In this document: in pieces, positions 1 through 64,000 of the stretch | Layout of the letters: each line of letters begins with the position of its first letter | How positions within the stretch are numbered: position 1 is the first letter of the stretch | Origin: Changchengzhania lutea | GTDB lineage: Bacteria; Bacteroidota; Bacteroidia; Flavobacteriales; Flavobacteriaceae | Direction of reading: 5' to 3' | Assembly (NCBI RefSeq): GCF_006974145.1 | Contig: NZ_CP039456.1 | Location: 3,286,499-3,350,498, forward strand | Length of the DNA stretch: 64,000 bases | Notes under the pieces: model-generated | Database searches by the model: none | Told to the model about the DNA's origin: nothing | The model's input: only the letters and a program-made list of their open reading frames with translations | Position numbers and translations under genes: made by a program

Positions 1-2378
1 CTTTTTTTCTAGGATTAGCCATTGGAGGTTGGTTTTTAGGGAATGCTTCGGCCCAGTTTAAACGACCACTGTTTGTATATGGCCTTATGGAAATTGGTAT
101 CGCTTTAACAGCCCTTCTTTTAATTCCGGGGATAGAATTTTATGAAACACACTATGCCTCAGTAGTAGCTTTAACTGATGGTAAACAAAGTTTTCTAACA
201 ATATTAAAATTTATTTTCAGTATTACCCTCCTTCTTTTACCAACGGCACTTATGGGAGGAACCTTTCCTGTTTTAGCGCAATTTATAGGAAAAGAAAAGC
301 GCCAACTAGCAAATAGAGGCACTATTTTATATGCGGTGAATACCTTAGGAGCCTCAATTGGAGCTTTATTAGCTGGATTTTTTTTACTATCTAAATATGG
401 TGTGGATACAACCTATTATTTTACCATAGTTTTAGTGGCAAGTATTGGTTTTTCAGCAATCTTAATGGACAGGTTATTTATAACAAATAAAGAAACATCA
501 GTAATTAAAAAGGATAATAAAGCTTCTAAAACTATAACCAAATTAGATAATATTAATTATTTAGAGTTAAAAATATTAGCATTTTCCTCAGGCTTATTGG
601 CTTTATCAATCGAAACTATTTGGACAAAAATGTTCGCTCAGGTTTTACAAAATTCTATATATTCTTTTTCTGCAATTTTAGTAGTATTCCTTTTTTCCTT
701 AGGAATTGGAGGCGTTCTTTCGCACAAGTTAGTAAAAGTATCTCGTCATCCTAAATATGTATTATTAATACTTCTATCTTTAGGAGCCATCTCAGTGGGT
801 TTTTCACCTTATGTATTCAACACATTAACAAAAGGCTTAGGGTATCTTGCTCCCAGCGCATCATGGTTTGCTTATCTTATAGCTGTATTTAAGTTAAGTT
901 TTCTAGTTGTTTTTTTACCAACCGTAATATTTGGTGCTATTTTCCCTTTTTTATTAAAAGCATCACCAGTTATAAATCAATCTCCTGGTAAATTTGTAGG
1001 TAGACTAGTCTTATTCAACTCAATAGGTAGTACCATTGGCCCCATCTTAGCTGGGTTTATTTTACTTGATGCTATAGGTATTTGGATGACAATTAAAATT
1101 ATTGCCATTTTATATGGCTTTTTGGCGCTATATATTTATTTTACATTTAATATTAAGGTCGTAAAAAAATGGTTATTGTTACCAATAATAGGGATTATTG
1201 GTGTAGTCTCAATTACTAATCCACCAACTGTAAAATTACAAAAAGGAGATAAAATTTTAAAGATGTGGCAATCTAGCGATGGGTTTGTATCTATTGTTGA
1301 GTCTGGAAAAAATATCCAAATGAGACTGGATAATTTTTATGTGCTTGGTGATTCTCGTTCAATTTTGGTTGAACAAATGCAAGGGCATATACCTCTGTTA
1401 ATTCATCCTTCACCAAAAAAGACACTTTTTTTAGGAATGGGAACTGGGATTACAGCTGGAGCTTCATTGAGTCACAACGTAGAACGTGTTGTTGTTGTAG
1501 AACTAATTTCAAATGTCATTCCTGCAGCAAAAAAGTATTTTTCATCTTGGACAAATAATCTTTTTAATGATAAACGTGTCGAAATTATTGCCGATGATGC
1601 ACGTAATTTTTTACTTGGTTCCAACGAAAAATTTGATGTTATCGTAGGAGACCTTTTTACGCCCTGGCATGCAGGCACAGGCAGCCTCTATACTATTGAG
1701 CATTTTAAACAGGCCAAAAAAAGCCTTAAAAAAGGTGGGATTTTTGCGCAATGGTTACCTTTATATCAACTTACCCCTAAAAGTTTTGAGATAATTTCGG
1801 CAACTTTTGCCTCTGTTTTTCCTAATGTAACTTTATGGCGAGCAGATTTTTCGGGATCACGTGCTAGTATTGCCCTAATAGGTCAGGAAGATGGTGCTAA
1901 ACTCAGCCACAAAGTTCTTAAGAAGAATATTTCTAATTTAGTTGAGACTAAAGAAAGTGCATCTAATAAATCTATCGACCATATGGCTGGTCTCTTTTAC
2001 CTGGGAAATTTAGACGCTCTTAAAAATCGTTTGACAGGAACTGTAGTAAATAACGATGACAAACGGACAGTGGAATATAAAACCCCAATTTTATCACAAC
2101 AGGCAAATGCTGGGAGCGAAACGTATATCGTTAATCAAGAATTATACAACCTTTTGTCTACGTTGGCTACTAATCTTCCTGCTGAAAAAGATCTGTATCT
2201 TTCTAAATTGCCTCCAAGGGAACTAAAGTATGTGAAAGTCGGCTTAAAGTACTTTCGTTATTTACAGTTAATTTCTGATGGGAATGAAATCGAGGCTGAA
2301 AGCATTCTTGAACAAATACATCTTTTATCACCAGGCTTTTTAAAACGTAAAAAAAATCCTTCTAGTATTAATGACTGA
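1..2378 (+). CDS. Membrane-anchored spermidine synthase-like protein (5'-truncated by window edge)
   Basis: The reading frame is open from base 3, and the residues before the first ATG (position 87) read as the typical GxAIGGW and RPLFVYGLME segments of this family, so the real start lies upstream of the window. The N-terminal two thirds is a series of hydrophobic helices resembling a major-facilitator fold. From about base 1360 comes a spermidine-synthase-like methyltransferase fold with the SAM-binding loop GMGTGIT, an acidic VVVVEL strand, the DDARNFL motif and GDLFTPWHAGTG. Family members are described as fused MFS/spermidine synthase proteins; true aminopropyltransferase activity is unproven for most. 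It ends with a Lys/Asn-rich tail. It is unrelated to the metal genes downstream, and the substrate is unknown. Confidence 0.85.
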   Translation, partial: FFLGLAIGGWFLGNASAQFKRPLFVYGLMEIGIALTALLLIPGIEFYETHYASVVALTDGKQSFLTILKFIFSITLLLLPTALMGGTFPVLAQFIGKEKRQLANRGTILYAVNTLGASIGALLAGFFLLSKYGVDTTYYFTIVLVASIGFSAILMDRLFITNKETSVIKKDNKASKTITKLDNINYLELKILAFSSGLLALSIETIWTKMFAQVLQNSIYSFSAILVVFLFSLGIGGVLSHKLVKVSRHPKYVLLILLSLGAISVGFSPYVFNTLTKGLGYLAPSASWFAYLIAVFKLSFLVVFLPTVIFGAIFPFLLKASPVINQSPGKFVGRLVLFNSIGSTIGPILAGFILLDAIGIWMTIKIIAILYGFLALYIYFTFNIKVVKKWLLLPIIGIIGVVSITNPPTVKLQKGDKILKMWQSSDGFVSIVESGKNIQMRLDNFYVLGDSRSILVEQMQGHIPLLIHPSPKKTLFLGMGTGITAGASLSHNVERVVVVELISNVIPAAKKYFSSWTNNLFNDKRVEIIADDARNFLLGSNEKFDVIVGDLFTPWHAGTGSLYTIEHFKQAKKSLKKGGIFAQWLPLYQLTPKSFEIISATFASVFPNVTLWRADFSGSRASIALIGQEDGAKLSHKVLKKNISNLVETKESASNKSIDHMAGLFYLGNLDALKNRLTGTVVNNDDKRTVEYKTPILSQQANAGSETYIVNQELYNLLSTLATNLPAEKDLYLSKLPPRELKYVKVGLKYFRYLQLISDGNEIEAESILEQIHLLSPGFLKRKKNPSSIND

Positions 2379-2771
2379 TAGTTAATAAAAATTAACACTA
2401 TATGGGTCATCTAGAACAAAAGTAAATTATTTTAATCCGTTATTACACAAGCATTTTTTTCTTCATCCTGTATAATTTTAAAACCATTGGAATGAAGCAT
2501 ATTTATTACAGAAAAAGTGTATATCTACCGTAAAGGAAAAGGTGGAAAACAGTTATGAAAACTGCTAAAAAGAAGGATGATATTTTAGTAAAAAAAGATC
2601 TCACATTATAAATTTAAGAATAATTGTCCAACATTCAAAATATTTTGAAACTAAACAAAACTCTGTTAGTGTATTTAATATTAGGCTTTTAGAGGTTGAA
2701 AACAATAATTTAATTATACAAATGTAATTTTAAAGATGATAAATGTCATCTTCTTAATGATTAATCGCTTC
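2379..2771. other. Gene-free AT-rich stretch
   Basis: No convincing gene is seen on either strand. Short open stretches around 2600-2727 give a peptide without a recognisable family. The DNA looks like decayed coding sequence, in keeping with the receptor remnant immediately downstream. Confidence 0.5.
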
Positions 2772-2912
2772 TTAAAAACCATAAGCCATAGAAAAGTTAA
2801 CCCCAAACGGATGAACAGGTCTTAAACCAGCAGGCACCCTAGACACTGCATAAATAGTATTGAATAGATTTATAATATTAGAGGACAACGTAAGGTGTTT
2901 ATTTAAACAAGA
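2772..2912 (-). pseudogene. TonB-dependent receptor, C-terminal remnant
   Basis: Read on the minus strand, this stretch encodes the last ~45 residues of an outer-membrane receptor: a segment containing INLFNTIYA, then RPVHPFGVNF and the terminal aromatic SMAYGF before the stop (complement of 2772-2774). The NxFN motif and terminal Phe are typical of the last beta-strands of TonB-dependent receptors, where the C-terminal Phe serves barrel assembly. Upstream in this frame a stop is met near 2912 and no further receptor sequence is seen. This is a decayed 3' end only. Confidence 0.6.
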
Positions 2913-3096
2913 TGATATTTATCATAAAATATAACGAATAGATAGCTTTAATTTGCAAAGATAATTAGTGGAGTTTGGCTGAATATTACGTTATCTAGGT
3001 TTCAAAATAACCAAAATAGCTCAACTATTTTCAATCAAAACATAATTTTAAAAATCTAAAATTATGTTAAACAAAATTATAGTGTTAAAATTTTTG

Positions 3097-3104
3097 TAGC
3101 TTTG
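3097..3104 (+). promoter_or_regulatory. Bacteroidota -7 promoter element (TAGCTTTG)
   Basis: TAGCTTTG matches the Bacteroidota sigma-ABfr -7 consensus TAnnTTTG exactly and lies 8 nt before the ATG at 3113, implying a very short leader. No clear TTTG -33 element is visible. It is the likely start of the copper-efflux transcription unit. Confidence 0.5.
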
Positions 3105-3112
3105 TAAAACTA

Positions 3113-3526
3113 ATGAAGAAGACTTTTTATAAAATATCATCCTTTTTAATGGCATTATTAGTAATGCTCTCAACGGTGTCTTTCACAATCGAAAGTCATT
3201 ATTGTGGTGATATTTTAGTTGATGCTTCGTTCTTCGGTACAGTTGAAACTTGTGGTATGGATTCACTACAAGCTAAATCTACAAAAGATACTCTTGAAAG
3301 AAAGCATTGCTGTAATAATGAGCAAATTACCATAAATGGTCAAAATGAGTTAAGCGTTTCGTTTAATAACCTGACAAATGATCAGCAAATTTTTGTTGCA
3401 TCATTTGTATATGCTTATATTAACCTTTTTGAAGGTCTGGAAAACAAAGCATCCTCATTTTCAGAATACCCTCCACCACTTATTGTCAAGAATATCTACA
3501 AGCTTGATGAGACTTATTTAATTTGA
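3113..3526 (+). CDS. HYC_CC_PP family protein
   Basis: 137 residues: an N-terminal hydrophobic signal-like segment, then the family landmarks HYCG (about residue 29), a CC pair (about residue 67) and a PPP near the C-terminus. Proteins of this Bacteroidota family are small exported proteins of unknown function often found next to CusA/CzcA efflux genes, as here. The Cys/His content would suit metal binding or sensing in the periplasm, but this is inference. A Bacteroidota -7 box precedes the gene, and a hairpin terminator candidate lies between it and the pump gene. Confidence 0.8.
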   Translation: MKKTFYKISSFLMALLVMLSTVSFTIESHYCGDILVDASFFGTVETCGMDSLQAKSTKDTLERKHCCNNEQITINGQNELSVSFNNLTNDQQIFVASFVYAYINLFEGLENKASSFSEYPPPLIVKNIYKLDETYLI

Positions 3527-3548
3527 TTTTTAAACAATAGACTTTATT

Positions 3549-3583
3549 ATCCAATGGATACTATTCCATTAGGATGGTTTTTT
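3549..3583 (+). terminator. Hairpin followed by T-run
   Basis: CCAATGGA and TCCATTAGG form a short stem around a 6-nt loop, with a T-run just after. It sits between the HYC_CC_PP gene and the pump gene, so it may be a partial terminator or attenuator. Confidence 0.4.
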
Positions 3584-3635
3584 GTATTCGGTATTTTCTT
3601 AATACCAATGTTTAATTGTTTAATTATCAAAATTT

Positions 3636-6600
3636 ATGTTAAATAAAACTATCCGTTATTTTCTTGAAAATAAGTTGATAACATTTATATTACTCGCCGC
3701 ATTTATTGTTGGAGGATTTATTACAGCACCTTTTAACTGGGAAACCTCGTTAATAGAGCGAAATCCAGTACCTGTTGATGCGATTCCTGATATTGGCGAA
3801 AACCAACAAATTGTATTTACCGAGTGGATGGGCCAATCTCCCCAAGATATTGAAGATCAAATAACCTATCCATTAACGACCTCTTTACTAGGAATTCCAG
3901 GTGTAAAAACTATACGAAGTAATTCCATTTTCGGGCTATCCAGTATTTACATCATTTTTAATGAAGATGTAGATTTCTACTGGAGCAGGACACGAATACT
4001 TGAAAAACTAAATTCATTGCCACCTGGTACAGTTCCTAATGAAGTGACTCCAGCCCTTGGCCCTGATGCAACGGCCTTGGGTCAAGTGTATTGGTACACC
4101 TTAGAGGGAAGAGACCCTAAAACAGGTAAAGCAACAGGAGGTTGGGATCCTCAAGAATTAAGAACTATTCAGGATTTTTATGTACGTTATTATTTAACTG
4201 CTGCATCTGGAGTTTCAGAAGTTGCTTCCATTGGGGGCTTTTTAAAGGAATATCAGGTTGAAATTGATCCTGATGCCATGAAAGCCAATAATGTAGATGT
4301 TGGTATGATCATGAACGCTGTAAAAAACAGTAATCTTGATATTGGTGCCCGAACTTTAGAGTTTAATAAAGTTGAGTATTTAGTACGAGGCTTAGGATAT
4401 ATTAAAAATTTATCTGATTTAGAAGAAAGTGTCGTTGCGGTAAAGGATAATGTGCCCATACGACTAAAAGATGTCGCTAAAATACAATTTGGACCAGCGG
4501 GTCGTAGAGGAGGTCTCGACAAAAGTGGTGTGGAGGCTGTTGGAGGTGTTGTTGTAGCACGTTATGGCGCCAACCCGCAAGCGGTGATCCAAAACCTGAA
4601 AGATAAAATTGAAGAAGTTGCCCCGGGCCTGCCTTCTAAGACCCTGGCCGATGGAACAGTTTCTAAGGTGACCATAGTGCCTTTCTATGACCGTTCAGGT
4701 CTAATTCAGGAAACCATAGGGACTCTCGAACTAGCACTTTCCCACGAAATACTGATTAGTATTTTAGTGGTAATCGTATTGGTTCTTAATCTTAGGGCCT
4801 CCGTATTAATTTCAAGTATATTGCCCGTTGGCGTATTGATGACCTTTATATTAATGAAATATTTTGGTGTAGACGCCAATATTGTAGCCCTTTCGGGTAT
4901 TGCCATTGCTATTGGGGTCATGATTGATGTGGGGATAGTTTTTACCGAAAATATAGTGAGGCATTTGGAAATGCCCGAAAATGAAGGCGTAAGAGGTAAA
5001 AAATTGGCGCAGGTCATTTATGTTGCCACGGTGGAGGTGGCATCGGCCGTAATTACTGCTCTTGCTACCACAGTCGTGAGTTTCTTACCTGTTTTTGCCA
5101 TGCAGGCCGCCGAAGGTAAATTGTTTAGACCTTTGGCGTGGACCAAAACGTTTGCGTTGATTTCAGCACTGTTCATTGGAATTATGTTTATTCCTGCCTT
5201 GGCAAAAATTTTGTTTTCCATTAGAATTGATACAAAGAGAACGAGCCGAATATTTAATGCAATCTTGATCAGTTTTGGATTTGTTTTCCTAATCGCTTAT
5301 GGAAGCATTATTGCCATAGCCCTAATTGCTATTGGGATAAATAATTTGCTTACGCAAGTGCCAGAAAAAACATTTTTAAAAGGAAAATTAAAGCTTCCTT
5401 ATTCCGAAAAAATAGCCAATTATATCAATATAGCTATCGCAATTGTAATTTTAGTCTACTTTCTGACTATAGAATGGATGCCTTTGGGAGTATCAAACTC
5501 CACATTTGTCAACTTTATTTTTGTGATATTAGTAATAAGTTTGGTTTTGGGGACATTAATGGCCATAGTGCATTTTTACAAAAGCATCTTAACCTGGTGT
5601 TTGGATAATAAATGGAAATTTTTAATGATCCCTATTTTCGTGGTTTTCTTTGGTGTAACCATTTGGTTAGGGTTTGGCAAAGTCCTTGGTTTTATGCCGG
5701 AATTCACTAAAAACAATGTGGTTTGGGAAAAATTGGACAAAAACTTCCCCGGGTTGGGTAAAGAGTTTATGCCAGCCTTGAATGAAGGGTCTTTCTTATT
5801 GATGCCAACTACCATGCCCCATTCAAGTATTACCGAGAATATGGAAGTTATTGCAAGTATTGATAAACACGTCATGAGCATACCTGAAATCGGGTCTGCG
5901 GTAGGTAAATGGGGACGTGTGAACTCAGCCTTGGATCCTGCACCTACATCCATGTATGAAAACACCATAAATTACATTCCAGAATATATTTTGGACGAAG
6001 ATGGGCACAGAGAGCGTTTTAAAGTCAATAAACACGACGCTTTTGTTTTAAAAGATGGTACCACCTATACATATGGTACTGACGAGTTTCGTAAAATAAC
6101 GGAAGAAGAACTTATTCAAGATGATGACGGTGAAAACTTCAGGCAATGGCGCGAACACATCGAGAAACCAGATGATATTTGGAATGAAATTGTTAAACAC
6201 GCCAAATTCCCAGGATTGACTTCTGCACCAAAGCTACAACCAATACAGACACGATTAATCATGTTGGCCACGGGAATGCGTGCTCCCATGGGCATAAAAG
6301 TATTTGGTCCAACATTGGAAGCGATTGAAAAAGTTGGGTTTGAACTGGAGAATATTTTAAAAGAAGTCCCTAGTGTTAATCCCCCAACGGTGTTTGCGGA
6401 TAGGGTAGTAGGTAAACCTTATTTAGAGATAAAACTAAACCGACAAGCCATGTCGCGATATGGATTGACCATTAAGGACATGCAAATGCAATTGTCGGTA
6501 GCCATTGGTGGTAAGCAACTCTCAACAACCGTAGAAGGCAGGGAACGATTTCCTGTTCGTGTGCGTTATGCTAGGGAATTTAGGGATAATCCAGATGATA

Positions 6601-7475
6601 TTAAAAAGATATTGATACCAACGCCTGCGGGTGTTCAAGTTGAATTAGGTGAGTTGGCCTCATTAGAATATGTTAGAGGACCACAAGTGATCAAGAGTGA
6701 AGATACCTTTTTAACGGGTTATGTTATTTTCGACATGAAAGATGGCTATGCCGAAACCAATGTAGTTGAGGACGCTCAGGCACTTATCAAGAAAAAAATT
6801 GATTCAGGGGAATTTAAATTACCAGATGGCGTGACGTACCGTTTTACGGGAAATTACGAAAATCAAGTTAGGGCATCAAAACGTTTATTGATTGTTGTCC
6901 CTATTTCATTAATTGTAATCCTATTAATTCTATATTTTCAGTTTAAATCTATGGTGCCCTCACTTATGGTATTCTCAGGAATATTTGTGGCCTTTGCCGG
7001 TGGTTTTATTATGATTTGGTTATATGGACAAGGTTGGTTTTTGAACTTTGACGCATTTGGGGTGCACATGCGTGATTTGTTTCAGCTGCATACCATAAAC
7101 TTAAGTGTCGCCGTTTGGGTAGGATTTATAGCACTATTTGGTATTGCTACGGATGACGGGGTGATTATGGGAACTTATCTGACCCAGGTATTTGATAAGA
7201 GACATCCAGATACGGTCAAAGATATACGGGCTTCGGTAATTGTGGCAGGGTCCAAAAGGGTTCGCCCTGCAATGATGACCGCAGCGACGGCCATTATCGC
7301 TTTAATCCCTGTACTTACAGCTACTGGTAAAGGTTCCGACGTGGTTATCCCCATGGCCATCCCCACCTTTGGGGGGATGTTGCTACAGGTCATGACCATG
7401 TTTGTGGTTCCTGTACTTTACAGTATGTGGAAGGAGAAAGGATTAAAAAAACAATTAAAATTAAGTAATGCTTAA
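3636..7475 (+). CDS. cusA: CusA-type Cu(I)/Ag(I) efflux RND inner-membrane pump
   Basis: 1279 residues, longer than the usual ~1040 because of extra hydrophobic sequence in the middle (about 5230-5680) and an acidic periplasmic insert (about 6000-6200). It has the RND layout: TM1, a periplasmic porter domain, TM2-6 with the central motif IAIAIGVMIDVGIVFTEN, a second porter domain, and TM8-12 with GIATDDGVIMGT. The second porter domain carries a Met-rich stretch (LLMPTTMPHSSI, ATGMRAPMGIKVFGP) and the GRVNSALDPAP segment typical of Cu/Ag-type CusA proteins rather than Zn/Co/Cd CzcA. The pump exports monovalent copper or silver from periplasm or cytoplasm through the TolC-like channel. The 3' end overlaps the channel gene by 8 nt, so the two are translationally coupled. 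Confidence 0.93.
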   Translation: MLNKTIRYFLENKLITFILLAAFIVGGFITAPFNWETSLIERNPVPVDAIPDIGENQQIVFTEWMGQSPQDIEDQITYPLTTSLLGIPGVKTIRSNSIFGLSSIYIIFNEDVDFYWSRTRILEKLNSLPPGTVPNEVTPALGPDATALGQVYWYTLEGRDPKTGKATGGWDPQELRTIQDFYVRYYLTAASGVSEVASIGGFLKEYQVEIDPDAMKANNVDVGMIMNAVKNSNLDIGARTLEFNKVEYLVRGLGYIKNLSDLEESVVAVKDNVPIRLKDVAKIQFGPAGRRGGLDKSGVEAVGGVVVARYGANPQAVIQNLKDKIEEVAPGLPSKTLADGTVSKVTIVPFYDRSGLIQETIGTLELALSHEILISILVVIVLVLNLRASVLISSILPVGVLMTFILMKYFGVDANIVALSGIAIAIGVMIDVGIVFTENIVRHLEMPENEGVRGKKLAQVIYVATVEVASAVITALATTVVSFLPVFAMQAAEGKLFRPLAWTKTFALISALFIGIMFIPALAKILFSIRIDTKRTSRIFNAILISFGFVFLIAYGSIIAIALIAIGINNLLTQVPEKTFLKGKLKLPYSEKIANYINIAIAIVILVYFLTIEWMPLGVSNSTFVNFIFVILVISLVLGTLMAIVHFYKSILTWCLDNKWKFLMIPIFVVFFGVTIWLGFGKVLGFMPEFTKNNVVWEKLDKNFPGLGKEFMPALNEGSFLLMPTTMPHSSITENMEVIASIDKHVMSIPEIGSAVGKWGRVNSALDPAPTSMYENTINYIPEYILDEDGHRERFKVNKHDAFVLKDGTTYTYGTDEFRKITEEELIQDDDGENFRQWREHIEKPDDIWNEIVKHAKFPGLTSAPKLQPIQTRLIMLATGMRAPMGIKVFGPTLEAIEKVGFELENILKEVPSVNPPTVFADRVVGKPYLEIKLNRQAMSRYGLTIKDMQMQLSVAIGGKQLSTTVEGRERFPVRVRYAREFRDNPDDIKKILIPTPAGVQVELGELASLEYVRGPQVIKSEDTFLTGYVIFDMKDGYAETNVVEDAQALIKKKIDSGEFKLPDGVTYRFTGNYENQVRASKRLLIVVPISLIVILLILYFQFKSMVPSLMVFSGIFVAFAGGFIMIWLYGQGWFLNFDAFGVHMRDLFQLHTINLSVAVWVGFIALFGIATDDGVIMGTYLTQVFDKRHPDTVKDIRASVIVAGSKRVRPAMMTAATAIIALIPVLTATGKGSDVVIPMAIPTFGGMLLQVMTMFVVPVLYSMWKEKGLKKQLKLSNA

Positions 7476-8733
7476 ATTTATAAAGATGACAGCGAATACT
7501 AAAAAATATCTTTTCTTGAGTCTAGTTGTACTGTTTACAACAAGTATTTTCAGTCAAGAAAATTTGAATAACTATTTGGAAATAGCAGCCAATAATAACC
7601 CTGCTTTAAAGGCAAAGTTTAATGATTATATGGCTGCTATGGAAAAAGTACCTCAGGTAGGTACTTTACCCGACCCCACTTTTGCTTTTGGGTATTTTAT
7701 CCAACCTGTAGAGACAAGGGTTGGTCCACAAAGGGCAAACTTTAATTTAATGCAAAGCTTTCCGTGGTTTGGCCTGTTAAGCGCTAAAGAGGATGTTGCG
7801 ACCGAAATGGCAAAAGCCGTGTACGAGGATTTTGAAAACACAAAATCCAATATCTTCTTTGAAGTAAAAGCAGCCTATTACAACTATTATTTTATTGAAA
7901 AGGCCATAGAAATTACTAAAGAGAATATTGAAATACTCGAAGTTTTTAAACGCCTGTCTTTAGTGAAGATTGAAGCGGGAAAAGCCTCTATTGTAGATGA
8001 ATTGCGTGTTGAATTGGAGTTGAATGATCTAGAAAACCAATTAGAACTGTTTTTGGATACAAAAGATGTTTTGCGGATAAAGTTCAACAACTTATTGAGC
8101 AGGGATGATATGTCTGAAATACTGGTTCCAGAAGTATTGTGGCAAGAAGAAATTCCTTTGGAACAGTTGGATATGCTCGACGAAATATATGCCTCAAACC
8201 ATCAAATAAAGAGCATAGAGCATAAGTTGAACGCTTTTTTAAATCAGGAAATTGTAGCCAATAAAGAAGGACTGCCAAAGTTCAATGTTGGTGTGAACTA
8301 CACCATAGTAGGAAACAACCCTAATTCAACAGCATCAGATAATGGTAAAGACGCGTTCTTGTTTCCATCTGTAGGGGTTACCATTCCTATATATCGCAGG
8401 AAATATAAAGCTTTAATAAAAGAAGCACAATACAGACAAAAAGCAGAAATATCCAGAAAAGAAGACAAAAAGAACACCTTGAGTTCGGTTTATGAAAACA
8501 CGCTTAAAGACTTTAACGATGGCGACAGACGGATTGCTTTAAATTTAAGACAATCTAAAATCGCAAAAAAAGTATTGGATATATTAATTGTTTCGTACTC
8601 TACAAACGCTAAAGACTTTGAAGAAGTATTGCGCATAGAACGCCAATTACTTAAATATGAGTTAGAACATCAAAAAGCATTAACCGATAAAAATGCCGCA
8701 GCAGCATTTATGGATTATTTAATAGGAAAATAA
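7468..8733 (+). CDS. TolC-family outer-membrane efflux channel (CusC-like)
   Basis: 421 residues (or 415 from a second ATG at 7486, which would leave the signal peptide clean). A signal peptide ending near VFSQEN is followed by two long alpha-helical coiled-coil repeats with beta segments (FNLMQSFPWFG; VGVTIPIYRRKYKA), the OEP/TolC pattern. It should form the outer-membrane duct of the efflux complex. The start overlaps the end of the pump gene and the stop is 1 nt from the adaptor gene, so pump, channel and adaptor form one tight operon. Confidence 0.9.
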   Translation: MLKFIKMTANTKKYLFLSLVVLFTTSIFSQENLNNYLEIAANNNPALKAKFNDYMAAMEKVPQVGTLPDPTFAFGYFIQPVETRVGPQRANFNLMQSFPWFGLLSAKEDVATEMAKAVYEDFENTKSNIFFEVKAAYYNYYFIEKAIEITKENIEILEVFKRLSLVKIEAGKASIVDELRVELELNDLENQLELFLDTKDVLRIKFNNLLSRDDMSEILVPEVLWQEEIPLEQLDMLDEIYASNHQIKSIEHKLNAFLNQEIVANKEGLPKFNVGVNYTIVGNNPNSTASDNGKDAFLFPSVGVTIPIYRRKYKALIKEAQYRQKAEISRKEDKKNTLSSVYENTLKDFNDGDRRIALNLRQSKIAKKVLDILIVSYSTNAKDFEEVLRIERQLLKYELEHQKALTDKNAAAAFMDYLIGK

Positions 8734-8734
8734 A

Positions 8735-10591
8735 ATGAATATCATGAAAAAATACAAAAAATATATCATAGCAGCCGGTATTCTAATACTCGGAATTATT
8801 TTAGGAAACGTGTTTTCAGGTGGGGACTCAGAAACGACGCATACCGAGGGCGAACACGAATATGTTCAAGATCCCGAAACACAATTATGGACTTGCTCCA
8901 TGCATCCACAAATAAAGATGGAAAAACCCGGAAATTGCCCAATTTGTGGTATGGAACTTATTCCGTTGGAAGCGTCCAGTGATTCTTCAGAAAACATTGC
9001 AGCCAATGAAATTGTAATGAACGAAGAAGCTTATCAATTGGCAAATATACAGACTACAGTAGTCGAAAAGGCAAGTGCCAATAAAGAGATACGGTTGTTG
9101 GGTCGCGTAAAACCTGATGAACGTAGATTGTATTCCCAAGTGTCACATATACCTGGTCGTATAGAACGTTTGTACGTTAATTTTACTGGTGAAAAAGTGT
9201 ATAATGGTCAAAAAATAGTACGTATCTATTCACCGGAATTAATCTCAGCCCAAAAAGAACTTTTCGAGGCCATTAAGTCTAAAGATGTTTATCCACAGTT
9301 ATATACCGCATCGCGTAATAAATTAAAGCTTTGGAAACTGACAGACAAACAAATTGAGGCTATTGAGGCTTCAGGAAGCGTTCAAGAACAGATTGATATT
9401 TTATCCGATCATTCAGGTTATGTAATGAGTAGAAATGTAGAGGTGGGAGATTATATTAAGGCTGGTGGCAATTTGTTTGATATTGCCAATTTAAGTTCAG
9501 TTTGGGTCATGTTTGAGGCCTATGAGGCAGATATCCCTTGGATACACATTAACGACAAGGTAAGCTTTAATATACAGGCTATTCCTGGAAAGGACTTTGA
9601 AGGTAAAATTACCTATGTGGATCCTTTTGTGTCCTCTAATACTAGGGTTGCCAAAGTACGTGTAGAGGTAAAAAATCCATCAAACAAGCTTTTGCCGGAA
9701 ATGTATGCAAGTGGCATTATTCAGGCAAAAATGAAAGGGATGGAGAATACCATTGTCATCCCAAAATCGGCTGTACTATGGACAGGAAAGCGAGCGGTTG
9801 TTTATGTAAAGGTTCCACACGAAAAGACCATCTCCTTTGTGTACAGAGAAGTTACTCTGGGACAAGATATGGGGCAATTTTATAGTATTCAGGAAGGCTT
9901 GGAAGAAGGTGAGATTGTTGCCACTAACGGTGTGTTCAGGATTGATGCCTCTGCGCAATTATTGGGCCAAAAAAGCATGATGAACCCCGAGGGCGGAAAA
10001 GTTAATTTAGGAGGTCATGCCGGTATGGATATGGGAGATGACACAAAATCTGGTAACGAAGATCATTCAAATATGGACAAGGAGGACTCTAAAAAGGGAA
10101 ATGATACCGACCATACAGATATGAATCAGCGCATTCCTACAACCGATGCTTTTAAAAGCCAGTTAGAGCAAGTGTTTAACGCCTATATTAAGTTAAAGGA
10201 CGCCTTAGTAGGCGATGATAGCAGTCCGGCAAGTACTTTCGCTGAAATGGTATTGAGCGCCATGAAAAAAGTAGATATGAAACAATTGTCCAATAATGAA
10301 GCACATAACCACTGGATGACCATATCTAAAGAAGTTACAGGGTCTGCGACCTTCATTTCAGAAATTTCGGATATAGAAAAACAGCGTGGTCACTTTAAGC
10401 ATCTGTCTGCACATTTATCCAAAGGCGTTAAACTTTTTGGGGTAAACCAAAAAGTTTACGAGCAATTTTGCCCAATGGCAGACAACAATAAAGGGGCATA
10501 TTGGCTAAGCCTTAATGAACCAATAAAGAACCCTTATTATGGGAGTAAAATGTTGACCTGTGGAGACACAAAAACAGTAATTATAAAATAA
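8735..10591 (+). CDS. cusB: CusB-type periplasmic adaptor with heavy-metal-binding and DUF3347 domains
   Basis: 618 residues. A TM/signal anchor (9-29) is followed by a heavy-metal-binding domain at ~52-77 (WTCSMHPQ ... CPICGMELIP), then a membrane-fusion core: barrel-sandwich hybrid with long hairpin (~100-250), beta-barrel (~250-340) and membrane-proximal domain up to ~410. A His/Met/Asp-rich linker (~425-465) leads to a C-terminal DUF3347 domain ending in [18 protein letters not shown] and LTCG. CusB proteins link pump and channel and hand over Cu(I)/Ag(I). The extra DUF3347 module is shared with three separate proteins in this cluster, suggesting a common periplasmic copper-binding unit. 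A second ATG at 8744 is possible. Confidence 0.92.
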   Translation: MNIMKKYKKYIIAAGILILGIILGNVFSGGDSETTHTEGEHEYVQDPETQLWTCSMHPQIKMEKPGNCPICGMELIPLEASSDSSENIAANEIVMNEEAYQLANIQTTVVEKASANKEIRLLGRVKPDERRLYSQVSHIPGRIERLYVNFTGEKVYNGQKIVRIYSPELISAQKELFEAIKSKDVYPQLYTASRNKLKLWKLTDKQIEAIEASGSVQEQIDILSDHSGYVMSRNVEVGDYIKAGGNLFDIANLSSVWVMFEAYEADIPWIHINDKVSFNIQAIPGKDFEGKITYVDPFVSSNTRVAKVRVEVKNPSNKLLPEMYASGIIQAKMKGMENTIVIPKSAVLWTGKRAVVYVKVPHEKTISFVYREVTLGQDMGQFYSIQEGLEEGEIVATNGVFRIDASAQLLGQKSMMNPEGGKVNLGGHAGMDMGDDTKSGNEDHSNMDKEDSKKGNDTDHTDMNQRIPTTDAFKSQLEQVFNAYIKLKDALVGDDSSPASTFAEMVLSAMKKVDMKQLSNNEAHNHWMTISKEVTGSATFISEISDIEKQRGHFKHLSAHLSKGVKLFGVNQKVYEQFCPMADNNKGAYWLSLNEPIKNPYYGSKMLTCGDTKTVIIK

Positions 10592-10614
10592 TAAAAACTT
10601 AAAAATAAAAACAG

Positions 10615-11166
10615 ATGAAAAAATTAAAATTTAAAGTAATAGTAATAATGGCCTTAATAATGGGCATGTCAAGTGTCATTTATGCACAACACGATCATAG
10701 TAAGATGAACATGAAACAGGACAATCATGGTATGATGGATCACAACAACAACAGCAATATGGTAAAGTTAAACGATAAAAACCTAACCAAAGCATACATG
10801 CATTATACCATGATAAATGAAGCATTGGTTGAAGCTAAATCTGAAAAGGTACAAAAAGCCTCAAAAATGCTTGTTGGGGTTTTAAAGAAATACGGTAAAG
10901 CAGCTGATGCGCAAAAAGTAGCTGAAGACATGGCTTCAAAGTCCAATATTATGGATCAGCGTATTGTATTTTCTAAACTTACCGCAGCATTTGAACCTTT
11001 GTTAAAGGATAATGTAACCGAAGGTGAAATTTTTAAGAACTTTTGTCCTATGGCAAACAATGGTGGCTCATACTGGTTTTCAAATTCCAACAAAATTGCA
11101 AATCCTTACATGGGTAAGGCTATGGCAACTTGCGGCAGTGTTAAAGAGACGTTTAAGTCTATCTAG
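10615..11166 (+). CDS. DUF3347 domain protein, exported, His/Met-rich N-terminus
   Basis: 183 residues. A signal peptide ending in IYAQ is followed by a stretch rich in His, Met and Asp (DHSKMNM, HGMMDHNNN) likely to bind copper, then a helical DUF3347 domain closing with FCPMANN, YWFS and NPYMGKAMATCG. The two conserved Cys plus Met residues could form a Cu(I) site; this is inferred, since the family has no established activity. It follows the adaptor gene by 23 nt and is probably in the same operon. Confidence 0.85.
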   Translation: MKKLKFKVIVIMALIMGMSSVIYAQHDHSKMNMKQDNHGMMDHNNNSNMVKLNDKNLTKAYMHYTMINEALVEAKSEKVQKASKMLVGVLKKYGKAADAQKVAEDMASKSNIMDQRIVFSKLTAAFEPLLKDNVTEGEIFKNFCPMANNGGSYWFSNSNKIANPYMGKAMATCGSVKETFKSI

Positions 11167-11176
11167 TTAATAGCAG

Positions 11177-11220
11177 AAGCTGGTTTTCGAATTGTTTGTA
11201 ACATATTCTTAAGCCAGCTT
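11177..11220 (+). terminator. Imperfect inverted repeat after DUF3347 gene
   Basis: AAGCTGGTTT and AAGCCAGCTT pair at 9 of 10 positions around a 24-nt loop, just after the stop at 11166. There is no strong T-run, so terminator function is tentative. Confidence 0.3.
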
Positions 11221-11242
11221 ATTAATCAGAAAAGTCAAAGTC

Positions 11243-11553
11243 ATGAAAGAAATAAATGTATTTATTCGCATTGACAAAGTAAATGATGTGGCATTAAATT
11301 TACAAAAAGTAATTTTTGTTGTTTTAGTGTTTTTGAAGGCGATGGTTCTGGAAAATATTCCGATCTAAATAAAGAATGCCAAGTCCAGGGCATCCTTTTT
11401 TATACTACAGGATTGCAAAATTGGAAATAGTATGTAATAAAGAAGATAAATACAATTGTTAAGATAATAAAACAACACGCACATACAGGTAAAAGTGGCA
11501 ATGGGTTAATTTATGTAAGTCATGCGGAGAGTAAATTACGAATTGGAGATTGA
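11243..11553 (+). pseudogene. PII-like (GlnB-superfamily) regulator, decayed
   Basis: Starting at ATG 11243 the translation reads MKEINVFIRIDKVND, the first beta-strand of a PII protein, but the frame then fails. After frameshifts the 3' half reads KLEIVCNKEDKY and, in another frame, IVKIIKQHAHTGKSGNGLIYV followed by AESKLRIGD and a stop. ARTGxxGxGxIFV is the PII signature at the C-loop. A PII subgroup (PII-NG) is known to be encoded beside heavy-metal RND genes, which fits this location. At least two frameshifts and a mid-gene deletion are visible, so it cannot make a normal protein. Confidence 0.75.
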
Positions 11554-11614
11554 TAAAATCTTCTAAATAAAATTTAATAATCGAGTACTTTAAATAATCA
11601 ATAAAAATTAAAAA

Positions 11615-12061
11615 ATGAGACAATTAAGAACAACATTTAGTCTTGCAATGTTTACAATACTAATTTTAACAGCAACATCATGTAAAAATGAAACCAAGAA
11701 AAATGAAACCTTAAAAATGGACGATAAAGAACTCATCGCTGAAAACAAGGTTGAAGTTAAAACAGAAACGACACAAGCTTACCAAGTAGGCTCTCAAGTG
11801 CCAAACGAATTGGTCTGTATGGTTAACAACGCCTATATGGGAAAACAACAAATAAAAGTTCCGGTTAATGGTAAGATTTATTATGGTTGCTGTGACATGT
11901 GTGTAGAGAAATTGAATAACGATACAATGTCGAGGAATGCCATAGACCCGTTCAGCAATAAACAGGTTGATAAAACGGAGGCATACATTGTACTCATGAA
12001 CCGTGAAGGTGCAGTAGCTTATTTTGAATCAAAAGAGAATTATTTAAAATATGTAAAATAA
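11615..12061 (+). CDS. Lipoprotein with CCxxC putative metal-binding domain
   Basis: 148 residues. The N-terminus is a lipoprotein signal (LTATSCKN, lipobox Cys about residue 23) followed by a charged linker. The C-terminal domain holds VCMVNNAYM, YYGCCDMCVEKL and AYFESKENYLKYV. The layout (Cys-Met, then CCxxC, then a short strand-helix) resembles TRASH/YHS-type small metal-binding domains, so a periplasmic copper-binding role is inferred. It lies between the efflux genes and the multicopper oxidase gene. Exact family not recognised. Confidence 0.75.
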   Translation: MRQLRTTFSLAMFTILILTATSCKNETKKNETLKMDDKELIAENKVEVKTETTQAYQVGSQVPNELVCMVNNAYMGKQQIKVPVNGKIYYGCCDMCVEKLNNDTMSRNAIDPFSNKQVDKTEAYIVLMNREGAVAYFESKENYLKYVK

Positions 12062-12063
12062 CA

Positions 12064-12116
12064 TTAAGGGTTTTTTTGAATAAAATTAACATACTACGTG
12101 TAAAAAAAAACCTTAA
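12064..12116 (+). terminator. A/T-rich stem between lipoprotein and oxidase genes
   Basis: TTAAGG plus a T-run pairs with an A-run plus CCTTAA, enclosing about 25 nt. It could terminate transcription in either direction. Confidence 0.4.
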
Positions 12117-12190
12117 ATAAGTTAAAATTGAAACGAATAGAGGTAAGTATTTTTCTTGTTAGACTCTATTTTAACTTCATATTAAATAGT

Positions 12191-14593
12191 ATGAAAACAA
12201 AAAATATGAATAGCTTAAAACATTTAATAATCTTATTGTTAATACCCTTGAGTTCTGTTTTTGGCCAATCTGTTGAAGGTAATGTAGATAACTTGCCTGT
12301 AAAGGAATACACCATAACCCTTCGAGAGGAAATGGTCAACAAAGCTGGAAAAGAGGTCAAGGGTATGACCATAAACGGTAGTATTCCCGGACCAACTTTA
12401 GAATTCACTGAAGGCGAATACGCAGTAATTTATGTTAAAAATGAATTGAGTGTTGAATCCTCAATCCATTGGCACGGACTTTTACTACCTAACTTCTACG
12501 ATGGTGTTCCCTATTTGACAACACCTCCTATAGAACCTGGACATACACAAAAATATGAGTTTGCTTTAAAACAATCTGGAACCTATTGGTATCACTCACA
12601 TACCATGCTTCAAGAGCAAAGCGGTGTGTATGGTTCATTTGTAATAAAGCCAAAAGAAAAATCTTTGGAGTATGACAAGGAATTGGTGTTGATGATTTCA
12701 GATTGGACCAATGAAAAGCCAATGGACGTACTTCGAACCTTAAAAAGAGGAACGGAATGGTACAACATTAAAAAAGGAACAGCCACTCCTTTAAATCAAG
12801 TGATTGCAAGAGGTGCATTTGGTGCTCAATTGGATTTTTGGAGACAACGTATGGAAGGAGCAGATATAGCAGATATATACTATCCAGCCTTTTTAATTAA
12901 CGGTGAAGAAAAAATTGAATATCCTCAATTCAAGCCCGGAGAAAAAGTGCGATTGCGGATTATAGACGGTGGGGCTTCTACCTCATTTTGGATGACTTTT
13001 GGAGGGGAGGATCCGTTATTGGTCTCTGCTGATGGTCTTGACGTCGTTCCTGTAAAAAGGAACAAAACCTTTATTGGTATTGCAGAAACCTACGATTTTA
13101 TCGTAACAATCCCTCAAGAAGGAAAAATAGAATTTAGAGCTACTGCCCAAGATGGTTCCGGGCAGGCATCGGTGTATTTAGGAAACGGAAAAATTCTTCC
13201 TGCCCTTGATGTGCCCAGACCAGATAAGATTGGAATGATGCAAAAAATGGCCAAGATGAAAATGAAAATGGGTGCCCACGCCCTTAAATTCCAATCTGGT
13301 AAAGACGAGCGTTTTGAAATGAAAGAGGAATATGGAATGCAGATGGACGATATGAAAGGGATGAATATGGACGGTAAGATGAACCCGCCTGCCGGACGGG
13401 CAGCAATGGAACATTCCAATATGAAGAAAGACAAAATGGCGAATGATATAAAAATGGATTCTACTATGGCACATAAGGATCATTCCAAAATGAAAGATGG
13501 TAAAATGAAGATGGACGAACCTGAAAAATCCAAAATGATGGATATAAATGGAACCGACTCAAACGCAGTGCAGGGAATGGATATGTTTTCAGAATATAAT
13601 TACGACTATTTAAGATCCCCAGAAAAAACAACCTATGCACCAGATGCTCCCGTAACTGAGATTTTATTGAACCTTACAGGTAATATGAACCGGTATATAT
13701 GGAGTATGAACGGTGTCCCTCTATCTGAAACCGATAAAATAAAGATAAAAGGAGATCAGGTTACCCGAATTAAATTGAATAACCTCACCATGATGCACCA
13801 CCCCATGCATTTACACGGTCACTTTTTTAGAGTCATTAATAAAAATGGGGAATACTCACCTTTAAAACATACCGTGAATGTCCCGCCAATGCAAGAAGTA
13901 ACTATTGAATTTTATGGAGATGAATATGGTGACTGGTTTTTCCATTGCCATATTTTATATCATATGATGGGTGGTATGGCCAGGGTAATCAGCTATGATA
14001 CACCTCGGGACGAACGTATGAAAGAATTTCCCGTTTCAAAATTGATTAAAGAAACAGATCTATGGTATTCTTGGGGAATGGTTGATGCGGCTTCCCATAT
14101 GACAGGTGCCATATTAACGACCTCCAATATTCGCAATCAGTTTACACTTTTAGCAGAATATGGATGGAACGAAAATATTGAAACGGAGTTTACTTATGAA
14201 CGTTATCTCCACGATTATCTACGCGTTTTTGGAGGGGTAAATCTTGAAAATGAAATGGAAGATAGCCTGGATGAGATCACTACAACCGCTATAGCCGGAG
14301 TACGATTTTTAACACCCTATCTATTCAATCTGGATGTTCGAATGGATAGTAAGCTTCGCCCACAAATAAGTTTGGCACGGGAAATTATGATTTTCCCAAG
14401 ATTGGCCATTTTTGGGGAGTACGAATTCCAGGCCGATTTTGGTTGGGTGGACGATTTGCCTACTGGCGAAAACCTTAAGGAAGAGATAACCTGGAACGCA
14501 GGTATGGAATATTTTCTAAGTAAAAATTTCTCTTTAATGGGAAGCTATGACAACCGCTTTGGTGCTGGCGGTGGGCTTTCTGTGAGATTTTAA
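12191..14593 (+). CDS. Multicopper oxidase (CopA-like) fused to a C-terminal beta-barrel (CopB-like) domain
   Basis: I choose ATG 12191 (a second at 12206) because the upstream extension starts at TTG 12128 and only from here does a signal peptide (LIILLLIPLSSVFGQ) lead the protein; 800 residues. Cupredoxin copper ligands are present: HWHG (~93), WYHSH (~131), HPMHLHGH (~537) and FHCHILYHMMGGM (~585). Between them, about residues 355-460, lies a long Met/His/Lys-rich insert likely to bind Cu(I). After the oxidase fold (~610) come about 180 residues of alternating amphipathic strands beginning LWYSWGMVDAASHMTG and ending in GLSVRF, which resembles the outer-membrane protein CopB. Such a fusion would tether periplasmic cuprous oxidase activity to the outer membrane. 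A short palindrome is embedded in the Met-rich insert. Confidence 0.88.
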   Translation: MKTKNMNSLKHLIILLLIPLSSVFGQSVEGNVDNLPVKEYTITLREEMVNKAGKEVKGMTINGSIPGPTLEFTEGEYAVIYVKNELSVESSIHWHGLLLPNFYDGVPYLTTPPIEPGHTQKYEFALKQSGTYWYHSHTMLQEQSGVYGSFVIKPKEKSLEYDKELVLMISDWTNEKPMDVLRTLKRGTEWYNIKKGTATPLNQVIARGAFGAQLDFWRQRMEGADIADIYYPAFLINGEEKIEYPQFKPGEKVRLRIIDGGASTSFWMTFGGEDPLLVSADGLDVVPVKRNKTFIGIAETYDFIVTIPQEGKIEFRATAQDGSGQASVYLGNGKILPALDVPRPDKIGMMQKMAKMKMKMGAHALKFQSGKDERFEMKEEYGMQMDDMKGMNMDGKMNPPAGRAAMEHSNMKKDKMANDIKMDSTMAHKDHSKMKDGKMKMDEPEKSKMMDINGTDSNAVQGMDMFSEYNYDYLRSPEKTTYAPDAPVTEILLNLTGNMNRYIWSMNGVPLSETDKIKIKGDQVTRIKLNNLTMMHHPMHLHGHFFRVINKNGEYSPLKHTVNVPPMQEVTIEFYGDEYGDWFFHCHILYHMMGGMARVISYDTPRDERMKEFPVSKLIKETDLWYSWGMVDAASHMTGAILTTSNIRNQFTLLAEYGWNENIETEFTYERYLHDYLRVFGGVNLENEMEDSLDEITTTAIAGVRFLTPYLFNLDVRMDSKLRPQISLAREIMIFPRLAIFGEYEFQADFGWVDDLPTGENLKEEITWNAGMEYFLSKNFSLMGSYDNRFGAGGGLSVRF
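13384..13403. repeat. GC-rich palindrome inside the oxidase gene
   Basis: CCCGCCTGCCGGACGGGCAG is a near-palindrome of markedly higher GC than its surroundings, encoding PPAGRAA within the Met-rich insert without breaking the frame. A related palindrome lies in the MerT-MerP gene at 59957-59977. Confidence 0.6.
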
Positions 14594-14637
14594 AAACGAA
14601 TAATTTCTAAATAAATATTAATTTAAATCAAATTAAA

Positions 14638-15168
14638 ATGAAAACAATTGTAAAAACATTATTGATTATCGTAACAGTAGGCACATTGGTTAGCTGTAAA
14701 TCCACCTTTAATGCTTCCGAAACGATGGAAAATCAGGAAAACAGAAATGCGCTCTATCAAGAGATTATTTCAAATCCGAGCCAATTCAGCGAATTTATTG
14801 ACCTGGCACAACAGAATGAAGGGACCAGAAAGCTAATGATGCAGAACCATATGCAAATGATGGAATCTGGAAAGATGAAAACAATGATGGAGAAAAATCC
14901 TGAAATGAAACAGAAGATGAAATCGCATATGCAAAAAATGATGGAGGAGAATCCTGAAATGAAAGAAAAGATGCAGACGATGGTGCTCGATAAAATGCTG
15001 GAAAGTCCTGAAGGAAGAAAGATGCTGATGCATAAAATACATGAAAACAAAGAGATGCAAGGGGAAATGAAAGCAAAGATGATGCAAAAAATGAAGGAAA
15101 ATCCCAAAATGAAGGAGAAAATGAAGCACAAGAAAGAAGGTTCCAAAGAACATAAGCACAACAAATAA
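14638..15168 (+). CDS. Met/Lys-rich repetitive lipoprotein
   Basis: 176 residues. A lipoprotein signal (TLVSCKS, Cys ~21) leads to a helical domain made of repeats of the type ENPEMKxKM with very many Met (MMQNHMQMM, MKTMMEKNPEMK) and a His/Lys tail. Met-rich repeats of this kind are known to bind Cu(I)/Ag(I) in periplasmic copper proteins, so a metal-buffering role is inferred. It follows the oxidase gene by 44 nt. The low-complexity sequence opens several long frames on the opposite strand; these are artefacts. Confidence 0.8.
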   Translation: MKTIVKTLLIIVTVGTLVSCKSTFNASETMENQENRNALYQEIISNPSQFSEFIDLAQQNEGTRKLMMQNHMQMMESGKMKTMMEKNPEMKQKMKSHMQKMMEENPEMKEKMQTMVLDKMLESPEGRKMLMHKIHENKEMQGEMKAKMMQKMKENPKMKEKMKHKKEGSKEHKHNK

Positions 15169-15201
15169 ATTTGCTCTTATAACCAATAAAAAATTGAAAT
15201 T

Positions 15202-15407
15202 ATGATGATGTACTGGTGGGTAATTGTTTTGGTAGTCCTTGTTCTGGGAATATTGATGTATTCTGGGAAGAATGGGAATATGTTAAAAAGAAACAGGACC
15301 CTATGGGTATTTTGGACGAACGTTTCTCCAAAGGAGAAATATCCAAAGGAGAAATATCCAAAGAAGAATATGAAGAAAGAAAACAGAGTATTAACTTAAA
15401 AAAATAA
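15202..15407 (+). pseudogene. SHOCT-domain small membrane protein, frameshifted
   Basis: From ATG 15202 one frame gives a membrane helix (YWWVIVLVVLVLGILMY). The SHOCT segment (DPMGILDERFSKGEI ... KEEYEERKQ) is in the next frame. A normal member has both in one chain, so a single-base indel lies around 15265-15290. A 15-bp unit (AAAGGAGAAATATCC) is repeated in tandem at about 15330-15360, lengthening the SHOCT segment by five residues. It is either a recent inactivation or a sequencing error. Confidence 0.7.
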
Positions 15408-15411
15408 AAAA

Positions 15412-15798
15412 ATGAAATATTATTTTAACAAAACTATCAATGGAACTTTTGAAGAGGCAATCGATAAAGTAACAAAAGAATTAAAAGAAGAAGGCTTTGG
15501 AATCCTAACAGAAATAGATGTACAGGAAACCTTGAAGAAAAAACTAGATGTAAATTTTAAAAAGTATAGAATACTTGGAGCGTGCAATCCGCCTTTTGCA
15601 CATAAAGCATTACTGGCTGAAGACAAAATTGGAACGATGCTGCCTTGTAATGTTATAGTACAGGAAATTGATAATGGTATTATCGAAGTCGCTGCAGTAA
15701 ATCCGATGGCATCGATGCAAGCTGTACAAAACCAAAAACTTAACAAGATTGCCAATGAAATAACAGCAATGCTTGAAAATGTAATAGAAAAGCTTTAA
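15412..15798 (+). CDS. DUF302 domain protein
   Basis: 128 residues, no signal peptide. The whole chain matches the DUF302 fold: an N-terminal strand and helix (FEEAIDKVTKELKEEGFGILTEID), then YRILGACNPPFAHKAL, MLPCNVIVQE and a final helix. DUF302 proteins are small cytosolic or exported homodimeric alpha/beta proteins of unknown activity, often beside metal or sulfur genes. It lies 4 nt after the frameshifted SHOCT gene. Confidence 0.88.
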   Translation: MKYYFNKTINGTFEEAIDKVTKELKEEGFGILTEIDVQETLKKKLDVNFKKYRILGACNPPFAHKALLAEDKIGTMLPCNVIVQEIDNGIIEVAAVNPMASMQAVQNQKLNKIANEITAMLENVIEKL

Positions 15799-15826
15799 AT
15801 AAAAATTAACACTAAAACAAATAAAA

Positions 15827-16456
15827 ATGAGAAAATTAAAATTATCAATGGGAATTTTAGCAATAGCATTTGCAACCCTAACTGTAGCATCATGTAAAGA
15901 TGCAAAAACAGAACAAACTAACTCAGATGATCATAATTCAGAAATGAGTGCAGATGAAGATCATTCAAAAATGACCCACGACAATAGCGACGGTCACCAC
16001 GATGGAGAAGAAATGGCAATGAGTGGAGATGCAACTGGATCGTCACAAACTATATTAAAGGACTATTTCAATCTTAAGAATGCTTTGGTGTCAGATGATA
16101 ATGGTAAGGCCAAAGGACTTGGCGCAACCCTTGCAACAAGTTTCGGTAATCTAGATGTTTCAAAATATACAGATACCCAAAAAGCCGATTTAAAAGATAT
16201 CGTTGAGGATGCCGTAGAGCACGCCGAACATATTTCTGAAAGCGATATAGCCCATCAACGTGAGCATTTCAAAATATTGAGCAAAGATGTGATTGATATG
16301 GTCGCCATTACCGGAACGGATGACAAAATGTACGAAATGTTTTGCCCAATGTACGATGGTGGCAGCCCTTGGTTAAGCATGGATAAAGAAGTGAAAAACC
16401 CATACTATGGCAGTAAGATGTTGACCTGCGGAAAAGTGCAAAAGCAAATTAATTAA
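15827..16456 (+). CDS. DUF3347 lipoprotein with acidic His/Met linker
   Basis: 209 residues. Lipoprotein signal (TVASCKD, Cys ~23), then a linker rich in Asp, His and Met (residues ~30-70), then the helical DUF3347 domain with paired His motifs ([17 protein letters not shown]) and the terminal set [25 protein letters not shown]. The acidic/His linker and the Cys/Met C-terminus suggest periplasmic copper binding. The stop codon is immediately followed by the ATG of the haem-binding gene, so the two are coupled. Confidence 0.85.
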
Positions 16457-16909
16457 ATGAGGATTGTAAAGATTATAGCAGCAGTATTATTGGTAGCGTT
16501 CGTGGGAATTCAGTTTATTCCTACAAAACGCAATCAAAGCGATATTGTGCCTGAAACTGATTTTATGCTGGTGAATAAAGTCCCGGAAACTATTCAGAAA
16601 AAATTACAGGTATCCTGCTATGATTGTCATAGCAATAATACCCAATATCCTTGGTACAATAAAATCCAGCCTGCAGCTTGGTTTTTGGAAGACCACATCA
16701 AAGAGGGCAAGGCCGAACTTAATTTTAACGCATGGGATTCCTTGTCCAACAGAAGAAAAGCAAGTAAGCTACGGTCTATTGTAAAGCAGATTGAAGGTGG
16801 TGAAATGCCTCCGGATTCTTATATTTTGATTCATAAAGACGCAAAATTTTCAGAAGCAGAAGCAGAAGGAATGATCAATTGGATCACAAGATTAAAAGAC
16901 AGTTTATAA
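16457..16909 (+). CDS. Haem-binding domain protein (single CxxCH)
   Basis: 150 residues: an N-terminal membrane anchor (IIAAVLLVAFVGIQF), then a c-type haem motif CYDCH (~54-58), a conserved NNTQYPWYNKIQPAAWFLEDH segment and a GGEMPP stretch that may supply the second axial Met. This matches the Bacteroidota haem-binding domain family. It sits directly between two DUF3347 genes, suggesting that electron transfer or redox sensing accompanies periplasmic copper handling (inference). Confidence 0.85.
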   Translation: MRIVKIIAAVLLVAFVGIQFIPTKRNQSDIVPETDFMLVNKVPETIQKKLQVSCYDCHSNNTQYPWYNKIQPAAWFLEDHIKEGKAELNFNAWDSLSNRRKASKLRSIVKQIEGGEMPPDSYILIHKDAKFSEAEAEGMINWITRLKDSL

Positions 16910-16924
16910 TTAAAATTGAAACAA

Positions 16925-17488
16925 ATGAAAAATATAACAATGAGTATAGCAGCAATGCTATTGATGGCCGTTTCTTTTGCAAATGCACAGGAAAAGGAAA
17001 AAATGAACCACGATCACGGAGATATGAAAATGGATCATAGTAAAATGACGAATAAACAAAGCGATGCAAAGGCTGAAACCATATTAAGTGATTACTTCAG
17101 TTTAAAAGATGCTCTGGTAGGAGATGATACCAAAAAAGCGGCACAAGCAGGTACTAAACTGGTAGCCTCTCTTAAAGCCTTTGATATGACGAGTTACAAT
17201 AAAGAAAATCAAAAAGAACTGACCGATATCATTGAGGATGCAACAGAACACGCCGAGCATATTTCTGAAAGTGCCATAGACCATCAACGCGAGCATTTTA
17301 AGACTTTGAGCAAAGATATTACAGATATGGTGGCTATAACAGGAACAGAAAATATGCTGTACGAACAGTTTTGCCCAATGTACGATAAGGGTAGCGCTTG
17401 GTTAAGTACAAGTAATGAATTAAGAAATCCATATTATGGCAGTAAAATGCTTAAATGTGGAAAAGTGCAAAAGGAGATTACTAATTAG
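16925..17488 (+). CDS. DUF3347 protein, exported
   Basis: The start is ATG 16925 (the frame is open to a TTG at 16916); 187 residues. Signal peptide ending AVSFANAQE, a His/Met linker ([15 protein letters not shown]), then DUF3347 with [17 protein letters not shown] and terminal [25 protein letters not shown]. It is clearly a close paralogue of the protein two genes upstream, which is a lipoprotein whereas this one appears to be released into the periplasm. Confidence 0.85.
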
Positions 17489-17825
17489 GGTATACACATT
17501 TAGTAGGTGAACGAGATATCTAATTCATAAAAAGGCAAATAAAACGTTTCATTGTTGATTGGTTATTAGTTAAAATTTCCCTTTTTATGGTATTAGAAAA
17601 GTCCTAGTTCGGGAAGGCTGAAAATGGCGATGGTTAGTGTTGAACCCTTCCCTAATTAGGCACAAGAAATTTGAAAAGAAGAAGTTTATTGAAAGATACT
17701 TGAATTTGAGAGAAAGACTTGTTTTTTTGATTGATGGAATACCGTCTAACTCTCACTTTCAGGTATTATTTTAAAAGGCTTCAGGCTTTTTAAGGTAAAA
17801 ACAGTAAAATTAATATGGGATATGG
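17489..17825. other. Intergenic stretch with a strong hairpin (17603-17660)
   Basis: No supported gene. An inverted repeat, CCTAGTTCGGGAAGG at 17603-17617 and CCTTCCCTAATTAGG at 17646-17660, pairs at about 12 of 15 positions around a ~28-nt loop. Bases 17674-17780 carry a short frame giving a Lys-rich peptide without recognisable family. Confidence 0.45.
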
Positions 17826-17966
17826 ATGAAAGAATGTTATAAAAGCGGTTATGATAAAAAACCAAAACAATCTAGCAAAAGAAAGTGGCTCAACTATTTA
17901 TTGTATACAGTAATTGCGTTTATAGTAATGGGAGCTTTGCTACTACAGTTTAGCAATGTAACATAA
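17826..17966 (+). CDS. Small single-pass membrane protein
   Basis: 46 residues: a basic N-terminal half (YKSGYDKKPKQSSKRKW) followed by one membrane helix (LLYTVIAFIVMGALLLQF) and a short tail, predicted N-in by the positive-inside rule. Function unknown. A similar architecture is found in the 58-residue protein at 25864-26040 in the same region. The decayed methyltransferase follows 34 nt later. Confidence 0.55.
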   Translation: MKECYKSGYDKKPKQSSKRKWLNYLLYTVIAFIVMGALLLQFSNVT

Positions 17967-18000
17967 TTCACAAGTGGCAACCCATTAATAATTAACTAAA

Positions 18001-18653
18001 ATGAGAGTAGACAAAAACAAAGAGTTTATACCCGCTTTAGGCTATGATTGGCTTACAAATTTTTAGGATAAAGCTATCAAATTCACAATGCCAGAGAAAG
18101 AATTTAGAAATAAATGGATTACTTAAATCCAGGTAATGACGAGAGAATTCTTGAGTTTGGATTCGGTTCAGGTCAGAATTTGATTTTAACGAGCGGGAGA
18201 AACATAAATACTCATTATGTAGGTTTAGACATTAATCCAAAGGTGAAATACATTGCTCAATAAAAATTAAATAAAAGGCAAATTAATATCAAACTTAATT
18301 TATATGACGGGACTTTTTCCCCATATGCAGATAACTCTTTTGATAAACTATTCAGTTCATTAGCTTAATAAAGAGACCAAGATTTTATATTTAGAGGAAA
18401 TTAATAGAGTACTTAAACCAGAAGGGCAATTAATAATTGTGGATTGGGGAAAGCCTAAATCTAAGGCATGAGGATTCTATTTTATGTTGTTCAAATTCTC
18501 GATGGTTTTGAAACAACTTCGAATAATGCAAAAGGATTGATGCCAGATTATATAAGTAACACTGGTTTTTCTAATGTTCAAGAATTGAGTTATATTAACA
18601 CGAAAATTGAGAGTTATTGTTATTATAAAGGATTAAAAATGAACTCATCTTGA
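18001..18653 (+). pseudogene. SAM-dependent methyltransferase, decayed duplicate
   Basis: The translation in pieces follows the intact methyltransferase at 28516-29169: KEFIPALGYDWLT, FTMPEKEFRNK, ILEFGFGSGQN-like text, GLDINPKVK, LYDGTFSPYADNSFDK, EINRVLKPEGQLIIVDWGK, and a last intact piece from 18468 (RILFYVVQILDGFETTSNNA) to the stop. Several in-frame stops and frameshifts are present (e.g. TAG at 18064). It is a dead paralogue. Confidence 0.85.
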
Positions 18654-18668
18654 CTTTTGTTTTTAACC

Positions 18669-18771
18669 GAAAATGATTTGAAATTTGTTTAGATTAGACA
18701 CTTTTTGATAGGCATAGCATCGCTACGCATAATAAAAGTAACGAAATATGAGCGAATTTCAACCATTTTTC
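18669..18771. repeat. Palindromic element, copy A
   Basis: Imperfect arms (18669-18687 and 18753-18771) surround an apical core GCATAGC-ATC-GCTACGC at 18712-18728. The centre of the arms and of the core coincide. Same design as the 161-bp elements at 51756 and 59539. Confidence 0.6.
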
Positions 18772-18849
18772 AGGGAATTGAAAAGATCTAGATGAGTTTA
18801 ATAACTCAAAACATAAAATAAAAATCAAACTAAATAACAAAGTACAACC

Positions 18850-19386
18850 ATGAAAGACAGGACTTACTATTTAAAATCGATTATATTTTCAGCTATAGCA
18901 ATCTTATTATATTCAGGATGTAAAAAAGAAAACAAAGAATCTACGGCGGTCAAAAAAACGAAAAAAAAAACAGTTGATATTTCAATAGAGAAACAAGCTG
19001 TATTAGAAGTAATGAAGACCTACAAAGATGCCATTCAAAACTTAACAACAGAGGGCACTTTTGATCTATTTACGCCTACTGCCACAGTTTTTGAACAAGG
19101 TAAAATAGAAGGCACTTATAAAGACTATATCGACGGACATTTAGGACCTGAACTTGCCCATTTTAAAAGTTTTACATTCTCAGATTATGAGATTGATGCC
19201 ACTGTAAATTTACCCTATGCCTATACAACTGAAAATTATCTATACACCATTGTTTTAAAGGCAGATGAAGAAAAAGAAACAGAGGAACGCACCATTGAAA
19301 GTAAGGGCGTCGCAACCTCAATACTTGAAAAAATTGATGGTACATGGAAAATTATCCATTCACATTCATCCTTTAAAAAATTATAA
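18850..19386 (+). CDS. NTF2-like (SnoaL/DUF4440-type) lipoprotein
   Basis: 178 residues. Lipoprotein signal (LLYSGCKKE, Cys ~24), a Lys-rich linker, then an alpha+beta domain of the NTF2-like fold: helix VLEVMKTYKDAIQNL, FDLFTPTATVFEQGKIEGTYKDYI, and closing strands SKGVATSILEKIDGTWKIIHSHSS. Proteins of this fold bind small ligands or are enzymes; the substrate is unknown. It is followed after 7 nt by the HMA-AraC regulator, so the two probably share a transcript. Confidence 0.8.
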   Translation: MKDRTYYLKSIIFSAIAILLYSGCKKENKESTAVKKTKKKTVDISIEKQAVLEVMKTYKDAIQNLTTEGTFDLFTPTATVFEQGKIEGTYKDYIDGHLGPELAHFKSFTFSDYEIDATVNLPYAYTTENYLYTIVLKADEEKETEERTIESKGVATSILEKIDGTWKIIHSHSSFKKL

Positions 19387-19393
19387 TAACAGC

Positions 19394-19960
19394 ATGATAC
19401 AATCCCTTTACATAAAAAACATGGTCTGCGATAGATGTATTAAGGTGTTAAAAACCGAGATTCAATCTAATACTATTGACCTATTGGAAATTGAATTGGG
19501 TAGAATTACACTTAATATTAATTCCGATACCGAATTAGAACGCTTAAAAAATGTTTTGAAAATAAATGGCTTTGAACTTATTGATACTCCTGATGGTAAA
19601 TTGACGGAAGATGTTAAAATCAATCTTATAAAATTGATGGAAAACTTACCGATAGATTTAGAGAAAAATCTATCGGCCTATCTTTCAAGTTTAATGCATC
19701 GGGATTATTCCAAAATGAGTAAGGTTTTTTCCACTACTGAAGGTCTCACTATCGAAAAATATTTTATCAAGCTGAAAATTGAAAAAGTAAAGGAATTGAT
19801 ACAAATGCAAAGGTATAATTTTACGCAAATAAGTCAATTGTTGGATTATAACCATATTAATCATTTAAGTCGTCAGTTTAAAAATGAAACAGGAATGAGC
19901 TTGTCCAAATACAAATCTGAACAGAAGAATTTTAGAAACCCATTGGACAAAATTATATAG
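19394..19960 (+). CDS. HMA-AraC fusion transcriptional regulator (putative copper sensor)
   Basis: Start ATG 19394, 188 residues. The N-terminal ~65 residues resemble a heavy-metal-associated domain: strand SLYIKNMVCDRCIKVL with a CxxC metal motif, then strands and helix to GFELID. The C-terminal ~100 residues are an AraC-type helix-turn-helix: IEKYFIKLKIEKVKELIQ, the first HTH (FTQISQLLDYNHINHLSRQF) and KNETGMSLSKYK. A metal-binding module joined directly to an AraC DNA-binding domain suggests a one-component Cu(I) sensor. It has a paralogue at 26053-26619 and lies directly upstream of the copper-storage, chaperone and ATPase genes. Confidence 0.85.
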   Translation: MIQSLYIKNMVCDRCIKVLKTEIQSNTIDLLEIELGRITLNINSDTELERLKNVLKINGFELIDTPDGKLTEDVKINLIKLMENLPIDLEKNLSAYLSSLMHRDYSKMSKVFSTTEGLTIEKYFIKLKIEKVKELIQMQRYNFTQISQLLDYNHINHLSRQFKNETGMSLSKYKSEQKNFRNPLDKII

Positions 19961-20048
19961 ATTTAAACCATAATTATAGTACAAATTCCTTAAAAAAATA
20001 AATATACTTGGGTATTAATTAATTATTAACATTTAAAAACTCAAAAAA

Positions 20049-20369
20049 ATGAGAAATGAACAATTAATCAGTGCACTAGGGAATTGTATTAACCATTGTA
20101 ACTACTGTGCTGACGCCTGTTTGGACGAGGACAATGTAAAAATGATGGTAAAGTGCATTCGCATCGACAAAGTGTGTGCAGAAGTTTGCAGTGCCTTAAG
20201 TCAGGTATTGGCAACAAGTTACAGCGATGTTAGGGGCTTAGTAGAATATTGCAAAAAAGTTTGTGAAGCCTGTGCTAAGGAATGTGAAGGTCACGACCAC
20301 AAACATTGCCAAGAGTGTGCAGATGCCTGCAGAAAATGTGCAGACGCCTGTGCTACTTATTTAAATTAA
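20049..20369 (+). CDS. Cys-rich four-helix-bundle copper-storage protein (Csp-like)
   Basis: 106 residues with 16 Cys arranged as CxxxC/CxxC repeats along predicted helices (C13, 17, 20, 24, 36, 43, 47, 68, 72, 75, 79, 87, 90, 94, 97, 101). This is the pattern of cytosolic Csp3-type proteins that fill a four-helix core with Cu(I). No signal peptide, so cytosolic. It stands in front of the CopZ-like chaperone and the Cu-ATPase, fitting storage plus export of Cu(I). Confidence 0.9.
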   Translation: MRNEQLISALGNCINHCNYCADACLDEDNVKMMVKCIRIDKVCAEVCSALSQVLATSYSDVRGLVEYCKKVCEACAKECEGHDHKHCQECADACRKCADACATYLN

Positions 20370-20377
20370 TGAGTAAC

Positions 20378-20420
20378 AAGAGGTTGAATTTTAAATTTTA
20401 AGAGTTCAACCTCTTATTTA
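20378..20420 (+). terminator. Perfect 11-bp stem after the copper-storage gene
   Basis: AAGAGGTTGAA (20378-20388) pairs perfectly with TTCAACCTCTT (20405-20415), followed by an A/T-rich tail. It ends only 14 nt before the next ATG, so it may attenuate expression of the chaperone relative to the storage protein. Confidence 0.6.
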
Positions 20421-20429
20421 AAATTTTTT

Positions 20430-20663
20430 ATGATGAAAAACAACTATAAAATAACAGGAATGACCTGTAACAGCTGTAGAAAACATGTCGAAAAAACCCT
20501 TAATTCCGTTGAAGGTGTTAAGGAAGCCCAGGTAAACTTACAGTCCGAAATAGCAACTATAGAAACAGAAGAAAAAATAGACTTACACCAATATAGTGAG
20601 GCACTGCGTAAAGCTGGGGGAAATTATGATATCAGCCCGATCGCATCAATTGAGGAGGAATAG
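20430..20663 (+). CDS. Heavy-metal-associated (CopZ-like) copper chaperone
   Basis: 77 residues, a single HMA domain: YKITGMTCNSCRKHVEK with GMTCxxC metal motif at ~10-15, then the typical strands (VEGVKEAQVNLQSEIATIE) and the closing helix. No signal peptide. Such proteins carry Cu(I) in the cytosol and deliver it to the ATPase, here two genes downstream, whose own N-terminal HMA domain is very similar (GMTCNGCRSHVE). Confidence 0.9.
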   Translation: MMKNNYKITGMTCNSCRKHVEKTLNSVEGVKEAQVNLQSEIATIETEEKIDLHQYSEALRKAGGNYDISPIASIEEE

Positions 20664-20703
20664 AATATATAAAAATCAATAACCTTTTTTAAAACATATA
20701 TCC

Positions 20704-21705
20704 ATGAATTATATCTTGCTGAGCCTGGGGGTTTTGATCTATATAGCAATAATTGCCGATATAATAATGACGACCCTCACGGTTAAGGGAGGTGGTTGGC
20801 TAACAGGCAAGATATCTCATTGGGTATGGAAACTATTTTTAAGAATCTCCGGTAATAACGGAGAATCAACTCTTTTAGCCCATGTTGGTTATCTTCTATT
20901 GGTACTTATTGCCATGATATGGGTGGTAATGTTCAATCTAAGTTTTATTTTACTTCTAGCGTCCGATGTGGACTCGGTTATTAATAGTACTACAAATTTA
21001 CATGTCAACTTATGGGAAAAAATCTATTATTCAGGTTTTGTAATATCCACGCTCGGTATTGGCGATTTTATAGCCTCAAGTAATTTGTGGCGCAGCATCA
21101 CAATTTTATACTCATTTACGGGATTGATTTTTATAACGATGTCCATTACCTATTTTATACCGGTATTGACGGCAGTTATAAAAAAACGTAAATTGGGCAT
21201 AAGCCTGAGCAGCTTGGGCAATACACCACAAGACATTGTATTGAATGCTTTGGATGCCGATAATTCTGATTATTTTAAATTTCAACTTCTCAGCTTATCC
21301 GATGCTTTGGTGGAACATAGTCAAAACCATAGGGCATATCCCGTAATTCATTACTTTCATAATAATAAAAAAGATAATACCATTATACTACAGATAGCAA
21401 GGCTAAATGAGGCTATACATATTTTACGAATGTATGTAAAAAAAGACCGTCGACCCAATAAAAGACAATTGACAACTATGGAATCGGCCCTAAACAACTA
21501 TGTTGAAGTTGTTATGGAAGTGAGCGGTGCGACGTTTAAAAAATATAATTTCGATAAAATGGAACTAAATGAGCTTAAGGCGATAGGAGTAGTGCAAGAA
21601 AATGTCGAAAAAGAAGAACAGGATGAAATGATTCAGAAAAGAAGAACAGTGCTTCGCACCTTGGTTAAAGAAGATGGTTGGGACTGGGCAGACGTAGCAT
21701 CCTAA
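20704..21705 (+). CDS. Ion-channel (two-TM K+ channel-like) membrane protein
   Basis: 333 residues. Hydrophobic segments at ~2-24, ~58-85 and ~128-155 and a re-entrant pore loop with TLGIGDF (~114-120), which corresponds to the K+-selectivity filter TxGxGD of ion-channel family 2. The C-terminal half is soluble and mostly helical, with no obvious RCK/TrkA nucleotide-binding motif. The role in a copper cluster is not known; compensation of charge movement or envelope stress are possibilities. It lies between the copper chaperone and the Cu-ATPase in the same direction with short gaps (40 and 54 nt). Confidence 0.8.
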   Translation: MNYILLSLGVLIYIAIIADIIMTTLTVKGGGWLTGKISHWVWKLFLRISGNNGESTLLAHVGYLLLVLIAMIWVVMFNLSFILLLASDVDSVINSTTNLHVNLWEKIYYSGFVISTLGIGDFIASSNLWRSITILYSFTGLIFITMSITYFIPVLTAVIKKRKLGISLSSLGNTPQDIVLNALDADNSDYFKFQLLSLSDALVEHSQNHRAYPVIHYFHNNKKDNTIILQIARLNEAIHILRMYVKKDRRPNKRQLTTMESALNNYVEVVMEVSGATFKKYNFDKMELNELKAIGVVQENVEKEEQDEMIQKRRTVLRTLVKEDGWDWADVAS

Positions 21706-21759
21706 TCACTAAATTTAACAGTCGTTTTTCAGTATTCAAAACCAATTAATTCAAAAAAT

Positions 21760-24264
21760 ATGACCCATACTTATAAAATTTCCGGAATGACCTGCAATGG
21801 CTGCAGAAGCCATGTAGAGGATGTGCTCAATAACATTGAGGGCGTAAAAAATGCCACGGTAGATTTGGAGCAGAAAGAAGCCACAATAGAAATGGACCAG
21901 CACCTGCCGATCGGTACTTTTAAGGATGCCTTACAAAAAGACGGCGATCTTTACAAGATCCATATCCCAGGCGAAGAACCAAAAGAAGAAATTAAGAAAG
22001 CCCAAAAGCCAGATGCCAATGGAAAAGGCACTGGCACATTTTACTGCCCAATGCACTGTGAAGGGGACAAAACTTACGATAAACCTGGCGATTGCCCTGT
22101 CTGTGGCATGGATTTGGTGGAAGAGCAAAACCTATCCGTTGTTTCTTCAGAACAATGGACCTGCCCGATGCATCCTGAAATCGTTAGGGACGAATCTGGA
22201 AGCTGCCCGATCTGCGGTATGGACTTGGTCCCTATGGAGCCAAATCTTTCATCTGAAGAAAAAACCTATAAAAAACTTATCAAAAAGTTTTGGATCGCCG
22301 TTGCATTTACCCTGCCCATTTTCTTCATTGCCATGAGCGAAATGATTCCCAATAATCCGTTATATGATGTCATGGAGCAAAAAAATTGGAACTGGGTACA
22401 ATTTGTATTGTCCATTCCAGTGGTGTTTTATGCCACTTGGATGTTCTTTGAACGCGCTTACCGTAGCATAAAAACATGGAACTTAAATATGTTTACCCTT
22501 ATCGGTATAGGTGCCGGGGTGGCTTGGTTGTTTAGTGTTGTGGGTATGCTCTTTCCTGATATTTTCCCAGATGAATTTAAAACGATGTCCGGAGCGGTCC
22601 ATGTTTATTTTGAAGCCGCCACCGTGATTCTAACATTGGTGTTAATGGGTCAGGTATTGGAGGCGCGGGCACATAGCAAGACCAATTCTGCTGTAAAGGA
22701 ACTTTTAAAGCTTGCTCCCAACAAAGCGATACGTGTAGTCGATGGAATGGAAGAAGAAGTCTCCATCGACAAAATAGAAAAAGGCGATATCCTTCGTGTA
22801 AAACCCGGCGATAAGATTCCCGTAGATGGGATGATCACAGAAGGAAGTACCACAGTGGACGAGTCGATGATTTCTGGCGAGCCGATCCCCGTTAATAAAG
22901 TAGAGGAAGATAAGGTAAGCAGCGGAACTATAAATGGCAATCAGTCCTTTTTGATGAAGGCCGAAAAAGTAGGTTCTGAAACATTACTGTCACAGATTAT
23001 AAAAATGGTCAACGATGCCAGTCGAAGTCGTGCGCCCATTCAAAAACTGGCTGATACCGTATCAGGGTATTTTGTCCCGGTCGTAGTTCTAATATCGATA
23101 ATAACTTTCGTTATTTGGGCTATTTGGGGGCCGGAACCCGTTTATGTTTATGCGTTTGTGAATGCTATTGCCGTATTGATAATTGCCTGCCCGTGTGCAT
23201 TAGGTCTGGCAACACCTATGTCTGTAATGGTGGGTGTCGGTAAAGGCGCTCAAAATGGTGTCTTGATAAAAAATGCTGAAGCTTTGGAGAAAATGGACAA
23301 GATAGATACCTTAATTGTCGATAAAACCGGCACCATAACCGAAGGCAGACCCACAGTTGAAAAAGTGGCAGCATTTAACGATTCGTTTTCAGATAAGGAC
23401 ATTTTACAATACATTGCTTCCCTAAATAGTTCCAGCGAACATCCCTTAGCTGAAGCTACCGTAAAGTATGGGAAAGAACAGAATACCGAATTTTTTAAGG
23501 CGAAAGATTTCAGCGCTGTAACTGGAAAAGGTGTGGAAGGCAGTGTAAACGGTAAAACCCTGAGCCTGGGAAATGAAAAGATGATGGCATATGCAAAGGC
23601 ATCAATTTCCGTTAAAATGGAAGCGGAAGCCCAATCTTTTCAGAAACAGGGGAAAACGGTTTCTTATTTGTCCATTGATGGAACCGTCGCTGGTTATGTG
23701 GTCATTAGTGACAAGATAAAAAAAACCAGTGCAAAGGCGATCAAGGAACTACAGGATAAAGGGATCAATGTGATTATGCTCACGGGCGATAATCACGAAA
23801 CGGCTCAATCTGTAGCAAGCGAACTCCATCTTGCCGATTTTAAAGCGGGTATGCTACCCGAAGATAAGCTCAAAGAAGTTGAAAAATTGCAAGCAAATGG
23901 CCGTGTTGTGGCTATGGCGGGAGACGGCATCAACGATGCGCCCGCTTTGGCAAAGAGTGACGTGGGTATTGCTATGGGCACAGGTACGGACGTGGCCATT
24001 GAAAGTGCTATGATAACTCTAGTAAAAGGCGATCTGCACGGTATCGTTAAAGCACGGAATCTAAGTGACGCAGTCATGAAAAACATCAAACAAAATCTGT
24101 TTTTTGCTCTAATTTATAATACCCTAGGTGTCCCGATTGCAGCTGGAGTGCTATTTCCTTTCTTTGGATTATTGCTCTCGCCGATGATTGCTGCTTTGGC
24201 TATGAGCTTTAGTTCGGTTTCGGTGATTGCCAATGCGTTACGATTGAGAACACAATCTATTTAA
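21760..24264 (+). CDS. copA: Cu(I)-type P1B ATPase with HMA and two heavy-metal-binding domains
   Basis: 834 residues. N-terminus: HMA domain (GMTCNGCRSHVE, ~8-19), then two short heavy-metal-binding domains (YCPMH ... CPVCGMDLV at ~95-120; WTCPMHPE ... CPICGMDLVPM at ~134-160). The core has the phosphatase motif SGEP, the CPC ion-binding motif in [11 protein letters not shown] (~475), the phosphorylation loop DKTGTIT (~521), SSEHPLAEA (the HP dipeptide), MLTGDN and GDGINDAP. CPC with these flanks is the Cu+/Ag+ class. It pumps cytosolic Cu(I) outward. A second, shorter Cu-ATPase is encoded at 49497-51755. Confidence 0.95.
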   Translation: MTHTYKISGMTCNGCRSHVEDVLNNIEGVKNATVDLEQKEATIEMDQHLPIGTFKDALQKDGDLYKIHIPGEEPKEEIKKAQKPDANGKGTGTFYCPMHCEGDKTYDKPGDCPVCGMDLVEEQNLSVVSSEQWTCPMHPEIVRDESGSCPICGMDLVPMEPNLSSEEKTYKKLIKKFWIAVAFTLPIFFIAMSEMIPNNPLYDVMEQKNWNWVQFVLSIPVVFYATWMFFERAYRSIKTWNLNMFTLIGIGAGVAWLFSVVGMLFPDIFPDEFKTMSGAVHVYFEAATVILTLVLMGQVLEARAHSKTNSAVKELLKLAPNKAIRVVDGMEEEVSIDKIEKGDILRVKPGDKIPVDGMITEGSTTVDESMISGEPIPVNKVEEDKVSSGTINGNQSFLMKAEKVGSETLLSQIIKMVNDASRSRAPIQKLADTVSGYFVPVVVLISIITFVIWAIWGPEPVYVYAFVNAIAVLIIACPCALGLATPMSVMVGVGKGAQNGVLIKNAEALEKMDKIDTLIVDKTGTITEGRPTVEKVAAFNDSFSDKDILQYIASLNSSSEHPLAEATVKYGKEQNTEFFKAKDFSAVTGKGVEGSVNGKTLSLGNEKMMAYAKASISVKMEAEAQSFQKQGKTVSYLSIDGTVAGYVVISDKIKKTSAKAIKELQDKGINVIMLTGDNHETAQSVASELHLADFKAGMLPEDKLKEVEKLQANGRVVAMAGDGINDAPALAKSDVGIAMGTGTDVAIESAMITLVKGDLHGIVKARNLSDAVMKNIKQNLFFALIYNTLGVPIAAGVLFPFFGLLLSPMIAALAMSFSSVSVIANALRLRTQSI

Positions 24265-24277
24265 TCAATATAATATA

Positions 24278-24865
24278 ATGAAAAATAGCATTTTATTTTT
24301 ATGTATCATGATTTTGGTATCCTGCAAAGACACCAAAACAAAGGTTCAAGAACAAGCACCTGAAACTGAGACTGAACAAAAGGGAACAATCTCTGAACCA
24401 GAAAAAAAGAAGCCTTTAAGTCCGCACACTTCAGCAATGGCCATAATTGGCGACGCCCATATTCATATCGATTATTCTTCACCAGGTGTAAGAGATCGCA
24501 TCATATTTGGTGGATTGGTTGGCTATAACAACGTATGGCAAGCTGGAGCACACAACGCTACTTGGATAGAAACCAACAAAGAGTTAACTATTTCAGGAAA
24601 AGTATTGCCAGCAGGAAAATATGGGTTCTTTACTGTTCCGTCTAAAGACGATTGGACAATAATGATTAATAAAAATTGGAATCAACATGGTAAGGATGAA
24701 TACGATGAAAAGGATGATGTGATTCGGTTTAAAGTAAGCCCTGAAATTTCTGAAGATATCCAGGAGTATTTAGAATATAAAGTTACTAAAACTAGTGATA
24801 ATTCGGGGACAATAAATATGAACTGGGAAAAAGTTAACATTGAATTCCCGTTTACAGTTAACTAA
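24278..24865 (+). CDS. DUF2911 lipoprotein
   Basis: 195 residues. Lipoprotein signal (MILVSCKDT, Cys ~13), acidic linker, then DUF2911: HIDYSSPGVRDRIIFGGLV, VWQAGAHNATWIET, GKVLPAGKYGFFTVP and a Trp-Lys rich end. Proteins of this Bacteroidota family are exported and of unknown function. It is 13 nt after the ATPase gene and therefore probably co-transcribed. Confidence 0.88.
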   Translation: MKNSILFLCIMILVSCKDTKTKVQEQAPETETEQKGTISEPEKKKPLSPHTSAMAIIGDAHIHIDYSSPGVRDRIIFGGLVGYNNVWQAGAHNATWIETNKELTISGKVLPAGKYGFFTVPSKDDWTIMINKNWNQHGKDEYDEKDDVIRFKVSPEISEDIQEYLEYKVTKTSDNSGTINMNWEKVNIEFPFTVN

Positions 24866-24866
24866 T

Positions 24867-25270
24867 ATGGTAAAAAGACAAACCGCACTAAAGATAAGAA
24901 AAGCACATGGCTATATGTTGTCACATTTAGAGGTCGACAACATTAATAAAATTGAACCGTTGGAGCACATCATGAATATAGAGGAAGGCCTTTACCGGCT
25001 TATGAAATCTCATATAAAACAGATGAAAGCCTCAAAGCTTATGTGGCCATAGCTAATGGAGCGTTTCAAACCGTACGACACCGCAGTTGGCGCTGGTTCG
25101 ACTTTTTATGGATGACACATACCATGGACTATGAAGGAAGAGGTAATTTAAACACCATTGTTTTAAGGGTATTTTCATTATTAGGATTAATCACAGTATT
25201 GAGTGGCTTTTTACTTTGGTATACATCACCACCAACCATTAGAAAATTGAATAAAAATAAACGTAAATAA
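24867..25270 (+). pseudogene. PepSY-domain membrane protein, internally deleted and frameshifted
   Basis: The first frame from ATG 24867 starts like the family (KRQTALKIRKAH) but lacks the expected first membrane helices. The C-terminal part is in another frame: EYRGRPLPAYEI, AIANGAFQTVRHRSWRWFDFLW, THTMDYEGRGN and a last membrane helix (FSLLGLITVLSGFLLWY). The HTMDY and terminal TM helix are typical of PepSY-TM proteins. A large internal deletion plus a frameshift near 24970 inactivate it. Confidence 0.75.
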
Positions 25271-25291
25271 TAAACACTAAAATCAAAAATT

Positions 25292-25774
25292 ATGGAAAAT
25301 TCAAATCAACACAAAAAAAAGAATCAATACACAAAATTTGTAGGGATGCTAGCTGCATCTTTTATAGCAATGTACATTACAATGTATCTAAACTCATACG
25401 AGATAGATCACGTTTATTTCAGTCTTACACGATTTTATATGAGTTGCATGGGTATCGCTGCAATGGCTATAATAATGTTTGTGGCTATGCGTAATATGTA
25501 CCAAAACAAAAAGAAGAATATAGCTATTGTCTTGGGGAGTGTTATTCTTTTCGGAGGTGCGTTAGGTCTTGTGCGAGCGCAAGCCCCAATTATTGGTGAT
25601 GTACTCTGGATGAAAGCTATGATTCCTCACCACTCTATAGCCATTTTAACAAGTGAGCGAGCGGATATTAAAGACCCAGAGGTGAAAAAATTGGCAGAGG
25701 ATATCATCAAGGCACAAAAGAAAGAAATCGAAGAAATGAAGGCGATGATTAAACGGTTGGAAGGCAAAAATTGA
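25292..25774 (+). CDS. DUF305 domain membrane protein
   Basis: 160 residues with three predicted membrane helices (~18-33, ~50-66, ~76-92) and a C-terminal DUF305 segment: WMKAMIPHHSIAILTSERA, then a helix with EVKKLAEDIIKAQKKEIEEMKAMI. The MIPHH motif and downstream Met/Glu helix are conserved in DUF305 and suggest metal binding; DUF305 proteins occur often in copper clusters. Function unproven. Confidence 0.88.
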   Translation: MENSNQHKKKNQYTKFVGMLAASFIAMYITMYLNSYEIDHVYFSLTRFYMSCMGIAAMAIIMFVAMRNMYQNKKKNIAIVLGSVILFGGALGLVRAQAPIIGDVLWMKAMIPHHSIAILTSERADIKDPEVKKLAEDIIKAQKKEIEEMKAMIKRLEGKN

Positions 25775-25863
25775 TAAAGGCGGATAAGGTCTTAAAAGGT
25801 CATACTTGTTAGATTGATAATGAATTTGTTTTTTCAATAGTAACTAAGATTTATCTTTTTATT

Positions 25864-26040
25864 ATGAGTGAAAGTAGAAGAGGTAGAAGAAAGAATAAAA
25901 AAAGCAGACATCAACAGAAAAGTAATATCTCGAAAAAAGATAAAATTGTTGGAGTACTGGGAATAATAATCATTGTCATATTGGCAACCGTTATGGCCTA
26001 TTATTATTCCCTTTCAAAAGCAGGAATGACATTGTTTTAA
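25864..26040 (+). CDS. Small basic single-pass membrane protein
   Basis: 58 residues: a very basic N-terminal half (SRRGRRKNKKSRHQQKS), one membrane helix (IVGVLGIIIIVILATVMAYYY) and a short tail. The stop is 12 nt before the HMA-AraC gene, so it may be its co-transcribed leader gene. No family recognised. Architecture is like that of the 46-residue protein at 17826-17966. Confidence 0.55.
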   Translation: MSESRRGRRKNKKSRHQQKSNISKKDKIVGVLGIIIIVILATVMAYYYSLSKAGMTLF

Positions 26041-26052
26041 AGCAAATAGAAT

Positions 26053-26619
26053 ATGAGTGAGACTATCCACATAAAAAATATGGTCTGTCCAAGGTGTATC
26101 TCTGCAGTATCGAATATTTTACAAGAGCTAGAGATTCCATATGGCTCAATTAAATTAGGAGAGGTCGAATTAACATCATCCTTAAGTATGGAAACTAAAA
26201 ATGCTTTTTCCAAAGCACTTCAAAATTCTGGCTTTAGTTTGATTGACAATCGTAAGAGTCAGCTTATTGAGCAAATGAAAACTTTGGTTGTAGATAAAAT
26301 CCACCATTCGTCCGATGATTTAGATATAAAATGGGCAGACTATATAAGTGAAAAATTAAATCTTGATTATAAATACCTAAGTTCCCTTTTTTCATCGGTT
26401 GAAAGTATTACGTTTGAGCAGTACATCATCAATCAAAAGATTGAGCGGGTAAAAGAACTCATTGTTTATGACGAATTGACTTTAAGTGAGATAGCTTTTA
26501 AACTTAACTATAGTAGTGTAGCCTATTTGAGCAATCAATTTAAAAAAGTTACCGGAATGACACCTACACAATTCAAGAAAGTCATCGATAAGAACCGTAA
26601 ATCTTTGGATGATATTTAA
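26053..26619 (+). CDS. HMA-AraC fusion transcriptional regulator, second copy
   Basis: 188 residues, same length and layout as the regulator at 19394-19960: N-terminal HMA-like domain with HIKNMVCPRCISAV (CxxC), strands LGEVELTSSLS, helix and GFSLID, then AraC HTH (FEQYIINQKIERVKELI; LTLSEIAFKLNYSSVAYLSNQF; KVTGMTPTQFKK). Sequence identity to the first copy is only moderate, so the two may sense different metals or control different operons. It precedes the YceI-like gene. Confidence 0.85.
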   Translation: MSETIHIKNMVCPRCISAVSNILQELEIPYGSIKLGEVELTSSLSMETKNAFSKALQNSGFSLIDNRKSQLIEQMKTLVVDKIHHSSDDLDIKWADYISEKLNLDYKYLSSLFSSVESITFEQYIINQKIERVKELIVYDELTLSEIAFKLNYSSVAYLSNQFKKVTGMTPTQFKKVIDKNRKSLDDI

Positions 26620-26726
26620 GTATTTATTAAGTAAAAGGAGATTCATTCTAATTGATGCTTTTTGGAATTATTAGTATCAATTTTAGAGATTTTAAGTATA
26701 AAAAATATTCAACTAAAACAAATATT

Positions 26727-27269
26727 ATGAAAACAAAACTATTTACTTTAGCAATCGTTTTAATAACATTTTGTGAGGTTAATGCCCAAAAAACTTATAA
26801 AACTGAAGAAGGTCATATTTTGATGATGACTTCGGTTGACAGTAAACCCGTCAAGGCAGAAAGCCATAAATTGACCCTATATCTTGATTATGATTCCAAA
26901 ATAATTAATGGCGTCCTTGACCTGAAAACCTTATCAACGGATGTTTCTGAAATCAACACCATTTTACAAGAGCAAAAAGACCCTTTAATGCTCCGGTTTA
27001 CTGGCACTATTCCTTCACATGATTTTTTGTCAAAACGGCACGACCCTATTAATTTCGATTGGCTGGTAACTGTTACCTATCAAGGGAAATTCTATATGTC
27101 ACAATTTAAAGCTATCATTACACATATTGAGCATGGAATAGCAATGTCATGCTTGATAAGTGCAAGTGGCCAGGTTTTAGTGTCAGATACAGGTTTGGAT
27201 TCCCTAATAGAAGGCATAGATAAGACTATTGAAGTACAGTTTGCTCAGTTGGTGTTAAAATTGGAATAG
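26727..27269 (+). CDS. YceI-like exported protein
   Basis: Start at ATG 26727, which gives a clean signal peptide (LFTLAIVLITFCEVNAQ); the frame is open upstream to 26652. 180 residues. After the signal comes a beta-rich domain: KTYKTEEGHILMMTS, LYLDYDSKIINGVLDLKTLSTD, PLMLRFTGTIPSHDFL. This is like lipocalin-like YceI proteins, which bind isoprenoid-type lipids; YceI family assignment is by pattern only. Confidence 0.6.
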   Translation: MKTKLFTLAIVLITFCEVNAQKTYKTEEGHILMMTSVDSKPVKAESHKLTLYLDYDSKIINGVLDLKTLSTDVSEINTILQEQKDPLMLRFTGTIPSHDFLSKRHDPINFDWLVTVTYQGKFYMSQFKAIITHIEHGIAMSCLISASGQVLVSDTGLDSLIEGIDKTIEVQFAQLVLKLE

Positions 27270-27331
27270 CTATATATTTTGAGATATTAAACCTTATTCT
27301 GAAATTAATCCAGTAAATATGATGGTTCAGA

Positions 27332-27362
27332 AATTCAGCAAATTCTACAAATCATTCAGCAA
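27332..27362 (+). promoter_or_regulatory. Putative AraC-type operator (direct repeats 21 bp apart)
   Basis: ATTCAGCAA occurs at 27333 and again at 27354, exactly 21 bp apart, which is the usual spacing of AraC/XylS half-sites. The block from 27332 to 27359 is identical, base for base, to 49403-49430 in front of the CopA gene. It ends about 20 nt before the ATG of the AraC regulator at 27381, compatible with autoregulation. Confidence 0.55.
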
Positions 27363-27380
27363 CGATACCATAGTATAGAA

Positions 27381-28124
27381 ATGAAACAGCAAAAACCAAT
27401 ATTAAGATTTATTAATGGTGGTGCTGTTTATATAGGTAAAGACATTTCGACAAAAACCCATCGTCATCATGCCATACAATTGACTATTTCGTTTAAACAA
27501 ACTTTCGAAATTACAACTCCTAATGAGACTTTTAAAAATTGCAGATTTGTAATAATTCCTGAAAATGTTCCTCATCAATTTTATTGTCCCTCAGAAGATT
27601 ATCAAGTTTTCATTTATCTTGACCCATTTAATAAGCTATCACAACTTCTAAAAAATAAATTCACATTAAAATCAAATGTTATTATCGCTGACAATCTACT
27701 CTACAAAGTCCCACCATTAATAGAATGGTTAGTGATGAAAGGATGTGAAATGCAAGCATTGGTAATAAAATTTATTGAGCTAATAACAAATTGTACTATT
27801 GCCGATTCAAATAAAGATATACGAATTACAAAAAGTATCAAATACTTAACCAACAATTTGGATAAAGCAATTAAAATTTCTGAAGTTGCAAGCTTTGTTT
27901 GTTTATCTGAAAGTAGATTTGCTCATTTGTTTAAACTACAAGTAGGCATTCCTTTCCGGAGATATATTTTATGGTTAAGAATTCAAAAAACGTTATTATC
28001 ATTTGTAACTGGCAATTCATTTACGACAGCTTGTTATGATGGGGGATTTACAGACTTACCTCATTTTAATAGAACCTTCAGAGAAATGTTTGGCAATACT
28101 CCTTCTTCCATTTTAAAAGGTTAG
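27381..28124 (+). CDS. AraC family transcriptional regulator (cupin-type sensor)
   Basis: 247 residues. The N-terminal ~130 residues resemble a cupin-like sensor (HRHHAIQLTISF; CRFVIIPENVPHQFYCPS). The C-terminal domain is AraC HTH: IKISEVASFVCLSESRFAHLF, GIPFRRYILWLRIQKTLL, TACYDGGFTDLPHFNRTF and a GNTPSSI end. It lacks the HMA domain found in the two smaller regulators nearby. A duplicated 28-bp block with 21-bp-spaced half-sites in front of its gene and of the CopA gene makes it a candidate regulator of both. Confidence 0.85.
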   Translation: MKQQKPILRFINGGAVYIGKDISTKTHRHHAIQLTISFKQTFEITTPNETFKNCRFVIIPENVPHQFYCPSEDYQVFIYLDPFNKLSQLLKNKFTLKSNVIIADNLLYKVPPLIEWLVMKGCEMQALVIKFIELITNCTIADSNKDIRITKSIKYLTNNLDKAIKISEVASFVCLSESRFAHLFKLQVGIPFRRYILWLRIQKTLLSFVTGNSFTTACYDGGFTDLPHFNRTFREMFGNTPSSILKG

Positions 28125-28194
28125 CAAGTTTATACAAGTTTAGAGCCTTTTCATATTTTAATTTTGCTCTTAAATAAAAATACGGTATAAGAAA

Positions 28195-28509
28195 ATGATA
28201 AAAGTAATTCCGCTCTGCATAGTTTTTCTATTCTTAACCGTTGGTCCTTTATTTGCCCAAAACAATAGCGACCAAATACTTGGAAAGTGGGTTAGTGAAG
28301 ATAATATTAAAACGGTGGAAGTTTTTAAAGAAAATGGGAAATACTCTGCAAAAATAACTGATTCAAAAAACAAGCAGCAAATTGGAAAGTTAATAGTTTG
28401 GGGGTTGCAATATGATATTAAAGAGAAAGAATGGTCTGACGGAGAAGTTCAATTGCCAGACATGGTACTTTCTGCAGGTTGTTATGTGAAAATAATGAGT
28501 GAAAAATAA
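28195..28509 (+). CDS. DUF2147-like exported protein, probably C-terminally truncated
   Basis: 104 residues. Signal peptide (IVFLFLTVGPLFAQ), then a DUF2147-like beta domain: DQILGKWVSEDNIKTVEVFKENGKYSAKI and GLQYDIKEKEWSDGEV. Typical family members are ~140 residues with a conserved C-terminal GYIG-type stretch. Here the chain stops after GCYVKIMSEK, so the last strands appear to be missing. It ends 6 nt before the methyltransferase gene. Confidence 0.65.
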   Translation: MIKVIPLCIVFLFLTVGPLFAQNNSDQILGKWVSEDNIKTVEVFKENGKYSAKITDSKNKQQIGKLIVWGLQYDIKEKEWSDGEVQLPDMVLSAGCYVKIMSEK

Positions 28510-28515
28510 CAAAAT

Positions 28516-29169
28516 ATGACAAAGGGAAAAGATTTTATTCCTGCTTTAGGCTTCAATTGGTTGACGGGTTTATATGACTTGACAATTAAATTAACTATGC
28601 CAGAAAGAAAATTTAGGGCTAACCTTATTGACATTTTAAACCCCAAAGACAATGAGTCGATTTTAGAGTTTGGTTTTGGAACTGGACAAAATATAATTCT
28701 TGCCTATCAACGAAACTCTAAGACCAAATTTACAGGTGTTGACATTGACCCAAAAGTCAAACAAATTGCCGATAATAAGAAAAACAAACTTGGAATTACA
28801 CTGCATTTTGATCTCTATGATGGAAAAACATTTCCTTATACAGACAATTCCTTTGACAAAGTGTTTAGTTCATTAGTTTTTCATCATCTTGACAAGGAAA
28901 CTAAATTATCCGCCTTGAAGGAAATCCACAGAGTATTAAAACCCGACGGACAACTTATTATTGGCGATTGGGGTAAAGCAAAATCTAAAACAATGAGAGT
29001 AGCATTCTATGCAGTGCAAATCTTTGATGGCTTTAGAACCACGAATGACAATGTAAATGATCTTTTACCAAAGTATATAGAAAAAATTGGTTTCAAAAAT
29101 GTGGACGAGATAGATTTCATAAACACAGCGATTGGAACCTATTCATATTACCGTGCAACAAAAGAGTAA
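28516..29169 (+). CDS. Class I SAM-dependent methyltransferase
   Basis: 217 residues, with the Rossmann methyltransferase motifs in order: ILEFGFGTGQNI (motif I, ~50), GVDIDPKVKQIA (motif post-I), NSFDKVFSSLVFHHL (motif II) and IHRVLKPDGQLIIGDWG (motif III). The family resembles lipid or small-molecule methyltransferases (UbiE/PmtA-like); the substrate is unknown. A dead homologue lies at 18001-18653, so this gene was duplicated and one copy lost. Confidence 0.88.
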   Translation: MTKGKDFIPALGFNWLTGLYDLTIKLTMPERKFRANLIDILNPKDNESILEFGFGTGQNIILAYQRNSKTKFTGVDIDPKVKQIADNKKNKLGITLHFDLYDGKTFPYTDNSFDKVFSSLVFHHLDKETKLSALKEIHRVLKPDGQLIIGDWGKAKSKTMRVAFYAVQIFDGFRTTNDNVNDLLPKYIEKIGFKNVDEIDFINTAIGTYSYYRATKE

Positions 29170-29425
29170 ACAAAATGCCAGCCTATTTCAGGACAAGACA
29201 GTTTAGTGCTTAACGAAAGTTCAGTGATATTTATAAACACCTCTAAATAGAATATTACGCGATAGCGAAATATACTGTTTGAACTTTTAAAAATGAATAA
29301 ATTAAAAACAAAATATAACGTTTTCGGTCAGTGCAAGCCCTAAAGTATGTGACTTTAACTTTTTAAACCATCTACCTTAACGAACATTAGAAGTCGAAAA
29401 TCGAGCTAAAAACAAATTATAATCA

Positions 29426-29896
29426 ATGAATTCAATCGAAACTATTTTATTGAACTTTTCCGAAATCAGAAGACGGAGCATAAAACTATGGAGCGAAATT
29501 CCAAATGAATACCTGAATTGGAAACCTGACGAAAATGCGTTCACGATTATCGAAATGATAAGACACGTTCTAGAAGGCGAACATCTTTTCCATAAAATCG
29601 TGGGAAATCGCGGGAATTTAGGAAATTACAAATCGCCATGGGAAGGACTAAAATACTCGGACTTAAAAAGTGAACTGAAATTTGCCGAAAATCATCGATC
29701 GGATTTTTTGAGTATGATAAGAGGACTTAAAGAATCGGATTTAGAAAGCATACGAATTGAAAGAAAAGAAGTCGGACAAAGCAAAACACTTTGCGATTAT
29801 TTAAACCGAATAGCCTATCATGAATCAGTGCATACTGGGCAAATGTTAGGTTATTTGAGAACAGCTAAAATTGATAGACCAAAAATATGGGATTGA
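29426..29896 (+). CDS. DinB family protein
   Basis: 156 residues, all helical. The metal-binding His pattern of the DinB/YfiT four-helix bundle is present: TIIEMIRHVLEGEHLFH near residue 45 and RIAYHESVHTGQMLGYL near residue 135. DinB-fold proteins include thiol-dependent transferases; the activity here is unknown. Gene-poor DNA lies on both sides. Confidence 0.85.
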   Translation: MNSIETILLNFSEIRRRSIKLWSEIPNEYLNWKPDENAFTIIEMIRHVLEGEHLFHKIVGNRGNLGNYKSPWEGLKYSDLKSELKFAENHRSDFLSMIRGLKESDLESIRIERKEVGQSKTLCDYLNRIAYHESVHTGQMLGYLRTAKIDRPKIWD

Positions 29897-30291
29897 TTAA
29901 AAGTCAGTTGCCAACATCGATAAACAGCAAATAGCGGGTATTCCAGTAAAAGTGATATTTTAGACACCAAGCAACAAACAACTAAGCCGACAAGTTTACA
30001 TCCCTACTCTGCGCTACTTGCGTCAAACAAGACCGTCACCAAACATTTATAAAAAACGAAATGATTCACCCAATAGTCGGAAATACAAGTTCTAGAAAAA
30101 CAACGTATTCAACTGAGTTGAAAAGAATAGCGAACGGAATTATCTTTTCAATTGACAAATGGAATAGCATACTATTATGATGAAATTTATTTAAATCTAA
30201 GAAATATAAAAGGGTACCTGAATACATGCACATTATAAAATTAAAATGTCAAAAAATATTATCTTCGTTCCGTTACAGCCTTGAATCCAAG
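29897..30291. other. Intergenic stretch without a supported gene
   Basis: I see no convincing coding frame, RNA or repeat. Near the end, about 30260, TATCTTCG resembles a Bacteroidota -7 box one mismatch from TAnnTTTG, suggesting that the sigma factor gene starts at 30292 rather than at the upstream ATG 30226. Confidence 0.4.
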
Positions 30292-30867
30292 ATGACAAAA
30301 ATTAAAAAATATACAGACGTTTCTTCTTTATGGTCCGATTATAAAAATGGATTGCAATTTTACATTCTAAAAAAAGTCAAGGATAAAGATATCTCTAATA
30401 ACCTGTCTCATGAGGTGCTGATGAAAATTTATAATTCTTGCTGTTCTAATAATGAAATTAAGAATATACGATCGTGGATGTTTCAAATTGCACACAACAC
30501 AACCATTGATTACTTAAAGAAAGAAAATAAATTCACGAATGAGGTTCCTGAAATTTTCGAGAAAGATGAAAATAATTCATATAAGGAAGCCGAAGAATTA
30601 ATGAAACCTCTTATTGAACTCTTACCTGAGAAGTATGCTGTTCCTCTTCAATTAGCGGATATAGAAGAGATAAAACAAGTAGAAGTTTCAAAAAAATTGA
30701 ATTTGAGTTTAACCGCTACAAAAAGTAGAATTCAAAGAGCAAGAAAACTATTAAAAGAAAAAATAATTGAATGCTGCAACTTGGAATTAGATAAAAAAGG
30801 GAACCTTCTTTCTTTAGAAATTAAACAAAGTTGCGAACCGCTACAGAATCATTTAAAAAAAGAATAA
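30292..30867 (+). CDS. sigZ: SigZ-type ECF sigma factor
   Basis: 191 residues from ATG 30292; an alternative ATG at 30226 adds 22 residues without family support. Region 2: SLWSDYKNGLQFYILKKV, HEVLMKIYNS and IRSWMFQIAHNTTIDYLKK. Region 4: LPEKYAVPLQLADIEEIKQVEVSKKLNLSLTATKSRIQRARKLLKEKI. The C-terminal tail ECCNLELDKKGNLLSLE with a Cys pair is characteristic of SigZ and could bind a metalloid or metal. It reads into two genes with matching promoters (30876-30909 and 31157-31190), suggesting that SigZ controls the peptide gene and arsM. Confidence 0.85.
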   Translation: MTKIKKYTDVSSLWSDYKNGLQFYILKKVKDKDISNNLSHEVLMKIYNSCCSNNEIKNIRSWMFQIAHNTTIDYLKKENKFTNEVPEIFEKDENNSYKEAEELMKPLIELLPEKYAVPLQLADIEEIKQVEVSKKLNLSLTATKSRIQRARKLLKEKIIECCNLELDKKGNLLSLEIKQSCEPLQNHLKKE

Positions 30868-30875
30868 TCCTTAAA

Positions 30876-30909
30876 TTTTGCATCTTTTTTGCATCTATTT
30901 AGTCTTGGT
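30876..30909 (+). promoter_or_regulatory. Putative SigZ promoter, copy 1
   Basis: TTTTGCATCTTTTT followed after 9 nt by TTAGTCTTGGT. The promoter of arsM (31157-31190) has the same two boxes at exactly the same spacing. The 34-nt element ends 28 nt before the small peptide ORF. GCRTCT and GTCTT would be the -35 and -10 boxes, 16 nt apart, a normal ECF spacing. Confidence 0.75.
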
Positions 30910-30937
30910 ATTGATATTAATATAAAATCTCGAAAAA

Positions 30938-31078
30938 ATGGAATCAAAAGAATCAAAAAAAACTTCTAAAAACTCAATTTGGAATAGGAATAGAAATTAT
31001 ACAACGTATTCATCAAAAGGACCATCATGCAGACTAGCTTCTAAAAGTATTTTTGGTGCACATCGAAGATATTGTTGA
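30938..31078 (+). CDS. Small basic Cys-containing peptide behind a SigZ-type promoter
   Basis: 46 residues, rich in Lys, Ser and Arg, with two Cys: one in GPSCRLASK and one as the very last residue (HRRYC). No signal peptide or membrane helix. The gene has its own copy of the promoter found at arsM and is closed by a strong hairpin, which argues that it is a real short transcription unit. It could bind arsenite or a metal through its thiols or be a regulatory or precursor peptide; no family recognised. Confidence 0.6.
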   Translation: MESKESKKTSKNSIWNRNRNYTTYSSKGPSCRLASKSIFGAHRRYC

Positions 31079-31107
31079 GAGCATATCTTTCATTAGATAA
31101 TTATTTG

Positions 31108-31137
31108 AAAAAACTTCCAAATTTAGAAGTTTTTTTT
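31108..31137 (+). terminator. Rho-independent terminator
   Basis: AAAAAACTTC (31108-31117) pairs perfectly with GAAGTTTTTT (31126-31135) around an 8-nt loop, with a T-run. It separates the small peptide gene from the arsM promoter. Confidence 0.75.
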
Positions 31138-31156
31138 AAAAAAATTTTTTCAAAAA

Positions 31157-31190
31157 TTTTGCGTCTTTTTAACAAGAAGTTAGTCTTGGT
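31157..31190 (+). promoter_or_regulatory. Putative SigZ promoter, copy 2 (arsM)
   Basis: TTTTGCGTCTTTTT, 9 nt, then TTAGTCTTGGT: identical to the element at 30876-30909 except G for A at one position and an unrelated 9-nt spacer. It ends 23 nt before the arsM ATG. Confidence 0.75.
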
Positions 31191-31213
31191 TAAAAACATA
31201 AAATAATATTAAA

Positions 31214-32014
31214 ATGGAAAAAATTTCAAAAAAAAACATTAGAGAATCTGTAATGGCAAACTATAGAGAAGTAGCCTTGAGAAATGATTTAGGTGAAAAC
31301 AGTAAATCGAATTGTTGCAGCGGCCCTGAAAATGATTTAACTTATATTTCTGAGGCATTGGGGTATTCTAGCTCAGAATGTACTAATGTACCGGAAGGTT
31401 CAAACTTAGGTATTGGTTGTGGTAACCCACAAGCAATTGCTTCACTTAAAAAAGGGGAAATAGTTTTAGACCTTGGTAGTGGCGCTGGATTTGATTGCTT
31501 TTTAGCCTCGAAGAGTGTCGGAGAAAAAGGACAAGTTATTGGAGTTGATATAACCGCAGAAATGATTTCAAAAGCCAGAAACAATGCAAAAAAAGGAGGT
31601 TATAATAATACAGAGTTTCGACTTGGAGTAATAGAACAACTTCCAGTTGCTGATGCAATAATTGATGTGATTATTTCGAATTGTGTCATAAACTTATCTC
31701 CAGAGAAAGAGAAGGTATTTAATGAAGCATTTAGAGTTTTGAAACCTGGTGGACGACTTGCAATATCAGATATAGTTGCTGTTTCGGAATTTCCAGACGA
31801 ATATAAAAATGATATCTCGCTAATTTGTGGTTGCATGTCTGGGGCTTCTTCAATTGATGTATTACAAACCTTTCTTTGCAACGCAGGATTTTCAGAAATT
31901 AAAATTGAATCGAAAAATAAAAGCCGAGAATTTATTAAAGATTGGAGGCCAGAATCAGGAATTGAAGATTATATTATTTCAGCAACCATTGAAGCCGTTA
32001 AAAAGAAATGGTAA
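31214..32014 (+). CDS. arsM: Arsenite S-adenosylmethionine methyltransferase ArsM
   Basis: 266 residues. Class I methyltransferase motifs (VLDLGSGAGFDCF, VIGVDITAEMI, FRVLKPGGRLAISDI) plus the Cys residues that bind As(III) in ArsM: NCCSGPEN near the N-terminus, SECTNVPEGSNLGIGCGNP, ISNCVINLSPEKE and LICGCMSGA. The enzyme methylates As(III) stepwise with SAM. No other ars genes are present in the window; it is probably controlled by the SigZ-type factor encoded upstream. Confidence 0.95.
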   Translation: MEKISKKNIRESVMANYREVALRNDLGENSKSNCCSGPENDLTYISEALGYSSSECTNVPEGSNLGIGCGNPQAIASLKKGEIVLDLGSGAGFDCFLASKSVGEKGQVIGVDITAEMISKARNNAKKGGYNNTEFRLGVIEQLPVADAIIDVIISNCVINLSPEKEKVFNEAFRVLKPGGRLAISDIVAVSEFPDEYKNDISLICGCMSGASSIDVLQTFLCNAGFSEIKIESKNKSREFIKDWRPESGIEDYIISATIEAVKKKW

Positions 32015-32070
32015 AAAATTTAGCATTGGCCTGGGCTTAAAATTCAGGTTATTCAGATTTAATGGATAGG

Positions 32071-32179
32071 CGGTCAAAGTGAGCCACCTTCAGCGAATTA
32101 AAGTGAGCATAGCAATAATTATTACAACTCATTTTATAGCTTAGGCTGAAATGATTTTTTAAATGGCTCGCTTTGACCG
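32071..32179. repeat. 109-bp segment with 16-bp inverted ends
   Basis: CGGTCAAAGTGAGCCA at 32071-32086 and its inverted match (one mismatch) at 32164-32179. The outward ends resemble termini of IS21-type elements, but no transposase of that family is present. The right end overlaps the 3' end of the minus-strand transposase-like remnant. Confidence 0.5.
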
Positions 32180-32459
32180 TTTTTTGCAATACACTCATCA
32201 ATTTTGTTATAAATATACTCAATATGTCTATCGATTTTCTTTTGATTGGAATTGTTTTTCAAAGCCTCCAGATCTTTTTTAGCAGTAGTTTGTTAAGCTG
32301 TACAATTTCCTTTTGAAGAGCTTTGATCCGTATTATTTCATCTATCGTTTCCACTTTTAATCTTGTATTCATTAGGTCTTTACCTTCGTGTTTTCTAATC
32401 TATTCATTGATTGTTGTAGGTGAGATACTATAGAGTTTTCCTAATTCGTCACTACTCAT
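32135..32459 (-). pseudogene. Transposase-like helix-turn-helix protein (IS3 OrfA type) remnant
   Basis: On the minus strand from the complement of 32457-32459: SSDELGKLYSISPTTINE, then an in-frame TAG (complement of 32400-32402, probably from TGG), then IRKHEGKDLMN, RIKALQKEIVQLNKLLLKKDLEAL and a Lys-rich tail to a stop at 32135. HTH followed by a leucine-rich coiled coil is typical of IS3 OrfA proteins. No OrfB is seen, so it is a dead remnant. Confidence 0.65.
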
Positions 32460-32540
32460 CGATTCGCAATGTCATTTGTCAAATTAAACTATATTAGCAT
32501 AATATTATTGGCAAACATTTCTTATTGTTCAATTTAACAG

Positions 32541-33095
32541 ATGAATTCAAAAGACTTAATAATCCTTACGAAGCTTAAAAATGGAGATCCTACTGCTTAC
32601 AAAGAATTGTTTGATTTGTATTATATGCCATTGAGTATCTACGCTTTAAAATATTGTGACTCTTTTCAATTGTCCGAAGACATTGTACAAGATCTATTTG
32701 TAAAACTTTGGGATGAAAAGATATATATGAAATTTGAAGGAGCTATTAGCCCCTACCTTTTTAAATCTGTAAAGAATAACACTCTACAGGTGGTTAAAAA
32801 GAAAACGAAATATCATTTCGAAGAAATTGAAGATCAAATTAATAGATTAATGGAAGTTGAAAATGTTGATATGACGAGTATTGATGAGAAAAAAAAGAAA
32901 TTATTAAAAGAAGTCGAGGCCCTACCCGAGAAAAGCAAGGAAGTTTTTAAAGCTATTGTACTTGAAAATTTAAAGTATAAGGAAGTGGCAAAGCAGTTTG
33001 GTATTTCAGTAAATACGGTTAAAACGCATTATTCAAGAGCCTTAAAGAAGCTTCGTAGCTCACTAGATGCAATCATAATGTTGCTTCTAGTTTAA
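32541..33095 (+). CDS. ECF sigma factor (FecI-like) of the SusC/D locus
   Basis: 184 residues: sigma region 2 (YKELFDLYYMPLSIYALKY, SEDIVQDLFVKLWDEK, ISPYLFKSVKNNTLQ) and region 4 (LPEKSKEVFKAIVLENLKYKEVAKQFGISVNTVKTHYSRALKKLR). The chain is close to the usual ~180-190 residues of Bacteroidota RpoE/FecI-type factors. With the FecR gene next and the STN-bearing SusC after that, it forms a transenvelope signalling set in which substrate binding at the receptor releases the sigma factor. Confidence 0.93.
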   Translation: MNSKDLIILTKLKNGDPTAYKELFDLYYMPLSIYALKYCDSFQLSEDIVQDLFVKLWDEKIYMKFEGAISPYLFKSVKNNTLQVVKKKTKYHFEEIEDQINRLMEVENVDMTSIDEKKKKLLKEVEALPEKSKEVFKAIVLENLKYKEVAKQFGISVNTVKTHYSRALKKLRSSLDAIIMLLLV

Positions 33096-33160
33096 AAAAA
33101 TCAAATTTCTTGTCACCCATTTTTGTTCTTTTGTTATATATAATATATAAGAGATCAATA

Positions 33161-34399
33161 ATGCATAAAATGAATGCCCATATTTTAAAACTTATTTCCG
33201 CTTATACTACTAATGAAATAAGTGAAAAACAATTTAACGATTTACAACAATGGTTAAATGAAAGTGTTGAAAACAAGCAAATGTTTGCCGACTACCTACA
33301 CTTTTACAAAAAATCAAGACGCATAGGACTTGCCGAAAACTTAGACAGTGATAAAGCTTGGAATACTATACTAGTAAAACTTAAAGAACCTTTACAACCA
33401 GTTGCTGCTGCTCAAAATCAAGATTTCAAAGAACCAAGTAAACCAATATTTGCACTACGCAGAAAAACATGGTTTAAATATGCTGCTGCTGCTGTGGTTG
33501 TTGGTATTTTGGCATCGGGTTATTTCTTCAGGTACAATTTCTTTAATAGATCTATAGACGACAATGCTAATACCACAATTATTGTAAATAACGACATCCA
33601 AACTGGTACAGATAAGGCCACCTTAACTCTTTCCGATGGTTCAGAAGTCGCTTTGGAAAAAGGGCAAAAGTATGTTGCAAATAATTTATCGAGTAACGGT
33701 GAAGAAATAATTTATGAGGTCACATCAACGACAAAGCCAGAAATAGTATACAATTATTTGACTATCCCAAGAGGAGGACAATTTCATATTACATTAGCCG
33801 ACGGTACAGAAGTATGGCTTAATTCAGAAAGCCAATTAAAATACCCCGTAGCGTTTATTGACGGAGACATCCGCCAAGTGGAACTAATGTATGGAGAAGC
33901 TTATTTTGATGTCTCACCAAGTATAAATCATAATGGAGCAGGATTCAAGGTTTATCATAAGATGCAAGAAGTTCAAGTTTTAGGTACCGAATTCAATATC
34001 AAAGCCTATAAAGGTGAAATAAATATCTATACAACATTGGTTGAGGGAAAAGTTGCGATTGATAACGACATTGTAGTTAAAAACTTAAAGCCTAGTGAGC
34101 AATCAATTCTAAATATTGGGAATAAAAATATAATTATTGCTTCGGTTGATATTTATGATGAAACCTCATGGAAAAGCGGGGTCTTTAGTTTTAAAAACAA
34201 ACCTTTAAAAGATATCATGAAAGTATTATCAAGATGGTATGATACGGAAGTGTTTTTTTTAAATAAAGATCTGGAAGAAGTCAGGTTTAGAGGAGTGTTG
34301 AGCAAGGATCAAAATTTGGAAGATATTCTATTAACTATAAAAAACACTAATTTTATTAATGCCTATGAAATAAACAACAAAAAAATAATCTTAAAATAA
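33161..34399 (+). CDS. FecR-type anti-sigma factor
   Basis: ATG 33161 is preferred over the TTG at 33110 because the extension is merely hydrophobic. 412 residues. The N-terminal cytosolic segment (LKLISAYTTNEISEKQFNDLQQWL) binds the sigma factor. A membrane helix (~105-125, WFKYAAAAVVVGILASGYF) follows, then the periplasmic FecR domain (LTLSDGSEVALEKGQ; IPRGGQFHITLADGTEVWLNSES; GEAYFDV; FNIKAY) and a C-terminal DUF4974/STN-like part (NKPLKDIMKVLSRWYDTEVFF). It receives the signal from SusC. Confidence 0.93.
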   Translation: MHKMNAHILKLISAYTTNEISEKQFNDLQQWLNESVENKQMFADYLHFYKKSRRIGLAENLDSDKAWNTILVKLKEPLQPVAAAQNQDFKEPSKPIFALRRKTWFKYAAAAVVVGILASGYFFRYNFFNRSIDDNANTTIIVNNDIQTGTDKATLTLSDGSEVALEKGQKYVANNLSSNGEEIIYEVTSTTKPEIVYNYLTIPRGGQFHITLADGTEVWLNSESQLKYPVAFIDGDIRQVELMYGEAYFDVSPSINHNGAGFKVYHKMQEVQVLGTEFNIKAYKGEINIYTTLVEGKVAIDNDIVVKNLKPSEQSILNIGNKNIIIASVDIYDETSWKSGVFSFKNKPLKDIMKVLSRWYDTEVFFLNKDLEEVRFRGVLSKDQNLEDILLTIKNTNFINAYEINNKKIILK

Positions 34400-34403
34400 A
34401 AAT

Positions 34404-34454
34404 AAAAGGGAACGAAGTTTACACCGTTCAAAGTACCACTATCACTCCCTTTTT
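34404..34454 (+). terminator. Stem-loop between fecR and susC
   Basis: AAAAGGGA pairs with TCCCTTTT, enclosing an inner GAACG/CGTTC stem, followed by T-rich DNA. It may end the regulatory transcript and separate it from susC expression. Confidence 0.5.
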
Positions 34455-34494
34455 GAGTATTAATTAATTGTTTAATCAACTAACATGCAAATTT

Positions 34495-37400
34495 ATGAAA
34501 ATTAATTTAACCAAAGTTTTTTTCTGTCGTAAAAAAAAGCTCTTAATCAACATCATGAGAACTTTTATTTTCTTGTTCTGTACCACAATTTTTGGTTTTT
34601 CGTCAGATAATATGTTATCGCAAAACACAAAAATTGAAATAGATATAGATACAACCCTCACCATCGATGAGGTTTTTGAGTTAATTCGTAACCAAACCGA
34701 TTACACTTTTATCTATCAAGAAGATTTATTTAAAAATGCACCAAAAGTGTATCTTAAAAAAGGAATAATCAGAGCCAATAAGCTCCTCGAAAGAAGTCTT
34801 AATTATGGGGATTTTAACTTTAGCCTGTCTGATAAAAAAACAATTATTTTAGAAAAAAGCCCTGATGATAATGGCTCGCAGCCACAGCGGCAAATTAGTG
34901 GGACAGTTACAGATAAAAACGGAATGCCCTTACCAGGAGTAAATATTATTATTAAGGAAAAAAACAAGGGTGTTGTCAGTGATTTTGAGGGGAGTTATAG
35001 CATAGATGCCAACACTGATGATATATTGGTTTTTTCTTATTTAGGGTACGCCACTCAAGAGATTAAAGTAGATAATACAGTAACCTTAAATATTGTATTG
35101 CTAGCAAATTTTGATGAGTTAAGCGAAGTTATTATTACTGCAATTGGCACAAAACAATTTGTTGACGAATCTGGGTCAACCAGCTCCATTGTTAAAACCG
35201 AAGGTATTGTTAAGTCAGGCGAGGCAGGAGTTATTAATGCTTTGGCAGGTAAGGCGTCTGGTGTAAGAATTGGGAAATCAAATGGCGATCCAGGTTCAGG
35301 GTCTGCAATCCAAATAAGAGGTGCCAATACCATTCAAGGCGCAAGCCAACCTTTAATTATACTCGATGGCGTTCCTGTGAGCAATGACAATATTGGGAAT
35401 GTTACTATTAGCCAACAATCTAGATTAGATGATATCAATTCCAAGGATATCGAATCGGTACAAGTTTTAAAAGGAGCATCGGCAGCAGCACTATGGGGTT
35501 CACGAGCCGCCAACGGTGTAATTGTTATTACCACTAAAAATGGAAGCTTGAACCGTAAACCAACAGTACAGTATTCCTTTACACAATCGTTTGATGAGAT
35601 TAACGTAAGAACCCCATTGCAAAATAAATTTGGACAAGGACGAGGTGGTGTTAGAGCAATAAATAGAAGTGAATCATGGGGAGATAAGATTTCAGACCGT
35701 TCAGGAGGTCCAGATGAAGTAGATGAAACCGGACGGTATTTTCAATCAAATACCACAGAAAATATATACTATCCCGTAACTGCAAAAAACTCCAAGGAAA
35801 CCTTTGTTGATAGTAACTACGATCAAGTGTTCCAAACTGGTGTTTATGCCCAACACAACATCTCTGTAAGTGGTGGAGGTGAAAAGGCATCGTATTTTTT
35901 TAGTTATGAAAACCTTAACCAAGAGGGCATCATAAAAAATTTCGATTACAAACGTCAAAACTTACGGCTCAATACGCAGGCACAACTTACCAATTGGTTA
36001 AGCTGGAGCAATAAAGTATCTTATACCAACACAGATTCAAATAGGATAATACAAGCCGGAGAAAACACAAATGGCATTTTGTTGGGGCTTTTACGAACTG
36101 CAGCAGATTTTGATATTTCAGATTATATTGGTACTTATGTAGCAAGTAATGGCGATGTGTTTCCTGACAGGCAGCGATCTTATCGCAGACAATTCGGAGA
36201 ATCTGAAAATCCTATTTATAACAATCCGCTATGGACTATAAATGAGCAGAAAGCACCTAATGAAGTCAATCGGTTTATTATTTCCCCTGAACTGACCATC
36301 GCTCCGATTAATTGGTTGAAGATTATTTTGAGAGGTGGCTTGGATTATTATTCAGATTTCAGGAGCTCTTTTTTCCCTATAGGTTCAGCAAGTGGTGCGA
36401 GAAGTGCCGGTTTATGGACACAAACCGATATAACAAGCCGGGAACTTAATTTTGATGGCATAGTTATCGCCACACAGGACATTAATAAGGATGTAGAAGT
36501 TTCAGCCACATTAGGATGGAACTTTAATGACAGACAACGGTTTTCCAATACCAATACCGTTAGTCCATTTGCTGTAAATTCCAGCCTTCCTACACCCGAT
36601 CTTAACCCAGATCAAGCAGCGACATCTTGGAATAGGAACATACGAAAAATCCGTTCTAATAGAGGATATGGTATTTTGGCGTTCAATTTATTTGATCAAT
36701 TGTTCGTCAATGTTTCGGGAGCTTTAGAGGCCTCTTCCACTATAAAAGGAAGCTTCTTTTACCCTTCGGCAGATTTGGCTTGGCAATTTAGCGATTTAAT
36801 TGATTCGGAAACTTTAAGCTTTGGCAAATTAAGGTTTGCATGGGGGAAAGTAGGTATACAACCCGCACCTTATAAGTTTGATACCTTGGCATCAACTGGT
36901 TTTTCAACTTTTGGAGGCAGCTTTTTAGTAGATTCGGAAAAAGGAAATTCAAATTTAAAACCTGAAATAAAGACCGAATGGGAAGTAGGAACAGATTTAA
37001 GGTTTTTTAAGAACCGAATTAGTTTGGGACTAACCTACTACAAAAATGAAACAAAGGATATCCTTTTTGCGGTTAATACCAATCCGAGTTCAGGATTTAG
37101 CACAAATTATACTAATGCTGCCGTAATTGAGAATAAAGGTTTTGAAGTTGATCTTAATGGTAAAATAATTGACAATCAAGAATTAAAAATTTCACTTTAT
37201 GCAAACTTTAACGACAATAAAAATGAAGTGGTTGATATTGCTGGTGCCGAAACCGTTGACATTGGTGGAACTTCCAAAGCGGTAAAAGGATTTCCAATGA
37301 GTTCTTTCTGGTTACCAGGCACACTCCGTAACGAAGACAACAGTTTGGCACTTGATGCAAATGGTTTTCCGCAATTGGACACGGATAGACGTGTAATTGG

Positions 37401-37983
37401 CGACCCAAATCCAGATTGGCGCGGCGGCTTGGGCATGGAACTGAAATGGAAAAACCTCGATTTTAGCTTTCTGTTCGAGCACTCACAAGGTGGTGAGTAT
37501 ATAAACAGGACCAGAGTTGTACTTTATGGTTTTGGAGTTCATGAAGATGTTGCTAATGAAGTTACACTTACCGAAGATTTAACAAACTTAAATGGTAATG
37601 TATTCACTGCTGGGACAACAGTTCGTGGCAATATAAAAGATTTTGGTGCTGGAAACGTACTTCTGGATGAGTCTTGGTACCGTGGCATTGGAGGCGGTCT
37701 AGGTTTCAATAAAGTAAATGACCTATATATCGAGGATGCTACATGGACCAAATTGCGAAACGTGACCTTGGGATATACCTTTAACCAACTCAAAGTGTCG
37801 TCTAAACTTTCACTCGAATCTTTAAGGATATCGGTTACAGGTAGAGACCTTATCCTTTGGACCGATCTGGTGGGAGTTGATCCGGAAACTAACAATTATG
37901 GTGTTAGTAATGCTTTTGGGATGAATTATTTTAATAATCCGGGCACCCGATCCATATTGTTCAATCTTCAAGCTAATTTTTAA
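34495..37983 (+). CDS. susC: SusC/RagA TonB-linked outer-membrane receptor with STN domain
   Basis: ATG 34495 (open upstream to TTG 34468); 1162 residues. Signal region, STN secretin/TonB short domain (~40-115; TLTIDEVFELIRNQTDYTFIY), carboxypeptidase-like domain (ISGTVTDKNGMPLPGVNIII ... YLGYATQEI), plug with the SusC signature VLKGASAAALWGSRAANG and VIVITTKNG, then a long TonB-dependent beta-barrel ending in LQANF. It imports a ligand captured by SusD using TonB energy. The STN domain couples it to the FecR encoded upstream. Substrate not certain; neighbours suggest peptide or amino-acid derived material. Confidence 0.95.
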   Translation: MKINLTKVFFCRKKKLLINIMRTFIFLFCTTIFGFSSDNMLSQNTKIEIDIDTTLTIDEVFELIRNQTDYTFIYQEDLFKNAPKVYLKKGIIRANKLLERSLNYGDFNFSLSDKKTIILEKSPDDNGSQPQRQISGTVTDKNGMPLPGVNIIIKEKNKGVVSDFEGSYSIDANTDDILVFSYLGYATQEIKVDNTVTLNIVLLANFDELSEVIITAIGTKQFVDESGSTSSIVKTEGIVKSGEAGVINALAGKASGVRIGKSNGDPGSGSAIQIRGANTIQGASQPLIILDGVPVSNDNIGNVTISQQSRLDDINSKDIESVQVLKGASAAALWGSRAANGVIVITTKNGSLNRKPTVQYSFTQSFDEINVRTPLQNKFGQGRGGVRAINRSESWGDKISDRSGGPDEVDETGRYFQSNTTENIYYPVTAKNSKETFVDSNYDQVFQTGVYAQHNISVSGGGEKASYFFSYENLNQEGIIKNFDYKRQNLRLNTQAQLTNWLSWSNKVSYTNTDSNRIIQAGENTNGILLGLLRTAADFDISDYIGTYVASNGDVFPDRQRSYRRQFGESENPIYNNPLWTINEQKAPNEVNRFIISPELTIAPINWLKIILRGGLDYYSDFRSSFFPIGSASGARSAGLWTQTDITSRELNFDGIVIATQDINKDVEVSATLGWNFNDRQRFSNTNTVSPFAVNSSLPTPDLNPDQAATSWNRNIRKIRSNRGYGILAFNLFDQLFVNVSGALEASSTIKGSFFYPSADLAWQFSDLIDSETLSFGKLRFAWGKVGIQPAPYKFDTLASTGFSTFGGSFLVDSEKGNSNLKPEIKTEWEVGTDLRFFKNRISLGLTYYKNETKDILFAVNTNPSSGFSTNYTNAAVIENKGFEVDLNGKIIDNQELKISLYANFNDNKNEVVDIAGAETVDIGGTSKAVKGFPMSSFWLPGTLRNEDNSLALDANGFPQLDTDRRVIGDPNPDWRGGLGMELKWKNLDFSFLFEHSQGGEYINRTRVVLYGFGVHEDVANEVTLTEDLTNLNGNVFTAGTTVRGNIKDFGAGNVLLDESWYRGIGGGLGFNKVNDLYIEDATWTKLRNVTLGYTFNQLKVSSKLSLESLRISVTGRDLILWTDLVGVDPETNNYGVSNAFGMNYFNNPGTRSILFNLQANF

Positions 37984-37993
37984 ATCTTAAACT

Positions 37994-39415
37994 ATGAAAT
38001 CTATATATATAAAATACATACTTGTTTTTGCAACGATAATTTTAAGTGGTTGTGAAAGTTTGGTGGATAATCTTAATGACAATCCAAATCAACTAACCTT
38101 GGATACCGTAGATCCAGGGCTGTTTCTAAATGGGGTGGAATTGTCGAATATAAATATTCATTTAGGCTCGACCGTAAGTGGGCAGGCAGGTGCCCCGAAC
38201 CGGATTGCCGCCTATTACTCAGGGCAGTTGATAGGATTGGAACAGGTTGATTTACAATGGTTTCTATATAACGTAACAACGAGTACTCTTAATTGGGACG
38301 GGTATCAAAACGTAATCACACCCTTACGGGAAATACGGGGTAGAACAACAGATAACCCATTGTATCAGGGCATAACCAAAGTTCTGGAAGCACATCTTAT
38401 TGGTACCTATGCCTCGCTTTTTGGCGATATTCCGTATGCTGAAGCTGTCAGCGATATTGAAGCCCCCAAATTTGATGATCAGCTTGCCGTTTTTGAAACA
38501 TTGCAATCACTTCTTCAAGATGCCATCGATAATCTTAACAACGCTATCGGTAGTGGTGTTATCGAAGATTTTCTTTTTGGTGGCGATAGGATAAAGTGGT
38601 TGGAAAATGCATGGACTTTGAAAGCACGTTATTATATGCATACAAAACAGTACGAAAATGCCTATAATGCCGCACAGAACGGTATATCTTCCAATGAAAA
38701 CAGCATGATGTTCAAACCATTGGATATACCTGGGGAAAACACCGTCAAAAATAAATTTTACATAGTTCTTGCAGGTGGCCCCAATATCAGCACAAGCGGT
38801 AGTTATCTGGCGCAACTACTCGAGCCTACCAGTAGTGTTTCCCGCAACAATGCCAAAACCGATGAAACCGCGCGAGCAGGTTATTACACGATTGATCCCG
38901 AAAGCTCTGGATCGAACTTGGGCGTTGCCAATGAACTTGAACCCCAGCCCATTATTACCTATCAAGAGAACTTATTGATCCTTGCTGAAGCTGGAGCGCG
39001 TATTCAAAGTTTTACAACAGGTTTGGGGCATTTAAATGAACTCCGTAATTTTCTGAGTACTGGCACGTTTTTAAATTCCAATTTTTCATCAGAGCCTTAC
39101 ACATACGATGCCTATATAGCTTCAGATTTTGATGCTGGGGGAATTGAAAATATGGACGGTATAAACCCTGATAGAGCCTTATTGAGGGAAATAATTGAAG
39201 AACGGTACGTTTCAGGATTTACAACCTTTATGCCTTTTGACGATGCAAGACGATTGAAAAAGAGTGACTCTGATGTTGCTGTTCCATTTCCTTTAAATGT
39301 ACCAACGGCAACACAAAACGTAGAACGCTTTTTATATCCTGAAGATGAGATTCTGTCAAATCAGATGGCACCGGAAGATCCTGGCTTATTTGAGGCTACA
39401 AAAGTAAATCAGTAG
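37994..39415 (+). CDS. susD: SusD/RagB-type outer-membrane lipoprotein
   Basis: 473 residues. Lipoprotein signal (ATIILSGCESL, Cys ~20), then the SusD-like TPR helices: TKVLEAHLIGTYASLFGDIPYAEAV, LKARYYMHTKQYENAYNAAQNG, ITYQENLLILAEAGAR and LLREIIEERYVSGF. It caps the SusC barrel and captures substrate at the cell surface. The gene starts 10 nt after susC. Confidence 0.95.
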   Translation: MKSIYIKYILVFATIILSGCESLVDNLNDNPNQLTLDTVDPGLFLNGVELSNINIHLGSTVSGQAGAPNRIAAYYSGQLIGLEQVDLQWFLYNVTTSTLNWDGYQNVITPLREIRGRTTDNPLYQGITKVLEAHLIGTYASLFGDIPYAEAVSDIEAPKFDDQLAVFETLQSLLQDAIDNLNNAIGSGVIEDFLFGGDRIKWLENAWTLKARYYMHTKQYENAYNAAQNGISSNENSMMFKPLDIPGENTVKNKFYIVLAGGPNISTSGSYLAQLLEPTSSVSRNNAKTDETARAGYYTIDPESSGSNLGVANELEPQPIITYQENLLILAEAGARIQSFTTGLGHLNELRNFLSTGTFLNSNFSSEPYTYDAYIASDFDAGGIENMDGINPDRALLREIIEERYVSGFTTFMPFDDARRLKKSDSDVAVPFPLNVPTATQNVERFLYPEDEILSNQMAPEDPGLFEATKVNQ

Positions 39416-39613
39416 TAATAAATGTAATATCTACCAATACAGGCTAGGGTTTTGATTAATGGGTTCTGTCTGTATTATCCATAAATTAAAATCAAGGGTT
39501 TATAGCTGATAGTTTGGAGTATAAGAATCTTATGTTTTAACTGCATGGTTATTTGTAGTCTTTTAAAGTACTTATAAACTTATACTACAACAAATAAATA
39601 AAAATATTTAATT

Positions 39614-39954
39614 ATGAAAAAATCAATTTTATCATGTATAATGATTTGCCTTATGGCACTATTTACGGTCAATATTGGGTTTGCACAAGAAAAAACCTCT
39701 GAATTCGAGGTGCTCGGTAATTGTAACGGCTGCAAAAAACGCATTGAAAAAGCGGCATCAGCTGTTGAAGGGTTTCTTCTGTGAACTGGGACAAAGAGAC
39801 TAAAATCATACAAGTTACCATGGCAAGGCATACCAATATTATTGATGTTGCAAATGCAATTGAGGGAGCTGGTCATGATACCGAATTTGACAAAGCGGAT
39901 CATGTTGCTTATGATGATCTTCCCGGATGTTGCCAATACGACAGAAATCAATAG
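39614..39954 (+). pseudogene. Exported heavy-metal-associated (HMA) protein, single-base frameshift
   Basis: Signal peptide (LMALFTVNIGFAQEK), then FEVLGNCNGCKKRIEKAA with a CxxC metal motif. A missing G near 39770 (GAAGGG TTT instead of GAAGGGGTT) throws the frame to a stop at once. Restoring one base gives VNWDKETKIIQVTMA, IIDVANAIEGAGHDTE and DLPGCCQYDRNQ before the stop, i.e. a complete MerP-like periplasmic protein. Recent inactivation or a sequencing error; the protein is otherwise whole. Confidence 0.8.
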
Positions 39955-40053
39955 AGTAACCCGTCTGGATAGGACTTGTCAATTCGAATAAATTTCATGA
40001 TAGATAAGTGTTCTAAACGTACAACGAGTTAAAGGTTTTATTAAACAAATTAT

Positions 40054-40097
40054 AAGACTGTTTGAACATAAAATTCAATTTTCTTTTAGACAGTCTT
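40054..40097 (+). terminator. Hairpin in front of the PLP enzyme gene
   Basis: AAGACTGT (40054-40061) pairs with ACAGTCTT (40090-40097). It ends 12 nt before the ATG at 40110, so it may act as a terminator for upstream transcription or as a leader attenuator. Confidence 0.45.
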
Positions 40098-40109
40098 TAC
40101 TTTTAAAAT

Positions 40110-41591
40110 ATGGTTGAAGAGAAACAAACAACATTAGCACAATATTTTCAAGAATTTAGGGAGAATATTATTGGAATCAATGCAAAAATTGAAACGCCTT
40201 ATGGTTCTAAACCACTCATTTATGGAGATTGGATTGCAAGCGGAAGATTATATGGGCCCATTGAAAAAATACTACAGGATCGCATAGGTCCCATGGTTGG
40301 AAACACTCATTCTGAAGCCAGTTATACAGGGAGATTAATGACTAATATTTATGAAGAAGCACATAATATCATTAAAAAACATGTCAATGCTTCTCATGAT
40401 GATGTTATCATTACATCAGATTCTGGAATGACAGGTGTGCTATGTAAATTCCAGCGCATTTTAGGCCTTAAAATCCCTGAAAAATATGCCAACCAAATCC
40501 ATATTCCTGAAGAAGAGCGACCAGTCGTTTTTTTAACACACATGGAACATCATTCCAACCAGACAACTTGGTTGGAAACAATTGCAGATGTTGAGGTGTT
40601 AGATCCTTCTGAAAACTTATTTGTTAATGCAAATAATTTAACAAAAGCTTTAATTAAATATAAAAACAGAAAAATTAAAATTGGATCGTTCACTGCTTGC
40701 TCCAACGTTACTGGAGTTGGCACCAACATTTATGAATTGGCTGAAATAATGCATGAAAATGGAGGATATTGCTTTGTTGATTATGCAGCCTCTGCACCTT
40801 ATGTAGATATGGATATGCATCCTGAAAACGATGTCCAACGCTTGGATGCCATCTTTTTTTCCCCTCATAAATTTCTTGGTGGACCAGGCAGCTCTGGCGT
40901 TCTGATTTTTAATAAAGCTCTATACAAAAATAAAATTCCAGATCATCCTGGAGGAGGTACTGTAACTTGGACAAATCCTTGGGGCGAACATCATTATTTT
41001 GATAATATTGAAGTACGTGAAGATGGTGGCACTCCGGGTTTTTTACAAGCCATAAAAGCGAGTTTGGCAATTAAGTTGAAAGAGAAAATGACAGTCGAAA
41101 AAATCCGTCTTCGTGAAAATGAACTTGTCAAAGCATGTTATGAGAAAATATCAAATATTTCTGGACTGCACTTACTTGCCAAAGATGTTAGATATAGGCT
41201 GGGAGCATTTTCATTTTACATTGAAAATATACACTATAATTTAGTTGTTAAATTGTTAAATGATAGATTCGGCATCCAGGTTAGGGGTGGTTGTTCATGT
41301 GCAGGAACTTATGGCCACTTATTATTGGAAGTCTCCAGGGAGCAATCCAAAAAAATAACAGATGAAATTAATCGCGGCGACCTTTCAGAAAAGCCGGGTT
41401 GGGTTCGTTTATCACTTCACCCTACCATGACAGATAAGGAATTGCAATATATTATTGACGCCATCAGCCAGCTTATGCAATGTCATAAACAATGGCGTAA
41501 GGACTACACATATTCTCCTATAACCAATGAATTTTATCATAAAGACGAAGCAAACTATCTTGTGAATACGTCAGTATTTTTTGAAGTATGA
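40110..41591 (+). CDS. Class V aminotransferase-fold PLP enzyme (cysteine-desulfurase-like)
   Basis: 493 residues. PLP-binding lysine in SPHKFLGGPGSSGVL (~252), the ITSDSGMTGVL and FVDYAASAPYVDMDM segments, and RGGCSCAGTYGHLLLE (~393), where the Cys is equivalent to the active-site Cys of SufS-type desulfurases. Length is larger than SufS (~405). It may remove or transfer sulfur, amino or selenium groups on an amino-acid substrate. Being between SusCD and amidohydrolase genes suggests a catabolic rather than Fe-S role. No signal peptide. Confidence 0.85.
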   Translation: MVEEKQTTLAQYFQEFRENIIGINAKIETPYGSKPLIYGDWIASGRLYGPIEKILQDRIGPMVGNTHSEASYTGRLMTNIYEEAHNIIKKHVNASHDDVIITSDSGMTGVLCKFQRILGLKIPEKYANQIHIPEEERPVVFLTHMEHHSNQTTWLETIADVEVLDPSENLFVNANNLTKALIKYKNRKIKIGSFTACSNVTGVGTNIYELAEIMHENGGYCFVDYAASAPYVDMDMHPENDVQRLDAIFFSPHKFLGGPGSSGVLIFNKALYKNKIPDHPGGGTVTWTNPWGEHHYFDNIEVREDGGTPGFLQAIKASLAIKLKEKMTVEKIRLRENELVKACYEKISNISGLHLLAKDVRYRLGAFSFYIENIHYNLVVKLLNDRFGIQVRGGCSCAGTYGHLLLEVSREQSKKITDEINRGDLSEKPGWVRLSLHPTMTDKELQYIIDAISQLMQCHKQWRKDYTYSPITNEFYHKDEANYLVNTSVFFEV

Positions 41592-41615
41592 TGTTTACAA
41601 TAAAATAAAGACCCA

Positions 41616-44600
41616 ATGAAAAAAAATAAAGTAATTACATATCAACGCCCATTATGGCTGGCTTTTATATATACATTTTTAATGGTGTATATAGGAAATA
41701 GCCAAGAGACATTTCCTAAAAATGGTGTTTCAGACCAACTTCCAAATACTTTTGCCATTACCAATGCAACCATAATCCCAGCACCAGGTGAGGTCTTAAA
41801 AAATGCCACATTATTAATAAGAAACAAAAGCATTGAAAAAGTGGTCAATGGAAGAAGTGTACCAAGTGGTTACACCGAAATAAATGCAAACGGAAAATAT
41901 ATTTACCCCTCTTTCATTGATGCTTTTAGTACATACGGACAGCCCGAAGTTAAGAATTCACCACGTGGAAACCCTTATGTTAAAAGAGAACAAATACAAT
42001 CAAATACAAAGGGATCATTCAATGCTAATGAAGCTATAAAATCTGAATATAATGCATCTGAACATTTTTTGGTTGATAGAAATCGAGCACAACAGCTTCG
42101 TAAACAAGGATTTGGACTTGTAGCTACGTTTAGACCCGATGGTGTGGCCAGAGGAACAGCATCTTTAGTTGCCCTTGGAGAAAGTAATGAAAACCAAGAA
42201 ATGTTACAATCAAAAGTGGCTGCTCATTTTTCCTTTCATAAAGGCAGTTCAACCCAAGATTTCCCCATTTCACCTATGGGAAGTATTGCATTATTACGTC
42301 AAACCTATTATGATACTGAATGGTATAATCAATTTAAAAACAAACCTTTTATGGATCAATCGTTGGAAGCCATTTTAAACATAAAAAAACTTCCACAAAT
42401 ATTTGAGACTAATGGTTGGTTAAGTACATTAAGAGCACATAAAATAGCAAAAGAATTTAACATTAATTATATCCTCAAAGGAGGTGGGGACGAGTACCAA
42501 CGGGTTGATGAAATTAAAGCATTAAATGCAACATTTATAATTCCGCTTAATTTTCCCGATGCTTATGACGTTTCAAATCCTTTTGATACTGAAAAAATTT
42601 CCTTGACCGATTTAAAGCATTGGGAACTGGCACCATCTAATCCTGCGCGTCTCGAAGAACACGATGTAGCCTTTGCTATTACATCTCACGGACAAGGCAA
42701 AATTGATGATTTTTTATCCAATCTTAAAAAAGCTGTAGCTTATGGCTTAAGTCCTAAACAGGCTTTATATAGTTTAACAGTATTGCCAGCTAAATTGTTG
42801 CATCAGGAAGATAGAATAGGAACTTTAGAAAGCGGAAAATTGGCAAATTTCATAATTATTTCTGGAGAAATTTTTGATAAGAAGACGGTTATTTATGAAA
42901 ACTGGGTTCAAGGCAAAAAATATATTGTTGTCCAAGAGGATGATCCTTTAATTATTGGAACCTATTCTCTTTCGGTTGATGGTGAAAATTATTCTTTGGT
43001 GGTTGAAAAAGCAAAAAAGGGTTATAATGCAAAGCTTCTTGATCAGAGTTCAACAGAAATAAAAACAGATTTTAAATTGACCGGAGATATAGTAACCCTT
43101 CAATTTAATAAAGATTCTGAATCTTTTTATCGTTTAGGAGGTTGGATAAATAATGACCCAGAGAAAATGGTTCTACAAGGTAAAGGGCAACGCAATGATG
43201 GTAAATGGATTGAATGGAAGGCCACTAAACCAAAAGAGCCATTACAAAATATAACAAATCAACATAAGGAAACGGCTTTGCAAAGAAAAGAGTTAGGCGA
43301 TGTCATTTTTCCGTTTGTAGCCTTCGGCAGCCCTGAAAAACCAGTACAACAAGATATATTAATAAAAAATGCAACAGTATGGACTAACGAAAAGGAGGGT
43401 ATTTTAACCGAAACCGATGTGTTGCTAAAAGATGGAGAGATAGTTCAAATTGGTAAAAATCTAAAAGCATCTATAGCAAGAATAATTGACGGAACAGGGA
43501 AGCATTTAACTGCGGGCATTATTGATGAGCATTCCCATATTGCGTTAAGTGCCGTAAACGATATTGCAACGGTATCTGCCATGATAAGAATGAGTGATGC
43601 TTTAGATTCAGAGCGAATCAATATTTACAGAGCATTGGCAGGAGGCGTTGTTGCAGCCCAAATATTACATGGTTCGTCCAATCCAATTGGAGGCCAGTCT
43701 GCATTTATCAAGTTACGATGGGGAGAAATTCCTGAAGGCCTAAAAATCAAAGAAGCCAAACCTTTTATAAAATTTGCTTTAGGAGAGAACCCCAAGCGGT
43801 CAAAAAGTGTACCTTCAATACGGTTTCCAAGGTCTTTGATGGGGTTGGAACAAGTATATACCGATGTGTTTACACAAGCATTGGCGTATAAAAAGGACTG
43901 GCAAGAGTTTAATGCTTTAAAAAAGAAAGACAATACAGTAAAACCTAGAGTAGATTTAGCTAATAAAGCATTATTAGAAGTTGTGGAAGGCAAACGGTAT
44001 ATTTCTTGCCATGCCTACCAGCAAGGTGAAATGTTAATGCTCATGAATGTAGCAGAACGATTTAATTTTAACATTAATACTTTTACGCATGTTTTGGAAG
44101 GTTATAGGATTGCAGACAGGATGTTGAAACATGGAGTAGGCGGCTCTACATTTTCAGACAAATGGAATTTTAAATGGGAAACCAGAAATGCCATTCCCTA
44201 TAATGCAACAGTAATGCATAATGAAGGTGTTGTTACAGCTATCAACTCTGATAGTCAGGAAACTATACGGCATCTTAATCAAGAGGCTGCAAAATCTGTT
44301 AAGTATGGCAATATGAGTGAACAAGATGCTTTAAAACTGGTGACACTTAACCCTGCTCAACTATTGCATTTGGACGATACCATGGGAAGCATTACAGTTG
44401 GAAAATCTGCCGATGTTGTTTTGTGGTCAGAAAACCCACTTTCAATTTATGCAAAAGCCGAAAAAACAATAATAGAAGGCATTGTGTATTTCGATATTGA
44501 AAAAGACAAGCAATTAAGAAAAGGTATTCAAACTGAAAGAAACAGGATCATCAGTGCAATGAAGAATGCCATTAAAACAGGTTCAAATGTTGAACCACAC

Positions 44601-44654
44601 ATATCCATATCAAAACCAGATTTCACCTGCGAGTATTTAGGTGTTCAAAATTAA
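41616..44654 (+). CDS. Tandem amidohydrolase-fold protein, exported
   Basis: 1012 residues with a signal-like N-terminus (WLAFIYTFLMVYIGNSQE). Two amidohydrolase-like halves. In the first (~50-440) the usual metal HxH is replaced (YPSFIDAFSTYG), so it is probably non-catalytic. In the second (~585-990) HSHIAL (~639) supplies HxH, followed by ISCHAYQQGE, FTHVLEGY and AINSDSQE as likely further metal ligands, and the LNPAQLLHLDDTMGSITVGKSADVVLW closing motif. Family members include imidazolonepropionase-, prolidase- and dipeptidase-like enzymes. Works probably with the 438-residue partner encoded next. Confidence 0.88.
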   Translation: MKKNKVITYQRPLWLAFIYTFLMVYIGNSQETFPKNGVSDQLPNTFAITNATIIPAPGEVLKNATLLIRNKSIEKVVNGRSVPSGYTEINANGKYIYPSFIDAFSTYGQPEVKNSPRGNPYVKREQIQSNTKGSFNANEAIKSEYNASEHFLVDRNRAQQLRKQGFGLVATFRPDGVARGTASLVALGESNENQEMLQSKVAAHFSFHKGSSTQDFPISPMGSIALLRQTYYDTEWYNQFKNKPFMDQSLEAILNIKKLPQIFETNGWLSTLRAHKIAKEFNINYILKGGGDEYQRVDEIKALNATFIIPLNFPDAYDVSNPFDTEKISLTDLKHWELAPSNPARLEEHDVAFAITSHGQGKIDDFLSNLKKAVAYGLSPKQALYSLTVLPAKLLHQEDRIGTLESGKLANFIIISGEIFDKKTVIYENWVQGKKYIVVQEDDPLIIGTYSLSVDGENYSLVVEKAKKGYNAKLLDQSSTEIKTDFKLTGDIVTLQFNKDSESFYRLGGWINNDPEKMVLQGKGQRNDGKWIEWKATKPKEPLQNITNQHKETALQRKELGDVIFPFVAFGSPEKPVQQDILIKNATVWTNEKEGILTETDVLLKDGEIVQIGKNLKASIARIIDGTGKHLTAGIIDEHSHIALSAVNDIATVSAMIRMSDALDSERINIYRALAGGVVAAQILHGSSNPIGGQSAFIKLRWGEIPEGLKIKEAKPFIKFALGENPKRSKSVPSIRFPRSLMGLEQVYTDVFTQALAYKKDWQEFNALKKKDNTVKPRVDLANKALLEVVEGKRYISCHAYQQGEMLMLMNVAERFNFNINTFTHVLEGYRIADRMLKHGVGGSTFSDKWNFKWETRNAIPYNATVMHNEGVVTAINSDSQETIRHLNQEAAKSVKYGNMSEQDALKLVTLNPAQLLHLDDTMGSITVGKSADVVLWSENPLSIYAKAEKTIIEGIVYFDIEKDKQLRKGIQTERNRIISAMKNAIKTGSNVEPHISISKPDFTCEYLGVQN

Positions 44655-44672
44655 TTGTTAAATCCAATACAA

Positions 44673-45989
44673 ATGAAACATATTAAAAACTATAAAATCT
44701 TAATTTTACTAGTTGCTTGCTGCATGTCATTTAGCATTTTTGCACAAGAGAAATTAGCTATAAAAAGTAAAAGTGAACCTGTTATACTAGTTGGAGGCAC
44801 ATTGCATATTGGTACAGGCAAGGTGATGCAAAATGCTGCTATAGGGTTTGAAAATGGTAAAATTTCAATAGTTGATAAATTAGAAAACACAAAGATTGAT
44901 AATTCTGTGTATAACGTAATTGATGTCTCTGGGAAACATATTTACCCTGGATTTATTTTGCTTAATTCTTTAATTGGTATTGAAGAAATTAGTGGTGTAC
45001 CACACTCAAATGATAGAAATGAAGAAGGTAGGATTAACCCCAATTTAAATACAGCTTTTGCTTTTAAATCAGATTCAGAATTTTTACCAGTTTTAAGATT
45101 TAATGGTATTTTAACCGTTGAAACTGCTCCGAGAGGTGGTATGGTTTCAGGTACATCGTCAGTAATGAAACTTGATGGTCGAAATTGGGAAGAATCCTTA
45201 TACCAATTTGGCACAGGCATACATTTAAATTGGCCAAGTTCCAGTCGGACTTCTTATGATGCGGCAACGCATACAAGACGGTCAAATCCTAATAAAAATT
45301 ACAGTGCTAATGTAACAGAATTAAAAAATTTATTTACACAAGCGATTGCTTATGGGAAACAAGAAGATAGAAAACCTAACTTAAAACTTGAGGCCTTTCA
45401 AGGGCTATTTAATGGTACACAATCGTTGTTTATCCATGCTGTTGAGCCTAAAGAAATTATTGAAAGCATTCAAGTTTCAAAAAAAACGGGAATAGAGCAT
45501 GTTGTACTCATATCCGCAGAATCGACTTTATTGGTTGTAGATTTTTTAAGGAAAAATAATATTCCTGTAATTCTGCCACCAACACATAGTGTACCAAGTA
45601 GGGAGGATATGGATTACGATCTGCGATATAAACTGCCATATCTTCTTTCTAAAGAAGGTATTGTAGTAGCAATAAGCCATCAAGGGATGTTGTCAACATC
45701 TAGAAATTTACCATTTTATGCAGGCGTAGCTGCAGCTTTTGGTCTAGATAAAGAAGAAGCCCTAAAAACTATATCTTTAAATGCGGCAAAAATTTTAAGA
45801 ATTGATAATACGTTGGGTTCTCTTGAAGTTGGAAAGGATGCCACTCTATTTGTATCAACTGGAGATGCTTTGGATATCAGAACAAATAAACTTACCCATA
45901 CCTTTATACAAGGAAAAAACATAACGTTGGAAGGTAAGCAACAGAAACAATATAAACAGTATTCAGAACTACTGGGTCATAATGAATAG
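44673..45989 (+). CDS. Amidohydrolase-like partner protein lacking the HxH metal motif
   Basis: ATG 44673; 438 residues. Signal peptide (ILLVACCMSFSIFAQE), then an amidohydrolase-like chain where the position of the metal HxH reads FILLNSLIG, followed by GGMVSGTSSVMKLDGRNWEE, HAVEPKEIIESIQ, AFGLDKEEALKTISLNAAKIL and the LGSLEVGKDATLFV end motif. It resembles the first half of the preceding protein, and in Bacteroidota such pairs are commonly co-encoded. Probably a non-catalytic subunit. Confidence 0.85.
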   Translation: MKHIKNYKILILLVACCMSFSIFAQEKLAIKSKSEPVILVGGTLHIGTGKVMQNAAIGFENGKISIVDKLENTKIDNSVYNVIDVSGKHIYPGFILLNSLIGIEEISGVPHSNDRNEEGRINPNLNTAFAFKSDSEFLPVLRFNGILTVETAPRGGMVSGTSSVMKLDGRNWEESLYQFGTGIHLNWPSSSRTSYDAATHTRRSNPNKNYSANVTELKNLFTQAIAYGKQEDRKPNLKLEAFQGLFNGTQSLFIHAVEPKEIIESIQVSKKTGIEHVVLISAESTLLVVDFLRKNNIPVILPPTHSVPSREDMDYDLRYKLPYLLSKEGIVVAISHQGMLSTSRNLPFYAGVAAAFGLDKEEALKTISLNAAKILRIDNTLGSLEVGKDATLFVSTGDALDIRTNKLTHTFIQGKNITLEGKQQKQYKQYSELLGHNE

Positions 45990-47361
45990 TTTGATACAGC
46001 GTATTGAAGATGTAACGGTAGCATTTAGTAATTGGATCTGGGACATTCCTTTATTGATTTTGCTCATTGGTGGTGGTATTTATTTTTTGATCTATTCTAG
46101 ATTATTGCCATTTAAACATTTTTGGTACGCCATAGCCATATTAAAGGGTAAATATGGCAACAAAAAAAATTCAGGTCAAATAAGTGCATTTCAAGCATTA
46201 TCTACTGCGCTTTCTTCCACTATAGGAATGGGTAATATCGCTGGTGTTGCCATTGCAATATCAATGGGAGGGCCAGGTGCATTATTTTGGATGTGGATAA
46301 GTGCCATTATTGGCATGACAACAAAATACTTTACCTGCTCCTTGGCCATAATGTATCGTAGTAAAGATAGTTCAGGTGAAATACAAGGAGGTCCAATGTA
46401 TGTCATTACTGAAGGGCTGGAAAAAAAATGGAGACCACTAGCGATATTTTTTTCAATTGCAGGGCTTATAGGGTCTCTACCTATTTTTACGGCCAACCAA
46501 TTAACACAAGTGCTAAACGACATTTTACTTCCAGCTTTGGGGTATCAAGAATCTATTGAATCAACACTCATTTTAGGCATTATAATCAGTGTTTTTGTTT
46601 CTATTGTAATTTTGGGAGGCATAAAAAGAATTGCAAGTTATGCCTCAAAACTTGTACCAGCTATGGTCATATTATATTTCTTGTCGGTTAGTTATATATT
46701 GATAGTTAATTATATGGCTATAGTTCCCTCATTATGCCTCATCTTTCAAGATGCTTTTACAGGCAACGCCGTTTTAGGCGGTAGTATTGGCAGTATCATA
46801 ATTGTTGGTGTGAGAAGAGCGGCATTTTCAAACGAAGCAGGTATAGGTACTGCACCAATGGCACATGGCGCATCAAGCAATCAAGAACCTGTAAGGGAAG
46901 GTTTAATAGCCATGTTAGGCCCTTTTATTGATACCATTATTGTTTGCACCTTAACGGCTTTGGCAATTCTTGTTACCAATAGTTGGTTACAGCCAAATAT
47001 AGAAGGAGTGACCATTACATTATATGCTTTTATTCAGGCCATGCCAAGTTATGGAGCATTCTTACTGGTGTTTATCGTGTCAATTTTTGCCTTTACATCT
47101 TTATTTACCTATTCGTATTATGGTTCTAAATGCATCTCTTTTTTATTGGGGACAAAATTTAAAAAGGCTTATAATTATATTTATATCGCCAGTATTATCA
47201 TAGGCGCTGTTTCTTCTATGGCAGGAATTGTAAGTTTAATTGATATAAGCTTTGCCATTATGGCTATCCCAACAATGGTATCCGGAATTATTTTGGCACC
47301 TAAAGTAATGCAGGCCACTAAATTGTATTTTAACAAACTTGAAAACGAGTCAACCCATTAA
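45982..47361 (+). CDS. AGCS sodium:amino-acid symporter
   Basis: 459 residues with ~10 membrane helices. Family motifs: STALSSTIGMGNIAGVAIAI, GGPGALFWMWISAIIGMTTKYF, EIQGGPMYVI and FSNEAGIGTAPMAHGA. It imports alanine- or glycine-type amino acids with Na+. The start overlaps the end of the amidohydrolase-like gene by 8 nt (translational coupling), which ties amino-acid import to the breakdown enzymes. Confidence 0.93.
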   Translation: MNSLIQRIEDVTVAFSNWIWDIPLLILLIGGGIYFLIYSRLLPFKHFWYAIAILKGKYGNKKNSGQISAFQALSTALSSTIGMGNIAGVAIAISMGGPGALFWMWISAIIGMTTKYFTCSLAIMYRSKDSSGEIQGGPMYVITEGLEKKWRPLAIFFSIAGLIGSLPIFTANQLTQVLNDILLPALGYQESIESTLILGIIISVFVSIVILGGIKRIASYASKLVPAMVILYFLSVSYILIVNYMAIVPSLCLIFQDAFTGNAVLGGSIGSIIIVGVRRAAFSNEAGIGTAPMAHGASSNQEPVREGLIAMLGPFIDTIIVCTLTALAILVTNSWLQPNIEGVTITLYAFIQAMPSYGAFLLVFIVSIFAFTSLFTYSYYGSKCISFLLGTKFKKAYNYIYIASIIIGAVSSMAGIVSLIDISFAIMAIPTMVSGIILAPKVMQATKLYFNKLENESTH

Positions 47362-47371
47362 CAAAAAATGT

Positions 47372-48637
47372 ATGAAAAAAATAGCCTTGATATTCAGTTT
47401 TGTATTTTTACTAAATACGTACGCTCAAAAACCTGTTTTTAAAGGACAAGAGCCTATAAAACAAATTGTAACAACGGTAAAACCAGTACAAAAACAATGG
47501 AAAGGAATATTTCCTTTTGAAACGGATGCTGTTTATTTTTCCAATAATTTTGAAGGCGGTCGATTAAATGGTATAGCTCGAGAAAATGACAGTACATATA
47601 CGGTACTTATAACTCCTGAAAATACACCGATAAACATAAGTCCCTGGTACGCTTTTAAAGTTTGGTCTAAACAGAAAAAACAAATTTATGTAACCCTTAC
47701 ATATAGTGAAGGCTATAAGCATAGATATAATCCTAAATTAAGTAATGACGGATTAAACTGGACATCCATAGATTCTACAAATTATGTAGAATATGAAAAA
47801 GGGGACAAAAATTTTGGCCCAGGTTCACTTGCATTAAAAGCACAAATGACGTTAGGAGTAAGTTCAGATACCTTATGGGCAAGTGCCCAAGAACTTCAAA
47901 CCTCAAAGCATGTTAAAAAATGGGTTGAAGGCCTATCAAAGAAAACATTTATCTCAAATCAGCAAATTGGCAAAAGCAAGGAAGGAAGACCATTGACTGC
48001 CTTGAGTATTGGTAATAAAAGATCAAAAAGAATGCTTATGGTCATATCGCGGCAGCATCCACCAGAAGTTACAGGGTATTTGGCAATGAAAGCTTTTGTA
48101 GAAACCATCAGTTCTAATTCAAGACTGGCTAAAAAGTTTAGAAAAAAATTCACAACCTATATTGTTCCTTTGATGAACCCTGATGGGGTTGATAATGGGA
48201 ATTGGAGACATAGTTCTGGGGGAATTGATTTGAACAGGGATTGGACTCATTTTAACCAACCCGAAACATTGGCAGTGAGTAAATTTATTGAAGAAAAGGA
48301 GAATGAAACAAATGGTAAATTCTATTTCGGCATAGATTTCCATTCTACTTGGGACGATATTTATTATACCATAGCCGACAGTTTCAAAGGCAATATGCCT
48401 GGATTGGTGCCAGAATGGTTAGATAATGTAAAGAAAGCTATTCCTGATTATAATCCCAATATCAGACCCAGTGATACAATGGAGCCAGCTATCATATCAC
48501 GTAATTATTTTTATGTTGCTCATGGTATGGAAGCCTTAGTTTTTGAGATTGGCGATAACACGCCAAGAGGGTTTATAAAAGAAAAAGGAAGGTTAAGTGC
48601 CATTGAATTAATGAAACTGATGCTTTCTAAATTATGA
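47372..48637 (+). CDS. M14 zinc carboxypeptidase, exported
   Basis: ATG 47372 gives a signal peptide (ALIFSFVFLLNTYAQ); the frame opens at TTG 47339. 421 residues. After an N-terminal domain of about 150 residues comes the M14 fold: the zinc ligands HPPE (RQHPPEVTGY, ~227) and GIDFHSTWDD (~330), with NPDGVDNGNWRHSSGGIDLNRDW between, and the catalytic Glu in FEIGDNTPRG (~402). It removes C-terminal residues from peptides in the periplasm or outside. Last gene of the uptake locus. Confidence 0.93.
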   Translation: MKKIALIFSFVFLLNTYAQKPVFKGQEPIKQIVTTVKPVQKQWKGIFPFETDAVYFSNNFEGGRLNGIARENDSTYTVLITPENTPINISPWYAFKVWSKQKKQIYVTLTYSEGYKHRYNPKLSNDGLNWTSIDSTNYVEYEKGDKNFGPGSLALKAQMTLGVSSDTLWASAQELQTSKHVKKWVEGLSKKTFISNQQIGKSKEGRPLTALSIGNKRSKRMLMVISRQHPPEVTGYLAMKAFVETISSNSRLAKKFRKKFTTYIVPLMNPDGVDNGNWRHSSGGIDLNRDWTHFNQPETLAVSKFIEEKENETNGKFYFGIDFHSTWDDIYYTIADSFKGNMPGLVPEWLDNVKKAIPDYNPNIRPSDTMEPAIISRNYFYVAHGMEALVFEIGDNTPRGFIKEKGRLSAIELMKLMLSKL

Positions 48638-48717
48638 ATTTTATGCTATTAGTATTTTTTAAAAGGTTTTAATTAGTCATTTAGTTTCCGTATATTATTG
48701 CTTTAAAACATTGAATT

Positions 48718-48998
48718 ATGGAGCAATTTAACGGTCAAGACATACTATCCTTTATAAAAGAATTACCAAATGATGAAGCTTGTAAGGCTTATTTAGCCAA
48801 AATAAAATGGCAAGTAGCCAAAAATATCCCTACCAACCCATGTAAGTAAATGGCATATACAAGCCTATTTTGATGAATTCTGTTTTAGAATTAATAGATC
48901 ACAATTTCAACAAAGCATCTTTCATAAAACAAATACAGAGAATGGTAATTGCTAAGCCTATTTATCAAAATCAAATAAAACAGATACTAAGTGTATAA
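48718..48998 (+). mobile_element. IS1595-type transposase remnant
   Basis: The first frame from ATG 48718 gives QFNGQDILSFIKELPNDE and CKAYLAKIKWQ, the N-terminus of IS1595-family transposases, then a stop at 48849. Pieces in other frames give the C-terminus: AYFDEFCFRINRSQFQQSIF and IQRMVIAKPIYQNQIKQIL. Only about 90 of the usual ~300 residues survive, so it is inactive. Confidence 0.7.
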
Positions 48999-49029
48999 CT
49001 CATTTAATTAGTTTGGTTTGGTTAAAAGA

Positions 49030-49356
49030 TTTTTTTGAACTTACAGCTCTAAATGATTTAATTTATGTATGCAGATGCATAACAACCAAGTTCAAATCTT
49101 TGATTTAAAAGGGAACTTTGTAAGAATGATTGGTTGGAATGAAACCATAAAAGCAGCCAAAGGTGTAAAAGTAACTGATATCCAAGTCATCTTTGCAGAT
49201 TTTGAAGGCAGCAGAGTATTAGTTTACGATTTAAATGGTAATCTTATTCAAATTATATCTGGCGAATTCAATCAGCCAACAGATATTGTAATTGTTAGCA
49301 ATAAAATATTTGTAGTAAATTATAAAGGAAAAAAGGCTTCTGTATTTAAAAATTAA
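49030..49356 (+). pseudogene. NHL-repeat (beta-propeller) protein fragment
   Basis: From 49069 the chain reads MHNNQVQIFDLKGNFVRMIG and ADFEGSRVLVYDLNGNLIQI, then GEFNQPTDIVIVSNKIFVV, three NHL-type repeats. Just upstream LNDLIYV followed by a frame slip shows that the reading frame once continued upstream as IYVADANNQ. A 6-bladed propeller would need roughly three times this length, so this is a fragment. Confidence 0.65.
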
Positions 49357-49402
49357 TGTAATAGTTTAAATGAGTTCAATATATCTTTTTGAACCAAAAA
49401 CG

Positions 49403-49433
49403 AATTCAGCAAATTCTACAAATCATTCAGTAA
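49403..49433 (+). promoter_or_regulatory. Putative AraC-type operator, copy 2 (CopA promoter)
   Basis: Bases 49403-49430 are identical to 27332-27359, including ATTCAG half-sites 21 bp apart (49404 and 49425). It lies 66 nt before the ATG of the copA gene. Confidence 0.55.
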
Positions 49434-49496
49434 ATAACGTAATACATTAAAGCCCTTTAATTCTGAAATTTGTAGTCTACAAATAAGAATAGGATT

Positions 49497-51755
49497 ATGG
49501 AGACAATAAACGTATTTGAAACCAAAGAAAAGAACCGTAAACAAGGAATAAAGGAATCATTTCCTGTTACAGGAATGACCTGTGCTTCTTGTGCAGCTAG
49601 CGTTGAATCTGTATTAAAACACACAGAAGGTGTATTTGATGCAAGCGTAAACTTTGCAAATAGTTATGTTCTTGTAGAGTACGATAAAGAGTTGAGTTCT
49701 AATCAACTTCAAAAGGCACTTCGTGAGGTAGGTTATGATATTATTATAGATGCAGAAGACCCTTCAGAAGTTCAACAAGAGCTTCAACAAAAGCATTACC
49801 AAGATATAAAGAACCGTACTATTTGGTCAGCGATTCTTACACTTCCGATTTTTGTGTTGGGAATGTTTTTTATGCAATGGGAACCTGGGAAATGGATATC
49901 GTTGATACTGACTATTCCTGTCCTATTTTGGTTCGGACGTAGCTTTTTTATCAATGCTTATAAGCAAGCTAAATATGGTAAGGCGAATATGGATACCTTG
50001 GTAGCCTTGAGTACAGGAATCGCTTTTCTCTTTAGTGTCTTCAATACTTTTTTTCCTGATTTCTGGTTGAGTCGTGGTATCGAGCCTCACGTCTATTATG
50101 AAGCGGCTACGGTAATTATAACTTTTATTTCCTTGGGGAAACTATTGGAAGAAAAGGCAAAGTCAAATACCTCTTCGGCCATTAAAAAGCTAATGGGATT
50201 ACAACCCAAAACGCTAAAAATTATTGAGAATGGGGAAGAAAAAGAAATCCCTATTTCGGCTGTGCAAGTCGGTCAGACCATTTTGGTGCGCCCGGGAGAA
50301 AAGATTCCTGTAGATGGAGAAGTGTCCAAAGGAAGTTCTTACGTAGATGAAAGTATGATTACGGGAGAACCTGTTCCCGTTGAAAAATCAAAGGATGAAA
50401 AAGTATTTGCAGGAACGGTAAACCAAAAAGGTAGTTTTCAATTTATTGCTGAAAAAGTAGTTGGAGAAACCTTGCTGTCACAAATCATTAAAATGGTCCA
50501 GGAAGCTCAAGGAAGCAAGGCACCAGTTCAAAAACTGGTTGATAAGATTGCTGGTGTTTTTGTTCCAGTCGTTTTAGGTATATCTATCATTACGTTCATT
50601 GTTTGGATGTTAATTGGCGGCGATAATGCATTTTCGCAAGCCTTATTGACTTCTGTAGCAGTGTTGGTTATTGCTTGTCCCTGTGCTTTAGGATTGGCAA
50701 CCCCTACTGCCATAATGGTGGGGATTGGCAAAGGTGCAGAAAACAATATTCTTATAAAAGATGCAGAAAGTTTAGAACTCGGTCATAAAGTAAATGCGGT
50801 CATTCTTGATAAAACAGGTACAATTACAGAAGGAAAACCTTTAGTGACTGACATACTTTGGAAGGATAAACTTGAAAATCAAAATCAATACAAGCAAATT
50901 CTTTTGGCAATAGAAGCACAATCAGAACACCCCTTGGCAGAAGCGGTAGTCAACCACTTAAAAGATGAAAATATTGAAAAAGCTGAAATTGCTTCTTTTG
51001 AAAGTATTACAGGAAAAGGTGTGAAAGCTCAACCAGAAAATGGTTCAAAATACTATGTTGGAAACCATAAACTCATGCTTGAGAAAAATATTCAAATCGA
51101 TTCTTCCTTAATGCAAACAGCAGAAAGTCTTGAAGAGCAAGCAAAAACAGTCATATTTTTCGGTAATAAAAAACAAGTATTGGCGATACTTGCCATTGCA
51201 GACAAGATTAAAGAAACTTCAAAAAAAGCAATAGCGACGCTTCAAGAAAGGGGCATTGAGGTTTATATGCTTACTGGAGATAATAATAAAACAGCATCTG
51301 CTGTGGCAAAACAGGTTGGGATATCGAATTATCAAGGCGAAGTTATGCCTTCAGACAAGGCAGCTTTTGTTAAAAAATTACAAGCTGATGGTAAAATAGT
51401 GGCTATGGTGGGAGATGGCATTAACGATTCTCACGCTTTAGCACAAGCCAACGTGAGTATCGCAATGGGCAAGGGTTCTGATATTGCAATGGACGTGGCA
51501 AAAATAACCTTGATAACCTCAGATTTGCAATCCATTCCAAAAGCATTGGAACTGTCAAAAAGAACCGTATTGGGTATCCGTCAGAACCTATTTTGGGCAT
51601 TCATCTATAACATCATTGGAATACCTATTGCAGCAGGAGTTCTTTATCCCGTAAATGGCTTCTTATTAGACCCAATGATTGCAGGAGCAGCAATGGCTTT
51701 CAGTAGCGTATCGGTTGTTGCCAATAGTTTAAGACTTAAACGAATAAAACTTTAA
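49497..51755 (+). CDS. copA: CopA-type Cu(I) P1B ATPase
   Basis: 752 residues. One N-terminal HMA domain ([12 protein letters not shown], ~25-36), eight membrane helices, [14 protein letters not shown] in [11 protein letters not shown] (~393), DKTGTITEG (~438), [19 protein letters not shown] and [14 protein letters not shown] type, hence Cu+/Ag+ export. It differs from the 834-residue ATPase at 21760 in lacking the extra heavy-metal-binding domains. A possible AraC-type operator lies upstream, a palindromic element directly downstream, then an HMA protein gene. Confidence 0.95.
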
Positions 51756-51916
51756 GAGGCCTTTTTGGAAGATATGATTAGAATTTTTATAAATTATTTT
51801 TGATGCAGAACGAGACAAAATCTTCTAAGGATAGCATCGCTATCATTCAAAATTTTAACGAAGTAATGTGCAAAAAGAAGCATAAAAAAATAATTGATAT
51901 CTTTTAAAATGACCTC
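51756..51916. repeat. 161-bp palindromic element, copy B
   Basis: Arms 51756-51777 and 51895-51916 pair (GAGG...AAGATATgA against tGATATctt...CCTC). The apical core is GATAGC-ATC-GCTATC at 51830-51844, exactly central. It starts at the base after the copA stop codon and ends 26 nt before the next ATG. Confidence 0.7.
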
Positions 51917-51942
51917 TATTATTAATGATAAATTCAAATACA

Positions 51943-52155
51943 ATGAAAACTTTAAAATTTAAAACGAATATCAATTGTGGCGGTTGTGTATCGAAAGTAA
52001 CCCCTTTTTTAAACAAACAGGAAGGTATTGAAAGCTGGGAAGTGGATACCGCTAATCCAGATAAAATTTTAACCATTAAAAGCGATGGTGTAACAAAGGA
52101 AGATGTAAAGGCTACATTGCAAAAAGTAGGCTTTAAAGCGGAAGCTGTAGATTAA
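51943..52155 (+). CDS. HMA-domain metal chaperone-like protein
   Basis: ATG 51943 gives a compact 70-residue HMA domain (an ATG at 51925 adds six residues). LKFKTNINCGGCVSKVTPFL carries the CxxC motif as NCGGC, then WEVDTANPDKILTIKS and the closing helix VKATLQKVGFKAEAV. A cytosolic partner for the CopA encoded upstream is likely. Sequence is clearly different from the CopZ-like protein at 20430. Confidence 0.85.
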   Translation: MKTLKFKTNINCGGCVSKVTPFLNKQEGIESWEVDTANPDKILTIKSDGVTKEDVKATLQKVGFKAEAVD

Positions 52156-52169
52156 TACCTCGTTTTAAT

Positions 52170-52946
52170 ATGGTTTATATATTAATTTTGGTTGTGATTC
52201 TTCTGTTTGCTATTCATTTTTATCGAAAAGCGAAACGGCATAGCGTAAAGCCTTTTCCAGAGTATTGGCACAAATTATTAATGGAAAAGGTCCTTTATTA
52301 TAGAAATCTTTCAAGAGACAGACAGTTTGTTTTTCAACAAAAAATGATGCAATTTTTAAGTGAGGTTTATATAGATGGTGTGCAGTTTGAATTAGAAGAA
52401 TTAGACAAAATTTTAATTGCAGCAAGTGCCGTAATTCCTGTTTTTGGCTTTAAAGAATGGCACTACACTAATTTAAGTGGCATTCTATTGTATCCAGATA
52501 ATTTTAATGAAGATATGCAATTTAGCAGTAAGGATAACCCACGCAATATTGGTGGAATAGTCGGGAACGGACGTTTTGAGAAACAAATGATTTTATCTTA
52601 AAAAGCATTGTATCACGGTTTTAAAAACACAACCGATAAAAGCAATACGGGCATACACGAATTTGTGCATCTTATTGATAAGTTGGATGATAGTACAGAT
52701 GGTGTGCCAGAGCGATTATTAGAACATCAATATGCAATACCTTGGCTGAATTTAATCCATAAGGAAATAGAAGCGATAAATGACAATCATTCTGATATCC
52801 GAAAATACGGAGGTACAAATCAGGCTGAATTTTTTGCAGTAGCTTCAGAATATTTCTTTGAGCGTCCAGAGTTGCTAAAAAAGAAACATCCTGACCTATA
52901 TAGAATAATGGTTATAAGCTTTAATCAGAAGCCTGATCAAAAATAG
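52170..52946 (+). pseudogene. MtfA-like M90 metallopeptidase with in-frame stop
   Basis: An N-terminal membrane helix (YILILVVILLFAIHFY) and a MtfA-type domain run to a TAA at 52599-52601, where CAA is expected (ILS-stop-KALYHGF). The same frame continues with the zinc motif TGIHEFVHLIDKLD, NQAEFFAVASEYFFERPELL and the normal end. A single C-to-T change would explain the break. Without the HExxH half the product cannot be active, unless the stop is read through or is a sequencing error. Confidence 0.8.
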
Positions 52947-52970
52947 CGCCTAGTTTTCTTTCTCATTGAA

Positions 52971-52996
52971 AAACCACCGTCTTTGACGGTGGTCAT
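52971..52996 (+). terminator. Rho-independent terminator
   Basis: ACCACCGTC (52973-52981), TTT loop, GACGGTGGT (52985-52993): a perfect 9-bp GC-rich stem, the strongest hairpin in the window, preceding the start of the next operon. Confidence 0.8.
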
Positions 52997-53043
52997 GTTT
53001 TAAAGGCTCTTCTATTATAAAAAGTTTCATACTCATATTATTT

Positions 53044-53077
53044 GCACAACCATTGCATTAAATAATTTATATCTTTG
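53044..53077 (+). promoter_or_regulatory. Metal-gene promoter with 16-bp operator-like motif and -7 box
   Basis: GCACAACCATTGCATT at 53044-53059, then TATCTTTG at 53070-53077, a Bacteroidota -7 box 5 nt before the ATG. Closely similar motifs occur at 59489-59504 (GCACTTCCATTGCACT) and 60606-60621 (TCACTTCCATGGCACT), each before a metal-resistance gene. Confidence 0.55.
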
Positions 53078-53082
53078 CTACA

Positions 53083-53394
53083 ATGAAATTTTTAGCATTC
53101 ATATTATCAATTTATATTTTTGTGCTTAATTTAGCACCTTGCGAAGATTATACTCTGCTTGATGATGAGCTTAAAACAGAAATTTCTCAGGCAGTTGACG
53201 ATGACCATCAGCATCAAGGCTCAGATTTATGCTCGCCTTTTTGCATTTGTCAATGTTGTCATATTAATGCCATGCACCTCAAATTCGTAAATGTAAAGTT
53301 TACTATAGCTTATATTTCTACTCAAGATTTTTTCTACCTAAACGGTTTAGAAAAAGATTTTTCTACTTCAATTTTACAGCCCCCAAGAGTATAA
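53083..53394 (+). CDS. DUF6660 family exported protein
   Basis: 103 residues: signal peptide (LAFILSIYIFVLNLAPC), acidic/His stretch DDDHQHQG, then CSPFCICQCCHIN with five Cys, and a C-terminal ILQPPRV. DUF6660 proteins are Bacteroidota-specific and regularly precede CusA/CzcA fusion genes. Cys/His content suggests metal binding in the periplasm. Counterpart, in position, of the HYC_CC_PP protein at 3113. Confidence 0.8.
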   Translation: MKFLAFILSIYIFVLNLAPCEDYTLLDDELKTEISQAVDDDHQHQGSDLCSPFCICQCCHINAMHLKFVNVKFTIAYISTQDFFYLNGLEKDFSTSILQPPRV

Positions 53395-53516
53395 TTCAGT
53401 TTTTTAAAGGATAACTATATCCATTTTTGAGCCTTTAAGGTTCTTTTCATTTCGATTGATTTCAATTTTTATATCAGAATTATATCGAGAAGTTTAACTG
53501 AATTAATACATTTTTT

Positions 53517-56500
53517 ATGATTAATAAAATCATTGATTTTTCAATCAATAACAAATTCATTATTGGTTTGCTTACGCTTACCATTGTTGGAGCTGGTATT
53601 TGGAGTATGACCCAAGTACCAATCGATGCTGTTCCAGATATTACCAACAACCAAGTGCAGGTCATTACACAAGCTCCCAATTTAGGAACAGAGGATATTG
53701 AGCAGATTATAACCTATCCTGTAGAGGTAGCCATGAGTAACCTACCTAATGTTCAAGAGATCCGTTCCATTTCTCGTTTTGGCTTATCGGTTGTTACCAT
53801 TGTTTTTGACGATGATATGGGAACCTATCTACCGCGTCAATTAGTCGCTGAAAAACTCAATGAAGTCAAAGCACAAATTCCCGATGGGTTTGGAGAACCT
53901 TCAATGGGGCCAATTTCATCTGGTCTAGGGGAAATCTATCAATACACACTTAAAGTCAAACCAGAATATAAAGACACGTATTCGGTTACAGATTTGCGTA
54001 CCATGCAAGATTGGATCGTTCAACGCCAAATGGCAATGGTAGAAGGTGTGGTTGAAGTTAATGCTATTGGCGGAAAAATTAAGCAATACGAAGTCGCTGT
54101 CGACCCAAACGAGTTACGGGCCATAGGATTAACAATTACAGATATATTTGAAGCGCTTGAAGCCAATAACCAAAATACAGGTGGTGCCTATATCGAAAAA
54201 AACCATCAAGCCAATTTTATTCGTGGCGAAGGCTTGGTACGTAGTTTAGATGATATTAAAAAGATTGCTGTTAAAAACACAAACAACATTCCCATTACTA
54301 TTGGAGACATTGCCAAAGTACAATTTGGTTCAGCCATTCGCTATGGCGCATTAACCCAAGATGGAGAAGGCGAAGTTGTAGGCGGTTTGGTAATGATGCT
54401 TAAAGGCGCAAATTCAAACGATGTTATCGAGAATGTAAAAGACCGAATGGCCCAAATAGAAAAGTCGTTGCCAGAAGGCGTCATTATTGAACCTTTATTA
54501 GATCGAAGCAAGTTAATAGCAGAAACCACATCAACGGTGGCTACAAATCTCATTGAAGGTGCATTGATTGTCATTTTTGTACTTATCTTTTTATTAGGAA
54601 ATTGGCGTGGAGGTTTAATCGTGGCATCCACAATTCCATTATCGCTATTGTTTGCATTTATCCTAATGAATGTATTTGATGTCTGGGCCAACCTAATGAG
54701 TTTAGGCGCAATAGATTTTGGGATTATTGTCGATGGCGCAGTCATTATTGTTGAAAGTACCGTTTTTCTTATCGCATCTCAAATATTAAAAAAGAAGAAT
54801 CTAAGCGCAAAAGAACGTGATGGTGTTGCGGCAGATGCTTCAAAAAAGATGATGAATGCTGCCTTTTTTGGGCAGCTTATTATTCTAATTGTCTTTCTTC
54901 CTATTTTGGCATTACAAGGCATTGAAGGGAAGATGTTTAAACCCATGGCATTAACCTTTATTTTCGCAATGATTGGTGCCATGGTACTTTGTTTGACGTA
55001 TGTGCCTATGATGTCCGCATTAATTTTAAGAGCACCAAAGTCAGATAAAAAATCGTACGGAGATAAATTCGTCCATTGGGTAGAACGTAAATACCAACCT
55101 TTGTTGGTTAGAGCCTTGCAAAAAGGAAAACTGATAATCGGTATTGCTGTTGTTTTGTTCGGAATGACTGTTTTTATGTTTACAAGAATGGGTGGCGAGT
55201 TTATTCCACAGCTCGATGAAGGCGATATTGCATTTCACGCCATTTTGAAACCAGGTAGTTCTCTTACTGAAACTATTGAAACGACAACAAAAATTGAACA
55301 AATTGTAAAAGCAAAGTTCCCAGAAGTTGAAAAAATTGTAAGTCGTATAGGGGTTGCCGAAATACCAACAGACCCAATGCCTATGGATTTGGCAGATATT
55401 TTTGTGATTTTGAAACCTAAAAGCGAATGGACCTCGGTAGCATCTAAAGATGAACTCATCGAAAAAATGAAAGAAGCGGTTGAAATAATTCCTGGTGTTA
55501 ATTACGAATTTACACAACCTATCGAAATGCGTTTCAATGAATTGCTTGAAGGTGTTAGGGAGGATATTGCCATAAAACTCTACGGAGAAGATATCAATGT
55601 ACTCTCTCAAAAAGCAGAGGAAATAACTAGAATTATTGCAGGTACAGATGGTATTGGAGATATGAAAGCCGAAGCCACAACAGGTCTGCCGCAAATGACA
55701 ATTACTTATAACAGAAGTAAATTGGCGCAATATGGACTGCAAATAAATACCTTGAATCAAATCGTCCAGTCAGCATTTGCAGGTGGAACGGCAGGCACTA
55801 TTTTTGAAGGTGAAAAACGATTTGATTTAGTGGTGCGGTTAACTGCTAACAATCGTAACGACATAACCGATGTTCAAAATTTATTTATCAATTTGCCTTC
55901 AGGTACTCAAATCCCACTTCGTGAAATAGCAGATATAACCTATAAATCAGGTCCGATGCAAATAAGCAGAGACAACACCAACAGAAGAACCTATGTAGGG
56001 ATAAATGTTAGGGGGCGTGATGTCAAATCGTTGGTAACCGAAATCAAATCAAAGTTAGATGCTAAACTCGAATTACCATCTGGTTATTTTATTAGATATG
56101 GTGGCGCATTTGAAAATTTAGAACGTGCCAGTAACCGATTGCTGACGGTAGTGCCAATAGCATTATTGCTCATTTTTGTACTCATATATTTTGCTTTGAA
56201 ATCATTACCACAAACTTTAATGATTTATATCGCAATTCCTATGGCAACCATTGGTGGGGTGGTGGCATTGTGGTTAAGGGATATGCCATTTAGTATTTCC
56301 GCAGGCGTAGGATTCATAGTATTATTTGGTGTTGCGGTTTTAAATGGATTGGTGATGGTTAGTGGTTTAAATGAATTGAAAGATGAAGGCGTTGCCAATC
56401 TTAAAGATAGAATTACCGAGGGTACAAAACGACGCATTAGACCTATTATGTTAACGGCTTTTACAGATGTTTTAGGGTTTTTACCTATGGCCGTTTCGGC

Positions 56501-57851
56501 ATCAGCTGGTGCAGAAGTGCAACGACCTTTAGCAACTGTCGTGATAGGCGGTTTACTCACCTCTACCTTACTCACATTGTTTATTTTACCCATATTATAC
56601 CATGGGGTAGAAACTAAATCTTTAACATTTAAAACGAACAAAAAAATGATTACTGTTACGGCAATAATAGCATTTCTTTTTATACTACCTATCCATGCAA
56701 ATGCACAACAAACTAATGATACACTTCCTGTAATAACACTGCAAGAAGCTGTAAAATTATCAAAAGAAAATTATCCGCTATTAAAACAAAAACAATTAGA
56801 AATTACCAAACAAGAACAGTTAAAAAGTACCGCTTATGATTTTGGTACGACTCAAATTTTTACAGGAGGTGAAGAAGTTAATAATGGAAAAGGTATTTTT
56901 ACCACTATTGGAATTGGTCAATCCAACATCGATGTGTTTGGTGTTTCTGCTAAAAAACGATTGCAGGAACAACGCATTCAATTTGCCCAAAAAACATTTC
57001 AGCTTTCAGAATTAGAGCTGGAATTGGAAGTGAAAAAAGCGTGGGCAAATGCCTTACAGAGTAAAAGGAATTATAATTTATATAAAGAGTTGGATTCCAT
57101 TTATACCAACTTTGGAAAAGCAGTAGCATTGAATTATGAAGTAGAAGCCATTTCAAGATTAGAATATTCAGCAGCAAAAAATCAAGCATTACAGATTAAA
57201 AACAAGTTTATGCAATCAAAAAGTAACTATAATATTGCATTACAACAATTAAATCTATGGTTGGTTTCCGATACATTCTATACTATTCCTAATGCTATTG
57301 AAATGACTAACGAAATGGATATGGATGCTTTTATTTTGGAAACACATCCTTTATACAATATAGCACAATTGGAGGTAAAAGAAGCAGAAGCAACATATAA
57401 GGCTGCCAAAGCTGATAATTTACCTAAGTTAAATCTTCAAGGTGGTTTACAAAACGCAAACGGTAATTCAGGTTTTTATACCTATCAAGCAGGTATTTCA
57501 ATTCCGTTTTTATCAGGTACGACTAAAGCAAAAATTAAAACCGCAAAAATTGATACCGAAATTGCTAAAACAAATATTCAGTTCAAAAAACAAGACCTGC
57601 AATCCCAGTTTATACAATCAAAAGAAAATTATAAAAAGTGGAAAAACTCTTGGCTATTCTATAAAAATGAAGTGTTACCGCTTGTAAAAGAACAAAAAGC
57701 AGGTGCTTTATTTGCCTATAAAGAAGGAGAAATAGATTACACAGGCTTTACACAACTCATAAAAGAAGCCATTCAATCTGAATTAGAAGCTCAAGAAGCA
57801 TTAATAAATTATTTAGAAAGCACATTTCAACTACACTATTTTAATCAATAA
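53517..57851 (+). CDS. CusA/CzcA-family RND efflux pump fused to a TolC-like channel
   Basis: 1444 residues. Residues 1-1040: a complete RND pump with TM1, porter domains (GGEFIPQLDEGDIAFH; IPTDPMPMDLADIFV), the charged central motif AIDFGIIVDGAVIIVES (~405) and the last helices ending near residue 1035. From 1043 (an in-frame ATG at 56646) a second signal-like segment (TVTAIIAFLFILPIHANAQQ) precedes a TolC-like outer-membrane factor (~1065-1444: LQEAVKLSKENYPLLKQKQLE; YQAGISIPFLSGTTKAKIKT). The PTDPMPM stretch and neighbouring Zn/Cd-type ATPase make divalent-metal efflux more likely than Cu, but this is inference. The fusion is common in Bacteroidota. Confidence 0.93.
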   Translation: MINKIIDFSINNKFIIGLLTLTIVGAGIWSMTQVPIDAVPDITNNQVQVITQAPNLGTEDIEQIITYPVEVAMSNLPNVQEIRSISRFGLSVVTIVFDDDMGTYLPRQLVAEKLNEVKAQIPDGFGEPSMGPISSGLGEIYQYTLKVKPEYKDTYSVTDLRTMQDWIVQRQMAMVEGVVEVNAIGGKIKQYEVAVDPNELRAIGLTITDIFEALEANNQNTGGAYIEKNHQANFIRGEGLVRSLDDIKKIAVKNTNNIPITIGDIAKVQFGSAIRYGALTQDGEGEVVGGLVMMLKGANSNDVIENVKDRMAQIEKSLPEGVIIEPLLDRSKLIAETTSTVATNLIEGALIVIFVLIFLLGNWRGGLIVASTIPLSLLFAFILMNVFDVWANLMSLGAIDFGIIVDGAVIIVESTVFLIASQILKKKNLSAKERDGVAADASKKMMNAAFFGQLIILIVFLPILALQGIEGKMFKPMALTFIFAMIGAMVLCLTYVPMMSALILRAPKSDKKSYGDKFVHWVERKYQPLLVRALQKGKLIIGIAVVLFGMTVFMFTRMGGEFIPQLDEGDIAFHAILKPGSSLTETIETTTKIEQIVKAKFPEVEKIVSRIGVAEIPTDPMPMDLADIFVILKPKSEWTSVASKDELIEKMKEAVEIIPGVNYEFTQPIEMRFNELLEGVREDIAIKLYGEDINVLSQKAEEITRIIAGTDGIGDMKAEATTGLPQMTITYNRSKLAQYGLQINTLNQIVQSAFAGGTAGTIFEGEKRFDLVVRLTANNRNDITDVQNLFINLPSGTQIPLREIADITYKSGPMQISRDNTNRRTYVGINVRGRDVKSLVTEIKSKLDAKLELPSGYFIRYGGAFENLERASNRLLTVVPIALLLIFVLIYFALKSLPQTLMIYIAIPMATIGGVVALWLRDMPFSISAGVGFIVLFGVAVLNGLVMVSGLNELKDEGVANLKDRITEGTKRRIRPIMLTAFTDVLGFLPMAVSASAGAEVQRPLATVVIGGLLTSTLLTLFILPILYHGVETKSLTFKTNKKMITVTAIIAFLFILPIHANAQQTNDTLPVITLQEAVKLSKENYPLLKQKQLEITKQEQLKSTAYDFGTTQIFTGGEEVNNGKGIFTTIGIGQSNIDVFGVSAKKRLQEQRIQFAQKTFQLSELELELEVKKAWANALQSKRNYNLYKELDSIYTNFGKAVALNYEVEAISRLEYSAAKNQALQIKNKFMQSKSNYNIALQQLNLWLVSDTFYTIPNAIEMTNEMDMDAFILETHPLYNIAQLEVKEAEATYKAAKADNLPKLNLQGGLQNANGNSGFYTYQAGISIPFLSGTTKAKIKTAKIDTEIAKTNIQFKKQDLQSQFIQSKENYKKWKNSWLFYKNEVLPLVKEQKAGALFAYKEGEIDYTGFTQLIKEAIQSELEAQEALINYLESTFQLHYFNQ

Positions 57852-57855
57852 GACA

Positions 57856-59067
57856 ATGAAAAACATACCATATAAATTTTTTGCTATAATCTTACTGTCA
57901 ATGATACTGACCTCTTGCAATAGCGACAAACAAACGGCAGATAGCACTAATTCTAATGCAGATAGCACTAATTCTAATAGTGAAGCAATAAAGGAAGATT
58001 CTAATGAGGGGGAAGAGGTCATGCTTTCACAGCAGCAGTTTGAAGCCTTACAAATGAAAATTGATACCCTTGCAGTGCGCAATATGAGTGGTTATGTAGA
58101 GGCCAATGGCACATTGGAAGTGCCACCTCAAAATGAAGCAGCCATTACTTCCGTTGTTGGAGCAAACGTGGTGTCTATAAAAGTAATTGAAGGTGATAAG
58201 GTAAATAAAGGTCAAGTAGTTGCCTACCTCTCGCATCCTAATATTATCAAAATGCAAACTGATTATCTTAATGCGTATAGTAACAGTAATTTTTTAAAGA
58301 AGAACTATGAACGTCAACAAAAGTTATACGATGCAGGAGTAGGGTCTGGCTCAAATTTTCAAAAAGCAGAAGCAGAATATGAAGCCTCTAAAGCGATGGT
58401 AAATGGATTAGAAGCTCAATTACGACTATTAAATATCAATGCTTCATCAGTGAGCAATGGTACAATCGCACAAAGCATTTCATTACGGAGTCCAATAGAT
58501 GGTTTTGTCCAAAAAGTTGAAGTCAAAACAGGACAATATGTAGAACCGCAAACCGAACTGTTTGAAATAGTAAACACACATCACGTGCACGCAGATTTAA
58601 TGGTCTTTGAGAAAGATGTAAATAAAGTTAAGAAAGGTCAAAAAGTCATTTTCAATGTGCAATCTATTACAGACGAAGAACTTACAGCAGAAATCTACTC
58701 GGTAAGTAAAACCTTTGAAGACAATCCTAAAGCAATTCACGTTCATGCTGAAATAGAAAACAAGAAAGGTAATTTAATTCCAGGAATGTATATTAAAGGT
58801 AAAATTCAAGTAGAAAACTCTAAAATAAAAGCATTACCAGAAAGTGCCATCATAAAAGAAGGCGATAGATTCTACGTATTTTCAGCGGAAAGAGAAAATA
58901 AAGATTGGAGTTTTAAACCCATTGAAGTGGTTTTAGGAGCAAAAGATGGCCATTGGATAGCTGTTCAATTTCCTGAGGAATTAGAAGAAAATACAAAATT
59001 TGCTTATAATAATGCGTATTATCTTATTGCCGAAATGAAAAAAGGAGAAGCGGAACACGAACATTAG
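57856..59067 (+). CDS. RND efflux periplasmic adaptor (membrane fusion protein)
   Basis: 403 residues. Lipoprotein signal (SMILTSCNS, Cys ~16), a tandemly repeated linker (ADSTNSN twice), then the adaptor core: VEANGTLEVPPQNEAAITS, helical hairpin (~135-190), LRSPIDGFVQKVEVKTGQYV, HVHADLMVFEKDVNKVKKGQ and a C-terminal domain ending in His/Glu (GEAEHEH). It joins the fused pump/channel across the periplasm. Only 4 nt separate it from the pump gene. Confidence 0.92.
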   Translation: MKNIPYKFFAIILLSMILTSCNSDKQTADSTNSNADSTNSNSEAIKEDSNEGEEVMLSQQQFEALQMKIDTLAVRNMSGYVEANGTLEVPPQNEAAITSVVGANVVSIKVIEGDKVNKGQVVAYLSHPNIIKMQTDYLNAYSNSNFLKKNYERQQKLYDAGVGSGSNFQKAEAEYEASKAMVNGLEAQLRLLNINASSVSNGTIAQSISLRSPIDGFVQKVEVKTGQYVEPQTELFEIVNTHHVHADLMVFEKDVNKVKKGQKVIFNVQSITDEELTAEIYSVSKTFEDNPKAIHVHAEIENKKGNLIPGMYIKGKIQVENSKIKALPESAIIKEGDRFYVFSAERENKDWSFKPIEVVLGAKDGHWIAVQFPEELEENTKFAYNNAYYLIAEMKKGEAEHEH

Positions 59068-59070
59068 AAT

Positions 59071-59484
59071 ATGCAAACAATAGAACAACTTTTAGAGTCA
59101 AAAAATATACGCGTAACGGCAATGCGCTTATTAATTTATAAGTTTCTTGCAGAAAAACAAGTAGCAGCTACATTAAGTGATATAGAAAATGCTTTTGAAA
59201 AGGCAGACAGAACCACTTTATATAGAACCATAAAAACCTTTGAAGAAAAAGTGATTGTGCATCAAATAGACGATGGTACTGGGATTACTAAATATGCCCT
59301 ATGTGAAAAGGGATGTAATTGTGACATTGAAACCGATTTACATTTGCACTTTCATTGTACCAATTGTAATGAAACAACTTGTTTAACAGAGCATAAAATT
59401 CCTCAAATTAAAGTGCCAGACGGTTATGTTTCAGAAAATGTGAATTTGGTAGTAAAAGGCATTTGCGATAAATGTAGTAGTTAA
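59071..59484 (+). CDS. Fur-family metalloregulator
   Basis: 137 residues. Winged helix N-terminus (IRVTAMRLLIYKFLAEKQVAATLSDI; RTTLYRTIKTFEEK) and a C-terminal metal-binding domain with HLHFHCTNCNETTCL and CDKCSS, giving the paired CxxC structural zinc site. The gene is 3 nt after the adaptor gene and so part of the efflux operon. A 16-bp motif shared with two other metal-gene promoters starts 4 nt after its stop, and may be its operator. Which metal it senses cannot be told; Zn is a reasonable guess. Confidence 0.9.
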   Translation: MQTIEQLLESKNIRVTAMRLLIYKFLAEKQVAATLSDIENAFEKADRTTLYRTIKTFEEKVIVHQIDDGTGITKYALCEKGCNCDIETDLHLHFHCTNCNETTCLTEHKIPQIKVPDGYVSENVNLVVKGICDKCSS

Positions 59485-59488
59485 TAAA

Positions 59489-59523
59489 GCACTTCCATTG
59501 CACTGTATTTTAATACATCTTTG
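59489..59523 (+). promoter_or_regulatory. Metal-gene promoter with 16-bp motif (upstream of merT-merP)
   Basis: GCACTTCCATTGCACT at 59489-59504 followed by TACATCTTTG at 59514-59523. Same arrangement as at 53044. A palindromic element then intervenes before the MerT-MerP start. Confidence 0.5.
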
Positions 59524-59538
59524 TATTTATTAGATATA

Positions 59539-59699
59539 GAAGTGGTTTAAACTTTTTTCAATTGGCTGCAAAAGGCTCCTTTTCACCCCTTTTTCGCCTT
59601 TTTATTACTTCGTAGCCCTGCTATGAAGTGCAAAAAAGTCTTTAAAATGAATAAAAAATAGCTATTTTTCGCTTCAATCAAAAAAGTTTAAACCACTTC
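59539..59699. repeat. 161-bp palindromic element, copy C
   Basis: GAAGTGGTTTAAACTTTTTT at 59539-59558 is exactly repeated in inverted form at 59680-59699, a perfect 20-bp arm. The core CGTAGC-CCT-GCTATG (59611-59625), flanked by CTT and AAG, is at the centre. It ends 6 nt before the MerT-MerP ATG and therefore forms the leader of that gene. Confidence 0.75.
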
Positions 59700-59705
59700 A
59701 TAATA

Positions 59706-60353
59706 ATGATGAAAAACAAATTAATAGGAGCAAGCTTATTTACAGCAGTCACAGCGTCATTGTGTTGTATTACGCCTGTTTTAGTGTTAATTGCTGGAAC
59801 AAGCGGAATGGCCTCAACATTTTCTTGGATAGAACCTTTTAGACCGTATCTGATTGGATTTACAATGTTAGTTCTTGGTTTTGCTTGGTATCAAAAACTA
59901 ATCCCGATAACTATCGGGACTAAAAATGAAATCGACTGTGAATGTGATGTGGCCGACCTGCCTGCCGGCAAGGCAGGGAAACCAAAATTTATACAGTCAA
60001 AAACCTTTTTAGGCATTGTAACTGCCTTTGCAATTATAATGTTGGCTTTCCCCTTCTATTCAGGGGTTTTTTATTCAGACACGAAAAGGCAAATAATGGT
60101 GGTTGATAAATCGGATATGAAAACAATCGAATTTAAAATTAGCGGAATGACCTGTGAAAGTTGTGAAGAACATGTTGATCACGAGGTAAATAAACTAAAG
60201 GGTATTATAAATTCAAAGGCCTCATACAAAAAAGGAAATGCCATCATTGAATTTGATAGCACTAAAATTAATGAAGTTGAAATTGAAAAAAGAATTAACT
60301 CTACAGGTTACAAAGTAACCGACAAAAATAAAGACGAATGGAAGTCCAATTAA
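59706..60353 (+). CDS. MerT-MerP fusion (mercuric transport protein with periplasmic-type HMA domain)
   Basis: 215 residues. MerT-like part: first helix with the CC pair (ASLCCITPVLVLIAG), second helix (PYLIGFTMLVLGFAWY), a loop with CEC, third helix (FLGIVTAFAIIMLAFPFYSG). The C-terminal HMA domain (FKISGMTCESCEEHVDHEV) corresponds to MerP. Such proteins import Hg2+ toward mercuric reductase; no merA is present in the window, and the family may handle other metals. Two short palindromes (59902-59919 and 59957-59977) sit in the loop between helices 2 and 3, adding residues such as LPAGKAG. Confidence 0.9.
   Translation: MMKNKLIGASLFTAVTASLCCITPVLVLIAGTSGMASTFSWIEPFRPYLIGFTMLVLGFAWYQKLIPITIGTKNEIDCECDVADLPAGKAGKPKFIQSKTFLGIVTAFAIIMLAFPFYSGVFYSDTKRQIMVVDKSDMKTIEFKISGMTCESCEEHVDHEVNKLKGIINSKASYKKGNAIIEFDSTKINEVEIEKRINSTGYKVTDKNKDEWKSN
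59902..59977. repeat. Two short palindromes inside the MerT-MerP gene
   Basis: TCCCGATA-AC-TATCGGGA (59902-59919) is a perfect 8-bp hairpin. CCTGCCTGCCGGC followed by AAGGCAGG (59957-59977) is a GC-rich near-palindrome related to 13384-13403. Both leave the frame open. Confidence 0.65.
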
Positions 60354-60544
60354 AATCAGAAATTACTTGTCCAGACTGCGGACATAAAAAAGTAGAAGAT
60401 ATGCCAACAAACGCTTGCCAGTTCTTCTATGAATGTGAGAATTGTAAAATAGTTTTAAAACCAAAAGAAGGGGATTGTTGTGTTTATTGTTCATACGGAA
60501 CAGTGCCTTGTCCACCAATCCAAGAAAACAAAAGTTGTTGTTAA
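60338..60544 (+). CDS. GDCCVxC family small Cys-rich protein
   Basis: 68 residues with 11 Cys: ITCPDCGHKK (zinc-ribbon-like knuckle), FYECENCK, GDCCVYCSYG with the family signature, VPCPPIQ, and a terminal CC. The gene overlaps the MerT-MerP gene by 16 nt. Small proteins of this family (some with selenocysteine at the motif) accompany mercury and heavy-metal genes; thiol-based binding of soft metals is likely. Confidence 0.88.
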   Translation: MEVQLKSEITCPDCGHKKVEDMPTNACQFFYECENCKIVLKPKEGDCCVYCSYGTVPCPPIQENKSCC

Positions 60545-60577
60545 CTCAAATAAGATATGAATCGGTTGGTCACATGT

Positions 60578-60621
60578 ACTTGCGATAAATATAGCAGCCA
60601 ATAATTCACTTCCATGGCACT
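60578..60621 (+). pseudogene. Remnant of a second Fur-gene 3' end plus promoter motif
   Basis: These 44 bases match 59461-59504 (end of the Fur gene through its downstream 16-bp motif) at 36 of 44 positions. The frame reads TCDKYSSQ-stop where the Fur gene has ICDKCSS-stop. It shows that a Fur copy once stood directly before the Zn/Cd-ATPase gene. The 16-bp motif (60606-60621) survives. Confidence 0.65.
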
Positions 60622-60653
60622 AAATTAGCGTAATATCCCTAGTAAATAGATAA

Positions 60654-62612
60654 ATGTTTATGAAAAAAAAGAAATTAAATTTAAGAGATATTAAGCCTCA
60701 ATCTGAAACAGAACATCATCACGATGATGGTCACGACCATAATGAAAACAAAAGTGGATTTAAGGCCTATATACCTGCAATTATAAGTTTTGCAATGCTC
60801 ATTATTGGAATTGCTTTAGACTATTTCGATATATCCTTTTTCAAAGATTGGTTGCGTTTAGGGTGGTATGCTGTAGCATATATCCCTGTTGGACTTCCTG
60901 TTGTAAAAGAAGGTTGGAAAAGTATTAAAAGAGGCGATGTTTTTACAGAGTTCTTTTTAATGTCCATAGCAACCATTGGAGCCTTCATAATTGGCGAATA
61001 TCCAGAAGGTGTTGCGGTCATGCTGTTTTATGCTGTTGGAGAGTTGTTTCAAAATGCAGCAGTCAATAAAGCGAAAGGTAATATTAAAGCATTGTTGGAT
61101 GTGCGCCCCAAAGAAGCCAATGTTTTTAGAAACGGTGATGTTATAAGCATCAGTCCAGAAACTGTTGAAATTGGAGAAAAAATTCAAATTAGAGTTGGTG
61201 AAAAAATTCCATTGGATGGTGTTTTAATTTCCGAAAAGGCATCATTGAATACAGCAGCTTTAACAGGCGAGAGTAAACCAGATACGATTATAAAAGGAGC
61301 AAATGTTTTTGCAGGTAGTATTAATTTAGAAAGCGTCATTGAAGTTGAGGTTACCAAAGAATTTAAAGACAGTTCCATTGCCAGAATATTGGATTTGGTT
61401 CAAAACGCAACCGCTCGAAAATCAAAAACGGAGTTGTTTATTCGACAGTTTGCGCGCGTTTACACACCAATTGTGGTGTTTTTAGCAATAGGAGTTACGT
61501 TCTTGCCATACTTTTTTGTAGATGATTATGTGTTTAGGGATTGGCTGTATCGCGCCTTAATCTTCTTGGTGATTTCGTGTCCTTGTGCTTTGGTTATTTC
61601 TATTCCTTTGGGTTATTTCGGTGGTTTGGGTGCCGCTTCAAAAAATGGAATTTTATTTAAAGGCGCTTCGTTTTTGGATGCCATGACCAAAATAAATACG
61701 CTGGTTATGGATAAGACAGGTACAGTAACTAAAGGTGTTTTCAAGATTAAAGAAATTAAAGCTATCAATTGGGATGAAAAAGAATTTATGAAGTATCTCA
61801 TGGCTATTGAAGAACAATCTACACATCCCATTGCCAAAGCCATCTTAGAGTATATAGCTGAAGGAACAGATTATGAGGCTTCCGAAGTATCCGAAATAGC
61901 AGGAAAAGGACTAAAAGGCATTGTGAATGGTAAAACTGTTTTAGTCGGTAATAAAGCCTTGATGACTGCTAATAATATAAATGTATTAGAGGAAACTGAA
62001 ACGATTGTAGAGTCCATAGTATTAGTATCTATAGATAATGCATTTGCAGGCTATGTGGTTATTGCAGATGAATTAAAGGAGGATGCTAAAGAAACAATTA
62101 CAGCACTACATAAGGTAGGGATTAAAAACATCATGATGCTCTCTGGTGACAAGGATTCCATAACACAAAAAATAGCTTCTGAATTGAATATTGAAAAAGC
62201 CAAAGGTGGTTTATTGCCAGAAGATAAATTAAATGAAGTTGAAAATTTAAAGCAAAATCCTAATAATAAGATAGCTTTTATTGGCGATGGTATTAATGAT
62301 GCACCAGTGTTGGCAGTAAGTAATGTAGGCATTGCCATGGGAGGATTAGGAAGTGATGTTGCTATTGAAACCGCAGATGTTATCATTCAAACAGACCAAC
62401 CTTCAAAAGTGGTAAAAGCCATTAAAATAAGTCGTTCCACCCGAAAAATTGTATGGCAAAATATAGTATTGGCATTCAGTGTAAAAGTGATTGTTCTAAT
62501 TTTAGGAGCAGGTGGTTTGGCTACTATGTGGGAAGCTGTTTTTGCAGATGTAGGCGTCGCATTATTGGCCATATTGAATGCAGTTAGATTGCAGCGAATG
62601 AAATGGGATTGA
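60654..62612 (+). CDS. Zn/Cd/Pb-type P1B ATPase with His-rich N-terminus
   Basis: 652 residues; ATGs at 60654 and 60660 are equivalent. There is no HMA domain; instead the N-terminal tail is His/Asp-rich (HHHDDGHDHNE, ~20-31). Motifs: ALTGESKPD, CPC in SCPCALVISIPLGYFGG (~308), DKTGTVTKG (~352), STHPIAKA, MMLSGDKDS and GDGINDAPVLA. SCPCALVIS with a following Gly-rich helix is typical of ZntA/CadA divalent-cation exporters, in contrast to the [11 protein letters not shown] of the two Cu-type ATPases in this window. Probably exports Zn2+, Cd2+ or Pb2+. Confidence 0.93.
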   Translation: MFMKKKKLNLRDIKPQSETEHHHDDGHDHNENKSGFKAYIPAIISFAMLIIGIALDYFDISFFKDWLRLGWYAVAYIPVGLPVVKEGWKSIKRGDVFTEFFLMSIATIGAFIIGEYPEGVAVMLFYAVGELFQNAAVNKAKGNIKALLDVRPKEANVFRNGDVISISPETVEIGEKIQIRVGEKIPLDGVLISEKASLNTAALTGESKPDTIIKGANVFAGSINLESVIEVEVTKEFKDSSIARILDLVQNATARKSKTELFIRQFARVYTPIVVFLAIGVTFLPYFFVDDYVFRDWLYRALIFLVISCPCALVISIPLGYFGGLGAASKNGILFKGASFLDAMTKINTLVMDKTGTVTKGVFKIKEIKAINWDEKEFMKYLMAIEEQSTHPIAKAILEYIAEGTDYEASEVSEIAGKGLKGIVNGKTVLVGNKALMTANNINVLEETETIVESIVLVSIDNAFAGYVVIADELKEDAKETITALHKVGIKNIMMLSGDKDSITQKIASELNIEKAKGGLLPEDKLNEVENLKQNPNNKIAFIGDGINDAPVLAVSNVGIAMGGLGSDVAIETADVIIQTDQPSKVVKAIKISRSTRKIVWQNIVLAFSVKVIVLILGAGGLATMWEAVFADVGVALLAILNAVRLQRMKWD

Positions 62613-62782
62613 AAATCTTAAACAAATAGAGTTCCTGCGTTTCCAGGACCCAACATACTACCAAAACTTGCGATTGTCTTTGTTAATACCTCAGAATATA
62701 AACTAAAAAGGGTTACCCACTTCTCTTGAGTCTTTCAGCGACAATAATAACTTGTAGTACGACTTGAACTATATTATAAATA

Positions 62783-62834
62783 TTGGACAGAATGAATGTA
62801 TTAAATTTTATATCAATACATTCATTCTGTCCAA
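62783..62834. terminator. Perfect 19-bp inverted repeat between convergent genes
   Basis: TTGGACAGAATGAATGTAT (62783-62801) is exactly inverted at 62816-62834, with a 14-nt loop. It lies between the + strand ATPase gene and the minus-strand GerW-like gene. It may end transcription from both sides, although no T-run is attached; it might also be a mobile palindrome. Confidence 0.55.
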
Positions 62835-62866
62835 ACTGTTGAAAATTTTGTTTAAAACGAATAAGT

Positions 62867-63241
62867 TTAAGCACTCATTTCGCTCTTAGATCTTTTTTCA
62901 ACAAATTTTTCAATTAGATCTGGTACTTTTTCAAAAGCAGCAGAAAGGCCATGTGCTTTGCCAGTTTCAATAAAGGAAATCTCTTGATCTTTAGTTACCA
63001 AAAAGCCTATTGGCTCAATGCCAACACCAGCACCAGCGCCAGCGCCCTGACCTTTTCTAGCTTTTGCTTTGGTTTCAACACCTTCGCCACCACCAGAGCC
63101 AAATCCCATGCCCACTTTAATTACTGGGACACATTTAAATAGTCCTAATTCAAATGGTTCACCAACGACGGTTTCGGTTTTAGTTTCAGACTTTATAAAG
63201 TCTGTAACTTTTTCTAATAATTCTTCAGAATGTAAGTCCAT
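62867..63241 (-). CDS. GerW (YtfJ)-family protein
   Basis: 124 residues. Helix SEELLEKVTDFIKSE, then VVGEPFELG, CVPVIKVGMGFGSGGGEG, a Gly/Ala stretch (GAGAGAGVG), then IEPIGFLV and a C-terminal helix. The pattern is that of GerW/YtfJ proteins, known from endospore formers but distributed widely. Role outside sporulation is unknown. It is 11 nt downstream of the DUF2953-like gene, the same pairing as ytfI-ytfJ in Bacillus. Confidence 0.88.
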   Translation of the reverse strand: MDLHSEELLEKVTDFIKSETKTETVVGEPFELGLFKCVPVIKVGMGFGSGGGEGVETKAKARKGQGAGAGAGVGIEPIGFLVTKDQEISFIETGKAHGLSAAFEKVPDLIEKFVEKRSKSEMSA

Positions 63242-63252
63242 AATGTAATTTT

Positions 63253-63753
63253 TTAAAAGTTAATAAATGATTTGATTATATAAATTGGTCTGTTTTTAAT
63301 AAGCAAAACCAATTGATTCTGTCCTTGAAAATTGATATGATATTTTCCTCCGTTATAATTTAATAGAGCAAATACAGGGTATAGTTTAGCATTCAAAATT
63401 AAATCTCCAGTATCAATATTGATAAAAAAATCTTTGACTTTAAATGTTTTTAACATTTTTAAAACCCTAATAAATGGTAAGTGTCTTTTGTTTTTATCTA
63501 CGTCGTTTTTTTTAGATTTTCCTCGTTTACTTAAACGCTTTTTTTTTAATGGGTATATGTAAAATTTCATCAACAAAACGTTTAATTTAATCCTGAATAC
63601 TTCTGTGTCGTGTCCTTCTAAATTTGCCTTAACTATACCTTGTAATTGTATGTAGTATTGTTTAGATACAGTGTCTATACATATAATAACGGGCACCAAT
63701 AGCAAGGCAATTATGAGCAGTAAACAGATTACTATGACTATAGAAAGAGTCAT
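63253..63753 (-). CDS. DUF2953-like (YtfI-type) membrane protein
   Basis: 166 residues. An N-terminal membrane helix (IVIVICLLLIIALLLVPVIIC), a beta-strand region (YYIQLQGIVKANLEG; IKLNVLLMKFYIYPL), a Lys-rich linker (KKKRLSKRGKSKKN) and a C-terminal domain ending KSFINF. This order fits DUF2953, found next to GerW in Firmicutes. The sequence similarity is weak; context is the main support. Confidence 0.55.
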   Translation of the reverse strand: MTLSIVIVICLLLIIALLLVPVIICIDTVSKQYYIQLQGIVKANLEGHDTEVFRIKLNVLLMKFYIYPLKKKRLSKRGKSKKNDVDKNKRHLPFIRVLKMLKTFKVKDFFINIDTGDLILNAKLYPVFALLNYNGGKYHINFQGQNQLVLLIKNRPIYIIKSFINF

Positions 63754-63898
63754 GATTAAATTTTAGTTTAAAGTAAACATTGGCGCGTATATAAAACAAT
63801 GATATATATCAATTTAAAGTAATATTTCTGATAGTTTTCCTTGTTGTTTTCGTATTAAATCAGAAAGCTCTTCTCATAAAAAAGTCTTTAATCTAAAT

Positions 63899-64000
63899 TT
63901 AAAGATAAATGTCCTTGAGGGTTATTGAAATGATAATGGCTATGGCATTGTAGCCATTGACATAGCTTCCTATAACAGCATCGCAATCAGCCTTTAATGT
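63899..64000 (-). CDS. C-terminal end of an unidentified gene (cut by window edge)
   Basis: The minus-strand frame is open from the window edge to a stop at 63899-63901: 33 residues containing KADCDAVIGSYVNGYNAIA and a Lys/Ile-rich end. No family recognised. The same-strand orientation as the GerW operon makes a real gene plausible, but the piece is too short to judge. Confidence 0.3.
   Translation of the reverse strand, partial: TLKADCDAVIGSYVNGYNAIAIIISITLKDIYL

Follow-up and report, generated by a model that had tools for sequence, protein, structure and literature searches.

Two nearly identical stretches of 34 nt stand in front of two consecutive genes of Changchengzhania lutea, directly behind a gene for an ECF sigma factor. 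The locus raises the question of whether this sigma factor reads the two stretches, and to which signal the genes behind them respond. In this study, we analysed the surrounding 64,000 nt of contig NZ_CP039456.1 (hereafter the window) and compared it with related loci in other genomes. We think it probable that the locus is a two-promoter SigZ regulon, in which the sigma factor controls a small Cys peptide and arsM; the most likely signal is arsenite or a similar (semi)metal that binds thiols. The features concerned are as follows.

30292..30867, + strand: sigZ-like gene for an ECF sigma factor of 191 aa, with C161, C162 and C181 in the tail; the start was taken from relatives, which align at MTK.
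30876..30909, + strand: predicted SigZ-type promoter 1, with -35 TGCATC at 30879-30884, a T-tract and -10 GTCT at 30902-30905; it would serve the peptide gene.
30938..31078, + strand: gene for a basic peptide of 46 residues that ends in RRYC and has two invariant Cys, studied by an alignment of eight sequences, by dN/dS and by a profile search of 397 genomes.
31107..31136, + strand: A+T-rich hairpin followed by T, a possible terminator between the peptide gene and arsM (fold -8.9 kcal/mol, z -2.6; coordinates picked by eye).
31157..31190, + strand: predicted SigZ-type promoter 2, with -35 TGCGTC at 31160-31165 and -10 GTCT at 31183-31186; it would serve arsM.
31214..32014, + strand: arsM, arsenite methyltransferase of 266 aa (NF008823, 341.2 bits against a cut-off of 263).

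An earlier note, made from the letters of this DNA, had placed a SigZ-type gene directly upstream of the elements, and the family models lend this support. The open reading frame spans 30226-30867, and alignment with relatives puts the likely start at 30292. The SigZ models are the two best NCBIfam matches of the protein, both under the curated cut-off (NF007215, 152.1 against 212 bits; TIGR02959, 144.5 against 168.65 bits), and because of these scores we named it SigZ-like. It has the regions 2 and 4 only of an ECF (group IV) factor, with Sigma70_r4_2 and TIGR02937 over their cut-offs and Sigma70_r2 just below (20.6 of 24 bits).

Promoter 1 starts 8 nt past the stop codon of the sigma gene. 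The two 34-nt elements of the earlier note, at 30876-30909 and 31157-31190 and 23-28 nt before two start codons, were confirmed in coordinates and letters; both are exact to the pattern, and their 9-nt spacers are unrelated. ECF factors bind two short boxes approximately 16-17 nt apart. The elements can be read as promoters of this kind, with a -35 box TGCRTC, 17 nt that open with a T-tract and a -10 box GTCT, and both have a short leader to the ATG, 28 nt for the peptide (ATG 30938) and 23 nt for arsM (ATG 31214). When up to three mismatches were allowed, the pattern matched twice in the window and never in 100 shuffles, and the whole 4.13-Mb genome gave the same pair, with no match of the reversed pattern. 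A shorter core pattern with one mismatch allowed gave no additional site in this 4.13-Mb genome. A chance repeat was rejected as the source of the pair on the basis of the shuffles, the whole genome and the 397-genome scan with reversed controls, and an RNA element was rejected because no Rfam family reached the gathering threshold over 29800-32600.

In the product of arsM, the Cys of GCGNP, SNCVINLSP and CGCMSGA align with Cys of the solved arsenite methyltransferase 5evj, and we take these three to be the catalytic ones, so the frame 31214-32014 has both the family score and the three Cys of an ArsM. The peptide gene and arsM probably form separate transcription units under one promoter each, as suggested by the hairpin and the T that follows it, despite a consensus terminator scan between the two genes in which none was called. 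A frame of 44 aa at 31072-31206 overlaps the hairpin and box 2 and was taken as spurious. Farther out in the window, 26053-26619 encodes an AraC-type regulator whose N-terminal MVCPRC is reminiscent of a heavy-metal-associated domain, with a weak match to CopZ (E 0.0044). Past arsM, the stretch 32541-37983 contains another ECF sigma gene together with genes for a FecR-like protein and a SusC-like receptor, both identified by eye, and looks like an ordinary transport regulon.

SigZ relatives were sought in 397 Flavobacteriaceae genomes and in a genome collection (seven loci, one on the same contig as L004), and the nearest 16 distinct loci were L003, L005-L012 and L033-L039. Some form of the element adjoins sigZ in all 16. 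The strict pattern had 12 sites in 11 of the 397 Flavobacteriaceae genomes and none in the reversed control; nine sites adjoin sigZ, one lies elsewhere in a SigZ genome, and two lie within genes. The strict form was found in 9 of the 11 genomes with the closest SigZ, a line set at E up to 5.6e-43 after seeing the data, and in 2 of the 386 others (Fisher p 5e-15). The two closest-SigZ genomes that lack the strict form carry variants, GTCATG in L011 and TGTGTC in L013. The earlier note had asked for such a scan and had held that boxes missing from related genomes would speak against a SigZ-type promoter pair. The boxes do recur beside related sigZ genes, and they precede arsM in four other loci, so that the reading as SigZ-type promoters survives and has good comparative support.

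A looser pattern, picked after inspecting the elements of the near loci, was found in 32 of 40 SigZ loci (37 sites, 0.03 expected from shuffles). Of 31 additional loci, most of which came from a search across the phylum, 16 had it too (0.02 expected); this set, 30 plus L089, is not fully held out because some of its loci belong to the window's own family and some are repeats (L082 of L030, L084 of L023, and L083 with L089). Overall, the element was present in 47 of 72 distinct SigZ loci, counted without the duplicates L004, L082, L083, L084, L111 and L116 and with each locus a fetched stretch of mostly about 3.5 kb. The 39 control loci, all from the window's genome and a few of them overlapping, gave one match, which is the window's own arsM promoter. 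The sole match in L115 lies 2.9 kb from the sigma gene, and matches within genes in L040, L042 and L104 were taken as chance. The other 25 of the 72 loci lack the element, including those of Vibrio and Hymenobacter and the second SigZ-like gene of the window's genome, and seven loci without it form a supported clade in the tree of the 72 proteins (L064-L067, L074, L086 and L087). Among 65 sites, a set that includes chance matches inside genes, positions left free by the pattern were also conserved, with an additional T at two positions (60 and 62 sites) and an A or C preceding GTC (59 sites); most of the spacer was near background composition. With one mismatch allowed, one reversed-control match was obtained across 10 genomes (in G007). 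Sites adjoin SigZ-type genes in three phyla: Bacteroidota, Bacillota (two Priestia plasmids) and Pseudomonadota (Citrobacter and Klebsiella plasmids).

The genes under the element were compared by reading the loci, and family models were run on example loci (L012, L033 and L069 for ArsI/CadI, L039 for the flavoprotein, L015 for DUF2703, and L022, L070 and L078 for the peptides). The targets in the 16 near loci were an RR[YF]C peptide (8), arsM (3), a flavoprotein of 439 residues (5), an ArsI/CadI-type protein (5) and other small CC peptides (2; L008 and L009). ArsM over the cut-off stands under the element in five loci; besides the window, arsM follows the same kind of element in L034, L035, L060 and L061. 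The arsM-bearing loci occupy two distant parts of the 72-protein tree. The ArsI/CadI-type proteins of L033 and L069 pass the cut-off of the model, and that of L012 lies just under it. The flavoprotein tested (L039) is weakly like YpdA and ArsO, and in L006, L007 and L038 the promoter leads directly to the flavoprotein gene, with the peptide absent.

In 12 more distant Flavobacteriaceae loci, the element precedes a peptide of 33-34 residues (43 as framed in L017) with many CxC, which is encoded just upstream of sigZ, between promoter and sigma gene (L014, L017, L018, L021-L023, L025-L027 and L030-L032); the same order was seen in L080, L081 and L105. These peptides hold approximately eleven Cys, mostly in CxC, and are called metallothionein-like by appearance only; the one run against the models, that of L022, had no Pfam or NCBIfam match. 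DUF2703-like proteins were found in L015 and L028 (L015 was checked and is just under the cut-off), and an MTH895/ArsE-like thioredoxin lies behind the variant box of L013. Elsewhere in the phylum, the targets were arsM in L060 and L061 (over the cut-off), ArsI/CadI in L069 (over the cut-off), Cys-rich peptides in L070, L072 and L078 (those of L070 and L078 matched no family model), and sigZ itself in L062, L072, L077 and L085. There were also targets that are not arsenic genes, namely aldo/keto reductase, PhzF, MATE and secreted proteins. A site in genome G007 stands ahead of an ArsP_1 permease gene. Two further loci of the same genome (L098 and L106) carry additional SigZ-type sites, one ahead of an alpha/beta-hydrolase-like gene and one ahead of the gene for a small protein whose start looks signal-like, which suggests a larger regulon there. 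The element also precedes a phzF-like gene in L088, and the second SigZ-like gene of the window's genome lies before a phzF-like gene with the element absent (L089, G000:C1:977000-982500, about 2379-2996).

Related sigma genes also adjoin ars genes on one Klebsiella and one Citrobacter plasmid. In L058 and L116, a site lies approximately 32 nt before an ArsP_1 permease gene, and arsA, arsD, arsC and arsR are upstream in the Klebsiella record (L116). The two Priestia plasmids carry a like element, with GTCA replacing GTCT, beside sigZ and before a divergent aldo/keto reductase gene. Four neighbourhoods have no element near: in Citrobacter Y19 the sigma gene comes after arsC and acr3; in Hymenobacter it lies approximately 2 kb from arsC and acr3; on an Arenibacter plasmid it precedes genes for an ArsE-like thioredoxin and an ArsP_1 permease; and in Vibrio (L112 and L113, about 2682-3546) the SigZ-type frame and an ArsR-type gene overlap, with an ArsP_1 permease gene divergent to the former in L112. 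The identity to the window's sigma factor is only 24-28% for the Enterobacteriaceae and Hymenobacter proteins (26-28% for the Enterobacteriaceae, which form a long branch in the 72-protein tree), so the label SigZ-type is uncertain for the plasmid factors. The target list and these neighbourhoods together point to arsenic and thiophilic metals as the common theme of the targets in sequence terms, not as their sole content. The leaning of a small regulon towards arsenic and thiophilic metals, as proposed in the earlier note, is supported by ArsM, ArsI/CadI, the ArsP-type permease and the Cys peptides.

The product of the first gene had been described as an undescribed basic peptide ending in Cys, and it proved to belong to a real family of eight loci in which both Cys are invariant. 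Neither Pfam nor NCBIfam gave a match to the 46-residue frame at E up to 0.1. In the alignment of the eight peptides, gaps are confined to the first seven columns, and M1, K8, S25, C31, F39, G40, R43, R44 and C46 are invariant. Pairwise dN/dS was below 1 in 26 of 28 pairs, and the two pairs above 1 both have low dS (L034-L037, 1.02; L037-L039, 1.66). A profile of the eight sequences, with at most 18 candidates scored per genome, found the peptide in 3 of the 397 family genomes, each time directly behind sigZ, and the promoter element precedes it in 8 of the 16 near loci, which were fetched via sigZ. A tblastn search of plasmid and phage records gave no match at E up to 0.01, and the predicted structure was uninformative (pLDDT 55). 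Judged by these sequences, the peptide is a conserved and previously undescribed family, known from eight loci and met only directly behind sigZ.

Studies have shown that CorE and CorE2 of Myxococcus xanthus (ECF44/ECF238) sense metals with no anti-sigma partner, bear Cys in a C-terminal extension and act in metal homeostasis, as described in the part of the source consulted (PMC8999054). By this description, the tail Cys of the present sigma factors and the fact that no anti-sigma gene was noticed beside them resemble CorE, which is a precedent for a metal-sensing sigma tail. The window's protein is set apart by description, since its tail is a short CC-hairpin-C and the SigZ models fit it best; the CXC motif in the linker of regions 2 and 4, a CorE trait, is absent from the whole protein.

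At least two Cys were present in 71 of 72 located SigZ tails (the exception is L088), and the spacing C-x12-30-C was present in 64. These 72 tails come from 74 distinct sigma frames, with the near-identical plasmid pairs L056/L111 and L058/L116 counted twice; of the two remaining frames, L057 has at least two Cys and L083, the second SigZ-like gene of the window's genome, has one. Only 2 of 25 other ECF-model hits of the window's genome have at least two tail Cys, in a control where the last 50 residues were used when the anchor was absent and where approximately 2 of the 25 are unlikely to be genuine ECF factors. The earlier note had pointed to a conserved C-terminal Cys pair, and this stands in part: in an alignment of 33 sequences the first Cys past region 4 hardly varies, and a later tail Cys persists as well, but many of the closest relatives have Ser, Met, Val or some other residue in place of the second Cys of ECC. 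The predicted structure of the sigma factor had a mean pLDDT of 79.8 and a pTM of 0.45, with block means of 71-76 over residues 161-190. As read from the topology of the modelled hairpin, the tail could bring C161, C162 and C181 together.

On reading through the fetched loci by eye, no anti-sigma gene was noticed next to sigZ. For this reason, and because the Cys tail is nearly universal, the sigma factor itself or the control of sigZ transcription may do the sensing. Given the tail Cys, the hairpin model, the CorE precedent and the fact that no anti-sigma gene was noticed, direct metalloid sensing by the SigZ tail is plausible; in Vibrio, the ArsR-type gene could set the level of sigZ instead.

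At the level of sequence, we regard the promoter element and its association with SigZ-type genes as established, together with the gene content and the conservation of the peptide. From them we infer the signal, the sensing step, the function of the peptide and SigZ as the reader of the element. In the mechanism that we propose, the SigZ-like ECF factor would direct RNA polymerase to the two near-identical promoters (TGCRTC, T-tract, GTCT), which would drive two transcription units, one for the 46-residue Cys peptide and one for arsM. The ArsM product would methylate As(III). The signal would be arsenite or a related thiol-binding (semi)metal, perceived either by the Cys tail of SigZ or through the control of sigZ transcription. 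The two thiols of the peptide most likely serve to buffer the metalloid or hand it over, by analogy with the metallothionein-like peptides whose place the peptide would take; we favour this role because other SigZ loci hold Cys-rich peptides in a like position.

The strongest competitor, to which we give serious but somewhat smaller weight, accepts the SigZ regulon as real and lets it respond to thiol or electrophile stress in general, or to a different soft metal (Cu, Cd, Hg or Sb), with arsM as one effector among several. The breadth of the targets fits such a response, as they include metallothionein-like peptides, aldo/keto reductase, the DUF2703-like protein (L015), the MTH895/ArsE-like thioredoxin (L013), PhzF and MATE, and the ArsI/CadI model itself is titled as a broad heavy-metal family; against it, ArsM and ArsI/CadI turn up as targets in widely separated branches of the SigZ tree, and related sigma genes adjoin ars genes on plasmids. 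It is improbable that the methyltransferase acts on Sb, Se, Te or an organic molecule and that the regulon is not about arsenic: an ArsM family assigned from sequence alone leaves room for other substrates, but the score above the curated arsenite methyltransferase cut-off and the three Cys aligned to those of the solved enzyme argue for As(III). For the preferred arsenite reading, the main rival on the side of the peptide is a regulatory role, such as a feedback anti-sigma or a SigZ cofactor in place of a metalloid-binding effector. We consider this rather unlikely, since half of the near loci do without the peptide (for example L006, L007 and L038) and unrelated Cys peptides stand in a like position at other SigZ loci, although a regulator would suit a basic peptide under a SigZ-type promoter that was found only directly behind sigZ (3 of 397 genomes; 8 of 16 near loci fetched via sigZ).

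Very little weight is given to the reading in which a different factor recognises the boxes, or in which they form a duplicated element with no promoter function. Some SigZ loci have no box, and the promoter reading itself comes from sequence, which would allow it; the ECF geometry, the co-occurrence with SigZ (Fisher p 5e-15), the spacer of near-background composition, the lack of an Rfam family at the gathering threshold and the sites beside SigZ-type genes in three phyla all speak for promoters read by SigZ. A wider reading may be offered tentatively, as a possibility that we hold well below the regulon itself. SigZ-type factors might be a cytosolic class of metalloid-sensing sigma factors in at least three phyla, in which As(III) would bridge the Cys at the base of the hairpin and activate the factor with no anti-sigma, and the first target would be a lineage-specific thiol peptide (here the new RR[YF]C family) that would capture the metalloid and deliver it to ArsM.

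Canonical ars operons under ArsR repression share the effectors ArsM, ArsI and ArsP with the present loci; in contrast, the control here would lie with a sigma factor that has its own promoter type, and acr3 of the window's genome lies elsewhere, with no box. Bacterial metallothioneins are likewise small Cys peptides encoded by the first gene under a control element, but the window's peptide has two Cys and no CxC, so that it is not metallothionein-like in the sense of several CxC motifs, and it is basic and has no Pfam or NCBIfam family. In searches limited to open-access literature, no listed paper linked SigZ to arsenic or metals by its title or abstract. One Bacillus genome paper (PMC4138018) reportedly mentions SigZ, arsenic and sigma factor together, and another paper (PMC2848651) is said to treat the control of arsenite oxidase.

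Bacillus subtilis SigZ is like the window's protein in that TIGR02959 and NF007215 are the best models for the latter and in a shared C at -34 of the promoter; it differs in that the window's protein is under both cut-offs and that the Priestia SigZ falls in the other half of the tree. A structural study of SigW gives C at -34 for the SigZ promoter of B. subtilis and A for the SigW promoter (PMC6713349), and the TGC of the window's element agrees with this C. A promoter specificity shared with SigZ is possible; the comparison covered the same kind of element at SigZ-type loci of three phyla and, for B. subtilis, the C at -34.

In the table of a 2020 review, which cites the gene report of 1997, the function of SigZ from B. 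subtilis is entered as 'Not yet determined' (PMC7522486), and because of this entry the present comparison makes the role of SigZ a testable question. It provides SigZ-type factors with a promoter, a list of targets and a probable signal, each of them directly testable. It also brings to light families of small Cys peptides that are missing from Pfam and NCBIfam. If it is true that the Cys tail senses the metalloid, SigZ would be the equivalent of ArsR-type control among sigma factors, and its compactness would suit the construction of arsenic sensors.
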